Positions 1 through 41,431 of a DNA stretch of 41,431 bases are shown piece after piece. This DNA is from Deltaproteobacteria bacterium (GTDB taxonomy: Bacteria > Desulfobacterota > Desulfomonilia > Desulfomonilales > Desulfomonilaceae), in the NCBI GenBank assembly GCA_016875095.1, contig VGSG01000031.1:1-41431 (forward strand), read 5' to 3'. The number at the start of each line of letters is the position of its first letter. The first letter of the stretch is position 1. A model generated the notes under the pieces. That model did no database searches and was not told where the DNA came from. It saw only the letters and a program-made list of their open reading frames with translations. The translations under genes and the position numbers were made by a program.

Positions 1-79
1 GAAGAGCCGATTCTCCCACCTTTCCCGTCCTCCTATACTCCTTCATCATCTTCCTCACTTGAGCGTCCGTCGTCTGCAC
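1..79 (-). CDS. istA: IS21 transposase IstA, N-terminal fragment cut by window edge
   Basis: A GTG codon at 79-77 follows a GGGAGGGGG ribosome-binding site by a few bases and opens a frame that stays open to base 1. The 26 visible residues read VQTTDAQVRKMMKEY followed by RRTGKVGESAL. This resembles the N-terminal helix-turn-helix of IS21 IstA proteins, where TDxQVRxLMKE is followed by a KVGxAA-type helix. The DDE domain and the istB gene would lie left of the window. The call rests on this short motif together with the IS21-like terminal repeats just outside it. Confidence 0.6.
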   Translation of the reverse strand, partial: MQTTDAQVRKMMKEYRRTGKVGESAL

Positions 80-190
80 CAGATGCCCCCTCCCAGTGAA
101 AACTTCCGGGCATCTCTACCAGACAACCACACCCTGATGGATGCACAAGTCTAATTGTCGCTGACGCTCAAGTGTAATTGTCGCCGATCA
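1..190 (-). mobile_element. IS21-family insertion sequence, one end
   Basis: The outer tip is at position 190, where the minus strand begins TGATCGGCGACAATTACAC and so shows the TG...CA terminus typical of IS21-family elements. Two tandem copies of a CAAGTSTAATTGTCGC unit lie at about 147-161 and 169-184, matching the multiple terminal repeats that IstA binds. Inward of these is a GGAGGG ribosome-binding site and the start of a transposase-like reading frame. The element continues beyond the left edge, so its length and target duplication cannot be read. It has inserted into the 3' end of the primase gene. Confidence 0.75.
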
Positions 191-2201
191 GCCAGCCTCC
201 TCGCAGAGCGGTTCGTACTCGACGCGACGCCGTGCTTTTGTGGATATGCAGGTATTTGGCCACATCGGTAACGGTGACGGGTTCCTTACCCCTTTCGCTG
301 TAAAGCGAGATCGCCGAAGTCACTACCGCGCGGACCTCATCAGTAGCCCCTGTGACGGTAGCCTCGTACATCGGCCCCACCAGGGCATGAACAAAAGCGT
401 AATCCTGAATCTCAGCCACAAGGCGGCCACTCTCATCTCTACATCGGTGTCGGTGCCGCATAATGGTGACTGCCTTTATGAGCGAGACGAGACGCGCGAA
501 GTCTCGGAGTATGCGTGCGCCAGTTGCGCGTTTCCCCAAGAGTCCGGCGAATCCCTTGGAATAAGGGACCACGACATCCCAAGGGGCGAGATTCTGGAGA
601 AGAGCCTGGTATGCGATCAATCCGGCGTCAGGTTCGTGTGGACCGCTCAGTTCAAGGCTTGCCTGCGTCTGGAGAGCAGCCCTCAGCTTGTCGAGCCCAT
701 CATCAATGTCCAGCGTGAACAGCCTGGAGTCGAGCTGTGCGCCAAGCCGCCGCGTTGAGGTCGTGACCAAAACCGTAGGGCCCTCCTTGCGGATTTTCTG
801 GACAGTATAACCGCCGCCGTCGGGCTCCTTCACGGTCACGTCGTAATGCAAGTGATGATCCTGGAGTAGGTTGCGGACCGCACTGGCCGCGGCGTTGTCC
901 TCTCCCGCCGGTCGGCTATCGGCTTCGCCAAATACGAGCACGCGGCGCTGTAGGTCGCTGTCATCATAGATCAGGGCACGAGGCGAATCTGCGTCGATGA
1001 CCTTGAAGGCTTCGGGAGGAAGAAGGAGCAGAACAGTGCTTATCGTATAGGATTTCCCTGCGCCTGGCTGGGACAAGAGCAACAAGTGCACAGGCATTGC
1101 GCCGGGACGCATGGAGAGTAGGCGGGAGGTTACAGCAAGATAGACGATCAGGGGTTGATTGAGGTCTCCACCATATCCAAGAGCTTCGATCTCACTTCTT
1201 ACCAGCTCCAAGGAGTCGGGGGACTGTAGGACGCTCTGCGCTTGCTCTTCCAACTCTCGCAGGTGCGCAGCAGCCTCTTCGTCGCGCAGCTTCTTCGCTG
1301 GAATTGCCTGCTGTTTGAGCTTTTCTGCGAACCCTGGTATCTCGCGGCCTTGGAGGTGCGCTTCGCTTAAATCCTTGATCCGGTCCGGCGCGTTGATCAC
1401 CATGAGGTCGGGAATGCTCTCCAGGATTTTCCGCGGCAGTTCCTGTGCGTCGGGCTCAACCCAGAGATAGACTGAAAAGCCGTTCAGGTGCTCCGCCCAT
1501 TCGGACCGCCAGGTGCCTTTGCCTGGAATACCCAGTGCAGGAAGGTCATGAGCCCAGGCGGTCCAGCAATCGGTCTCGCCCTCAACCAGCAAGATCCAGC
1601 CCTGTTCACGGAACCCGGCCATACGCCACAATCCATACAGTAGGACCTTGTCCCCTTTGCGCCACCGGAACCGTTGGCCTCCTGATAGGCTCAGTCGAAA
1701 CCGGACTGCAACAATGTCGCCTTCCAGAGTGGAATATGGGATGCGTAGCACGGTTGCACCCCGTTGCTTGACCTGGGAGACACCCCAGGCAGTTAGGCCC
1801 GTCTGGCCATCTATCTGAAGGTTTTTAGCTTTTGCCAATTCCGCAAGCGTCAAGCCGGGGGGTGTTGCAGTGTTGCGGCCGTTACCGGAAGATCTTCCTC
1901 CTCTCTGTTTCACGCCAGACATGTCGATCCCGGCGCGACCTGCCAGAATCCTGCGAGCGTCAGGGAACGTCACTTTTCTGGAGCATTTGATTATGTCAAA
2001 GCAGTCATACCACTTGCCCTCGGCATGGCAATAGAGATAGTCCTGAGTGGGTTGCAGGCTAGGTTCCTGGTCCTGATGCCACGGGCACAGGTAATTGCCG
2101 GAGTCCCGCCAGTGATTGGGGAATTCCTCTTGAAACAGGTTCTGACAGTCGATTTTGGTCTTAATTTCGAGGACTAAAGAAGATCCTCTTTCGCTAGTCA
2201 T
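168..2201 (-). CDS. Primase/helicase-like replication protein of an integrated element, 3' end replaced by IS21
   Basis: The 677-residue protein combines a CHC2-type zinc finger at about residues 39-67 (CPWH, then YCHAEGKWYDC), a TOPRIM-like segment (ILLVEGETDCWTAW, near residue 205), a P-loop ATPase (SQPGAGKSYT, Walker A, near residue 380) and a C-terminal winged helix (VTVTDVAKYLHIHKSTASRR). This architecture suits a self-priming replication protein of a satellite prophage, plasmid or integrative element. ATG 2201 is preceded by GAGGA. The last seven codons (LIGDNYT) and the stop lie in or across the IS21 terminal repeat, so the native C-terminus is lost from about base 190. The ATPase core is intact, so the product could still work. 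It is probably the third gene after two HTH genes. Confidence 0.7.
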   Translation of the reverse strand: MTSERGSSLVLEIKTKIDCQNLFQEEFPNHWRDSGNYLCPWHQDQEPSLQPTQDYLYCHAEGKWYDCFDIIKCSRKVTFPDARRILAGRAGIDMSGVKQRGGRSSGNGRNTATPPGLTLAELAKAKNLQIDGQTGLTAWGVSQVKQRGATVLRIPYSTLEGDIVAVRFRLSLSGGQRFRWRKGDKVLLYGLWRMAGFREQGWILLVEGETDCWTAWAHDLPALGIPGKGTWRSEWAEHLNGFSVYLWVEPDAQELPRKILESIPDLMVINAPDRIKDLSEAHLQGREIPGFAEKLKQQAIPAKKLRDEEAAAHLRELEEQAQSVLQSPDSLELVRSEIEALGYGGDLNQPLIVYLAVTSRLLSMRPGAMPVHLLLLSQPGAGKSYTISTVLLLLPPEAFKVIDADSPRALIYDDSDLQRRVLVFGEADSRPAGEDNAAASAVRNLLQDHHLHYDVTVKEPDGGGYTVQKIRKEGPTVLVTTSTRRLGAQLDSRLFTLDIDDGLDKLRAALQTQASLELSGPHEPDAGLIAYQALLQNLAPWDVVVPYSKGFAGLLGKRATGARILRDFARLVSLIKAVTIMRHRHRCRDESGRLVAEIQDYAFVHALVGPMYEATVTGATDEVRAVVTSAISLYSERGKEPVTVTDVAKYLHIHKSTASRRVRTALRGGWLIGDNYT

Positions 2202-2246
2202 CTATTTAATCCTCTATGCGCCTGCCCCGTCGCCAGAGTTGTTTCT

Positions 2247-2480
2247 TTAGGCCGCATCGGTGTTGGGCTGTAGGACGGGCGGCTCGGCCCCTTCATGAAC
2301 GTTTTGCTCCCAGTTCTGTATGAGCCTCTCCACATCGGACGCTTTTGCTCTCCAAACCCGCTTGCCCAAGCGACATAATGGGATCGGTGATTTCCCTTCG
2401 CGTATCCACGCCCGCAGAGTCCTCGGTTGAATGTTGAGAAGGTTTGCCACTATCTCGATGTCTAAGAGCCGGTCAGTCAT
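2247..2480 (-). CDS. Small helix-turn-helix (excisionase/MerR-like) protein
   Basis: The 77-residue protein starts at ATG 2480, which follows GGAGG by six bases. A GTG six codons upstream has no such signal. Residues 5-55 form a MerR/excisionase-type winged helix-turn-helix: LLDIEIVANLLNIQPRTLRAWIREG, then PLCRLGKRVWRAKASDVERLI. Proteins of this kind bind DNA as excisionases or as replication and transfer regulators of mobile elements. It lies 45 bp upstream of the primase-like gene and downstream of another HTH gene on the same strand, so it is probably part of the same element and operon. Its exact role cannot be read from sequence. Confidence 0.7.
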   Translation of the reverse strand: MTDRLLDIEIVANLLNIQPRTLRAWIREGKSPIPLCRLGKRVWRAKASDVERLIQNWEQNVHEGAEPPVLQPNTDAA

Positions 2481-2525
2481 TTTGTCCTCCAGTGTCACAC
2501 GTGACCCTATTCATTCCAAAAAAAA

Positions 2526-3155
2526 TCACGCTCCGAACGTGTCCCGTGCATATTCAAAAGACAGTCTCAGCCTCTCAAAGCTTACAATTAACGATGACTT
2601 GACGATGTATTCGGGACGGAAACTGGTGTAGAACCATCCAGGGTGAGCAGAGGGATCTGCATATGCCCGAACCCGATTCATTGCATACTTCGTCGGCAGG
2701 ATGAGGATATCCGTAAATCGCGCTGTGGATGAAATGTGAAACATGCCCTGTTTGCCAGAGAAGACCACCCCGGAGAGATGGACGCCCTGGTTGATAGCCT
2801 GGCGGATATAGTCGGCTATCCGGCTAGAGTTTTCCAGAAGCATGGGGCCATCATAGTTCTGTGTCGGCCGTCCATCGGAGGGCGGAAGCGAAGCCGGAGG
2901 CCAGAGCTCAGCCTTGAATAGGTAGGCATCCGGCTTTGCCTTGCCAGTGATGCTCACTCCGCCTTCAAATAATGCATCAAGAAACATGACCCAAACGCCC
3001 ACAGCTTCATCGTAGAGGTCGCTTTGCCCTGGACCACGCCCCTCAACCTCTCGAACCGCCGGGACGAGTCCTAGCTCAATCCATCGGTAGAAGGTCCGCT
3101 TTGGCACTTCACACAGCTTCATAAGCTGGGTTGAAGTATAGAGAGTGTCGGCCAT
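2526..3155 (-). CDS. Helix-turn-helix protein of mobile element, unknown function
   Basis: The frame begins at ATG 3155 (MADTLYTSTQLMKLCEV), where the recognisable domain starts. ATG 3206 and TTG 3227 in the same frame are alternatives, and none has a strong ribosome-binding site. Residues 5-50 look like a MerR-type HTH (KRTFYRWIELGLVP). The remaining 160 residues contain a predicted mixed alpha/beta domain I do not recognise, with no catalytic motif visible. The gene precedes the small excisionase-like gene and the primase-like gene on the same strand, which suggests a regulator or replication accessory of the integrated element. Confidence 0.55.
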   Translation of the reverse strand: MADTLYTSTQLMKLCEVPKRTFYRWIELGLVPAVREVEGRGPGQSDLYDEAVGVWVMFLDALFEGGVSITGKAKPDAYLFKAELWPPASLPPSDGRPTQNYDGPMLLENSSRIADYIRQAINQGVHLSGVVFSGKQGMFHISSTARFTDILILPTKYAMNRVRAYADPSAHPGWFYTSFRPEYIVKSSLIVSFERLRLSFEYARDTFGA

Positions 3156-3436
3156 GACCCTAATGCGAAGCATATGGACCCCGATGTCAAGTGAAAAAAG
3201 TGTCATGGCCGACGCTTCTTCGAGCAAGACACAGTGGTGTCATTAAACCCATGCAATGTCATAGAGTTATGCTTAGTAACGGAAGGCAGCTTTCCCCAAA
3301 CGGAGGGCGCGTCCCGGTCCGGACGCTTGCTCGGATTTGGGCTTCCGCATCACTCTTTTTGCTGGCAATTCACCGGCCGCGTGTTCAGCAGGCACCAAAA
3401 GGCGACAACAGAAGAAGGAGTGCTTAAGACAAGGTG

Positions 3437-3760
3437 TCAGGGCGCGGCAACGGCGCGTTCTCCACGCGGATGAGGATGGACAGTTCTCTTTATTTGATCG
3501 GCCTTTGCGTCCGCCTCTGTCTCCAAGTCATAGTCAGCCTGGAGACCCATCCAAAATTGGGGGGAAGTTCCAAAGTACCGGGCAAGCCGTAAAGCCGTAT
3601 CAGCCGTAATGCCCCTCTTGCCATGCACAATCTCATTAATTCGGCGCGGAGGGACGCCCAGAGCTCGGCCAAGCTGATTCTGACTGATAGCCAGAGGCTT
3701 CATGAATTCTTCGAGGAGCACCTCACCGGGGTGCAGGGGCGGCATTTTCTTTGACTTCAT
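3437..3760 (-). CDS. higA: HigA-family antitoxin (XRE HTH)
   Basis: The 107-residue protein MKSKKMPPLHPGEVLLEEF is typical of the HigA antitoxin family: a PLHPGE(V/I)LLEEF lead-in, then an XRE-type helix-turn-helix (ISQNQLGRALGVPPRRINEIVHGKRGIT) and the TALRLARYFGTSPQFWMGLQ segment. The start at 3760 follows GGAGA by eight bases and overlaps the toxin stop by four bases (ATGA), which implies translational coupling. The antitoxin should neutralise HigB and, with it, repress the shared promoter through its HTH. The C-terminus has a tail of about 20 residues beyond the usual end of the family. Confidence 0.88.
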   Translation of the reverse strand: MKSKKMPPLHPGEVLLEEFMKPLAISQNQLGRALGVPPRRINEIVHGKRGITADTALRLARYFGTSPQFWMGLQADYDLETEADAKADQIKRTVHPHPRGERAVAAP

Positions 3761-4056
3761 CTTGTTCGTCTCCCCTTGTGATAGTCCACAATTTCCACGT
3801 CGTATGCATCTCCGCCATGCCAGCGGAAACAGATGCGCCACTGATCATTGATTCGGATGCTGTGCTGACCCTCTCTGTCGCCCGAAAGCTTTTCCAGCCT
3901 ATTGCCAGGAGGCACTTTCAGGTCCGCAGTAGACGTTGCGCGGTGCAACATTCTTAGCTTTCGGAAGGCTACCCGCAGGAGAACCGTCGGGATCTTGCGA
4001 GTGGGCTCCCGGTTGAAGAGTCGGGCTGCTTCCTTATCTTTGAAGCTTCTTATCAC
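3757..4056 (-). CDS. higB: HigB-family toxin, RelE-like mRNA interferase
   Basis: The 99-residue protein starts MIRSFKDKEAARLF and contains the conserved HigB core LRMLHRATSTADLKVPPGNRLEKLSGDREGQHSIRINDQWRICFRW. Family members cleave mRNA on the ribosome. The toxin-first gene order is typical for higBA. The start is GTG 4056, chosen because homologues begin with MI.SF at this point. There is no ribosome-binding site, and the candidate -10 box (TATACT, 4070-4065) lies only eight bases away, so the transcript may be leaderless. Confidence 0.88.
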   Translation of the reverse strand: MIRSFKDKEAARLFNREPTRKIPTVLLRVAFRKLRMLHRATSTADLKVPPGNRLEKLSGDREGQHSIRINDQWRICFRWHGGDAYDVEIVDYHKGRRTR

Positions 4057-4064
4057 AAGGCCAT

Positions 4065-4096
4065 AGTATAACGTTATGCGTTATAGGACAACTGTT
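4065..4096 (-). promoter_or_regulatory. higBA promoter and palindromic operator
   Basis: A 19-bp palindrome TATAACGTTATGCGTTATA (4067-4085, arms TATAACG/CGTTATA) overlaps a candidate -10 TATACT (4070-4065, minus strand). A GTTGTC-like -35 lies 16 bp further up. This is the expected layout for autorepression by the HigBA complex. The palindrome is seen directly; the binding protein is inferred from position. Confidence 0.6.
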
Positions 4097-4144
4097 TTGT
4101 GAGAAAGGTTCAGGAAATGGGTTTCTCTAGGCGAGGAAGGCAAC

Positions 4145-4516
4145 TCATTCTTCATCCGCGGCTTCCTGGTAGGACAAAAGAGGCTTTCCATACCTCTGCC
4201 AGACAATAATGTCAAAGAGGCGGCTGTTTGAGACCCCCAAGCGGTCTCTCTCTTGGCAGAACAGCTTCCAGAGCTCGGAATCTATCGTGATTGTGACCTT
4301 GTGGTAAGACCGGTCTTGGCGTCTGCCAGGCTTACCTTTGAGGACTTGTGGTTCCGGGGGCAACTCCTGCCTTATAGCCGGAGGGGTGGGCGCATCCGCA
4401 AGCATCTTCTGAAAGACGTCACTGGCGATCTCTCGAACGCGCTCTTCGGTCAGGACAGCCTCGGAAGGCGTTTTACTGCTCACGTGTTTCTTCGTGATCT
4501 TTTTCTGGGCGCTCAC
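4145..4516 (-). CDS. Hypothetical protein with ribbon-helix-helix-like C-terminus
   Basis: I chose GTG 4516 because GGGAGG lies eight bases upstream; an ATG at 4549 in the same frame lacks such a signal. The 123-residue product has a lysine-rich N-terminus, a proline-rich linker (PTPPAIRQELPPEPQ) and a C-terminal part YHKVTITIDSELWKLFCQERDRLGVSNSRLFD. A beta strand followed by two helices in this part is reminiscent of ribbon-helix-helix DNA-binding folds. Its start overlaps the end of the preceding small gene by 44 bases in another frame. It is the third gene of the recombinase operon, so a role as recombination directionality factor or regulator is possible but not shown. Confidence 0.5.
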   Translation of the reverse strand: MSAQKKITKKHVSSKTPSEAVLTEERVREIASDVFQKMLADAPTPPAIRQELPPEPQVLKGKPGRRQDRSYHKVTITIDSELWKLFCQERDRLGVSNSRLFDIIVWQRYGKPLLSYQEAADEE

Positions 4517-4667
4517 AGGATTGATCCTCCCGTTCGGAGTGTTCGCCATATTCAGTCAAGCGGTCAAGCTGCTCTTCGGTTTGCCTCTTCAGGATGCGGA
4601 CAAGCTCCCGAAAGGCGGGCTCCCGGCGAAGTTGCTCGATGCGCGCTTCTTTCGTCTTCCTGGTCAT
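4473..4667 (-). CDS. Small charged protein coupled to serine recombinase
   Basis: The 64-residue protein (MTRKTKEARIEQLRREPAF and onward) starts at ATG 4667, which overlaps the TGA stop of the recombinase by four bases (ATGA). This suggests translational coupling and supports it as a real gene. It is almost entirely Glu, Lys, Arg and Gln with a heptad-like pattern (FRELVRILKRQTEEQLDRL), so it is probably a helical or coiled-coil protein. No family is recognised. Its 3' end overlaps the next gene out of frame. Confidence 0.5.
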   Translation of the reverse strand: MTRKTKEARIEQLRREPAFRELVRILKRQTEEQLDRLTEYGEHSEREDQSCERPEKDHEETREQ

Positions 4668-5335
4668 GCGGCCTTCAAAATGCGGCAAACCTGCGTTTGC
4701 GAGAAGCGGGTCCCCCGTCTGGTTTTGAATGCCTCGCGCTCCAAGGCTTCCACGATCTCACGCGTCGAGTACCCGAGCGCTTGCAGTTCCTTCATGCGGG
4801 CAATGGCACGCTGTTCTTGCGCGTGAGGAACCAGCTTGCCGTTAACCATATGCCAGCCATCGGGTGGGCGGCCTCCGATGCGCTCACCTCTCTGACGCTT
4901 CCTCTGAAGGGCTTGACGCGTGCGAAGAGAAATGAGTTTGCGCTCCCGTTGATTCAAACCTGCCCGGATAAACGCCAGGAACTCGCTTTCAACATCTTTG
5001 GAATCGAGACGGCCTTCGGTTACGGAATGATATTCCACTGCGCGCTGGATGAACAGTTTTTCGATTTGCAGCTATTCCAGGCCGTCTCTTGACATGCGGT
5101 CGGATTTATAAACCACCACGGCGTCAACCTCTCTGTTGTCCATGGCCGCAAGGACGCGCTGGACCGCGGGCCGAGCTGCTACGGATTTGCCGGAAATGCC
5201 GTTGTCGATCTCGATTCTCGTCAGCTTGAACCCGTGCCGATCAGCATACTCACGGATAGCGGCCTGTTGGTAATCCAGGCTTACCGAACCGTCTTCATCC
5301 TTGCTGATTCGAGCATAACCGAGTATGGTTTTCAT
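4664..5335 (-). pseudogene. Small serine recombinase (resolvase family) with in-frame TAG
   Basis: Residues 1-87 are the N-terminal catalytic domain of a serine recombinase: MKTILGYARISKDEDGSVSL with the nucleophile Ser11 in YARIS, then VVVYKSDRMSRDGLE. A TAG at 5074-5072 interrupts the frame, which then continues without shift as LQIEKLFIQRAVEYHSV and ends in a helix-turn-helix (YSTREIVEALEREAFKTRRGTRFSQTQVCRIL). Family members read RxSRDGxESLQ here, so the stop replaces one residue, probably Ser. Total length is 223 codons, normal for resolvases and DNA invertases. The start follows GGGGGAAC. The gene is inactive unless the amber codon is suppressed. Confidence 0.82.
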
Positions 5336-5348
5336 GGTATGTTCCCCC

Positions 5349-5405
5349 TGTTCCGAACATTCCTATCATCCTCAGACAACAATTTCAAGAGGAATGTTCC
5401 GAACA
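5349..5405. promoter_or_regulatory. Large inverted repeat before serine recombinase (operator or crossover site)
   Basis: Two copies of the near-palindrome TGTTCCGAACA (5349-5359 and 5395-5405) sit 46 bp apart. Including their flanks they form 16-nt inverted arms, TGTTCCGAACATTCCT (5349-5364) and AGGAATGTTCCGAACA (5390-5405), which match at 15 of 16 positions when folded. The left copy is 13 bp from the recombinase start codon. Such sites could be a repressor operator or the recombinase's own res/att core. Confidence 0.6.
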
Positions 5406-5753
5406 TTATGATAAGACTTCATCTGGCTGTAATCGTGTCGCTATTGGTCCACGAGCGCTCAATCCGAACACAAAAACGGAGGGTTTGGTGGATGTGGGCG
5501 GAAGCGAGGATCTCACCTCGCTGAAGCCTCAGACCAATGTTTGAACCGTTGTCGGCATCCTGTGCCGGAACCTCACAAACAGGCAAAAGACCCGGCGGTT
5601 ACGGTACAAACAGAACCCCGCTCTTTGACAAGAGAAATTCTTTTTTTCAGGCAGGAGTCGAGGTGGTGTTTTGCGTTCTTTTGATTTTTGGAAAGGAGGT
5701 TTCGGCAAACAGGCAACAAAAGGTTGTCATTCTAGACAGTTGAATACCGGTAA
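5406..5753. other. Intergenic region and probable CRISPR leader
   Basis: No convincing gene is present. A perfect 7-bp hairpin AGCGAGG/CCTCGCT lies at 5503-5522. The last 110 bases before the first CRISPR repeat are richer in A and T (runs of T at 5641-5646 and CAAAAGG-type tracts) and are the likely leader, given that the degenerate repeat lies at the other end of the array. No clear promoter was identified. Confidence 0.4.
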
Positions 5754-6016
5754 GTCAGAATAGAAGCCCTGATAGAGAAGGGATTGAGACGGTTTACGCC
5801 TCTAAGATGAGCCCCTTCGAGGTTTGCGTCAGAATAGAAGCCCTGATAGAGAAGGGATTGAGACCACACGACCCTCGTTCTACCTGCCGTGACATCTCCG
5901 GCGTCAGAATAGAAGCCCTGATAGAGAAGGGATTGAGACTTCTGGCACGCGATCACGTTGTCCCGCTGCTCTTCAGCCAGTCAGAATAGAAACCCTGATG
6001 GAGAAGGGATTGGGAC
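5754..6016 (+). CRISPR. Orphan CRISPR array: four 37-bp repeats, three spacers
   Basis: Repeats lie at 5754-5790, 5828-5864, 5903-5939 and 5980-6016. The first three are identical (start GTCAGAATAGAAGCCC, end GAAGGGATTGAGAC). The fourth differs at three positions, as is usual for the leader-distal repeat. Spacers are 37, 38 and 40 bp (5791-5827, 5865-5902, 5940-5979). The 3' end ATTGAGAC resembles the ATTGAAAC 5'-handle of type I and type III crRNAs, which with the degenerate repeat puts the leader on the left and transcription on the plus strand. No cas gene lies in the window, so processing would depend on Cas proteins encoded elsewhere. Confidence 0.93.
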
Positions 6017-6044
6017 GGGGAGTTCATTGACCTTGCAGAGAATT

Positions 6045-7653
6045 GGGCGCCGCGATTTCTGGTCAGGACTGTTCCAAATAAGAACGGGGGCATAGCTGCG
6101 AGAAAGGAATGGTTTCCGGTCCTCGGAAGGGGTACATGGCGTTTGCCCAGCGATGTATCCGCAAGGAGGACCGGAGATGGAGACAACAGTACCGGAGTTG
6201 GCCGCGGTGGTCAATGGAATTGTGGCCTTTGTGCGTGGATCGGGGCAGGAGATGGAGATCGGGGAAGTAGAGCGTCGCTTGCTTTTCATGGTCATGGAGG
6301 TCGGCAGAGCTGCTCTTGCGGAATTCGTGGCTACCAAGGGGCCTGGATATGTGGGCAAGGAGACAGCGGATAGCCAAGGGAATCGATGCCCGTATGTTCG
6401 TGACAGGACCTGTGCATAGCGGTCCATCTTCGGCACGATTGCCATCCGGAGAGCCTACTATCACTCGGCCGGTTCACCGGGAATCTTTCCGTTGGATGCA
6501 GAGATCAACTTGCCTGAGAGAAGCTATTCCTACCTCGTTCAGGAGTTTTCGTCCCGTCTGGCCGTGGCGATGAGTTATGAGGATGCTCAGGAGATTATGA
6601 ATTTCTTCTTTCCAGTGACGATGCCGATTCGCTCACTGGAGGGCATGGTGAGTGATCTGTGCGATGACGTGGATCGATACTACAAGGAGAAGGCTCCACC
6701 GGAAGTTTCTCCGGAGGCTGTGATCACCGTTGCCACGGTGGACAAGAAAGGCGTCGTTATCCGTAGGTCTGGGACAGACCAAACCGTAGCAGAGGTAGTC
6801 CCCTCTGATCTCGACAAGCCCGGAAAGAAGAAGATGGCAACCGTGATCTCCACCTATGTGACGGCGCGTTACCTCCGGAAGCCCGATGACGTCGTCGGTG
6901 AGGTGACAGACCACCAGAGCTGCAATTCCAGGCCCAAAGCTCAGAACAAGATCACCTGGGGCAGTCTCACGGAAGTCCCGGAAACGACGGTTGCGCGTCT
7001 GAAGAAGGCTGTGGATCAACGATTGCCGCAAGGCAACGAGTTGGTCTGTATCCTGGACGGAGAACGTTCTCTCTGGGCACTGGTCTACGCATATTTCCGC
7101 TCAGCCTTCTTCGTGTTGGACATCTTTCACGTCCTGGAACACCTGGGCAAAGCCGCTCTTTGCTTTCATGACCAGGGGAGCCCGCAAGCGAGGGAATTCG
7201 TGACCGAACGGCTGCGAATGCTTCTCCAGGGAAAGGCCGGGAGAATGATCGGAGGGCTCAAGCAGATGCTCACCAAGCACGAGCTGTCCAACGGCGCCCG
7301 CCATAGCGTCAACCAGGTTATCGGATACCTGGAACGCAACCGCAAACACATGCGATATGAGATCTGTCTGGCAAAGGGTTATCCCGTCGGCAGCGGAGTC
7401 ATTGAAGGGGCATGCCGGAACCTCATCAATGACAGATTGGAACTCACGGGAATGAGCTGGAAAATTCAGGGGGCCGAGAGTGTGATGCGTCTGCGGGCCG
7501 TTCACATCAACAAGGACTGGGAAGCCTTCTGGATTTACCGACGTCAGTCCGAACGGCGAAGATTGTACGGAATCGAGGATTCAAGCTCCTCGGACATCCG
7601 GGACCAGGAACTCCCGTGTGCCGCATAACCCCTGACAGAAAGTAGCGGCACCC
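6045..7653 (+). mobile_element. ISKra4-family insertion sequence
   Basis: Imperfect terminal inverted repeats are visible: the left end begins GGGCGCCGCGATTTCTGG at 6045 and the reverse complement of the right end begins GGGTGCCGCTACTTTCTG at 7653, about 20 of 25 positions agreeing with small gaps. The roughly 1.6 kb between them holds a single transposase frame of ISKra4 type. I see no clear target duplication. The left end lies 28 bp after the last CRISPR repeat. Exact ends are uncertain by a few bases. Confidence 0.65.
6177..7628 (+). pseudogene. ISKra4-family transposase with in-frame TAG
   Basis: ATG 6177 follows AGGAGG at good spacing. The frame reads METTVPELAAVVNGIVAF to a TAG at 6417-6419, then continues in the same frame as RSIFGTIAIRRAYYH, PLDAEINLPERSYSYLVQEF and the catalytic half (ATVDKKGVVIRR, then LVCILDGERSLW, FVLDIFHVLEHL, GSGVIEGACRNLI), ending at 7628. 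These are hallmarks of ISKra4-group DDE transposases, including the PLDA-LNLPE-YSY block. The amber codon falls just before the SIFG motif, where relatives often have an aromatic residue two positions upstream. Translation from an internal start (ATG 6492) would lack the N-terminal DNA-binding part, so the copy is probably dead. Confidence 0.8.
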
Positions 7654-8272
7654 GCTCGCGTAACGCGTCTTGAACGCTATCACCATAACGGCAAAGCCGT
7701 TGAATTTGTTTTTCAGGTGTGAACATTGCCCTCGGAAAGAAAATGAATGTAATGTAGCGATTGCCCGCCGAACGCTTCCTTTGCATGTTTCCGGCGCAGT
7801 TGAGTATCCGGACAAGCCTTTGATCCTCCAAAGCTCCCGTTAGGAAACCGTATTCAAAGCTAAGGCGCGCGTTAAGGCAGTCAACTGGATTTATGGAGAT
7901 GAGGGGAGCGATGCCGAAGCGGCGCCGGAACCGAAGGGGAAGGGGAATGGTATTCACGGGACAAGAATGGAGTATCAGCGCGAAAAGAACTAAAGTCCCG
8001 GACAATTACCCGGCAAGGAGGATCTTTAGAACCAGGACGCCAACGATCGCGGTCGGACAATTCCTCTCGGCCGAATTGACCCGCCGCCGGCTATCTCTAA
8101 GCTGAGACGTGAATCAAGACGACGCTTGACCTGTTCACGCCTTTGGCAATCGCAAAACAATTGGCTTGACCTGAAAACCTGTCGTCAGGTACGGTCGCAT
8201 AAGGGACAAAACGATCTTACTGAGCCACTCTGCGACGGTTTTGCCACAGTCGCTTCCTTGGAGGGAAACCGC
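7654..8272. other. Intergenic, no gene recognised
   Basis: About 620 bp between the ISKra4 element and the EamA gene. Short frames exist on both strands, for example one on the minus strand that runs out of the IS end, but none has a recognisable domain or a good start signal. There is no further CRISPR repeat here, so if the array was longer before the IS arrived, the rest has been lost. Confidence 0.4.
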
Positions 8273-9115
8273 TTGCCTGTTGACATCATGTTGGCCATTT
8301 TGTTTGGCGCAGCGCTTCATGCAACCTGGAATGCTTTTGTGCGGTCCGCTCCGAACAAGTTCATGGATACCGTTCTCGTCCTGGTAGGAATGGGGTTTTG
8401 GGCCGGATGTCTCTTACCCTTTGCGCCTCTCCCCGATGCCGCGAGTTGGCCGTATTTAACAGCGTCTGTTGCCATTCACGTAGCCTATTTCGCCCTGGTT
8501 GTGATTACTTATCGTTATGCCGAACTCAGTTTCGCATATCCGATCATGCGAGGCGTAGCGCCGGCTTTTTCGGCAGTTTTCGCGGCGTATTTGTTGCAAG
8601 AATCACCATCATTCGTTGGATGGATCGGTGTCTTTCTCATTTCAGGAGGCGTCGTTCTCCTGTCACTCGACGCGTTGCGCCTGGGGTCCTTAAATCCTCG
8701 CTCTTTTCTATTCGCTCTTTCAAACGCGGGTGTGATCGTCGTTTATACGCTTGTTGACGGTGTGGGAGTCCGACTCTCAGGCAACGCGATGAGCTACATT
8801 GGATGGGTCTTCTTTCTACCTGTTGTTCCTATCTTTGTTACATTGCTCGTACGGAGGCGAGGACCAACGGCCAGATATGCGCTACAGCACGTGGTGAGAG
8901 GATTGATAGGCGGCGCATGTATTTTGGGCTCGTATGGAATTGCGCTCTGGGCAATGACTCGTGCGCCCATAGCCCTGGTCGCGGCGCTTAGAGAGACCTC
9001 CGTGCTGTTCGCAATGGTTATTGCGGCTTTGTTTCTTGCGGAACAGATCAGCCGCTGGAGGTTCGTGTCAATCCTCGCCATCTGCGCCGGCGCCATCGCA
9101 ATCAAGCTGTCGTGA
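8273..9115 (+). CDS. EamA/DMT-superfamily transporter
   Basis: The 280-residue membrane protein starts at TTG 8273, seven bases after GGAGGG. ATG 8288 is possible but has no signal of its own. About ten hydrophobic segments are visible in two halves, each an EamA repeat (MLAILFGAALHATWNAFVRS; later FALSNAGVIVVYTLVDGVGV), with the SFAYPIMRGVAPAFSA motif in the first half and ALVAALRETSVLFAMVIAALFL in the second. The family exports amino acids, nucleosides or other small metabolites across the inner membrane; the substrate cannot be inferred. It stands alone between IS debris and a minus-strand operon. Confidence 0.85.
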   Translation: MPVDIMLAILFGAALHATWNAFVRSAPNKFMDTVLVLVGMGFWAGCLLPFAPLPDAASWPYLTASVAIHVAYFALVVITYRYAELSFAYPIMRGVAPAFSAVFAAYLLQESPSFVGWIGVFLISGGVVLLSLDALRLGSLNPRSFLFALSNAGVIVVYTLVDGVGVRLSGNAMSYIGWVFFLPVVPIFVTLLVRRRGPTARYALQHVVRGLIGGACILGSYGIALWAMTRAPIALVAALRETSVLFAMVIAALFLAEQISRWRFVSILAICAGAIAIKLS

Positions 9116-9640
9116 TTGGATATGGCGCTGATACCGCTTCGCGTTCGAGAAAACAATACCAACTCGCTTTCAGACAGTTACATCCTGTTCTTGCTGGCGC
9201 CGGCGCTTTGCCCATCGATCTGTGGCCGGCAGGGACGCCGGACCCTACCGGACCGTTGCCGGCCCAATCCCTACCTGAGACTTCCACCATTTTGGTAGGG
9301 CGGGCGCCCCTGTCCCCACATTTTCATTCTGGCGCGGCAGACGGCCATTGTCGATGTCGCTTCCTTAATCGCGCATCGGTATCAATGATCAACGGCGACG
9401 CAGTTGACGGGAAGATCGAACGGGGAAGAAACTAGGTGGCGATAAAGGGCGGATATACCGAAGCCTCGCGAGGCATTTACCTTTACACCTACATTTAGAC
9501 GTCAGAACTGCTCTCGGCGCGCGCTGAGCTGCTGCTCGAGTTTACGTGGCTCGAACACGAGCCAAAGAAGCTCTGACCTCTCTCTTTTCTCGCGCAGGCA
9601 TAGTCTTCACAAAACATTTCGTGTAGTCCCCTCACGGACT
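9116..9640. other. Intergenic with a long GC-rich inverted repeat
   Basis: No gene is supported. An inverted repeat with arms GGCCGGCA (9224-9231) and TGCCGGCC (9257-9264) and further internal pairing could end transcription of the EamA gene, although no U-tract follows. The rest shows nothing recognisable. Confidence 0.35.
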
Positions 9641-10678
9641 TCACTTTTTGTCTCCCACTGTCGGTAATGACTTTACTCCAATGATCTCGATGAGTTTATT
9701 GACATCGGTTGTTTTGAGGTTCATGCCTCCTTCCGACATTGGTAGCAACATGATTTTCTTGTCCTGGAGGGCTTCCGCGATCCGAAGCTTTACCAGCGCC
9801 TCTCCGCCCGATCCGGTAAGGGCCTTGTTCATCTCGCGGACACCCGTGGCTTCGGCGATTCCTTCAGCTCGAATCGCTTGAGCCAAGAGTGACTGTTTTT
9901 CAAAGTACGCGTCAGCTTCGATCTTCGCTCTTCGATATTCGCCATCAACGTTGGCTACCAGTTTGTTGACTTCACCCTTGGCTTCTTCAAGCTTTCGCTT
10001 GTATTCTTCCAAGGCGGCATGTTGCGCCGATCTGTTCTTTTCGACCCGCTGGTCTGCAACTTTTTTGTCTTCGATTGCCTTTTGGTAGTCGGGATTGAAG
10101 CGGTAGTCTTTTGTCAGAACCCGCTCCACTATGATACCCATAGGTCCGAGAATCTGTTGCAGGACCTCTTTTGCGACCTGCGCCTTGACCTCTCGTTTAT
10201 CCGCGACATAGAATTCCTCGGTTTTCAGCTCCCCGAAAATGTCTCTGGGTTTGCTCCGAGTAACGGTTCGGACGATCTTTTCTCGAAGCGTTTTGTCGTC
10301 TTTCGCCACGTACTGGAGGATTTGCGGCGCCTTGCTCGGATCGATTCTGTAAGCGATGATCACGTCCAGGCCGATATCGTTGCCGTCAATGGTTTTGAAG
10401 AGCAGGTCATCACGGGCTTTCCGATCTCCTCGCTTCGGGTCGAAGGTCATTTCGAGGTTCTGGAGTTTCGTGTCGAAGGTGTGCCAATCATTCACAAAGG
10501 GCAAGAAGAAATAGGTGCCGCCCGGCGCGTACACCTTGTTCTCAACGCCTTTCTTCACGAATAAGCCCAGTTTGACGGTCCTTACCCCTACTTCGGTTTC
10601 CCCGGTGGTGCGCGGAACGCAACCGGCAAACATGACGCATGCAAGAGAGAGCGCCAGTAGTGCAATAATCCGCCTCAT
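9641..10678 (-). CDS. SPFH/band-7 domain lipoprotein
   Basis: The 345-residue protein starts MRRIIALLALSLACVMFAGC, a lipoprotein signal peptide with Cys20 as the lipidation site. Residues 25-210 form an SPFH (prohibitin/stomatin) domain: GETEVGVRTVKLG, FLPFVNDWHTFDTKLQNLEM, DVIIAYRIDPSK. A long helical, charged region follows (DYQKAIEDKKVADQRVEKN to about residue 290) and a conserved end EALQDKKIMLLP. SPFH proteins form membrane-bound rings that scaffold proteases or microdomains. The ATG overlaps the upstream gene's stop by four bases (ATGA), so the two SPFH proteins are probably made together and may form a hetero-oligomer, like HflK-HflC. The lipid anchor is unusual. Confidence 0.85.
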   Translation of the reverse strand: MRRIIALLALSLACVMFAGCVPRTTGETEVGVRTVKLGLFVKKGVENKVYAPGGTYFFLPFVNDWHTFDTKLQNLEMTFDPKRGDRKARDDLLFKTIDGNDIGLDVIIAYRIDPSKAPQILQYVAKDDKTLREKIVRTVTRSKPRDIFGELKTEEFYVADKREVKAQVAKEVLQQILGPMGIIVERVLTKDYRFNPDYQKAIEDKKVADQRVEKNRSAQHAALEEYKRKLEEAKGEVNKLVANVDGEYRRAKIEADAYFEKQSLLAQAIRAEGIAEATGVREMNKALTGSGGEALVKLRIAEALQDKKIMLLPMSEGGMNLKTTDVNKLIEIIGVKSLPTVGDKK

Positions 10679-11763
10679 TGAGCGCCTCCTTTGCGTATGT
10701 CAAACAGATTTAATGTCTTTTCGAAGCTCAAGGGATTCACGCCGTCCTTGCCATCGCTGGGCAGAATAATCGTGTGCAGCCCTTTGTAAACGTCAGCCAT
10801 TTTCAGCCCCACCATGCGCTCCGCGCCTTCGCCTTCCATGGCTTCGTTCTTGAGCTTGACCCGCTCAGCCTCCGCGACCCTCACCAGCAGGTTGGCTTCA
10901 GCTTTTTTTTTGCGCACATAGAGGTCCTTTTCAGCTCGCTTCCTGGTGACGTACGCTTGCCCTTCCTCCATCTTTACCGCAACCGTTGCTTCTCCCTCTT
11001 GGGTGATCTTTTTGATGACAGCCTCTTCCGCGGCTGCCCGGGCTTCAGCCTGATTTTTGAAGACGAGCTGGTCCTTGAGCTTCTTTTCCTCGATGTTCTT
11101 CTGAATTTCGTTACTGTATTTGAAATAGCGGACCATAACCTGCTCGACCTTGATTCCTTTGGGGTTCAACTCTCGATTTAAGATCTCCCGGGCGGCATTG
11201 GTCCTGTTCACACGCAGCGGGCTATTGTAGAACTCTTCCGTGGTAAGCTCGCCCAGAGTCGCCTTGAGAATGGGCTCGGCCTTGGGGATGATTCCATTGT
11301 CCTCGTACAGATTGCCCGGGCCGATCATGGTGAAAACGAGGTAAGGATCGGCAAGCCGGTAAAGGATCGAGACATCCACGCTCACGAAAAAGCCGTCGGA
11401 CGTCTGGATATGGGCCGCCTTTTCCCTCCGCGAAAAAAGAGCCGCGGTTTGTGGCGTGTCCGTCAGTTCCAGGGCCTGAACTCCCATGGGAAGCCGGTGC
11501 ATCTCATGCATGCCCGGAATCACAAGGTACAGTCCCGATCCGTAAACCTCCTTCTGAACCCCGCGGTTAGGCCCGAGACGCACCACTTTGATGCCGAACT
11601 CGTCCGGTTCGACATAGACAAAACAGAGTTCATACAAAACGATGAGCGCGGCGAGGATTGCGATCGCGATTTTGATTTTTCCCGCGTATGGGAAACGCGA
11701 AATCGTGTAACGGCTCTTAAGCTCCTCAAACCGAAGGGACATTGTCTTCTGCGGTTCGTCCAT
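10675..11763 (-). CDS. SPFH/band-7 domain membrane protein
   Basis: I placed the start at ATG 11763, preceded by GGAGGGG; an ATG five codons upstream lies before that signal. The 362-residue protein has one N-terminal membrane helix (IKIAIAILAALIVLYELCFVYV), an SPFH domain (EPDEFGIKVVRLGPNRGVQ, SDGFFVSVDVSILYRLADP) and a long coiled-coil-like part (IQKNIEEKKLKDQLVFKNQ, EARAAAEEAVIKKITQEGEA). It is the first gene of a two-gene operon with the lipoprotein SPFH gene, overlapping it by four bases. The family scaffolds membrane protein complexes and quality control; no partner protease gene is adjacent, so the specific role is open. Confidence 0.85.
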   Translation of the reverse strand: MDEPQKTMSLRFEELKSRYTISRFPYAGKIKIAIAILAALIVLYELCFVYVEPDEFGIKVVRLGPNRGVQKEVYGSGLYLVIPGMHEMHRLPMGVQALELTDTPQTAALFSRREKAAHIQTSDGFFVSVDVSILYRLADPYLVFTMIGPGNLYEDNGIIPKAEPILKATLGELTTEEFYNSPLRVNRTNAAREILNRELNPKGIKVEQVMVRYFKYSNEIQKNIEEKKLKDQLVFKNQAEARAAAEEAVIKKITQEGEATVAVKMEEGQAYVTRKRAEKDLYVRKKKAEANLLVRVAEAERVKLKNEAMEGEGAERMVGLKMADVYKGLHTIILPSDGKDGVNPLSFEKTLNLFDIRKGGAQ

Positions 11764-11874
11764 CAGCTTCCCCTCCATTGCCGGTGTGGTGGGACTCAGC
11801 CTCTTGGGTCACGGACGCGGGCATTTCCGTCTCAGCTACGAGAATCATGAAAATTACAGCTATTGCCGCCGATA

Positions 11875-11903
11875 ATAACAACTAGGTTCAGCTCGCAAGT
11901 CAA
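11875..11903 (-). promoter_or_regulatory. Candidate sigma-70 promoter of the SPFH operon
   Basis: On the minus strand TTGACT (11903-11898) and TGTTAT (11880-11875) are separated by 17 bp. The predicted start of transcription is about 105 bases before the first SPFH gene. Found by eye only. Confidence 0.45.
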
Positions 11904-12064
11904 TTGTTTTTTCACCTACGGCGCGGGTTCCACATGGAGGCAAGGTCCTCGAGGACATGGGAAGTTAGAGGGGACTTGACACACGTAGAATGATCGTCCC
12001 CTCGTTCATGCTTACAACAGAGAGCCGGACGACACCGGCTTGAATACCAGAGGACGCAATCGTC

Positions 12065-13018
12065 CTATCGCACCATAATGGCGCTATTTACGATGGCATC
12101 CGGGAATTTTACGCCAAAATCCTTCATAGCGGATTCGTTGATCGTCACTCTGGGATTGGGATCCATTTTCACAGGAACCTGAGCGACAGGTTTGCGCTTA
12201 ACCACCACATCCACCACCGAATCGGCGAGCATCTGCCCCAACTTGAAATCATCGGTTGAGATGCCTGCTAAGGCGCCGGCTTTCACCGGACCCGCGGAAT
12301 AGGAAAACATTGGTGTCTTTGTGGTGTTTGCTATAGGCAGGAGGTTGACTGCGTTATCCCGCACCAGTCGGGTATTGCTCAAGACGATGAGGTCCACTTT
12401 CCCGGCGGCCTGAGTCTTCCTTGCCAACTCGTCTATGTTGGAGGCGAAAACCTCTTGGTAGGCGATACCTCGTTTCATGCATTCATCACTGGTTCCCGCC
12501 TGATCTATGGGACCTCCGGACTGACCTATTTCGAGTAGTAATAACAGGCTCTTGACTGCGGGAAACAGGCTCTTGATCATGTCGAAGCGCTTCGCATACG
12601 GGACAAAGTATGTCACTCCCGTGACCATGCCATCAGGGTTTTCGAGACTGCTGACTGCGCCCAGATCCGCAGGGTTGTTGCACGCGCCGACAAAACAAGG
12701 TCCCCGGGGCTTGTTCATGGAAAGGAACTCAGCGCCCGAGGATCTCAGGAAGACGATGCCGTCCATCTTGCTTTCGCATTCCCGAAAAATCTTCCCGGCT
12801 TCATCCAGGTCCTTGAGTTCGCGGAAGAGGGTAACCTTGCAATCAGGCGCCAATTCTCTCATTCGAGGCAGGAAGCCCATAACCAGGTTGTTCGTCATCA
12901 ACGACTTGCCTACCCAGATGACGGCGATTTCCTTTGCGTGGGCATATCCATTCCCGATAACCACGGCGAAGCCCCAAATAAGGATCCCCGCCAACAGACG
13001 GTTCATCAGTCTTCTCAT
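12065..13018 (-). CDS. ABC-type substrate-binding protein (ABC_sub_bind family), orphan
   Basis: ATG 13018 follows GGGAG and opens an N-terminal signal peptide (MRRLMNRLLAGILIWGFAVV, likely cleaved after AHA near residue 28). The mature part is a two-lobed periplasmic-binding fold of the family related to TrpX-type tryptophan/tyrosine binding proteins: EIAVIWVGKSLMTNNLVMGF, GVTYFVPYAKRFDMIKSLFP, and near the end GISTDDFKLGQMLADSVVDVV. No permease or ATPase gene adjoins it; the Liv-type genes nearby have their own binding protein. It may feed another transporter or a membrane sensor. The ligand is unknown. Confidence 0.75.
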   Translation of the reverse strand: MRRLMNRLLAGILIWGFAVVIGNGYAHAKEIAVIWVGKSLMTNNLVMGFLPRMRELAPDCKVTLFRELKDLDEAGKIFRECESKMDGIVFLRSSGAEFLSMNKPRGPCFVGACNNPADLGAVSSLENPDGMVTGVTYFVPYAKRFDMIKSLFPAVKSLLLLLEIGQSGGPIDQAGTSDECMKRGIAYQEVFASNIDELARKTQAAGKVDLIVLSNTRLVRDNAVNLLPIANTTKTPMFSYSAGPVKAGALAGISTDDFKLGQMLADSVVDVVVKRKPVAQVPVKMDPNPRVTINESAMKDFGVKFPDAIVNSAIMVR

Positions 13019-13885
13019 TAGGCGAGCTCCCTTCGAATGGGGTGATCGAGCCTTCCGCTTTCGCTCACCGCTGTTGTCCCCGGCGTGCAAGCGCGCGGCA
13101 GAGGAGGAGACAGTCGAGACAGGGAAAATCCGGCCGTTCCTCCACTCTTCGGAGCCATTTCTTAGCTCCCTATTTCAGGGAGTTCGTCGCATGTTAACGA
13201 ACGGCCATTCGTATCGCGCGCAGAACGAGGCGGAGCATAACCCTTTGACGCACGATCATATAGGGCCTGTTCGTCAAGAGTCAAGCGCTTTCCGCACAAG
13301 AGGGGCGGCCGAGAGAATCGGTCTCTCCCATTTGATGTTGACAAGCGCGGCCGGCCCATAGTATTGAAACGGCACGGCTCTAACCAGAGAAACCCCCATC
13401 AATCCGAAACTGCGCGTCGCGCCATCGACGTGAACATACACCGCTGTATAGCGTTCTTCGCACGCGAGGAACGGATTCCGATTGAACGATAGGCCCCCGG
13501 GGCGAGATCGGGGATTCGTATTGTCGTGACGCGGGATCCGGGAGCGCGCCCGTTGTTATGAGGGGGGTGGCCGCATCTGGGGGTCGAGCTAACGAATGCT
13601 CGTTCATGTTCTCGGTCGCCTGAGTAGGTCCGCGTCGTGAGGACAAGGTGGGAGTCGCTCTCAGGCCCCATAGCTCACCTGGTTGGCTTTTGTGGAGCGC
13701 GACGAGGCAAGGAAGAGCGTAGAGAGTCATCCCGAGCGAGGGAAGGCTTTCAGCCACGTGGCGGTCCGGGCCGCCGTGCGAAAAAAGGCTTGACAGCGCA
13801 GGGGCGGACAAGGCATGTATGAATGATCGTTCATTAACATGCCCCGAAACTTGCATAGGAGACCGTTCTAAGTAGGATTTCGAGC
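13019..13885. other. Intergenic region between two divergent transcription units
   Basis: This 870-bp stretch separates the minus-strand binding-protein gene from the plus-strand TetR gene. It has open frames by GC bias but none with a credible start or domain. It holds the TetR-type palindrome at 13819-13834 and a weaker copy AATGCTCGTTCATG at 13595-13608. Confidence 0.5.
13790..13834 (+). promoter_or_regulatory. tetR1 promoter region with TetR-type operator
   Basis: The palindrome ATGAATGATCGTTCAT (13819-13834, two central mismatches) lies about 50 bp before the TetR start, and TTGACA at 13790-13795 is a possible -35. The operator would cover the -10 and start point, consistent with autorepression. 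The sequence resembles the TGAATGA-TCATTCA sites known for Bacillus-type FadR, a TetR-family regulator of fatty-acid degradation. Confidence 0.55.
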
Positions 13886-14620
13886 ATGCGCGGCGCCGAA
13901 ACAAAACGAACCAGAACCACGGAAGGCTCTGGCGTTCGAAAGAAGAGAATCCTGGCTCTCGCCCGCAACCTGTTCTGGCAGAAGGGCTATCATTCCGTCA
14001 GCATGAGAGACCTGGCCCACGCATACGGCTGTCAGCCGGCCAACCTCTACAACTACTTCAAAACCAAAGAATCCATCCTGTTCGAAGTGCTCCTGGAAGA
14101 AATGGAGCAGATAATCCAACCTATTGCGCACATCGAAGCGGAGGAGGACGGTGATCCGGTCGAGCAACTCCGTCTGATCATCTTTGGTCATCTGAACGTC
14201 ACCTTGAGTTATCGCAGGTCCGCAAAGACGCTCTTTGATGTGGCTCTGGGCAGCCTGCGGCCGCGCGAACGCAAGGTCATAATCTCCATGCGCGACACGT
14301 ACGACCGTATCATTCGCAAAGTGATCAAGAGAGGACAAGAGAAAGGGTTTTTCGTCCCATGCGATGAGAAGGTTGCGGGTTTCATGATAGCCTCCATGAT
14401 TACCCGCACCAGGATCTGGTTTCATCCTGGAAAGGGCTTGACGGTGGCTGAGTTGGCTCTTTTCATCTTTCGCTTTACGCTCAGGGCTCTTGGCGTGCGC
14501 GAAGGAACGGAAAGGGCGGTTGCGTCCGGTGACACGGCAGGCCGCGACGCAAAGCGGATTCGGCGCCTGAAAGGCGCTGCGGCTGGTTCTCAAAGACTCA
14601 ATTTTCCTGCGAGCGCTTGA
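13886..14620 (+). CDS. TetR-family regulator 1 of the acyl-CoA cluster
   Basis: The 244-residue protein has an N-terminal TetR helix-turn-helix at about residues 20-65: KKRILALARNLFWQKGYHSV, then MRDLAHAYGCQPANLYNYFK with TKESILFEVL. The C-terminal ligand domain (residues 70-210) is very similar to that of the second TetR in this window, sharing SMRDTY.RI.RKV..RGQE and TRT..WFHP.KG. A basic tail of about 35 residues follows (AGRDAKRIRRLKGAAAG). It is the first gene of a cluster for uptake and oxidation of a carboxylate. By analogy with TetR regulators of acyl-CoA degradation, it is probably a repressor released by a CoA ester; this is inference. Confidence 0.88.
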   Translation: MRGAETKRTRTTEGSGVRKKRILALARNLFWQKGYHSVSMRDLAHAYGCQPANLYNYFKTKESILFEVLLEEMEQIIQPIAHIEAEEDGDPVEQLRLIIFGHLNVTLSYRRSAKTLFDVALGSLRPRERKVIISMRDTYDRIIRKVIKRGQEKGFFVPCDEKVAGFMIASMITRTRIWFHPGKGLTVAELALFIFRFTLRALGVREGTERAVASGDTAGRDAKRIRRLKGAAAGSQRLNFPASA

Positions 14621-14797
14621 TCGGTACTGTTTCGAGGAGCGATCGGCGGTGATGAGTGGCGCCTTGTCGCTGCTGAGGCGGATGGGGGTTTCTCAATCGT
14701 TCTTGGCGCATAGAGAGGCCGGAGCATGACCCGCGCGCTGGGGACAGGGCTCGCGGTGTCTAATCCAAACGTTACTTTACCAGAGAGGAGAGCTGGC

Positions 14798-16075
14798 ATG
14801 AAAAGGTCGAGCATTTTGTGGACAATCTTCCTGGCCCTCATACTGGTTGCGGCCGCCGGCGCCCCGTGCTGGGCGGCAGATCCCATTAGGATCGCGATCA
14901 TAGGGCCTATGCAATTCACCCAGGGTGAGGGGCACTGGAACGGGGCCACGATGGCCGCGGAACAGATCAACAAGGGGGGCGGTATTTCAGTGGGCGGCGC
15001 GAAGCGCCTCGTTGAACTCATAAAGGTCGACTCAAATGAGTTCCTGAGCATTCCGGACGCCACAAATGCGATGGAATTGGCCATCAGCAGGCATCGAGCG
15101 GACTTCCTCATAGGCGGTTTCCGCACTGAGGCGGTCTTGGTGATGCAGGATATCGCTATGGACAACAAGAAGATCTTCCTGGGATGCGGCGCGGCCCATC
15201 CCGAGCTGTGCGACCGGGTGACAAAGAATTACGATCGGTACAAGTATTGGTTCCGCATTACCCCAATTAACTCCAAGTTCCTGATCAAGGTGGACTTCCT
15301 CCTTTTGAACATGGTGGCCCAGGTCATGCAGAAGGAGCTGGGCATCCCGAAGATCAAGGTCGCGATCGTGGCTGAGAAAGCCGCCTGGGCCGATCCTTTG
15401 GTGGCCGTTGCCAATGAAAATCTCCCCAAAATGGGCATGGATATTGTCGGCGTGTGGCGGCCTTCACCTGTGGCCACGGACGCGACCGCGGAACTCTCGG
15501 CGATTCAGCGCGCGGGAGCGAACATCATCTTCACCAGCTTTTCCTCGTCGGTGGGCATTCCGTTTGCCAAGCAGGCCGGTGAACTCAAGGTCCCGGCGCC
15601 GCTGGTGGGGATCAACGTCGAGGCGCAAAAGGATGGCTTCTGGGCCGCTACCGGCGGACAGGGGAACTACGGTCTCACCATATCCACCTATGGTCCGGTG
15701 AAGATCACCGAGCACACGCTCCCCTTCTTCAACGAATACAGGCAGCGTTTCAAGGAAGCTCCCAACTACACGGCCGGGACGTACGACGCCATCGATGTTC
15801 TGAAAGCCGCGATAGAGAAGACCGGAACGCTGGAGGCGGACAAGTTGATCCCGGCGCTGGAGCAAACCGACCTGAAGGGTCCTGCGGGGAGGCTGGCATT
15901 CTCCAAGGATCATGACGTCGTATGGGGACCGGGCTACACAACGGGGCTGGGGACCCAATGGCAAGACGGGAAGAACGTGGTCGTGTGGCCCTATCAGTGG
16001 GAAAATATCACCTATGAGGGGACCGTCCCGTACAAGCTCCCATCCTGGGTGATGGAACACTACAAGAAGAAGTAA
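14798..16075 (+). CDS. livJ: Branched-chain-type ABC transporter substrate-binding protein
   Basis: ATG 14798 follows GAGGAG. An N-terminal signal peptide (MKRSSILWTIFLALILVAAA, cut near CWAADP) leads a 425-residue protein of the Leu/Ile/Val-binding type: DPIRIAIIGPMQFTQGEGHW, NGATMAAEQINKGGGI, then ADFLIGGFRTEAVLVMQDIA and NYTAGTYDAIDVLKAAIEK. It should capture a ligand in the periplasm for the LivH/LivM/LivG/LivF importer encoded downstream. Because the operon also has an acyl-CoA ligase and beta-oxidation-like genes, an organic or aromatic acid is more likely than an amino acid. A hairpin follows the gene. Confidence 0.85.
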   Translation: MKRSSILWTIFLALILVAAAGAPCWAADPIRIAIIGPMQFTQGEGHWNGATMAAEQINKGGGISVGGAKRLVELIKVDSNEFLSIPDATNAMELAISRHRADFLIGGFRTEAVLVMQDIAMDNKKIFLGCGAAHPELCDRVTKNYDRYKYWFRITPINSKFLIKVDFLLLNMVAQVMQKELGIPKIKVAIVAEKAAWADPLVAVANENLPKMGMDIVGVWRPSPVATDATAELSAIQRAGANIIFTSFSSSVGIPFAKQAGELKVPAPLVGINVEAQKDGFWAATGGQGNYGLTISTYGPVKITEHTLPFFNEYRQRFKEAPNYTAGTYDAIDVLKAAIEKTGTLEADKLIPALEQTDLKGPAGRLAFSKDHDVVWGPGYTTGLGTQWQDGKNVVVWPYQWENITYEGTVPYKLPSWVMEHYKKK

Positions 16076-16137
16076 GGATAGTCGCGCAGGGTTTCTCTGA
16101 GTCTTCGGAATCAAGTCCGAACATCTCAGAAAATCGC

Positions 16138-16171
16138 CGGGGAGGCCCGTTCCCGAAAATGGGCTTCCCCG
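16138..16171 (+). repeat. Hairpin of the GGGGAGGCCC family between livJ and livH
   Basis: Arms CGGGGAGGCCC (16138-16148) and GGGCTTCCCCG (16161-16171) pair over 11 positions with one G-U pair around a 12-nt loop. No U-tract follows. It could protect the livJ mRNA end or lower readthrough into the permease genes. Related hairpins occur at 27402, 39485 and 40428. Confidence 0.65.
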
Positions 16172-16224
16172 ATCAAAAGATCTGTCTCAATGAGCGAGTT
16201 GTGAGTCGGTAGTGGAGTTGATGC

Positions 16225-17094
16225 ATGATCCAAGACATCATCATTAATGGGTTGATCAACGGCAGCATTTACGCGCTGCTGGCAATCGGTTTTTCGCTGA
16301 TCTTCGGCGTCGCGAGGCTGGTGAACATCGCACACACCGCGTTTTATATGGCATGCGCGTACCTGATCCATGTGGGCTTCAGTTACTGGGGGCTTTCCAT
16401 GCCTTTGGCGATTGTGCTCTCCATTGGGCTGACCACGATCATCGGCTTGATCTGCTACCGGCTCTTTATCAAACCCATCCGGGAATATGAGGCGGCGGTG
16501 CTCATAGCCACCATAGCCTTGGGCATGGTTTTCCAGGAAGTGATGCTGATCGCCTTTAAGGGCCACATGATGGGTGTGCCTCCGGTAGCCACGGGGTTCG
16601 TGATCGTGGGAGGGGTTAAGGTGGCGAATCAGCACCTGCTGGTCCTTGGAGTAGCTGTGCTGACGTTGTTGGCCACTTGGTTCCTTTTGATGAAGACCCG
16701 GGTCGGGCTCGCCATAAGGTGCACGGCCCAGGACAGTGAGATCGCCAATCTTATGGGTATGAATGTGGACCGAGAGATCATGATAGCCGTGATCGTTTCC
16801 GTAGTTCTGGCCGGAGTGGCGGGAGCTATCGTGGTGCCTCTTCGGGTTATCGATCCGCACATGTGGTTGCCGCCATTGATTATGATGCTCGCCGTGGTGG
16901 TACTCGGCGGCTTGGGCAGCGTCAAGGGGAGCTTTGTTGCTTCGTATATTCTCGGATTTACCGAAGCTGCGGTAGCGATCGGGGTTCCCATGGGATCCTT
17001 TTTGAAAGGGTCGGTGGCTCTTTCCATTATGATTATCGTGCTGCTCATACGCCCGGAAGGCTTGTTCGGTATAGCTTTTGAGGAAGAGAGATAG
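16225..17094 (+). CDS. livH: Branched-chain-type ABC transporter permease LivH
   Basis: The 289-residue integral membrane protein starts MIQDIIINGLINGSIYALLA and shows the family pattern GFSLIFGVARLVNIAHTAFY near residue 25 and the cytoplasmic coupling segment GLAIRCTAQDSEIANLMGMN near residue 165. About eight membrane helices are evident. It forms half of the inner-membrane channel with LivM, whose start codon follows its TAG stop after one base. It lies 149 bp after the binding-protein gene. Confidence 0.9.
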   Translation: MIQDIIINGLINGSIYALLAIGFSLIFGVARLVNIAHTAFYMACAYLIHVGFSYWGLSMPLAIVLSIGLTTIIGLICYRLFIKPIREYEAAVLIATIALGMVFQEVMLIAFKGHMMGVPPVATGFVIVGGVKVANQHLLVLGVAVLTLLATWFLLMKTRVGLAIRCTAQDSEIANLMGMNVDREIMIAVIVSVVLAGVAGAIVVPLRVIDPHMWLPPLIMMLAVVVLGGLGSVKGSFVASYILGFTEAAVAIGVPMGSFLKGSVALSIMIIVLLIRPEGLFGIAFEEER

Positions 17095-17095
17095 A

Positions 17096-18136
17096 ATGGG
17101 ACTCATCTGGTTTCAAATCAAGAGGGTTTTCACTCTATTCAGGAGTGAAGTGCTGGTGCTTCCCAGTCGAGTAGCGGTTCTGATCTTTGTGGCGGCGCTC
17201 GTTTTGTTGCCCCTGTTCAGCCAGGATCCCTACCTGTTGCGCATTCTCATCTTAACCAGCGTGTTCGCGATCTTTGCCGCGAGTTGGGACCTGCTATCAG
17301 GGTTTACCGGCCAGATGAATTTCGGCCACGCGCTCTTTTTCGGGGTGGCTGCGTACACGAGCGGCCTGATAAACGTGCATTTCAAGATTCCCCATTTCTT
17401 CACCATCCCCATCGGGGCGCTCGCGGCGGTGCTGACCGGGCTTATTATCGGTATCCCCTGTCTCAGGCTGCGCCACACGTATCTCGCCCTTACCACGCTG
17501 GCATTCCCGCTTATTCTGATGGGAGTGGTTTTTGCCATACCGGACGTAACAGGAGGAGAACTGGGGGTCTCGGGTCTGGATCGACTTTCGGGATCCCGAC
17601 TTCGCGATTACTACATAACGACGATCCTGATGCTCCTGTTGTCATTCACTATGTGGAAGATCACCGATTCCAAGACGGGGATCATCCTTCATGCGATTCG
17701 CGAGGACGAGCTGGCCTGCCGGACGGCGGGTATCAACACTACCCGTTATAAGCTGATGGCCTTTTGTTTGAGCGGATTCTTCGCGGGCATCGCCGGTGGG
17801 CTCTACGCCCACATCATGCGGACCGTGGGCCCATCCACCCTAGAGGTCTCCATGTCCTTTCAGGTGATCATCTGGTCGATCTTTGGCGGTGTCGCCTCCA
17901 TATACGGTCCCATCGCAGGGGTATTCATCCTGTTTCCTTTAGCCGAGGTCCTCAGGGTTGTGCCGGAGTGGCGTATGCTCATTTTCGCGCTACTGGTCTT
18001 GCTGACGCTCCTGTTCATGCCTGAAGGAATCATACCGTGGATCCGCGACAAAATAGAAAAACAATGTCCTCGGTGCAAGATTCGCAGCGTAGCGATCCGA
18101 AAGACCTGTCGGGTATGCACCGCGGATTTGGATTGA
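17096..18136 (+). CDS. livM: Branched-chain-type ABC transporter permease LivM with C-terminal zinc-ribbon-like tail
   Basis: ATG 17096 follows GAGGAAGAGAG, one base after the livH stop. The membrane part carries the LivM motifs FAIFAASWDLLSGFTGQMNF, GHALFFGVAAYTSGL and the coupling segment LHAIREDELACRTAGINTTR. After the last helix (LLTLLFMPEGIIPWI) the protein ends in about 30 cytoplasmic residues with CPRC and CRVC separated by ten residues, a CX2C-X10-CX2C pattern that could bind zinc. Most LivM proteins stop shortly after the last helix. The total is 346 residues. It pairs with LivH and is energised by LivG and LivF. Confidence 0.9.
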   Translation: MGLIWFQIKRVFTLFRSEVLVLPSRVAVLIFVAALVLLPLFSQDPYLLRILILTSVFAIFAASWDLLSGFTGQMNFGHALFFGVAAYTSGLINVHFKIPHFFTIPIGALAAVLTGLIIGIPCLRLRHTYLALTTLAFPLILMGVVFAIPDVTGGELGVSGLDRLSGSRLRDYYITTILMLLLSFTMWKITDSKTGIILHAIREDELACRTAGINTTRYKLMAFCLSGFFAGIAGGLYAHIMRTVGPSTLEVSMSFQVIIWSIFGGVASIYGPIAGVFILFPLAEVLRVVPEWRMLIFALLVLLTLLFMPEGIIPWIRDKIEKQCPRCKIRSVAIRKTCRVCTADLD

Positions 18137-18179
18137 CCGACATTCGTTGGTTCGAGGATTCTTCTTCGGAGTGAAATAA

Positions 18180-19892
18180 ATGACCGCTAAAGAGATCTAC
18201 CTGTCAAAACCCTGGTTGAAATACTATCCGGAAGGGGTTCCTCCTGAGATCCCCATCCCAGAGCGATCTCTTCCGGAGCTGTTCGACGAAGCGACCGAAA
18301 GATATTCCTCAAAAGAAGCGGTCATATTCTACGGAAAGAAGATTACGTATCGCGAGTTGCGCAATCTGGTGGACCGCTTTGCCACCGCCTTAGCGGACCT
18401 GGGGGTGGCAAAGGGAGATCGAGTGGCGCTGCATCTTGTGAATTGCCCCCAATACGTGATCGCGTACTTCGGCGCTCTCAAGGCGGGAGCGGTGGTTACT
18501 CCCATAAGTCCTGTGTACACGAGCCAGGAAGTTGCGCACCAATTGACCGACAGCGGCGCGCAGACAGTGGTTTGTCAGGACATTCTCTATGACAACGTGG
18601 ATAAGAGCGGCGTCTCAGTGAAAAATGTCATATTGACGGGCATTAGCGAATACCTGCCCTGGCTGAAGAAGGTTCTCGGGAAGAGCGCTCTGGGCAAGGT
18701 ATACCGTGAAATGAATGTGCCGGTCCCAAAGGTCTTGAAAAGGGAAGGCCTTTATCAATTCCAGGACCTGCTCAAGAAATATCCCGCACAACCGCTCTCG
18801 ATCAGCATTGATCCCGACAACGATATAGCCGCGCTGCCTTATACGGGTGGAACCACTGGGCTTCCCAAAGCCGCGATTCTTACTCACCGGAATATCGCCG
18901 CTTGCCAGGCTCAGGCCATGGCTTTCTGGAAGGATATCTTCCGTCCGGGAAATGAAGTGGTCATCGCGTTCCTACCCTTCTTTCACATCTACGGGCAGGT
19001 CATAATCATGCTCTTTTCCCTGGTTCAGGGATACACGCTGGTGTTACTCACCACTCCCGACATCGACGACATTCTGGACGCGACGGAGCGGTACAGGGCA
19101 TCGGCCTTCTATGGCGTGCCGACCCTTTACGAATATCTGAAGGACTACGAGAAGACCGACCGCGTCAATTGGAAAAGGTTCAAGATGATCGCATGCGGCG
19201 CGGATACACTCCATGAATCGACCATGAAGGACTGGGAGCGCAGGACCGGTTGCAGGATCTTGGAAGGGTACGGCATGACCGAATCTTCTTCCTTGAGCCA
19301 TACCAGTCCCTTGGAGCGGCCCAAGAGCGGTTCGTTCGGCGTTCCCATTCCCAATCTCAAGGCGGGAATCATTCATCACGACGGTTCGGACTTTGTCGAT
19401 GTGGGTGAGGTTGGTGAGCTCATTCTGTGCGGCCCGAATATCATGAAGGGATACTGGCAGAGACCCGAGGAGACCGCAAGCTCCCTTATCGACATCGACG
19501 GCGAGAAGTGGCTCAGAACAGGCGATCTAGTGCGCATGGACAACGAAGGGTACTTCCATTTCTTCGACCGAAAGCGAGACCTGATCAAATATAAGGGCTA
19601 TGCGGTCTTTGCCCGTCACGTGGAAGAGGTGCTGTACAACCATCCGCAGATCAAGGCGGCCGGAGTGGTCGGAGTGCCCGATCCTCGGGTGGGCGCCATC
19701 ATAAAGGCCTATGTGGTGCTTCAGCCCGAGGCGAGAGGTAAGGTCTCCGAGGAAGAGATCGTAGCATATTGCCACGAGCGCCTCGCCCACTATAAGGTCC
19801 CAAAAATAGTGGAGTTTAGAGGTGAACTTCCCAAGACGGACGTGGGAAAGGTCTCCCGCCGTGAACTCCGGGATGAATCTGAGGAGAGTTGA
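18180..19892 (+). CDS. Acyl-CoA ligase (AMP-forming), long-chain/aromatic type
   Basis: The 570-residue enzyme of the adenylate-forming superfamily would activate a carboxylate with ATP and CoA. The phosphate-binding loop YTGGTTGLPK is at residues 221-230, the EGYGMTE motif near 360, GDLVRMDNEGYFHFFDRKRD with the ribose-binding Asp near 455-475, and the C-terminal LPKTDVGKVSRREL holds the catalytic Lys (about K557). The gene sits inside the transporter operon, between livM and livG, with a one-base gap to livG. That position argues that it activates the imported compound on entry. Chain length or ring specificity cannot be judged from sequence alone. Confidence 0.88.
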   Translation: MTAKEIYLSKPWLKYYPEGVPPEIPIPERSLPELFDEATERYSSKEAVIFYGKKITYRELRNLVDRFATALADLGVAKGDRVALHLVNCPQYVIAYFGALKAGAVVTPISPVYTSQEVAHQLTDSGAQTVVCQDILYDNVDKSGVSVKNVILTGISEYLPWLKKVLGKSALGKVYREMNVPVPKVLKREGLYQFQDLLKKYPAQPLSISIDPDNDIAALPYTGGTTGLPKAAILTHRNIAACQAQAMAFWKDIFRPGNEVVIAFLPFFHIYGQVIIMLFSLVQGYTLVLLTTPDIDDILDATERYRASAFYGVPTLYEYLKDYEKTDRVNWKRFKMIACGADTLHESTMKDWERRTGCRILEGYGMTESSSLSHTSPLERPKSGSFGVPIPNLKAGIIHHDGSDFVDVGEVGELILCGPNIMKGYWQRPEETASSLIDIDGEKWLRTGDLVRMDNEGYFHFFDRKRDLIKYKGYAVFARHVEEVLYNHPQIKAAGVVGVPDPRVGAIIKAYVVLQPEARGKVSEEEIVAYCHERLAHYKVPKIVEFRGELPKTDVGKVSRRELRDESEES

Positions 19893-19893
19893 T

Positions 19894-20661
19894 ATGGCCG
19901 AGCAGTTCCTCGAAATCCGAAATCTCAATAAGAGCTTCGGCGGACTGCTGGCGTCAAATGATGTCAGCCTTACCATGCATCGGCGCGAGATAGTCGGCCT
20001 CATCGGTCCCAACGGAGCGGGCAAGACTACACTGCTGCGTTTGATCATGGGCATATTGAGACCCGATTCCGGCGCCATCCATTACAAGGGTAAGGATATT
20101 TGCGGTCGCAAGACGTGGGACATTGTGAACATGGGGATCGCATCGACATTTCAGAATATGAGGCCGTTTCGCCGGCTTCCCATCATAGCCAACGTGATGG
20201 TCTCGTGCCTTAGCCCCCGCGCCATGACACGGGGTGAATGGGTGAAGCGGGTGGAAGCGAAGGCAATGGACGCCCTGGAATTTGCCGGCATCTCCGATAT
20301 GGCCCTGGAAAAGGCTTCCACGCTTTCCCAGGGAGACCTCAAGCGGCTTGAAATCGCGCGGGCCATAGCCACGGAGCCCGAACTGCTCCTTTTGGACGAA
20401 CCGTTCGGCGGGCTCAGCCCGGCCGAAACGGACCTCATGGCAAAATCGATCAAGAGGCTGCACAAAGGAGGGCGGTTCGGCCGTCTCCACAGTGAAGGTC
20501 CGGCCATGATTATCGTCGAACACAAACTGCAGCAACTGATGAAGATCGTGGACCGCATCATCGTGCTCAACTTTGGGACTCTCATCGCCGACGGAGCGCC
20601 GGATGAGGTGGTCAAGAACCCCGAGGTGATCGAGGCCTATTTTGGGGAAGGAGGGATCTGA
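19894..20661 (+). CDS. livG: Branched-chain-type ABC transporter ATPase LivG
   Basis: ATG 19894 follows GAGGAGAG and lies one base after the ligase stop. The 255-residue ATPase has Walker A GPNGAGKT at residues 38-45, the signature LSQGDLKRLEIARAIA (the usual LSGGE/Q is LSQGD here), Walker B LLLLDEPFGGLSP and the switch His in IIVEHKLQQL. The C-terminal GTLIADGAPDEVVKNPEVIE with AYFGEG is typical for LivG. It drives the LivHM channel together with LivF, which starts one base after it. Confidence 0.9.
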   Translation: MAEQFLEIRNLNKSFGGLLASNDVSLTMHRREIVGLIGPNGAGKTTLLRLIMGILRPDSGAIHYKGKDICGRKTWDIVNMGIASTFQNMRPFRRLPIIANVMVSCLSPRAMTRGEWVKRVEAKAMDALEFAGISDMALEKASTLSQGDLKRLEIARAIATEPELLLLDEPFGGLSPAETDLMAKSIKRLHKGGRFGRLHSEGPAMIIVEHKLQQLMKIVDRIIVLNFGTLIADGAPDEVVKNPEVIEAYFGEGGI

Positions 20662-20662
20662 G

Positions 20663-21412
20663 TTGCTCCTGACCGTAACGGGTTTGACTGTCGTTTATGA
20701 CCGGGCAATGATCATCAATGACCTCTCCATGAAGGTGGACGCAGGTGAATTGGTGAGCCTCGTTGGCCCCAACGGAGCGGGCAAGTCCACCACGCTGCGA
20801 GCCATAACCGGACTGGTGGCCTGGGAAAAGGAAGTGCTCCGCAAAACCACAGGTGGAGACGTAACCTTGAAGGGGGCAGTGGTGTTTGATGGGGAACGCA
20901 TTGAGAATGTTCCCGCGCACAAGATAGTAAAGAAAGGTCTTATCCATTGCCCCGAGAGGCGCAGGCCGTTCAGAGAACTGACGGTGCTTGAGAACCTCAT
21001 GGCCGGCGCCTATCTCCTGAAAGACAAGACGGAGATCCAGAGCAATTTGGAGAAAGTTTATAGGTTGTTTCCCGTTCTCCATTCACGCGCAGGCCAAGTG
21101 TCCGGAACTCTTTCCGGCGGAGAACAACAAATGCTGGCTATCGGCCGGTCTCTCATGTTTCGTCCGAGGTTGCTTTGCATCGACGAGCCTTCCACGGGCC
21201 TCGCCCCCATTATGCGGTCGGAGGTTTTCAACAAGATCGAAGAGATCCGCGGCCTGGGCATCACCGTGCTTCTCATCGAGCAGGAAGTGAGCACGGTCTT
21301 TAAGATGGCTTCGCGTAATTATGTGCTGTCGTCGGGAAAGATCATAGCCGAAGGCCCGGGAGCCGATTTGCTTGCAGACGAGGTCATTCGAAAAACCTAC
21401 CTCGGGCTGTAG
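20663..21412 (+). CDS. livF: Branched-chain-type ABC transporter ATPase LivF
   Basis: The start is TTG 20663, eight bases after GGAGGG and one base after the livG stop. A TTG at 20642 in the same frame lies inside livG before that signal. The 249-residue protein has Walker A GPNGAGKS (35-42), signature LSGGEQQMLAIGRSLM, Walker B LLCIDEPSTGLAP and the switch His replaced by Gln (LLIEQEVSTVF), as is usual for LivF. An insertion at about residues 60-75 (WEKEVLRKTTGGDVTLKG) is longer than in typical LivF. It is the last gene of the transporter operon. Confidence 0.88.
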   Translation: MLLTVTGLTVVYDRAMIINDLSMKVDAGELVSLVGPNGAGKSTTLRAITGLVAWEKEVLRKTTGGDVTLKGAVVFDGERIENVPAHKIVKKGLIHCPERRRPFRELTVLENLMAGAYLLKDKTEIQSNLEKVYRLFPVLHSRAGQVSGTLSGGEQQMLAIGRSLMFRPRLLCIDEPSTGLAPIMRSEVFNKIEEIRGLGITVLLIEQEVSTVFKMASRNYVLSSGKIIAEGPGADLLADEVIRKTYLGL

Positions 21413-21529
21413 TTTACCGGGGTGGCCACAATGGGACGTAACGACCGGTAAGCCCTCGATCGGACGCTCCCCGCGTCCGTGGCTTCGGCTCGAACCATCA
21501 AGAAGTTATCCATCGTGGTCAACGATACG

Positions 21530-21543
21530 AATGAACGTTCATT
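21530..21543. promoter_or_regulatory. TetR-type operator before tetR2
   Basis: AATGAACGTTCATT is a perfect 14-bp palindrome 75 bp before the second TetR start. It differs from the core of the site before the first TetR (AATGATCGTTCATT) at a single base, so both regulators probably recognise the same sequence. Confidence 0.65.
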
Positions 21544-21618
21544 AATATCACCATGACACCGGCCCGCGCGCCCGGTTGACGCAGAGGCTCCGGACGCCCT
21601 CCGCGCAGGAATTCCAAA

Positions 21619-22296
21619 ATGGCCAGATCCGAACTGAAAAGGAGTGGGGCAAAGGCGGGAACTCACTTGCGGAAGAAAAAAATCTTGGCTTCGGCGCGCA
21701 AGCTGTTCTGGCAGAAGGGCTACCATTCTGTTGGTATGCGGGACTTGGCTCGCGCATACGGATGTCAGCCGGCCAACCTCTACAACTACTTTGAAACGAA
21801 AGAGGCCATACTCTTCGAAATGCTTCGCGAAGAGATGGAGCGAATAATCCAGTCGATTGAGCGTTTCGAAGAAGAAGACGGCGATGCGGTCGAGCAACTG
21901 CGTTTCATAATCGCCAGTCATGTCAAAGCCATCTTGAGCCGTCCCAGGTCCGGCAAGGCATTGTTTGACGTAGCGCTCGGCATCCTGTCGCGTCGCAATC
22001 GGAACGTCATAGTTTCCATGCGGGATACTTATGAGCGTATCCTTCGCAAGGTGCTTCGGAGGGGACAGGAACAAAAGGTTTTTCTCACGTGTGACGAAAA
22101 GCTGGTGGGGGTCTTGATCGCGTCTATGGTCACCCGCACCAAGATGTGGTTTCACCCCCAAAAGGGCGCGACCGTAGATGAGCTGGCTGATCTTATCTTT
22201 CGATTTGCTCTAGGAGCAATTCAGGCTGACGAAACGCCACATGATGCTTTGTGGCGGACGAAAGGCCGCATGGGTAAGGGAATCAAGCCGATCTAA
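21619..22296 (+). CDS. TetR-family regulator 2, paralogue of regulator 1
   Basis: The 225-residue protein repeats the layout of the first TetR: KKKILASARKLFWQKGYHSV, MRDLARAYGCQPANLYNYFE with TKEAILFEML, then SMRDTYERILRKVLRRGQEQ and MVTRTKMWFHPQKGATVDEL. The recognition helix (ARAYGCQPANLYNYF) is nearly identical to the first copy, which fits the nearly identical operators. The C-terminal tail is shorter and different. The pair brackets the transporter-ligase operon, which suggests duplication with two effectors or hetero-dimer formation. Confidence 0.88.
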   Translation: MARSELKRSGAKAGTHLRKKKILASARKLFWQKGYHSVGMRDLARAYGCQPANLYNYFETKEAILFEMLREEMERIIQSIERFEEEDGDAVEQLRFIIASHVKAILSRPRSGKALFDVALGILSRRNRNVIVSMRDTYERILRKVLRRGQEQKVFLTCDEKLVGVLIASMVTRTKMWFHPQKGATVDELADLIFRFALGAIQADETPHDALWRTKGRMGKGIKPI

Positions 22297-22300
22297 CGTG

Positions 22301-22356
22301 GTTCCTATGAAACGGCTCGGCATAAAGCGGCCCTGGTCGGGTTTACCTATGGGGAG
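22301..22356 (+). repeat. 56-bp dispersed intergenic repeat, copy A
   Basis: Starts GTTCCTATGAAA and ends TATGGGGAG. It matches 27465-27520 at about 49 of 56 positions without gaps. It directly follows the second TetR gene. Confidence 0.7.
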
Positions 22357-22434
22357 TAATCAGCCTTTGACCTCGCGGGGAATACGCGCATTCATCCGAG
22401 ACCATCCAGGGGACTGTCATGAGAGGAAACCGGA

Positions 22435-23586
22435 ATGAGTAAGCGGATATTAAGGACAGCGCTCTGCGACATGTTGGGAATCGAATACCCGGTTCTGAGC
22501 GCGGGGATGGGGCCCACATTAATAGGTGAGAACACCGGCGCGCCCGTGGAACTGGTTGTTGCTGTTTCAGAAGCCGGCGGACTCGGCGTCCTTGGCGGCA
22601 GCGGCTTTACGGTGGATGAGCTCCGGGGCGCCATCCGGGAGATCAAGGCCAAGACTGACAAGCCTTTCGGCGTCGATCTCCTTTTGCCCAAGAGCCTGGA
22701 TATGGACGGCGCCCTGGACGCGCAACGCGCAGACGAAATACCGCTCAGCGTTGTGCTCAAGTCCATTCCAAGACCGCATCAAGAGTGGATCGAAAAGGTA
22801 AGAGCCGAGCTGGGGCTTCCGAACGTGAATGTAATGATAAAGACGAATACCACCACCAGACGTCCACGGGAGTCAATCGATGTTTGTATCGAGGAACGGG
22901 TTCCCCTCTTTTGCGCGGGTTTGGGGAATCCGGGATTCATGGTGGAGCACGCTCATGCAGTGGGAATGAAAGTGCTCGGCATTACGGGAAACGCGAAGAA
23001 TGCCCGCCGTATGGCCCAGTCAGGCGTGGACCTCATTGTGGCTCAGGGTCATGAGGGTGGAGGCCATACAGGCAGAATTGGGACCATGGCTCTGCTGCCT
23101 CAGGCGATCGACGCGGCCGCGCCCGTGCCGGTTTTGGCTGCGGGAGGCATCGGCGACGGCCGGGGCCTTGCCGCGGCCTTGGCTATGGGCTGTGTGGGCG
23201 CTTGGGTCGGGACGCGGTTCCTTGCCACTGAAGAAGGCGGGGCTCTGGATGTCAACAAAGAGCGAATCCTCAGGTCAACCGATGAAGATACCCGTGTCAG
23301 CACGGCGTACACGGGAAAGACCCTGCGAGCGAGCTTGAACGAGTTTCACCGCCTCTGGGATTCGTCAGGGCTTGAGCCGCTCCCCTTTCCCACTCAAATC
23401 GTGATCTCTTCGGCCCTCCTTTGGAGTTTTGTTGAGGCCCACAAAACAGATTATGTGGGCGGTCTTGCCGGCCAAATATCCGGCCTGATCAAAGAAATCA
23501 AGCCCGCGAGACAGGTCCTGGAAGAGATGGTGGAAGAAGCCGCGGAGATCATAAAGAAAAAACTGCCGACGTACGTGACTTCCTGA
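22435..23586 (+). CDS. Nitronate monooxygenase-family FMN protein
   Basis: ATG 22435 follows GAGAGGAAAC. The 383-residue TIM-barrel flavoprotein shows family marks: LGIEYPVLSAGMG near the N-terminus, SEAGGLGVLGG, NPGFMVEHAHAVGMKVLG, then VAQGHEGGGHTG with the catalytic His of the family, and VLAAGGIGDGRGLAAALAMG with VGTRF for FMN phosphate binding. Family members oxidise nitronates, but relatives such as FabK reduce enoyl thioesters. Its place beside CoA-ester genes in an anaerobe makes a role as enoyl-CoA or other thioester oxidoreductase as likely as nitronate oxidation. Confidence 0.8.
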   Translation: MSKRILRTALCDMLGIEYPVLSAGMGPTLIGENTGAPVELVVAVSEAGGLGVLGGSGFTVDELRGAIREIKAKTDKPFGVDLLLPKSLDMDGALDAQRADEIPLSVVLKSIPRPHQEWIEKVRAELGLPNVNVMIKTNTTTRRPRESIDVCIEERVPLFCAGLGNPGFMVEHAHAVGMKVLGITGNAKNARRMAQSGVDLIVAQGHEGGGHTGRIGTMALLPQAIDAAAPVPVLAAGGIGDGRGLAAALAMGCVGAWVGTRFLATEEGGALDVNKERILRSTDEDTRVSTAYTGKTLRASLNEFHRLWDSSGLEPLPFPTQIVISSALLWSFVEAHKTDYVGGLAGQISGLIKEIKPARQVLEEMVEEAAEIIKKKLPTYVTS

Positions 23587-23639
23587 CAGCTCCATATTAC
23601 TACGCGTTGATCTCGAGCCTTTTTGTTTGTGGTCTATGC

Positions 23640-23672
23640 CCCCTCCCCTAACCCCTCCCGCCAGGGGAGGGG
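23640..23672. repeat. GC-rich palindromic intergenic element
   Basis: CCCCTCCCC (23640-23648) and GGGGAGGGG (23664-23672) can pair, and an inner CCCCTCCC gives an alternative stem. Further TGGGAGGGG-type words follow to about 23710. It may end transcription of the flavoprotein gene. The 255-bp gap holds no gene. Confidence 0.5.
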
Positions 23673-23841
23673 AATGAGTTCCCTTGATGGGAGGGGACGT
23701 GGGAGGGTGAGACGGGGTCGAATTCAATGCGTGGCTGTATAATCGTTCTTTCCCTACATTTCGCATCGTCGGGAGCGAGCAGCGCGCTTGCCTCCCTTGG
23801 GCTGGAAGTATGCGGAATAAAACAGTAACAAGGAATGTTGA

Positions 23842-24678
23842 ATGATACGTTTGGATCTTGTTGGTAAGAAGTACGGCCCGGTCCCCTTCGAGTACACCTG
23901 GAAGGACGTGGTCCTCTATGCTTTAGGTATCGGCGCGCAAACAGACGAACTCCCGTTCATCTATGAGAGCGCGAAGGGCGGGTTAAGGGTTTTCCCCAGC
24001 TTTGCCACAGTGATGGGGTCGGGATTATGGGCCCAATTCTTTGATGACGTGGATGTGGACCATTCCCGGTTTATTCATGGGGAGCAGGGTGTCAGGCTTT
24101 TTGGCCCGATTCCTCCTGAGGGCGTCGTTCTTGTTGAAGGAGGAATAGTCAATATCTATGACAAGGGCAAAGGCGCGCTGATCGTTTGGCGAATGAGAGC
24201 CATGACCGAAGCAGGCGATCCTTTGGTGGAAACCGAGAGCGGCATCTTTTACCGAGGTGAAGGGGGTTTCGGCGGAGACCCAGGTCCCAAGGCCGAAGCG
24301 CTCGATCCGCCTGAAGGGGTTGCGCCGACTTTCACTGCCTCATATTTTGTTCCTGGAAATCAGGCCGCGCTCTATCGCCTGAACGGCGACACCAACCCTC
24401 TGCACCTGGACCCGGAATTTGCCCAGATGGGTGGTTTCCCGCGCCCTATTGTCCACGGTCTCTGCACGTACGGTTACGCGGTGAGAGCTATACTCCATAA
24501 GGCTTGTGACGGTGATGTGGCGCGGTTCAAGGAGTTCAAGGCCCGTTTTTCCGGCGTGGTCTATCCTGGTGACACGCTCGTAACAGAAGGATGGAAGGAC
24601 ACGGGTGGCCGGTACCTGATCCGGTGCGGCGCCGACCGTGGGGTAGTGCTCAGCCATGCGTACGCCGTGGTTGAGTAG
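23842..24678 (+). CDS. MaoC-like hydratase/dehydratase
   Basis: ATG 23842 follows AAGGAATG. The 278-residue protein has the two-hotdog size of hydratase-2-like proteins, an N-terminal MaoC_dehydrat_N-like half and a C-terminal half with the active-site motif LNGDTNPLHLDPEF: Asp183, Asn185 and His188 are the expected catalytic or oxyanion residues, followed by GGFPRPIVHGLCTYG. Such enzymes add water to trans-2-enoyl-CoA, giving (R)-3-hydroxyacyl-CoA, or act on other enoyl thioesters. It lies 52 bp before the 4-hydroxybutyryl-CoA dehydratase homologue, so the two probably act on successive CoA esters. Confidence 0.85.
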   Translation: MIRLDLVGKKYGPVPFEYTWKDVVLYALGIGAQTDELPFIYESAKGGLRVFPSFATVMGSGLWAQFFDDVDVDHSRFIHGEQGVRLFGPIPPEGVVLVEGGIVNIYDKGKGALIVWRMRAMTEAGDPLVETESGIFYRGEGGFGGDPGPKAEALDPPEGVAPTFTASYFVPGNQAALYRLNGDTNPLHLDPEFAQMGGFPRPIVHGLCTYGYAVRAILHKACDGDVARFKEFKARFSGVVYPGDTLVTEGWKDTGGRYLIRCGADRGVVLSHAYAVVE

Positions 24679-24729
24679 CGCTCGACCCTGCCGCTGGAAA
24701 CATCTCTTCGACACAAAGCGAGGAACATC

Positions 24730-26184
24730 ATGGCTTTGAAAACAGGCGATCAGTACCTCGAATCCCTCGAGGCGCTCGACCTTGAAGCTCATGTATTGGG
24801 AGAAAAGACCGAGCAACTGGCGGAGCACGGGCTCATCGCGCCTTCCCGTAAGGCCGTTGCCTTCACGTACGACGCGGCCCACGACTCGCAGGGTCGGGAG
24901 CTGCTTCGCTCGTACTCACGGTTGTGCAACGACGAAGTCAACCGCTTCACGCACCTCCACGAAAGCTCGGAAGACCTTGTCACCAAGGTGAAGATGCAGC
25001 GCTATTGCGGGGCCATGACAGGCTGCTGTTTCCAGCGCTGTGTGGGTTTGGACGCGGCCAACGCTGTGTACAGCACAACATTCGAGTGCGATAAAAAGCA
25101 CGGCGCCCGTTTTCATAATCGTTTCAGCGATTACTGGAAGTGGATTCAGCAGGAAGACCTCGTGGTGGACGGCGCGATGACCGATCCAAAAGGAGATCGC
25201 GGTCGGCGGCCTAAAGATCAGGTGGATCCGGACCTTTTTCTGAGGGTCAAGGAGCGGCGTTCCGGCGGGGTGGTGATAAACGGGGCCAAGCTGCATCAAA
25301 CAGGTATGCTCAATTCCCACGAAATCCTCATCATGCCCACCATGGGCATGCGTCCCGGCGAGGAGCCCTGGGCCGTCTGCTGCGCGGTCCCTACGAATGC
25401 CACGGGGGTGCGCTACATCTATGGCCGCCAGACCAGCGACACCCGGAAACTGGAGCAACACAAACTGGACGTGGGCAACCCCATCTTTGGCGGCCAGGAG
25501 GTCATGACCGTTTTCGAGGACGTGTTTGTGCCGGAAGAGCGAATATTCTTGGACGGGCAGGTGGACTTTACGGGCATGTTGGTGGAACGGTTCGCGTCTT
25601 ATCATCGCCAGAGCTACGGCGGCTGCAAGGTGGGCGTGGGCGACGTGCTCATTGGGGCCACCGCGTTGATCGCGCGGATGAACGGCGTGGAGAAGGCGAG
25701 CCATATAAGAGAAAAGATCGTGGAAATGGTCCACCTGAACGAAACACTGTACTCGTGCGGCCTTGCCTGCTCCAGCCAGGGGTGGCCCACACTTGCGGGC
25801 AATTATCAAGTCGATCTTCTCCTGGCAAACGTGTGCAAGCTCAACGTTACGCGCTTTCCTTACGAAATCGCTCGCCTGGCCACAGATATTGCCGGGGGCT
25901 TGCTCGGCACCATGCCCGCGGCCGCGGACCTCAACGATCCTGAAACAGGGCCGTACATAAAGAAATACTTGGCGGCCAACCCTCAATATCAGGTTGTGGA
26001 TCGCATGAAGGTCCTCAGATTGATCGAGAATTTGATTGCCGGAGCGGGCGCCGTAGGCTACCTGATCGAGTCTATGCACGGCGCGGGCCCACCCGCGGCG
26101 CAAAGAATTATGATCGAGAGGCAAGCAGAACTGGAATACAAAATGCGACAAGTGATAAACTTGCTCTCCATTACCGAACAATGA
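24730..26184 (+). CDS. abfD: 4-hydroxybutyryl-CoA dehydratase/vinylacetyl-CoA isomerase homologue
   Basis: The 484-residue protein belongs to the FAD- and [4Fe-4S]-containing 4-hydroxybutyryl-CoA dehydratase family (AbfD, HpaB superfamily) and is full length. The cluster ligands are conserved: Cys100 and Cys104 in GCCFQRC, His292 and Cys299 in YHRQSYGGCKVG. Also conserved are VDGAMTDPKGDRG, GAKLHQTG, IYGRQTSDTRK, HLNETLYSCGLACSSQGWPT and the end MHGAGPPAAQRIMI. The reaction is radical-type dehydration of 4-hydroxybutyryl-CoA to crotonyl-CoA and is oxygen-sensitive, which fits an anaerobe. It starts at ATG 24730. The acyl-CoA dehydrogenase gene follows after 24 bp. A different 4-hydroxyacyl- or vinylacetyl-type substrate cannot be excluded. 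Confidence 0.88.
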   Translation: MALKTGDQYLESLEALDLEAHVLGEKTEQLAEHGLIAPSRKAVAFTYDAAHDSQGRELLRSYSRLCNDEVNRFTHLHESSEDLVTKVKMQRYCGAMTGCCFQRCVGLDAANAVYSTTFECDKKHGARFHNRFSDYWKWIQQEDLVVDGAMTDPKGDRGRRPKDQVDPDLFLRVKERRSGGVVINGAKLHQTGMLNSHEILIMPTMGMRPGEEPWAVCCAVPTNATGVRYIYGRQTSDTRKLEQHKLDVGNPIFGGQEVMTVFEDVFVPEERIFLDGQVDFTGMLVERFASYHRQSYGGCKVGVGDVLIGATALIARMNGVEKASHIREKIVEMVHLNETLYSCGLACSSQGWPTLAGNYQVDLLLANVCKLNVTRFPYEIARLATDIAGGLLGTMPAAADLNDPETGPYIKKYLAANPQYQVVDRMKVLRLIENLIAGAGAVGYLIESMHGAGPPAAQRIMIERQAELEYKMRQVINLLSITEQ

Positions 26185-26208
26185 CCTGATCTGTTAAGGA
26201 GGGACGAT

Positions 26209-27348
26209 ATGGATTTTGATCTGACTGAAGAACAGCGCATGATTCAAGACATGGCGTATAAGTTCGCGTCCAACGAGTTTCCCACGTATTCCCAGGAGTG
26301 CGACCGAGAAGAAAAATGGCCTCGTGACCTCTGGAAAAAGGCCTGTGAGGCCGGCCTGGTGGGCCCGGTCATACCGGAAGAGTATGGCGGCCCCGGCTAT
26401 GGCTTCTTGGAAGCCGCCCTGGTTACCGAGCAGCTCAGTCGAGTGGATATGGGGCTTTGCCTTGCCACCACGGCCACGGTTTTCGGCTCCGAGCACATCG
26501 TGTTATTCGGCGCCGAAGCGCAAAAGAAGAAGTACCTGCCTCCATTGGTCGCGGGGGAAGCGATCTCCGCAGGCGCGTTCACCGAGCCGGACGCGGGCAC
26601 CGACGTGGCCGCCGGCCGCACAAAGGCGGTGAAAGACGGGAATGACTACGTGATCAACGGCACCAAGATGTTCATCACAAACGGGACGATCTGCGACTAC
26701 TACGTTGTTTTCTGCGTTACCAATCCTGAAGCGGAGAAAAGACACCAACGTCACAGCCTCATCATCGTTGAATCGAACCTGCCCGGGGTCTCCAGCACCA
26801 AGATTCGCGGCAAAATGGGTATTCGAGCCAGCGACACGGCCGAAGTGGTGTTCGAGGACGTGAGGGTGTCCCAGGAGAACCTGGTGGGTGAAGAGGGCCG
26901 CGGTTTCCATCAGCTCATGCACTTTTTCGACGCGACGCGCACCACCGTGGCCGCGCAAGGGGTGGGCGTGGCCCAAGGCGCTCTGGACCGGACACTCCGA
27001 TACGTGCAAGAGCGGAAGACATTTGGGCAGCCTTTGGCCTCATATCAGGGAGTTCAGTTTCAACTCGCGGAAATGGCCACAAAGATCGAACTGGCCCGAA
27101 ACATCACGTACAAAGCCGCGTGGTACGTGGATCAGGGCAGGACAAATCCTTCGCTGAACGCGATGGCCAAGTACTTTGCCGGGGAAATGGCGGTCTGGGT
27201 TTGCGACAAGGCACTCCAGTTGCACGGAGGCTACGGATACATCGACGAGTACGATGTGCAACGGTCCTATCGTGACGCCAAGATCCTGGAGATCTATGAA
27301 GGCGCCAAGGAAGCCGAGAAGATGACCATATCCCGCCGATTGTTCTGA
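26209..27348 (+). CDS. Acyl-CoA dehydrogenase
   Basis: ATG 26209 follows AAGGAGG. The 379-residue flavoprotein has all parts of the family: MDFDLTEEQRMIQDMAYKFA, the FAD-binding AFTEPDAGTDVAAGRTKAV and MFITNGTICDYYVV, GIRASDTAEVVFEDVRVSQE, RKTFGQPLASYQGVQFQLAE and LHGGYGYIDEY. The probable catalytic Glu is in EIYEGAKEAEK (about E364), where relatives read YEGTSEIQR. It oxidises an acyl-CoA to the 2,3-enoyl-CoA with FAD, passing electrons to ETF. It is the last gene of the plus-strand cluster and ends before two strong hairpins. Confidence 0.9.
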   Translation: MDFDLTEEQRMIQDMAYKFASNEFPTYSQECDREEKWPRDLWKKACEAGLVGPVIPEEYGGPGYGFLEAALVTEQLSRVDMGLCLATTATVFGSEHIVLFGAEAQKKKYLPPLVAGEAISAGAFTEPDAGTDVAAGRTKAVKDGNDYVINGTKMFITNGTICDYYVVFCVTNPEAEKRHQRHSLIIVESNLPGVSSTKIRGKMGIRASDTAEVVFEDVRVSQENLVGEEGRGFHQLMHFFDATRTTVAAQGVGVAQGALDRTLRYVQERKTFGQPLASYQGVQFQLAEMATKIELARNITYKAAWYVDQGRTNPSLNAMAKYFAGEMAVWVCDKALQLHGGYGYIDEYDVQRSYRDAKILEIYEGAKEAEKMTISRRLF

Positions 27349-27401
27349 GTCGGAATGCCCGCCCGCGTTTACACAAATCCATAAGCTTCGGACGCAGTCG
27401 C

Positions 27402-27434
27402 CGGGGAGACCCTTTTTGCGAAGGGTCCTCCCCG
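27402..27434 (+). terminator. Hairpin after acyl-CoA dehydrogenase (GGGGAGGCCC family)
   Basis: CGGGGAG-ACCCTT (27402-27414) pairs with AAGGGT-CCTCCCCG (27421-27434) around a TTTGCG loop, about 13 base pairs with one bulge. There is no strong U-tract, so it may work as an mRNA 3'-end stabiliser or a weak terminator. It is one of four related hairpins here. Confidence 0.65.
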
Positions 27435-27464
27435 TCGCTCACCATTAACTTGTTTGATGGCGCA

Positions 27465-27520
27465 GTTCCTATGAAAGGGCTCGGCATGAAGCGCCCTTGG
27501 TCGAGTTTACGTATGGGGAG
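27465..27520 (+). repeat. 56-bp dispersed intergenic repeat, copy B
   Basis: Ungapped match to 22301-22356. In both copies the same frame would encode VPMKxLGxKRPWSxLxMG, but the differences are not mainly synonymous, so a noncoding repeat is the simpler reading. Confidence 0.7.
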
Positions 27521-27521
27521 G

Positions 27522-27551
27522 TTTGGAGGGGAAATGAGTCTCCCCTCCAAA
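27522..27551. terminator. Strong perfect hairpin between convergent units
   Basis: TTTGGAGGGGA (27522-27532) and TCCCCTCCAAA (27541-27551) pair over 11 bp with an 8-nt loop. It lies between the plus-strand acyl-CoA cluster and the minus-strand crotonase gene, so it could act as a bidirectional terminator; flanking T/A bases at the arms are short. Confidence 0.55.
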
Positions 27552-27682
27552 TTATTGCGCAACGATGCGCTCTCGCTACCCATCTCCGAGGCGAAGCCCC
27601 GAAGCGCCGGCCAAAGGCGAGCGCTTTCATGACTCGTTGTAGCTAATTGACCATCGGAGTCGGTATGAGAGCCAAAATGGTA

Positions 27683-28453
27683 TCAGAATGCGCCGTGCTT
27701 ACCTTCTCCGGAGGCGAAGCGTTGCGCGCCGGAGAGAGTTTCTCCGCTGGTGATGACTTTCACGCCTCGTTCAAACTCGTTCTTTATGGCCTCATCCCAT
27801 GACAGGTCCCATTGTTCGTATGCGCTCAATCGGTCGCTGCGCATACACAATTGGGGAAATGACGCAATTTGAGCCGCGAGTGCTTGGGCTTCGGCTTTCG
27901 CCCGGCCATCAGCCACGACGCGATTTACCAGACCGAATTCTAGCGCTTCCTGTGCTCCAACAGGCCGCCCAGTCAGGATTAGATCGAGGGCGCGGCTCAT
28001 GCCAATAAGACGCGGCAGGCGGATCGTGCCTCCATCAATGAGCGGCACACCAAAACGACGACAGAAAATTCCCAGGGTCGCGGTCTCTTCCATGACCCTT
28101 AGGTCGCACCAGAGGGCAAGCTCCAGGCCGCCTGCGACCGCGTACCCTGATATGGCCGCGATCACCGGCTTGCTCAGCCTCAATCGGCTGGGACCCATGG
28201 GCGCGTCTCCTTGAGGGTCCAGGCGGTTGTGGCGGGCTTCCTGAGGATTTGAGAAGGCCTTGAGGTCCGCGCCTGCGCAAAAGTGACCGCCGGCCCCGCA
28301 GAAGACAGCCACGTACGCGTCATCGTCTGCGTCGAACTGGCGAAAAGCCTGCGCAATTTCCTGCGCGGTGGGCCCGTCTACCGCATTTCTCAATTCGGGT
28401 CGATCAAGGATCACCGTGGTGACACGATCGTTTTTCTCTACACGTACCGGCAT
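27683..28453 (-). CDS. Crotonase-family (enoyl-CoA hydratase/isomerase) protein
   Basis: ATG 28453 follows AGGAGG by six bases. The 256-residue protein has the crotonase fold marks: GHFCAGADLKAF (CoA-binding and oxyanion region), VIAAISGYAVAGGLELALWCD and GVPLIDGGTIRLPRLIGMSR. Glu111 matches the first catalytic Glu of enoyl-CoA hydratase (GGxELA), but the position of the second Glu, 20 residues on, is Cys131 in IFCRRFG. Standard hydration chemistry is therefore doubtful; isomerase, hydrolase or other crotonase activity is possible. It faces the acyl-CoA cluster on the opposite strand and may serve the same pathway. Confidence 0.82.
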   Translation of the reverse strand: MPVRVEKNDRVTTVILDRPELRNAVDGPTAQEIAQAFRQFDADDDAYVAVFCGAGGHFCAGADLKAFSNPQEARHNRLDPQGDAPMGPSRLRLSKPVIAAISGYAVAGGLELALWCDLRVMEETATLGIFCRRFGVPLIDGGTIRLPRLIGMSRALDLILTGRPVGAQEALEFGLVNRVVADGRAKAEAQALAAQIASFPQLCMRSDRLSAYEQWDLSWDEAIKNEFERGVKVITSGETLSGAQRFASGEGKHGAF

Positions 28454-28618
28454 TGCAGCCTCCTGTCCGGCCGAACGCTTTTCTGGTAATGGACACCTTC
28501 CTTCGATTGCTTGTGACGATATTTGTATGAATTCGCGCAAAATGGGGCGGGAGACAATAAAAAGGAGTGAGCAAGATGTCGTGGCCCCGCTTGCTCCGCG
28601 GGCGCCGCATCGCGTGCG

Positions 28619-28654
28619 AAAAAAGACCGCGAATCCCGCGCTCCGCGGGACGGT
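28619..28654 (-). terminator. Rho-independent terminator of the hox operon
   Basis: On the minus strand ACCG-TCCCGCG pairs with CGCGGGA-(TTCG)-CGGT across a GAG loop, followed at once by CTTTTTT. It lies 65 bp after the hoxH stop. A strong GC stem plus U-run is the classical form. Confidence 0.7.
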
Positions 28655-28719
28655 TCCCCCGGATCGGATCAGGAGTCACCACATCCTACATTGGCTCACA
28701 GCGCGTGAGACCTCTTTCG

Positions 28720-30138
28720 TCACGCTATTTCGTGCAGGACAGTCCCGTCACGCGCCACGAGCTCGATCCGCAGCGGCAATCGTCCCAGTGCGTGGGTCGA
28801 ACAGCTCAGGCACGGATCAAAGGCTCTCACAACGGCTTCCACTCGGTTGAGCGCGCCCTCGGATATGGTGTCGCCATTGATAAAGCGCTTGGCGACCTGG
28901 AGAACCCCACGGCTCATGGCTAAATTATTGTTGCCGGTGGCTACGATGAAGTTGGCCCACCGGATCAAGCCCTTATCGTCGACTCGGTAGTGATGGAAAA
29001 GCGTGCCTCTGGGCGCCTCCACTACGCCGACCCCCTCGTTGTAGTTCGGCTGCGCGAAGACCCGCACGCGGGCGTTGAGAATGTAAGGTTCATTCAACAG
29101 GGATTCGATGGTTTCAATCGCGTACAGGATTTCGATGAGCCGCGCATAATGGTTGTGGAACGAACTGAGCACCGGCCCGCGATCAAGCTCTCGAAACTCG
29201 GCCCACTCCTGGTCGGCCAGAGGAGTGCCGCAGCCACCGCACACATTCAAGCGCGCGGCCGGTCCTACCCGGTAAATGCCTTCCGGATAACCCAGAGGTT
29301 TGTAAAAGGGGGATTTGAGATACGACCAGGGCTCGGGCGCCTCGCCGATATATAATTGATAATGGGCAGGATCCACGTTTTCCACGACCACGTTTCCTTT
29401 GTAGTCGATCAAGCGAAGCGTGCCGTCGATGTGCTCCAGATTGCCTTCCTTGTTTACAAGAGCCATAAACAAGGTGGGGAAATTCGCAAAGGTGCGTATT
29501 TCTTCCCGGTGGTTTTCCAGGGAAGCCTTGAACCAAGTCAGGGTTTTTCTCGTGATCTCCAGGGCTTGCGGAAGAAGCGCCAGAATGAATTTTCTGGTCT
29601 CCTCGGTAAGTGGAGAACTCACGCCCCCGGGAACCACCCATGTTGGATGAATTCGCTTGCCTGCCACGGCTTGGATAATCTCTTGCCCTATCTTCCGGAG
29701 GTTAATCCCATCCATTGCCAGGTCCGGATGAGCTTCCAGCAGCCCCAGGATGTTGCGTTTTGCCGGATCCGAGTCCAAGCCCAGCACCAGATCAGGCGCA
29801 GAGAGGTGGAAGAAACTCAACGCGTGGGACTGAATCAACTGACCGCAGTTGAGCAAGCGTCTCAGCTTGAGCGCAGTGTCGGGAATGCGAACCCCGAGGA
29901 TGCTGTCGCATGCCGTGGCTGAAGCGATGGAATGAATGATGGGACAAATCCCGCATATTCGCTGGGTAAGGGACGGCATTTCATAAAACGGTCGTCCCTC
30001 GCAGAATTTCTCGAAACCACGGAACTGGGTCACGTGAAAGCGCGCATCGCTCACGCTGCCGTCGTCATCGACGACGATGGTGATTTTGCCGTGGCCTTCG
30101 ATCCGAGTTATGGGCTCGATGACAATGTTCTTCGCCAT
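28720..30138 (-). CDS. hoxH: NiFe hydrogenase large subunit HoxH
   Basis: The 472-residue catalytic subunit carries the Ni-Fe ligands in L1 [11 protein letters not shown] (Cys62, Cys65) and L2 [13 protein letters not shown] (Cys443, Cys446), and the N-terminal ITRIEGHGK. The C-terminal 23 residues after His449 are the expected propeptide removed by a maturation protease, whose gene is not in the window. The NAD-linked cytoplasmic type (group 3d) follows from the neighbours hoxEFU rather than from this subunit alone. It is the last gene of the operon, 16 bp after hoxY and before a terminator. Confidence 0.92.
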
Positions 30139-30154
30139 GAGGGTGACTCCGCGA

Positions 30155-30688
30155 TTAGGCTCCGAAACGGGTTTTTTGTGTGAGATCGGGCATCCGTCCT
30201 TCCAGAAGCTCGGTGAGCACGTAAAGGATCGCCTCCGACGGCGGCGGACAGCCCGGCAGGAACACTTCCACGTCGATCAGTTCATGAACAGGACGAGCCT
30301 GCGGTAACAGGCGAGGAATACCCAACGTGGGAATGCCCTCGTTAATGGTTGCATTCTCCAGGTATCCTCGCGCGAGCACGTCATCAACTTTGAACTGGTT
30401 GCGCATTCCCGGGACATTGGCGGTTACCGCGCAGTCCCCGAAAGAGACAACGATCTTCGAGCGTTCTCTAATATGACGGATCTGCTCTTCAGCTTCGTCG
30501 CTGCTCACCGCTCCCTCAACGAGGGTCACATGCACATCTCGGGGGAACTCCTTGACGTCCGCGATGGGGCTGTACACCAGGTCAATTTGAGCGGCCACAT
30601 CAGCGAATCCTTCGTCCAGGTCGAGCAGGGACATGTGGCATCCCGAGCAGCCGTCAAGCCAAACTGTGGCTAACCGCACCTTATTCAT
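30155..30688 (-). CDS. hoxY: NiFe hydrogenase small subunit HoxY
   Basis: The 177-residue protein is short, as in HoxY, and has no Tat signal, so the enzyme is cytoplasmic. Cysteines for the single proximal [4Fe-4S] cluster are seen in WLDGCSGC (Cys14, Cys17), SFGDCAV and FLPGCPPPSEAI. It passes electrons from HoxH to the HoxU/HoxF diaphorase. Gaps to hoxU and hoxH are 16 bp each. Confidence 0.92.
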   Translation of the reverse strand: MNKVRLATVWLDGCSGCHMSLLDLDEGFADVAAQIDLVYSPIADVKEFPRDVHVTLVEGAVSSDEAEEQIRHIRERSKIVVSFGDCAVTANVPGMRNQFKVDDVLARGYLENATINEGIPTLGIPRLLPQARPVHELIDVEVFLPGCPPPSEAILYVLTELLEGRMPDLTQKTRFGA

Positions 30689-30704
30689 GTGAGCCTCTCG
30701 TTTC

Positions 30705-31469
30705 TCATTTGCGCCCTTCTCCGCGCATCATCTGGAGGTAGGGCAGAAACTGTCTGCGTTTGGTCATTTCCGCGACTGATTTTCCCTTTTCAGAGAGAGC
30801 TCCCGTGGGGCAGACTTGCACGCATTTTCCGCAGCCTGTGCAGGTTTCCGAAGACCCCCAGGGCTGATTCAGATCGGTGATGACTCGGCTGGTGATCCCG
30901 CGGCCCATGATGTCCCAAGTGTGCGCGCCTTCGATCTCGTCGCAGACCCGCACGCATCTCATGCAGAGCACGCATCGATTGTGGTCCACGGAAAACCGGG
31001 GATGGCTCGCGTCCACAAGCTGTTTGGGATAAAGATAATCGTAACGGACATGGGTCATGCCCAGTTCCGTAGCAAGCGCCTGAAGGTCGCAATGGCCGTT
31101 GGAGACGCATACGGAGCAGACGTGGTTTCGCTCCGAGAAGATAAGTTCCAAAATTTTCCGACGATATTCAATCACGCGATCCGAGTTGGTGACCACTTCC
31201 ATGTCTTGCCGCGCCAGAGTCACGCAGGAAGGCAGCACTCTGGGCGCGCCTTTTACGTCCACAATGCACAACCGGCAAGCTCCCCGAAGCGAGAGCCCCT
31301 CCATGTGGCACAAAGTCGGAATATAGATGCCGTTTTGCCGGGCAACTGACAGCACTGTCTCGTCTTCGCGCGCCGTGAGCAGGCGATTGTCAATCGTCAT
31401 CGTGAAGATGCGAGCGGGGTTGGCATCATTTCCTAGTTTCTTTCCGGTAAGCGACGTCGGTTCTTTCAT
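30705..31469 (-). CDS. hoxU: Diaphorase iron-sulfur subunit HoxU
   Basis: The 254-residue protein resembles the N-terminal part of NuoG: a [2Fe-2S] ferredoxin domain ([20 protein letters not shown]), the [15 protein letters not shown]-like cluster segment (HVCSVC), and two [4Fe-4S] ferredoxin motifs ([13 protein letters not shown] and [16 protein letters not shown]). It links the hydrogenase module HoxYH to HoxF. Its ATG overlaps the hoxF stop by four bases. Confidence 0.92.
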
Positions 31470-33118
31470 ACCGCCTCCCTGGCTTCATGGATTTTGCACG
31501 CTTCGGCGGGACAGCGCTTCTCTTCGATGTGAGCCACGTACTCGTCCCGGAAATAGCGGAGCGTGCTCATGATCGGGTTCGGAGCAGTCTGACCCAGGCC
31601 GCACAAGCTCGTATTTTTGAGCAGGTCGGAAAGATCTTCGAGCATATCGAGGTCGGACAGCTTGCCTTCGCCCTTCGTGATTCGATTCAGCAGGTGGTAT
31701 ATCTGCGATGTTCCCACGCGGCAGGGCACACATTTGCCGCAGGACTCGGACATGCAGAATTCCATGAAGAAATGAGCCACATCCACCATGCAGGAGGTGT
31801 CGTCCATTACTATCAGACCTCCCGAACCCATGATGGAACCCACCGAAGCCAAGGACTCATAGTCCACAGCCATGTCGAGAAATTGCTCCGGAATGCAGCC
31901 TCCTGATGGACCTCCGGTCTGAACGGCTTTGAACGCTCGGTCCCCGGGGATACCTCCCCCTATCTGAAAGACGATCTCTCTGAGGGTGGTTCCCATCGGC
32001 ACTTCGATCAAGCCGGTGTTGTTTACCCTGCCGGCCAGGGCAAAGACCTTGGTCCCCTTGCTCTTCTCAGTCCCGATTGTGGCGAACCACTTCCCACCCT
32101 TACGGATGATGGGAGGGATATTGGCAAAGGTCTCCACGTTGTTGATGAGGGTGGGCTGACCCCAGAGCCCAAATTCCGCAGGGAATGGAGGTCTCGGGCG
32201 GGGGCGCCCCCCCCTGCCTTCGATAGAGGCGATCAGCGCGGTCTCTTCTCCACAGACAAACGCGCCGGCCCCTAATCGCACATTGATGTCAAAACTGAAC
32301 TGAGAGTTGAAAACGTTGTTGCCCAGCACTCCGAGATGCCGGGCCTGCGAGATCGCGGTGCGTACGCGCTGGACTGCGAGCGGATACTCAGCCCGAACAT
32401 AAATAAATCCTGTGTTCGCGCCCACCGCGTACGCGGCCACGGCCATGCCTTCGATGACCCGGTGCGGATCGCTCTCCAGAATACTCCGATCCATGAATGC
32501 GCCTGGATCGCCCTCGTCGGCATTGCACACGACAAACTTGTTCCCGTTTGAGGCCTTGGCGACCGCCGTCCATTTCACCCCGGTCGGGAAACCGGCGCCG
32601 CCTCGACCGCGTAACCCGCTGGCCAGCACCTGCTCGATTACTTCAGAAGGACGCATCATGCGCAACGCGTTGTAAAGGGCCTTATAACCGTCTTCAGCGA
32701 TGTAATCCTCGATACGTTCGGGGTCGATCCTGCCGCTGTTCTCAAGCACGATCTTGGGCTGCTGCTCAAAGAACGGCCTTGAAGACGCACAATCAAGGCG
32801 AGGAATGGGCGCGCCGCCGAGTGATTCCAAAATTTCCGAAACGTCGGGCGCCCCAACCCCTCGATAATAGGTCCCGTCGGGCTGTATGGAGATCAGCGGG
32901 CCGGCCGCGCACAGGCCAAGACATCCGACACCCTTGACACTGCACCAGTTCTCCCATCCGCGGCGACTGACCTCTTTTTCAAAAGCTTCTTTCAGCACGC
33001 CGCTTTGGCAGGAGAGGCACCCTGCGGCAACGCAGACGTTTATCTGATAGGTGAAGCTTTCTCGTTTGTCTTTCTCAATTCTGGCAATGCCTTCCAGATC
33101 TTCAATGCTGAGTGTCAT
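31466..33118 (-). CDS. hoxF: Diaphorase NAD(P)H/FMN subunit HoxF
   Basis: ATG 33118 overlaps the hoxE stop by four bases; upstream in-frame starts lie inside hoxE. The 550-residue protein has a thioredoxin-like [2Fe-2S] N-terminus ([24 protein letters not shown]), a NuoF core with the FMN/NADH-binding [14 protein letters not shown] and [32 protein letters not shown], and the [4Fe-4S] motif [13 protein letters not shown]. It reduces NAD(P)+ with electrons from H2 or the reverse. Formate-dehydrogenase-linked NuoF homologues look alike, but hoxYH follow directly. Confidence 0.92.
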
Positions 33119-33681
33119 GGTTCGTCCACCTCTCCGCGCAGGGGAACTCGCTCGCTGGTCTCTTCGTTCCGCCATACTTCCATGCGATCCAGCACAGCAG
33201 TGGGAGTCATCTTTCCGCAGACCTGGCCGTCAAGGACCACAGCAGGCGCAAGACCGCAGGAGCCAAGACATCGTGCGGTGAGCAGTGACACCTTCCCGTC
33301 CGGAGTCGTCTCACCCGGAGCAATACCTACTTTTTTTGCGATCGAGCCCAGGATGCCGGATGCGCCGGAGATGTAACAGGCGGTCCCTTTGCACACCACA
33401 CACGTGTGCTCGCCCGGCGGCTGGAGCGTGAAGTAACTATAGAATGTGGCCACTCCGTACACGACGCTCAGGGGCACTCTAAGCGAATTTGCCACATACT
33501 TCAGCGCGTCCGGATCCAAAAAGCCGAAGTATTCCTGCACCGAGTGAAGAGTTTCGATGAGCGCGTGAGGTTGATTGCCGTGCAGGCGCATGGTCCTATT
33601 GACCAAGCGCCAGCGCTTATCTTCTGTGGGCATGGAGGCCCCCTCTTTCGAGGGTGAAGATCTTTCTTGCAGGCTTTCCAT
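33115..33681 (-). CDS. hoxE: Diaphorase 24-kDa-like subunit HoxE
   Basis: The 188-residue NuoE-like protein carries a thioredoxin-fold [2Fe-2S] site: CVVCKGTACYISGA and ARCLGSCGLAPAVV. The helical N-terminal part contains LIETLHSVQEYFGFLDPDAL. ATG 33681 follows GAGGA; an internal ATG at 33633 is an alternative start. It is the first hox gene and lies 84 bp after the ankyrin gene. Confidence 0.9.
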   Translation of the reverse strand: MESLQERSSPSKEGASMPTEDKRWRLVNRTMRLHGNQPHALIETLHSVQEYFGFLDPDALKYVANSLRVPLSVVYGVATFYSYFTLQPPGEHTCVVCKGTACYISGASGILGSIAKKVGIAPGETTPDGKVSLLTARCLGSCGLAPAVVLDGQVCGKMTPTAVLDRMEVWRNEETSERVPLRGEVDEP

Positions 33682-33765
33682 GTTCTGATCCTCATCCGAG
33701 AGAATAGTGGAATTTGTCTGCTGTCGGCGCTGCTCAAGCCCGCATAGGAAGGCTTGCGCAGCCTC

Positions 33766-34341
33766 TTACTTCTTCTGAAATTGCTTAAGTAGCTCTACCA
33801 CGTCATTGTGGCGTCTGGACACGGCCCATACCATAGCGGTCCAGCCGTTCTTGTCCGCGGCATCGATGGACGCGCCCGCCTCCAGGAGTTCTTTCAGCAC
33901 CGCGGTGTGGCCCCGGTACGCCGCCATGATCAGAGCGGTCGCGCCGTACTCGTCCGCGACTTCAAGATCGACCGGAGTCTTGAGCAGAGCCCGCACCACA
34001 TCGAGATGACCTGCCCGCGCCGCTCGCATGAGACTGGTCAATCCATGATCGTCCATCGCGTTGTAATCTGCCCCGTTATCGATCAGATAGTCAACAACTT
34101 CGGCGAAACCCCGACGACAAGCCTTCATGAGCGCCGTGGCGCCGTACTGGTCTCTCACATTGGGGTCAGCTCCGCTGTCCAACAACATCCTTACCATATC
34201 AGGGAATCCCATCGCTGCGGCCCACATCAGAGGTGTCCACCCCATGTCATCCTTGCTCTCCACACCAGCGCCCACGGTCAGCAGACCTCTCAGCTCAGCG
34301 AGATTTCCCTCTTTTGCCGCTTCCAACAGCTTCTTATCCAT
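33766..34341 (-). CDS. Ankyrin-repeat protein leading the hox operon
   Basis: The 191-residue protein is almost wholly ankyrin repeats, about five units of roughly 33 residues (GWTPLMWAAAMGFPDMVRML, GATALMKACRRGFAEVVDYL, GLTSLMRAARAGHLDVVRAL, GATALIMAAYRGHTAVLKEL, GWTAMVWAVSRRHNDVVELL). There is no signal peptide, so it is cytoplasmic. ATG 34341 follows GGAGGAG. It is the first gene after the sigma-54 promoter and 84 bp before hoxE with no terminator between, so it is probably co-transcribed with the hydrogenase. A scaffold, assembly or regulatory role for the hydrogenase is inference. Confidence 0.88.
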   Translation of the reverse strand: MDKKLLEAAKEGNLAELRGLLTVGAGVESKDDMGWTPLMWAAAMGFPDMVRMLLDSGADPNVRDQYGATALMKACRRGFAEVVDYLIDNGADYNAMDDHGLTSLMRAARAGHLDVVRALLKTPVDLEVADEYGATALIMAAYRGHTAVLKELLEAGASIDAADKNGWTAMVWAVSRRHNDVVELLKQFQKK

Positions 34342-34448
34342 GGGTTTCGCTCCTCCTCGTCCGTCAGTCCGTGCCCTGTGCGCTGCTCCAGCACAAACAA
34401 ATTCCAGTGATGGCTGCGGCAGCGCCGATCCGACCTATCCCCTTGGGG

Positions 34449-34465
34449 AGCAATTGGTGTGCCAA
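34449..34465 (-). promoter_or_regulatory. Sigma-54 promoter of the ankyrin-hox operon
   Basis: The minus strand reads TTGGCACACCAATTGCT. It matches the -24/-12 consensus TGGCAC-N5-TTGC exactly, with ten bases between GG and GC. The predicted transcription start near 34438 leaves a leader of about 97 bases to the ankyrin gene. Sigma-54 control of hydrogenase genes is well known in other bacteria. Confidence 0.82.
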
Positions 34466-34550
34466 GTGGCCGTGAAGGCCCACAAGGAACGAAATCGGGC
34501 AATGGGACTAGATCGGCCGTGCTCCCAGCGCCACGTCATGGCAAAGGGAT

Positions 34551-34580
34551 GCCTGTCAAAAATTTTGACAGCCTGTCAAA
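34551..34580. promoter_or_regulatory. Probable enhancer (UAS) for a sigma-54 activator
   Basis: A 19-bp palindrome CTGTCAAAAATTTTGACAG (34553-34571) is perfect around one central base. A further half-site follows, since GCCTGTCAAA is repeated at 34551-34560 and 34571-34580, 20 bp apart. Its centre is about 125 bp upstream of the predicted start, the usual distance for NtrC-type activators. The activator itself is not in the window. Confidence 0.65.
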
Positions 34581-34970
34581 GCTCGCCTGGAAATGAACCC
34601 GCGATGGTCGAAGGGTGGCGGTCGGCCCCGTCATTGGGACCTATACAGGCCGATCCGTATCCGGTGGGGGTCGGCTCAGCCCGGAAGAATGTCCCGAACA
34701 CGTTCAAGTCGGTTGCAACAACATAATCGAGCCTGGTTGCGAGGACCACGGTATTTCTCAAATAGCCGTCCAAAGACAAATTGTACGCGTTCAAGCCTGC
34801 TCGTAAGTAAATCACCCCGGACACGGAACCGTGAATTCGCATAGGCATAGTCAACGCTGCGGACCGGATTCTCGTGACCTGTCTTCGGGTAAGATGCTAT
34901 AAGCAGGGAGTCGGCAGCGATATTTGTGCTCCGAGAGGCGGGAGTCCTTGCGGTGGGAAAGGATTGGGAG

Positions 34971-35369
34971 ATGTTTGCTCAGGGCGAATCAACAACGGGA
35001 CTAGCGAGTTACGTGGGGGCCGCGATTGTCAGTTTCGTCGTCCTGACACTCCTCAGCGCGGCCGAGGCGCGTGCTCAAGCCGAAACGGTGAAAGCGACCT
35101 TGAATAAGGTCTTTTCCATCAGCCTGGCTGAGAACCCTACTACAGGCTACCGATGGGAGGCTGACATAGACAAGAAGTTTCTCTCATTGAAAGGGAGAAA
35201 CTTTGCGCGAAGCGCCAAGAGCGAAGGACTGGTAGGCGCAGGGGGAACTGTGACTTTCTTTTTCCTTCCTCTGAAATCCGGGCAGACCAACATCGTGCTT
35301 CGCTACAAAAGATCCTGGGAGAAGGAGCACACGGAAGAGAAGACCTACCGGGTCATCATCTCACGATAG
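34971..35369 (+). CDS. Chagasin-like (I42) protease inhibitor, exported
   Basis: I chose ATG 34971 (MFAQGESTTGLASY) because GGGAG lies just upstream and it gives a signal peptide (AAIVSFVVLTLLSAAEARAQ). The mature 90 residues have the three loop motifs of the chagasin/amoebiapepsin inhibitor family: NPTTGYRWE, GAGGTVTFFF and KRSWE near the end of LRYKRSWEKE. Family members block papain-like cysteine proteases. It lies alone between the hox operon and the copper genes on the opposite strand. The target protease is unknown. Confidence 0.78.
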   Translation: MFAQGESTTGLASYVGAAIVSFVVLTLLSAAEARAQAETVKATLNKVFSISLAENPTTGYRWEADIDKKFLSLKGRNFARSAKSEGLVGAGGTVTFFFLPLKSGQTNIVLRYKRSWEKEHTEEKTYRVIISR

Positions 35370-35440
35370 GTAGGCAATCGGTTGCGCGGGCTTGCAGGTA
35401 GGCGGGGGGTCTAACTCGATTAGTCTTCAATACTCTGTCG

Positions 35441-37909
35441 CTATCGCAGACTGCGGGCCAGGAGTCTCTTGAGGCGCAAGGAGTTGCCCACCACGGAGAC
35501 GGAGCTCATGGCCATCGCGGCCGCCGCGAAAACGGGGTTGAGAAGAACCCCGAAAAAGGGATAGAGAGCGCCCGCAGCAATGGGTATCCCCAGCGTATTG
35601 TAAAAGAACGCCCAAAAGAGGTTCTGTTTGATCACTTTCATGGTTTCAAAGGAGAGCTTGATCGCGGCCGGCACGAGCTGGAGATCGTTCTTGATCAGCG
35701 TGATGTCGGCGGCCTCGATGGCCACGTCTGTCCCCGCGCCGATGGCGATTCCCACATCGGCCGCGGTGAGCGCGGGCGCGTCGTTAATGCCGTCGCCGAC
35801 CATGGCGACTACTTCGCCTTTCTCTTGGAGCTTTCGGATCTGATCGGCCTTGTCTCCGGGCAGGACTTCCGAGATCACGGTGTCTATGTCAATCTCATCG
35901 GCTATCGCGGAAGCCGTCTTTTCATTATCTCCGGTGATCATGACCACATGGAGTCCCATCTCCTTGAGGGACCGCACCGTGGTGTGCGCTGTTGCTCTGG
36001 GCACGTCCTGGAGGCCGATCACGCCGATGACTCGGTGGTCCCAGGCTACGCACACAGAGGTCTTCCCTGACCGCTCGAGCATTTTCAGGCTGGGCTCCAG
36101 CCCATTCATGGAGGCTCCTTCCTCCCGCATGAGCCGCTGGCTACCGAGCAGGACCGGCTTGCCCTCGATCGCACCCTTGACGCCCAGCCCTGATGACGCC
36201 TGGAAATCTTCTACAGGGAGATGCGAAAGGCCTTGAGCACGCGCGTGGGCCACGATGGCCTGTGCCAGCGGGTGTTCGGATACCGCTTCGATGGATGCGG
36301 CAATGTGGAGCGCCTCGTCCGGACTCGAGTCCCGGGCTGCCAGCACGTCGGTCACCCGTGGCTCTCCCTTGGTAAGGGTCCCGGTTTTGTCAAAGACGAC
36401 GGTCGTCAGCTTGTACGCCGTCTCCAGACTTTCGCCGCTTTTGATGAGGATGCCCTTTTCAGCTCCCACGCCGGTCCCTACCATGACCGCGGTGGGCGTG
36501 GCAAGTCCCATTGCGCAAGGACACGCGATAATGAGCACGGAAACGAAATTGAGCAGCGCACGGCTGAAAACAGAGTCCGGCGCAAGGAAATACCAAACCG
36601 CGAAGGTGATCACGGCAATGACGACCACCACCGGAACAAAGATAGAGGCCACCTTGTCCACCACGTGCTGAATCGGGGCCTTGGAGCCCTGAGCCTCTTC
36701 CACGAGGCGGATGATCTGCGCCAGCGCCGTCTCAGCCCCCACCTTTGTTGCTTTGAAGGTGAATGCGCCGCTCTTGTTAATCGTGCCGCCGAAGACCTCC
36801 GCGCCGGAAGCCTTCTCCACGGGGACGCTCTCACCGGTAAGCATGGATTCATCCACTGCGGAAGCTCCTGAATCCACCACCCCATCCGTGGGTATCTTTT
36901 CTCCCGGCCGTACGCGGATGAGGTCTCCTTTCGCAAGCATTTCAACAGGAACGTCCTTTTCGCGGCCTTCCCGCACCACCCGCGCGGTCCTTGGCCTGAG
37001 TTCCATCAACCGTTTTATGGCCGCTGAGGTCCGCCCCTTGGCTCGGGCCTCCAGATATCGCCCCAAGAGGATGAGGGTCACGATCATGGCCGCGCCTTCG
37101 AAATATATGTGCGGCGTCGCGCCCGTCGTCTCAAAAAAGCTCGGAAACAAGACAACCGCGCTTGAATAGAGGTAGGCCGAAAGCGCGCCCAGAGCGACCA
37201 GGGTGTTCATATCGCTGGTCCTCTGTCGCGCTGCCTTGATGGCGCCGAGAAAGAACCGAGCGCCTACCCAGAAGACCACCGGAGTGGTGAGTATCATGAG
37301 GCCCGGTAGCAGCCAGTGCTGCGGAACTGCATGCACAAAGGGGAAAAGATGGGGCATGGAACCGATCATGACGATCACGCTGAGCACAGCGCCGACGACC
37401 AGCTTAAACCTAATGTCATTCAGCTCCTGCGCGCGGGCTTCCTCTAACGGGTCCGCAACACCCTCGCGAACCTGGCCCAGGAAGTCGTACCCGCTGTCGT
37501 CAAGCGCTTTCTTGACCGCGGGGAGAATTGCCACCCCCGGCCTGTAGCTCACCGTGGCACGCGAGGAAGCCAGATTCACCGACGCGTCCTGCACTCCGTC
37601 GATTTTCTTGAGCGCGTGTTCGACACGGCGCACACATGACGCGCAGCTCATACCACCCACCGAGATGACGGCCTTCTCGACTCCGCGCTCTGCTCCACCC
37701 AGCGGACTTGCCTGGTACCCGATCTCTTCTACTCGCCTGTAGAGCGTGTCCGGAGTCACCATCTCGGGGTTGTATTCGACCGTGGCTTTTTCACTCGCAA
37801 GGTTGACTGACGCGCTCATGACTCCTTCCAGGTCGGCCAAACCTTTTTCCACGCGGCGCACGCACGACGCGCAGCTCATCCCCTGAATATGGAAGATGTC
37901 CTTAGCCAA
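35441..37909 (-). CDS. copA: Copper-exporting P1B-type ATPase CopA
   Basis: The start is uncertain: TTG 37909 overlaps the copZ stop and I use it; TTG 37930 is the longer choice. The protein of about 822 residues has two N-terminal metal-binding domains, each with GMSCASC (Cys13/16 and Cys89/92), eight membrane helices with [12 protein letters not shown] as the transmembrane metal site, the phosphorylation motif [15 protein letters not shown] in the actuator domain, [10 protein letters not shown] with the nucleotide-binding HP, and [10 protein letters not shown]. It exports Cu(I) from the cytoplasm using ATP. It is the last gene of a four-gene operon and directly follows the copper chaperone. 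Confidence 0.93.
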
Positions 37910-38099
37910 CTTTGTAGCCTGCTTCCTCAATGGCCCGCCGGATTTTGTCCATCTCTACGGGGCTCTCTTCTCGGAAGGAAGCCTCACCCGACTCGAGGTC
38001 GACGCGCACTCCCTTCACTCCTTCGACTCGGCTCAATGCCTTTTCTACGGCCATTACGCAGTGCCGGCATGTCATGCCTTCAACCCTTACCGTGGGCAT
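37902..38099 (-). CDS. copZ: CopZ-like copper chaperone (HMA domain)
   Basis: The 65-residue single HMA domain [20 protein letters not shown] has the metal-binding CxxC (Cys11, Cys14) in GMTCRHC. ATG 38099 follows GGAGAA. It would hand Cu(I) to CopA, encoded right after it with an eight-base overlap. Note RHC in place of the ASC of the CopA domains. Confidence 0.9.
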
Positions 38100-38162
38100 T
38101 GCTTATTCTCCTTTTGGGCCGTAATCGCGCCCTGTTGCGGTCATCTTTCCACGGGCCTCACG

Positions 38163-38405
38163 TCATATTTCCGCGTCAAATCGCACACGGCGCTTCCAAC
38201 ACGCGATGACCCCATCCCTCCCGAACATGAGCTGGATTAGTTCCCAGCCGCTCTGGCCTCTCTCATTGAGCAGATCCACCAGCGCCTGGGGTTCGCCCAT
38301 CGGGACCTCCTTCAAGCTGCAATCACCCTGTTCAGAGCAAAAGTAGACCAGCTTGGCGAATAGGTCGGCATCGTGGCGAGTGAGCTCGTACTGGAACTGG
38401 TCCAT
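38163..38405 (-). CDS. Small protein, DUF4177-like
   Basis: The 80-residue protein MDQFQYELTRHDADLFAKLV starts at ATG 38405, five bases after the upstream stop; longer in-frame starts lie inside that gene. The second half LVDLLNERGQSGWELIQLMF followed by VIACWKRRV matches the pattern of DUF4177-type proteins (LNxxGxxGWELVxxxxxxxxxxFKR). Three Cys are present, in YFCSEQGDCS and IACWK. Its place between the rhodanese-ferritin gene and copZ suggests a role in metal or redox stress, unproven. Confidence 0.65.
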   Translation of the reverse strand: MDQFQYELTRHDADLFAKLVYFCSEQGDCSLKEVPMGEPQALVDLLNERGQSGWELIQLMFGRDGVIACWKRRVRFDAEI

Positions 38406-38409
38406 GGAT

Positions 38410-39270
38410 TTAGCCCTTTCGTTGGCGCTCTGACGCAAGAGTTTCCTCGCGAAGGCGGCCCAGGGCAGCCAGGTGGCCCTTTTCTTCATCAGCTATCTTG
38501 AAGAGCATCTGTTTGCTCTTTTCGTCCGAGACCTTGTCTGAGAAACGTAGGTAGAGATCGAGCGCCTGGGTCTCCAGCATCATGGAAAGATCGAGCAGAT
38601 CTTCGCGCTTCTTAAGAAAAGGCTCGTATTTCCTTGTGAACTCATGGATCTCGAATCCGCCTTCCATCATACGGACGCAGGCCTGGGATTCCAGGTCCGC
38701 GGTGTCGGTCGCGGAGGAGGTGAGTGAGCGGTACAAGTCCCGGAGGTATTCCTTATGCTTCTCTTCCACCGAGGCCAACTTGAGCAGGAGGCCGGCGAGT
38801 TGAGAATCCTCGCTCTTCTCGGCAATCGAACGGTAGAACTCGGCGAGCACGCTTTCCATACCGAATGAGACCCTGAATATGCCTTCCGGGGTTTCCTCTT
38901 GGGGGATCAAATCAAGGTCCAGATCCTGCGGTCCTTCCGCTGTTTGCCCAAGCCAGGCTTTGATTCCACCTTTCAGGTTGTATACGTGTTTGAACCCCCG
39001 TCCCGCCAACAACTGCGCGGCCACCCGACTTCGGCCTCCTACAGCGCAATAGACGAGAGTAGGTTTGCTCTTGTCCAGTTGATTCAAAGAATCACTCAAC
39101 TGAGGCAACGGCGCGAGCTTGGCTCCCGGGATGTGCGATTCTTCATATTCAGAAGGCTGTCGGACATCCAGGAGCGTATACGTTCCTTCTTCATGAGACG
39201 CGACGTAGTCCTTCGCCTGTTCGGGGTCCAACGATTCTACCGGCGTGAACAGCTTGATGAGATCAACCAT
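38410..39270 (-). CDS. Rhodanese domain fused to a ferritin-like (rubrerythrin-type) domain
   Basis: Residues 1-110 form a rhodanese domain (YTLLDVRQPSEYEESHIPGA) with the active Cys in YCAVGGRSR. Residues 130-280 form a ferritin-like four-helix bundle with repeated Glu/His iron ligands: GMESVLAEFYRSIAEKSED, ASVEEKHKEYLRDLY, MLETQALDLYLRFSD and IADEEKGHLAALGRL (E-x6-Y and ExxH patterns). No rubredoxin domain is present. It could couple sulfane-sulfur transfer with peroxide or iron handling in the cytoplasm. It heads the copper operon; this fusion is known in other anaerobes. Confidence 0.85.
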   Translation of the reverse strand: MVDLIKLFTPVESLDPEQAKDYVASHEEGTYTLLDVRQPSEYEESHIPGAKLAPLPQLSDSLNQLDKSKPTLVYCAVGGRSRVAAQLLAGRGFKHVYNLKGGIKAWLGQTAEGPQDLDLDLIPQEETPEGIFRVSFGMESVLAEFYRSIAEKSEDSQLAGLLLKLASVEEKHKEYLRDLYRSLTSSATDTADLESQACVRMMEGGFEIHEFTRKYEPFLKKREDLLDLSMMLETQALDLYLRFSDKVSDEKSKQMLFKIADEEKGHLAALGRLREETLASERQRKG

Positions 39271-39484
39271 GACGTTAAGCTCCTCCGTTGGAACGTCCGG
39301 GAAAAGATGCGCAAAGGGGCGGTTTCGGCAACGCGAAATAACGCCGATTCCTTATGATTCAGAAGATAATGCAGGGGAGGGCGTATTTCAACCGGCAGGC
39401 TGATCAAACGCGAGCGTCCGTGGTCTTAGTTCGGGCCCCGAACTGGGGATCGGCTCACTATGAAAGGCTATCCATGCGGTCTCG

Positions 39485-39510
39485 GGAGGCCCCGTTGCGG
39501 AAGGGCCTCC
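39485..39510. repeat. Hairpin of the GGGGAGGCCC family
   Basis: GGAGGCCC (39485-39492) pairs perfectly with GGGCCTCC (39503-39510); the loop contains GTTGCGGAA, similar to the TTTTTGCGAA loop at 27402-27434. It lies just after the minus-strand fmdB unit and before the rhodanese gene. No U-tract. The surrounding 39271-39526 has no gene. Confidence 0.6.
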
Positions 39511-39526
39511 GCCGCCAATTCCAAGG

Positions 39527-39961
39527 TCACAGCGCGGAAATGCCGGGAATAGTAATCACGTGCCGGCCGGCTTCCTTCTGGAGGATCACCTCCAGGCTGG
39601 AATCTCGAATTCCCAGCGCGAGCGAAGCCTGGCCGCTGGGGCCTTCGAGTCCTGATATCTCTCGCAGGATCTCCAGACCTCGCGCAATGATGTGGGGAGG
39701 CGCCTTTGGTAAACTGTATGTGGTATCCGCGTACACGGTGACCCCCGTGTCTTTATCGAGAGCGAGCCGCGGCGCCTTCTCTTCAATCGCGTCCAAGAGA
39801 CACAACGCCATATACTTGATAGGCGTTTCGTCCGCGTCCGTTCCGGGCTCGTCTTGCCATCCCTGGGTCTCCCATTCTTCGAGGGCTTCCCTCGGTCTTA
39901 CTTCCAATTGGCAATCAATTTGTTGCTGGAGCCTGAGATGAGGACTTTCCGCTATAGCCAT
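39527..39961 (-). CDS. Conserved-looking hypothetical protein
   Basis: ATG 39961 (MAIAESPHLRLQQQIDCQLE) follows AAGGGGGAA; the frame also extends six codons upstream to a GTG before that signal. The 144-residue soluble protein has an acidic middle (TQGWQDEPGTDADETPIKYM) and a C-terminal part IIARGLEILREISGLEGP. One Cys pair is far apart and there is no clear motif. I do not recognise the family. It follows the FmdB zinc-ribbon gene by 36 bp and is probably co-transcribed with it. Confidence 0.6.
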   Translation of the reverse strand: MAIAESPHLRLQQQIDCQLEVRPREALEEWETQGWQDEPGTDADETPIKYMALCLLDAIEEKAPRLALDKDTGVTVYADTTYSLPKAPPHIIARGLEILREISGLEGPSGQASLALGIRDSSLEVILQKEAGRHVITIPGISAL

Positions 39962-39997
39962 GTCAATTCCCCCTTTCACATGCTCGCGTCCGGCAAG

Positions 39998-40216
39998 CTA
40001 ATGGCAGCCGGCGCAGGAACTAGCTGAACAGCCGCTACACCCTGATCCGGCGGAACCCGACGTCTTGAAATCACCCGCTGCGCTTTTGAAATTGCAGGAC
40101 GAGAGCAACCGTCGCACGTCTCCACCGCATTGAGGGCACATCACGTCTTCCTGTCCGAATACGAGCTTCTCGAACTGACCCTCGCACTTGTTGCATTGAT
40201 ATTCGTAGATCGGCAT
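39998..40216 (-). CDS. FmdB-family zinc-ribbon protein
   Basis: The 72-residue protein begins MPIYEYQCNKCEGQFEKLVF and continues CPQCGGDVRRLL, the CxxC...CxxC zinc ribbon of the FmdB/CxxC_CXXC_SSSS family. The tail is unusual: SAGSGCSGCSASSCAGCH adds four more Cys and a His and could bind metal. Named after a putative regulator of formamidase, the family's role is poorly known. ATG 40216 follows GAGGAG. Confidence 0.85.
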   Translation of the reverse strand: MPIYEYQCNKCEGQFEKLVFGQEDVMCPQCGGDVRRLLSSCNFKSAAGDFKTSGSAGSGCSGCSASSCAGCH

Positions 40217-40379
40217 CCGCTACCGCTCCTCCTCAATCGATTCACTCCATCCTAAAGATGCTCTCTTCGGCCTCTCGGCGCAAGTGTTTCGCGTCAACCG
40301 GAACTGCGCTGGCTGACGGAACCTTGCCCTCTAAGAGCCCGACCAATTATCCCTCAGCCTCTTGGAGTCACATCTTTCA

Positions 40380-40398
40380 CAAGCGCTGGAAGCGCTTG
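40380..40398. repeat. Perfect inverted repeat CAAGCGCT-GGA-AGCGCTTG
   Basis: An 8-bp perfect palindrome with a 3-nt spacer about 165 bp upstream of fmdB. It could be an operator or a small hairpin. The gap 40217-40447 has no gene. Confidence 0.5.
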
Positions 40399-40427
40399 CA
40401 TGGGGTAGGAGTTTTTGGTGGAGGGGT

Positions 40428-40447
40428 CCGGGGAGGCCCCTTTTTGC
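40428..40447. repeat. Left half of a GGGGAGGCCC-family hairpin, broken by the IS
   Basis: CCGGGGAGGCCCCTTTTTGC matches the left arm and loop start of the hairpin at 27401-27420 almost exactly, but the right arm is missing. The IS1595 terminal repeat begins directly after it. Confidence 0.6.
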
Positions 40448-41431
40448 AAATGGATTATTGACTTAGCTCAGTTCTTGGTCTATGACCTTGCTCGAGATTT
40501 CGGGGAGGTTGCAACAAGATGCAGCAGGAGCCAATGAGCCTTTTGAAATTTCAGAATCGGTTTTGCTCTGAAGAGGAGTGTCAGGCTCATCTTTTCAAGC
40601 TGCGTTGGCCTGACGGGTTTAGGTGCCCTCGCTGCGGGCATGATCGGTATAGCCTGATAACTACTCGGCGGCTCTATCAGTGTAGCGCATGTCATTATCA
40701 CGCTTCGTTGACTGCGGGCACTGTCTTTCACAAAACGCGTACGCCGCTGAGGAAGTGGTTCTGGATGATTTTCTTGATGGCTCGGCAAAAGAGCGGTGTC
40801 TCGATGTTGGTCTTGCAACGGTTGCTTGAGATCAAGAGCTACAAGACGGTCTGGTCAATGGGTCACAAGATCCGCAAAGCAATGGCGGATCGAGATGGGA
40901 CGCACCAGTTGGCCGGAATCATCGAGATGGACGACGGATTCATTGGCCCCAAGAAGAAAGGCAAGAAAGGGAGAGGGTCTAAGGGGAAGTCCAAAATCAT
41001 CGTCAGCGTAGAGAGTAGAGGCAAGAGAGCAGGATTTGGTTGTATCCAGCATGTGCCTGCTGTCAGCGGAGAACAGATACTTTCCCTGGCACAGCAAAGG
41101 GTGGTCCGAGGTTCACATGTACGGACGGACGGATGGCAGGCATATCGGGCTTTGGAGGCCGACTCCTTCAATCACGAGGAAGTGGTGCTCCGCCGGAACA
41201 GCGCCGGATTGGAGAAGCTCAGATGGGTCCACCGCATCATTGCCAACGTCAAGGGCAACATCCTGGGCACCCATCACGGCGTAAGCGGGAAGCATCTCCA
41301 GCGGTACCTGTCCGAATTCTGTTTCCGGTTCAACAGGCGCTTCTGGGAGCCCCAACTATTCGACAGGGCACTTAACGCCTGTGTACGTACCTCTACGATA
41401 ACCTATGCTGAGCTAAAGGCATAGTCCATTT
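40448..41431 (+). mobile_element. IS1595-family insertion sequence
   Basis: The left end AAATGGATTATTGACTTAGC and the reverse complement of the right end AAATGGACTATGCCTTTAGC are inverted repeats, continuing CTCAG on both sides. They enclose about 980 bp with one intact ISXO2-type transposase, the normal size for this family. The right repeat ends at the last base of the window, so the target duplication cannot be read. Confidence 0.8.
40519..41424 (+). CDS. IS1595-family transposase (ISXO2-like)
   Basis: The 301-residue protein has an N-terminal zinc ribbon (CPRCGHDRY, CSAC) with the WPDGFRCPRCG lead typical of the family, and an ISXO2-like DDE domain: Asp in EMDDGFIGPKKKGK, second Asp in HVRTDGWQAY, and the HHGVSGKHLQRYLSEFCFRF segment near the third acidic residue. 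ATG 40519 lies just after GGGGAGG. The frame is intact, so the element may be active. Its TAG stop lies within the right end of the element. Confidence 0.9.
   Translation: MQQEPMSLLKFQNRFCSEEECQAHLFKLRWPDGFRCPRCGHDRYSLITTRRLYQCSACHYHASLTAGTVFHKTRTPLRKWFWMIFLMARQKSGVSMLVLQRLLEIKSYKTVWSMGHKIRKAMADRDGTHQLAGIIEMDDGFIGPKKKGKKGRGSKGKSKIIVSVESRGKRAGFGCIQHVPAVSGEQILSLAQQRVVRGSHVRTDGWQAYRALEADSFNHEEVVLRRNSAGLEKLRWVHRIIANVKGNILGTHHGVSGKHLQRYLSEFCFRFNRRFWEPQLFDRALNACVRTSTITYAELKA

Follow-up and report, generated by a model that had tools for sequence, protein, structure and literature searches.

Sigma-54 control of a Hox-type hydrogenase has been described in C. necator, where the promoter of the soluble hydrogenase (SH) is served by sigma-54 together with HoxA, which is named as the main regulator of both the MBH and SH hydrogenase operons (available portions of PMC4377017). 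Sigma-54 control of NiFe hydrogenases in Proteobacteria has also been reported (available text of PMC12316311). In the sigma-54 regulome of D. vulgaris (Kazakov 2015; accessible sections of PMC4641369), which comprises many activators, TGT and ACA half-sites lie 9, 11 or 12 bp apart and form three motif groups, the largest share of promoters lies within 100 nt of an activator site, and the DVU2956 site contains three conserved half-sites.

We analysed an ank-hoxEFUYH operon contained in a 41,431-nucleotide stretch of a deltaproteobacterial genome (contig C31 of genome G000; the whole stretch is called ‘the window’ below). Like the C. necator SH operon, it is a (putatively) NAD-linked Hox operon under sigma-54 and an NtrC-family response regulator (here predicted); since sigma-54 and HoxA drive the former (PMC4377017, in part), this kind of control is not new. 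The original prediction had called the arrangement unfamiliar; sigma-54 control of an NAD-reducing Hox enzyme as such has the C. necator precedent. Unlike HoxA, as portrayed in the same available text, the candidate regulator shares a gene string with Tmc/Hmc-like genes, and many of the genes that have its predicted site in front of them are unrelated to hydrogenase. That site, the three-half-site element described below (the ‘triad’), includes TGT-N11-ACA, as do D. vulgaris groups, and its architecture has a precedent in those groups and in the one three-half-site element (accessible sections of PMC4641369); the four cases detailed there, unlike ours, include no hydrogenase, ATP sulfurylase or ankyrin regulon. 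None of TGTAAA, TTTACA, TGTCA and TGACA is printed in the main text of that source, whose motif logos and supplements lay outside the comparison and may hold an equivalent motif. The LurR/NrfR site of D. vulgaris differs from the triad (PMC6456213, in its available part), and the accessible portions of PMC3333781, PMC3897727, PMC11887813 and PMC12316311 contain nothing on it. Text searches, which are blind to motif logos and supplements, found no published account of the motif or regulon, whether directed at these or at hydrogenase, Desulfomonile or ankyrin links. The mechanism thus appears ordinary in kind, while the regulon behind it is apparently undescribed and widely conserved.

A predicted sigma-54 promoter and upstream element precede ank-hoxEFUYH

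The operon encodes a bidirectional hydrogenase, as judged from HoxE and HoxU equivalogs with F, Y and H in the same operon (Table 1). Both equivalog cut-offs are passed and the order E-F-U-Y-H is that of the cyanobacterial type, from which the operon differs in its sigma-54/triad control and leading ankyrin gene. The gaps in the series ank-hoxE-F-U-Y-H are 84, −61, −4, 16 and 16 bp. The hairpin past hoxH is noteworthy by position only, because the region has 11 terminator-like sites against a mean of 7.9 in shuffled sequences.

Table 1. Coordinates of the operon, its predicted control elements and the candidate regulator
Feature	Position (strand)	Basis or remark
Ankyrin-repeat protein gene, 191 aa, first in operon	33766..34341 (−)	ATG at 34341; GAGGAGGAG just upstream of ATG
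hoxE	33115..33681 (−)	Passes NCBIfam HoxE cut-off
hoxF	31466..33175 (−)	Pfam/NCBIfam; solved-structure match
hoxU	30705..31469 (−)	Passes NCBIfam HoxU cut-off
hoxY	30155..30688 (−)	Oxidored_q6 and place in operon
hoxH	28720..30138 (−)	Pfam; solved-structure match
Terminator-like hairpin and T run	28627..28648 (−)	Directly past hoxH
Predicted transcription start	34438 (−)	Position arithmetic, 12 nt past the −12 C
Sigma-54 −24/−12 promoter TTGGCACACCAATTGCT	34449..34465 (−; reads 34465 to 34449)	GG-N10-GC spacing; TGGCAC/TTGC context
Predicted upstream activator element, three half-sites (triad), TTTGACAG-G-CTGTCAAA-ATT-TTTGACAG	34553..34580 (−)
27-bp asymmetric triad TTGACAGGCTGTCAAAATTTTTGACAG	34579-34553 (−)	Consensus TTTACA-N3-TGTAAA-N6-TGACAG; contains the originally predicted 19-bp palindrome
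Half-sites 1 and 2, 15-bp inverted repeat TTGACA-N3-TGTCAA	34565..34579 (−)	Consensus in relatives TTTACA-N3-TGTAAA
Half-site 3, TGACAG	34553..34558 (−)	Promoter-proximal; repeats half-site 1 in the same orientation at a shift of 20 bp
19-bp palindrome	34553-34571	Perfect; extra half-site stretches element to 34580
NtrC-type response regulator	G000:C5:79256-80692	Receiver; sigma-54 AAA+ with GAFTGA; Fis-type HTH
Triad and promoter of the regulator's own gene string	C5:71434-71460; promoter C5:71564	Head of eight-gene string containing the regulator

An exact minus-strand sigma-54 promoter had been claimed ahead of the ankyrin gene, and it is there; nowhere else in the window is TTGGCAC-N5-TTGC matched without a mismatch. 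The longer pattern TTGGCAC-N5-TTGCW has eight exact sites in the 4.7-Mb genome, versus none for the reversed pattern, and the genome encodes RpoN (PF04552, E = 8.9e-62). The position of the −12 element gives the predicted transcription start, near 34438. The second claim, of a perfect 19-bp palindrome with an extra half-site upstream of the promoter, also held: in a search of the window allowing up to three mismatches, one palindrome was found, the perfect one, where 0.13 were expected from shuffling.

A second genomic copy of the palindrome, as sought before sigma-54 promoters, did not turn up. The exact sequence occurs at one place in the genome, with 19 further places all at three mismatches (nine for the reversed control), and we rejected the exact palindrome as the conserved unit, since it is unique in the genome. 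What recurs instead is the asymmetric 27-bp triad.

The triad is conserved at orthologous hox operons

Sixteen hoxE upstream regions were compared: that of the window, those of 13 further family genomes, L065, and 647 bp of L159 (L160 was left out). A sigma-54 promoter scoring at least 15 within 1300 bp is present in five: the window, L145 (G010), L146 (G003), L153 (G005) and L158 (G012). In four of these, three half-sites with identical internal spacing lie 69–99 bp before the promoter (87 bp in the window), while the G005 promoter has no triad. When each of the four was scored with a matrix built from the other three, the triads reached 23.0–27.0 bits, versus at most 12.3 for the next best site. 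Promoter, triad, conservation and spacing are all present in the DNA itself.

A fifth hox triad (33.3 bits, with a promoter) is found in G007, further upstream, before three genes that precede hoxE and encode PhoU-like, USP (Pfam) and CBS-like (by eye) proteins. The hox 5′ side was thus found to carry a triad in five (window, G003, G007, G010, G012) of the 14 family genomes examined there (G000, G002–G005, G007, G008, G010–G012, G014–G017; G006 ends inside hoxF). The other nine have none of at least 28 bits on the examined side, G008 having a weak one and eight none at all. The G008 triad (L152 2921-2947, 26.6 bits) lies so close ahead of a gene judged by eye to be USP-like that a sigma-54 promoter would not fit between the two; none was seen, and the site has possibly decayed.

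The gene preceding hoxE varies among genomes (ankyrin, CBS-like, USP-like and others, by eye). Triad and promoter immediately precede hoxE in G003 and G012, whereas in G010 a CBS-like gene (by eye) comes between them and hoxE; hox itself is thus a recurrent target.

Triads recur beside sigma-54 promoters in the family and phylum

At up to two mismatches, TTKACANNSTGTMARAAWNYNTGACAG matched at 52 sites, spread over 12 of the 18 family genomes, and the backwards pattern at none. At up to one mismatch, 17 of 297 phylum genomes were positive, with 25 sites (our genome and 16 outside the family); the reversed pattern matched in G150 only. A matrix was built from 49 of the 52 family sites (two duplicates merged, one G003 site omitted). 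Its core is partly circular, because all its sites were picked by the pattern, whereas the pyrimidine directly before the motif was absent from the search pattern and is hence an independent signal; the flanks carry almost no information. With this matrix the window's hox triad scores 34.4 bits, and our genome contains five triads of 33.8–36.8 bits, on C31 (hox), C5, C13 (two) and C19. The promoters found for the C13 pair lie 269 bp off, on the other side, and about 330 bp away.

We then scored promoters (cut-off 13) at 32 of the 52 family sites and 19 of the 23 outside-family sites, using the same sigma-54 matrix of approximate base frequencies as for the hoxE regions (the counts of exact matches given above are independent of it). 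A promoter starts 50–110 bp downstream of the triad at 26 of 32 family loci and 18 of 19 outside loci, versus 2 of 32 and 0 of 19 on the triad's other side. Among random windows 5 of 2000 had a promoter, but these came from activator loci and are mostly coding DNA, so the other-side counts are the better control. The six family exceptions are L165, L166, L172, L178, L188 and L195. At L165, the regulator's own operon, a good promoter lies on the other side, 103 bp from the triad and 7.7 kb before the regulator gene; L166 and L172 have no promoter at the usual place, L178 and L195 have good ones about 210 bp from the triad, and that of L188 is weak (10.8). Taken with the hox comparison, the dozens of copies before other sigma-54 promoters bear out the predicted pairing of a sigma-54 promoter with an activator site, which we regard as strongly supported before ank-hoxEFUYH.

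Two G005 loci (L235 8910-8948 and L247 3190-3228) carry overlapping triads in opposite orientations that have the inverted repeat in common. A TGACA-type half-site flanks the repeat at either end, giving a bidirectional form of the triad with four half-sites. The L247 pair lies 3′ of hoxH.

A candidate two-component regulator co-occurs and co-localises with triads

A dedicated regulator within the window was rejected: no sigma-54 activator domain is present among 20 selected window ORFs (Pfam), and a genome search with PF00158 found none on contig C31. The genome-wide search for an NtrC-type regulator that had been proposed yielded a candidate on another contig, C5, with many predicted non-hydrogenase targets. 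Its domains are those of an NtrC-family response regulator (Table 1), and for all 25 models listed of the 120 matched it falls below the NCBIfam cut-offs of the named equivalogs (NtrC, AtoC, ZraR, NtrX and others), the best being ntrC at 498.5 against a cut-off of 558.6. It is the last gene of an eight-gene string that encodes, in order, a TmcC/HmcE-like membrane protein and a TmcB/HmcF/DsrK-like Fe-S protein (both under NCBIfam cut-offs), a receiver protein (by eye), a PAS kinase, a USP-like protein (just under the Pfam cut-off), a 93-aa protein, a histidine kinase and the regulator.

Orthologues occur in 15 of 18 family genomes at 61–67% identity, with paralogues at no more than 49% among the matches listed. 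Outside the family, at a threshold of at least 60% identity, we found an orthologue in all 16 triad-positive genomes versus 10 of 44 triad-negative ones, hand-chosen from 280 (Fisher p = 3.6e-8). Among the ten, G307, G148 and G110 do carry a triad of at least 28.9 bits near the regulator when scored with the matrix. The two other activators included in this phyletic test, with identity cut-offs set by eye (52% and 50%), behaved differently: L007 shows no correlation with triads (5 of 16 versus 15 of 44), and L005 a weaker one than the regulator (14 of 16 versus 15 of 44, p = 3e-4), so that descent accounts for part of the association. Co-location is stronger evidence than this co-occurrence. 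Within the family, a triad of at least 26 bits lies within 1.5 kb at 5 of 15 orthologue loci, and at none of the 34 loci that hold other activators (p = 0.0016); outside it, one of at least 28 bits does so at 9 of 26 orthologue loci (16 of them from genomes selected for triad presence) versus 0 of 4 loci of 50–53% homologues. In addition, 41 orthologues have the recognition region GNRS.AA..LG.SRPTL..KI.KY, every letter being kept in 80% of them or more, which the 31 other activators aligned (those of the 34 with a usable frame) do not share.

The match is incomplete at several places. G011, G013, G014 and G016 have the regulator and no triad at up to two mismatches, eight of the 15 family orthologue neighbourhoods (several on short contigs) contain no triad, and no orthologue was detected in G009 (82% complete), which has triads. 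Among the stretches examined in relatives, the regulator lies near hox in G007 only, the other activator-like matches close to hox, such as those in L162 and L153, being of other types. About 3.6 kb past the regulator gene, an ORF at L196 18280-18777 resembles a NiFe-hydrogenase maturation protease (by eye).

With 20 strong activator matches in the genome, a different sigma-54 activator might bind an otherwise real triad, or several might share it, much as LurR and NrfR of D. vulgaris have common sites (PMC6456213, available part); the correlation of L005 and the triads of G009 are compatible with this. We consider it unlikely, however, since over family and outside loci together a triad lies within 1.5 kb of 14 of 41 orthologues of the candidate and of none of the 34 other activators, and in G073 and G287 the triad begins 26 and 5 bp, respectively, past the candidate's reading frame. 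The triad binder is therefore likely to be one response-regulator activator with its kinase, to judge from co-localisation and co-occurrence.

Predicted targets and the leading ankyrin gene

Besides hox, the predicted triad-associated targets include Tmc/Hmc-like genes, ATP sulfurylase (L202 by Pfam; L170, L171 and L179 by eye), TauE transporters, often divergent from PPDK_N-like proteins (L198 and L199 by Pfam, others by eye), kinases and receiver proteins (judged by eye, apart from one receiver matched in Pfam) and ankyrin genes. The last are found beside triads in G007, G005 and the window; the G007 protein is 63% identical to the window's over 191 residues, and its gene is preceded by a separate triad (30.5 bits) with a promoter of the form TTGGCAC-N5-TTGCT. 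Ankyrin genes being among the regulon's predicted members would explain why one leads the window operon, and the simplest reading is that two members, ank and hox, were fused into one operon in this lineage.

Promoter and triad could instead serve the ankyrin gene, with hox expressed mainly from an internal promoter and read-through incidental. The G007 homologue and a G005 ankyrin gene do have triad and promoter away from hox, and a gap of 84 bp separates ank from hoxE. Against this stand the triads and promoters that precede hoxE in G003, G012 and G010; a search of 27400-35600, limited to the sigma-70-like type, that gave a single site on the plus strand (31012-31039); and a terminator-like site in the ank-hoxE gap (33750-33764) that is listed for the plus strand only. 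We regard this alternative as improbable and favour a common promoter for ank and hox.

A PPDK_N/PEP-utilizer protein of about 890 aa, with a start like FKFKYACFKDLLASN, is encoded beside triads (L198 1861-4530). Similar proteins were noted by eye at L199, L256-L261, L269 and L270, often divergent from TauE or USP-like genes.

Proposed mechanism

That a fortuitous palindrome merely happens to lie close to a fortuitous promoter is a negligible prospect: the exact 19-bp palindrome has no second genomic copy and simple arithmetic predicts dozens of inverted repeats with 8-bp arms per genome, but chance is rejected by the fixed spacing conserved at orthologous hox operons and by the one-sided promoter counts (26/32 and 18/19 beside triads versus 2 and 0).

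We think it quite probable that ank-hoxEFUYH is driven by sigma-54 and the C5 two-component regulator acting on the triad, within a regulon. The region would then be the control region of a single operon, sigma-54 RNA polymerase being held at the promoter until an activator arrives. The kinase encoded just before the regulator would phosphorylate it, and the phosphorylated protein would bind the triad, with one dimer on the 15-bp inverted repeat and an extra subunit on TGACAG, which lies 20 bp, or roughly two turns of the helix, away from half-site 1. Bound regulator would loop to the polymerase and open the promoter through ATP hydrolysis. We infer binding, activation, the dimer arrangement and co-transcription from sequence; the co-occurrence of regulator and triad is directly observed.

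The same regulator would also drive its own operon, with the Tmc/Hmc-like complex, and ankyrin genes; the regulon probably takes in PPDK-like proteins and TauE transporters as well, and would extend in relatives to sensor kinases and ATP sulfurylase. These genes are probably switched on together, in sulfate-reducer-like bacteria, by one uncharacterised sensor-regulator pair. More tentatively, and at slightly less than even odds, the Desulfobacterota may possess throughout the phylum a two-component sigma-54 system that regulates its own genes and uses the asymmetric 27-bp triad as its enhancer. Such a system would switch electron flow globally: it would link hydrogenase to Tmc/Hmc-like complexes, sulfate activation and TauE transport, and modules specific to single lineages, such as ankyrin, CBS and USP genes, would have been drawn in ahead of hydrogenase operons.

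An observation on one promoter would in this way extend to a regulon with a single regulator, a 27-bp site and dozens of predicted promoters. These are spread over a phylum that comprises sulfate reducers and their relatives, whose genomes are rich in activators without a known role. Such a regulon predicts one common signal for hydrogen metabolism, sulfate activation and membrane electron-transfer complexes, and supplies a reason for the ankyrin gene at the head of the operon.

Type of hydrogenase and neighbouring genes

The best-scoring solved relative of HoxH, HoxF and HoxU is the NiFe hydrogenase of PDB entry 7t2r, which we take to be the electron-bifurcating enzyme. Electron-bifurcating NiFe hydrogenases are defined by a C-terminal extension of subunit B and a long subunit A. 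Judged by the alignment ends, neither feature was found in the window proteins: HoxF stops 8 residues past the aligned part, where subunit B of 7t2r continues for 60, and HoxU has 254 aa against 692 aa in its counterpart. The window hydrogenase (28720-33175) is nearer to 7t2r than to the NAD-reducing 5xf9, yet has a short HoxF end and a short HoxU, and may be either a plain NAD-linked or an intermediate form.

Upstream of the ankyrin gene, on the same strand and separated from it by a 1.1-kb stretch, lies a gene for a P-type metal ATPase with two HMA domains (35441-37930). An ORF at 38410-39270 joins a rhodanese domain to a rubrerythrin/ferritin-like domain, and an IS1595-type transposase is encoded at the contig end (40519-41424).
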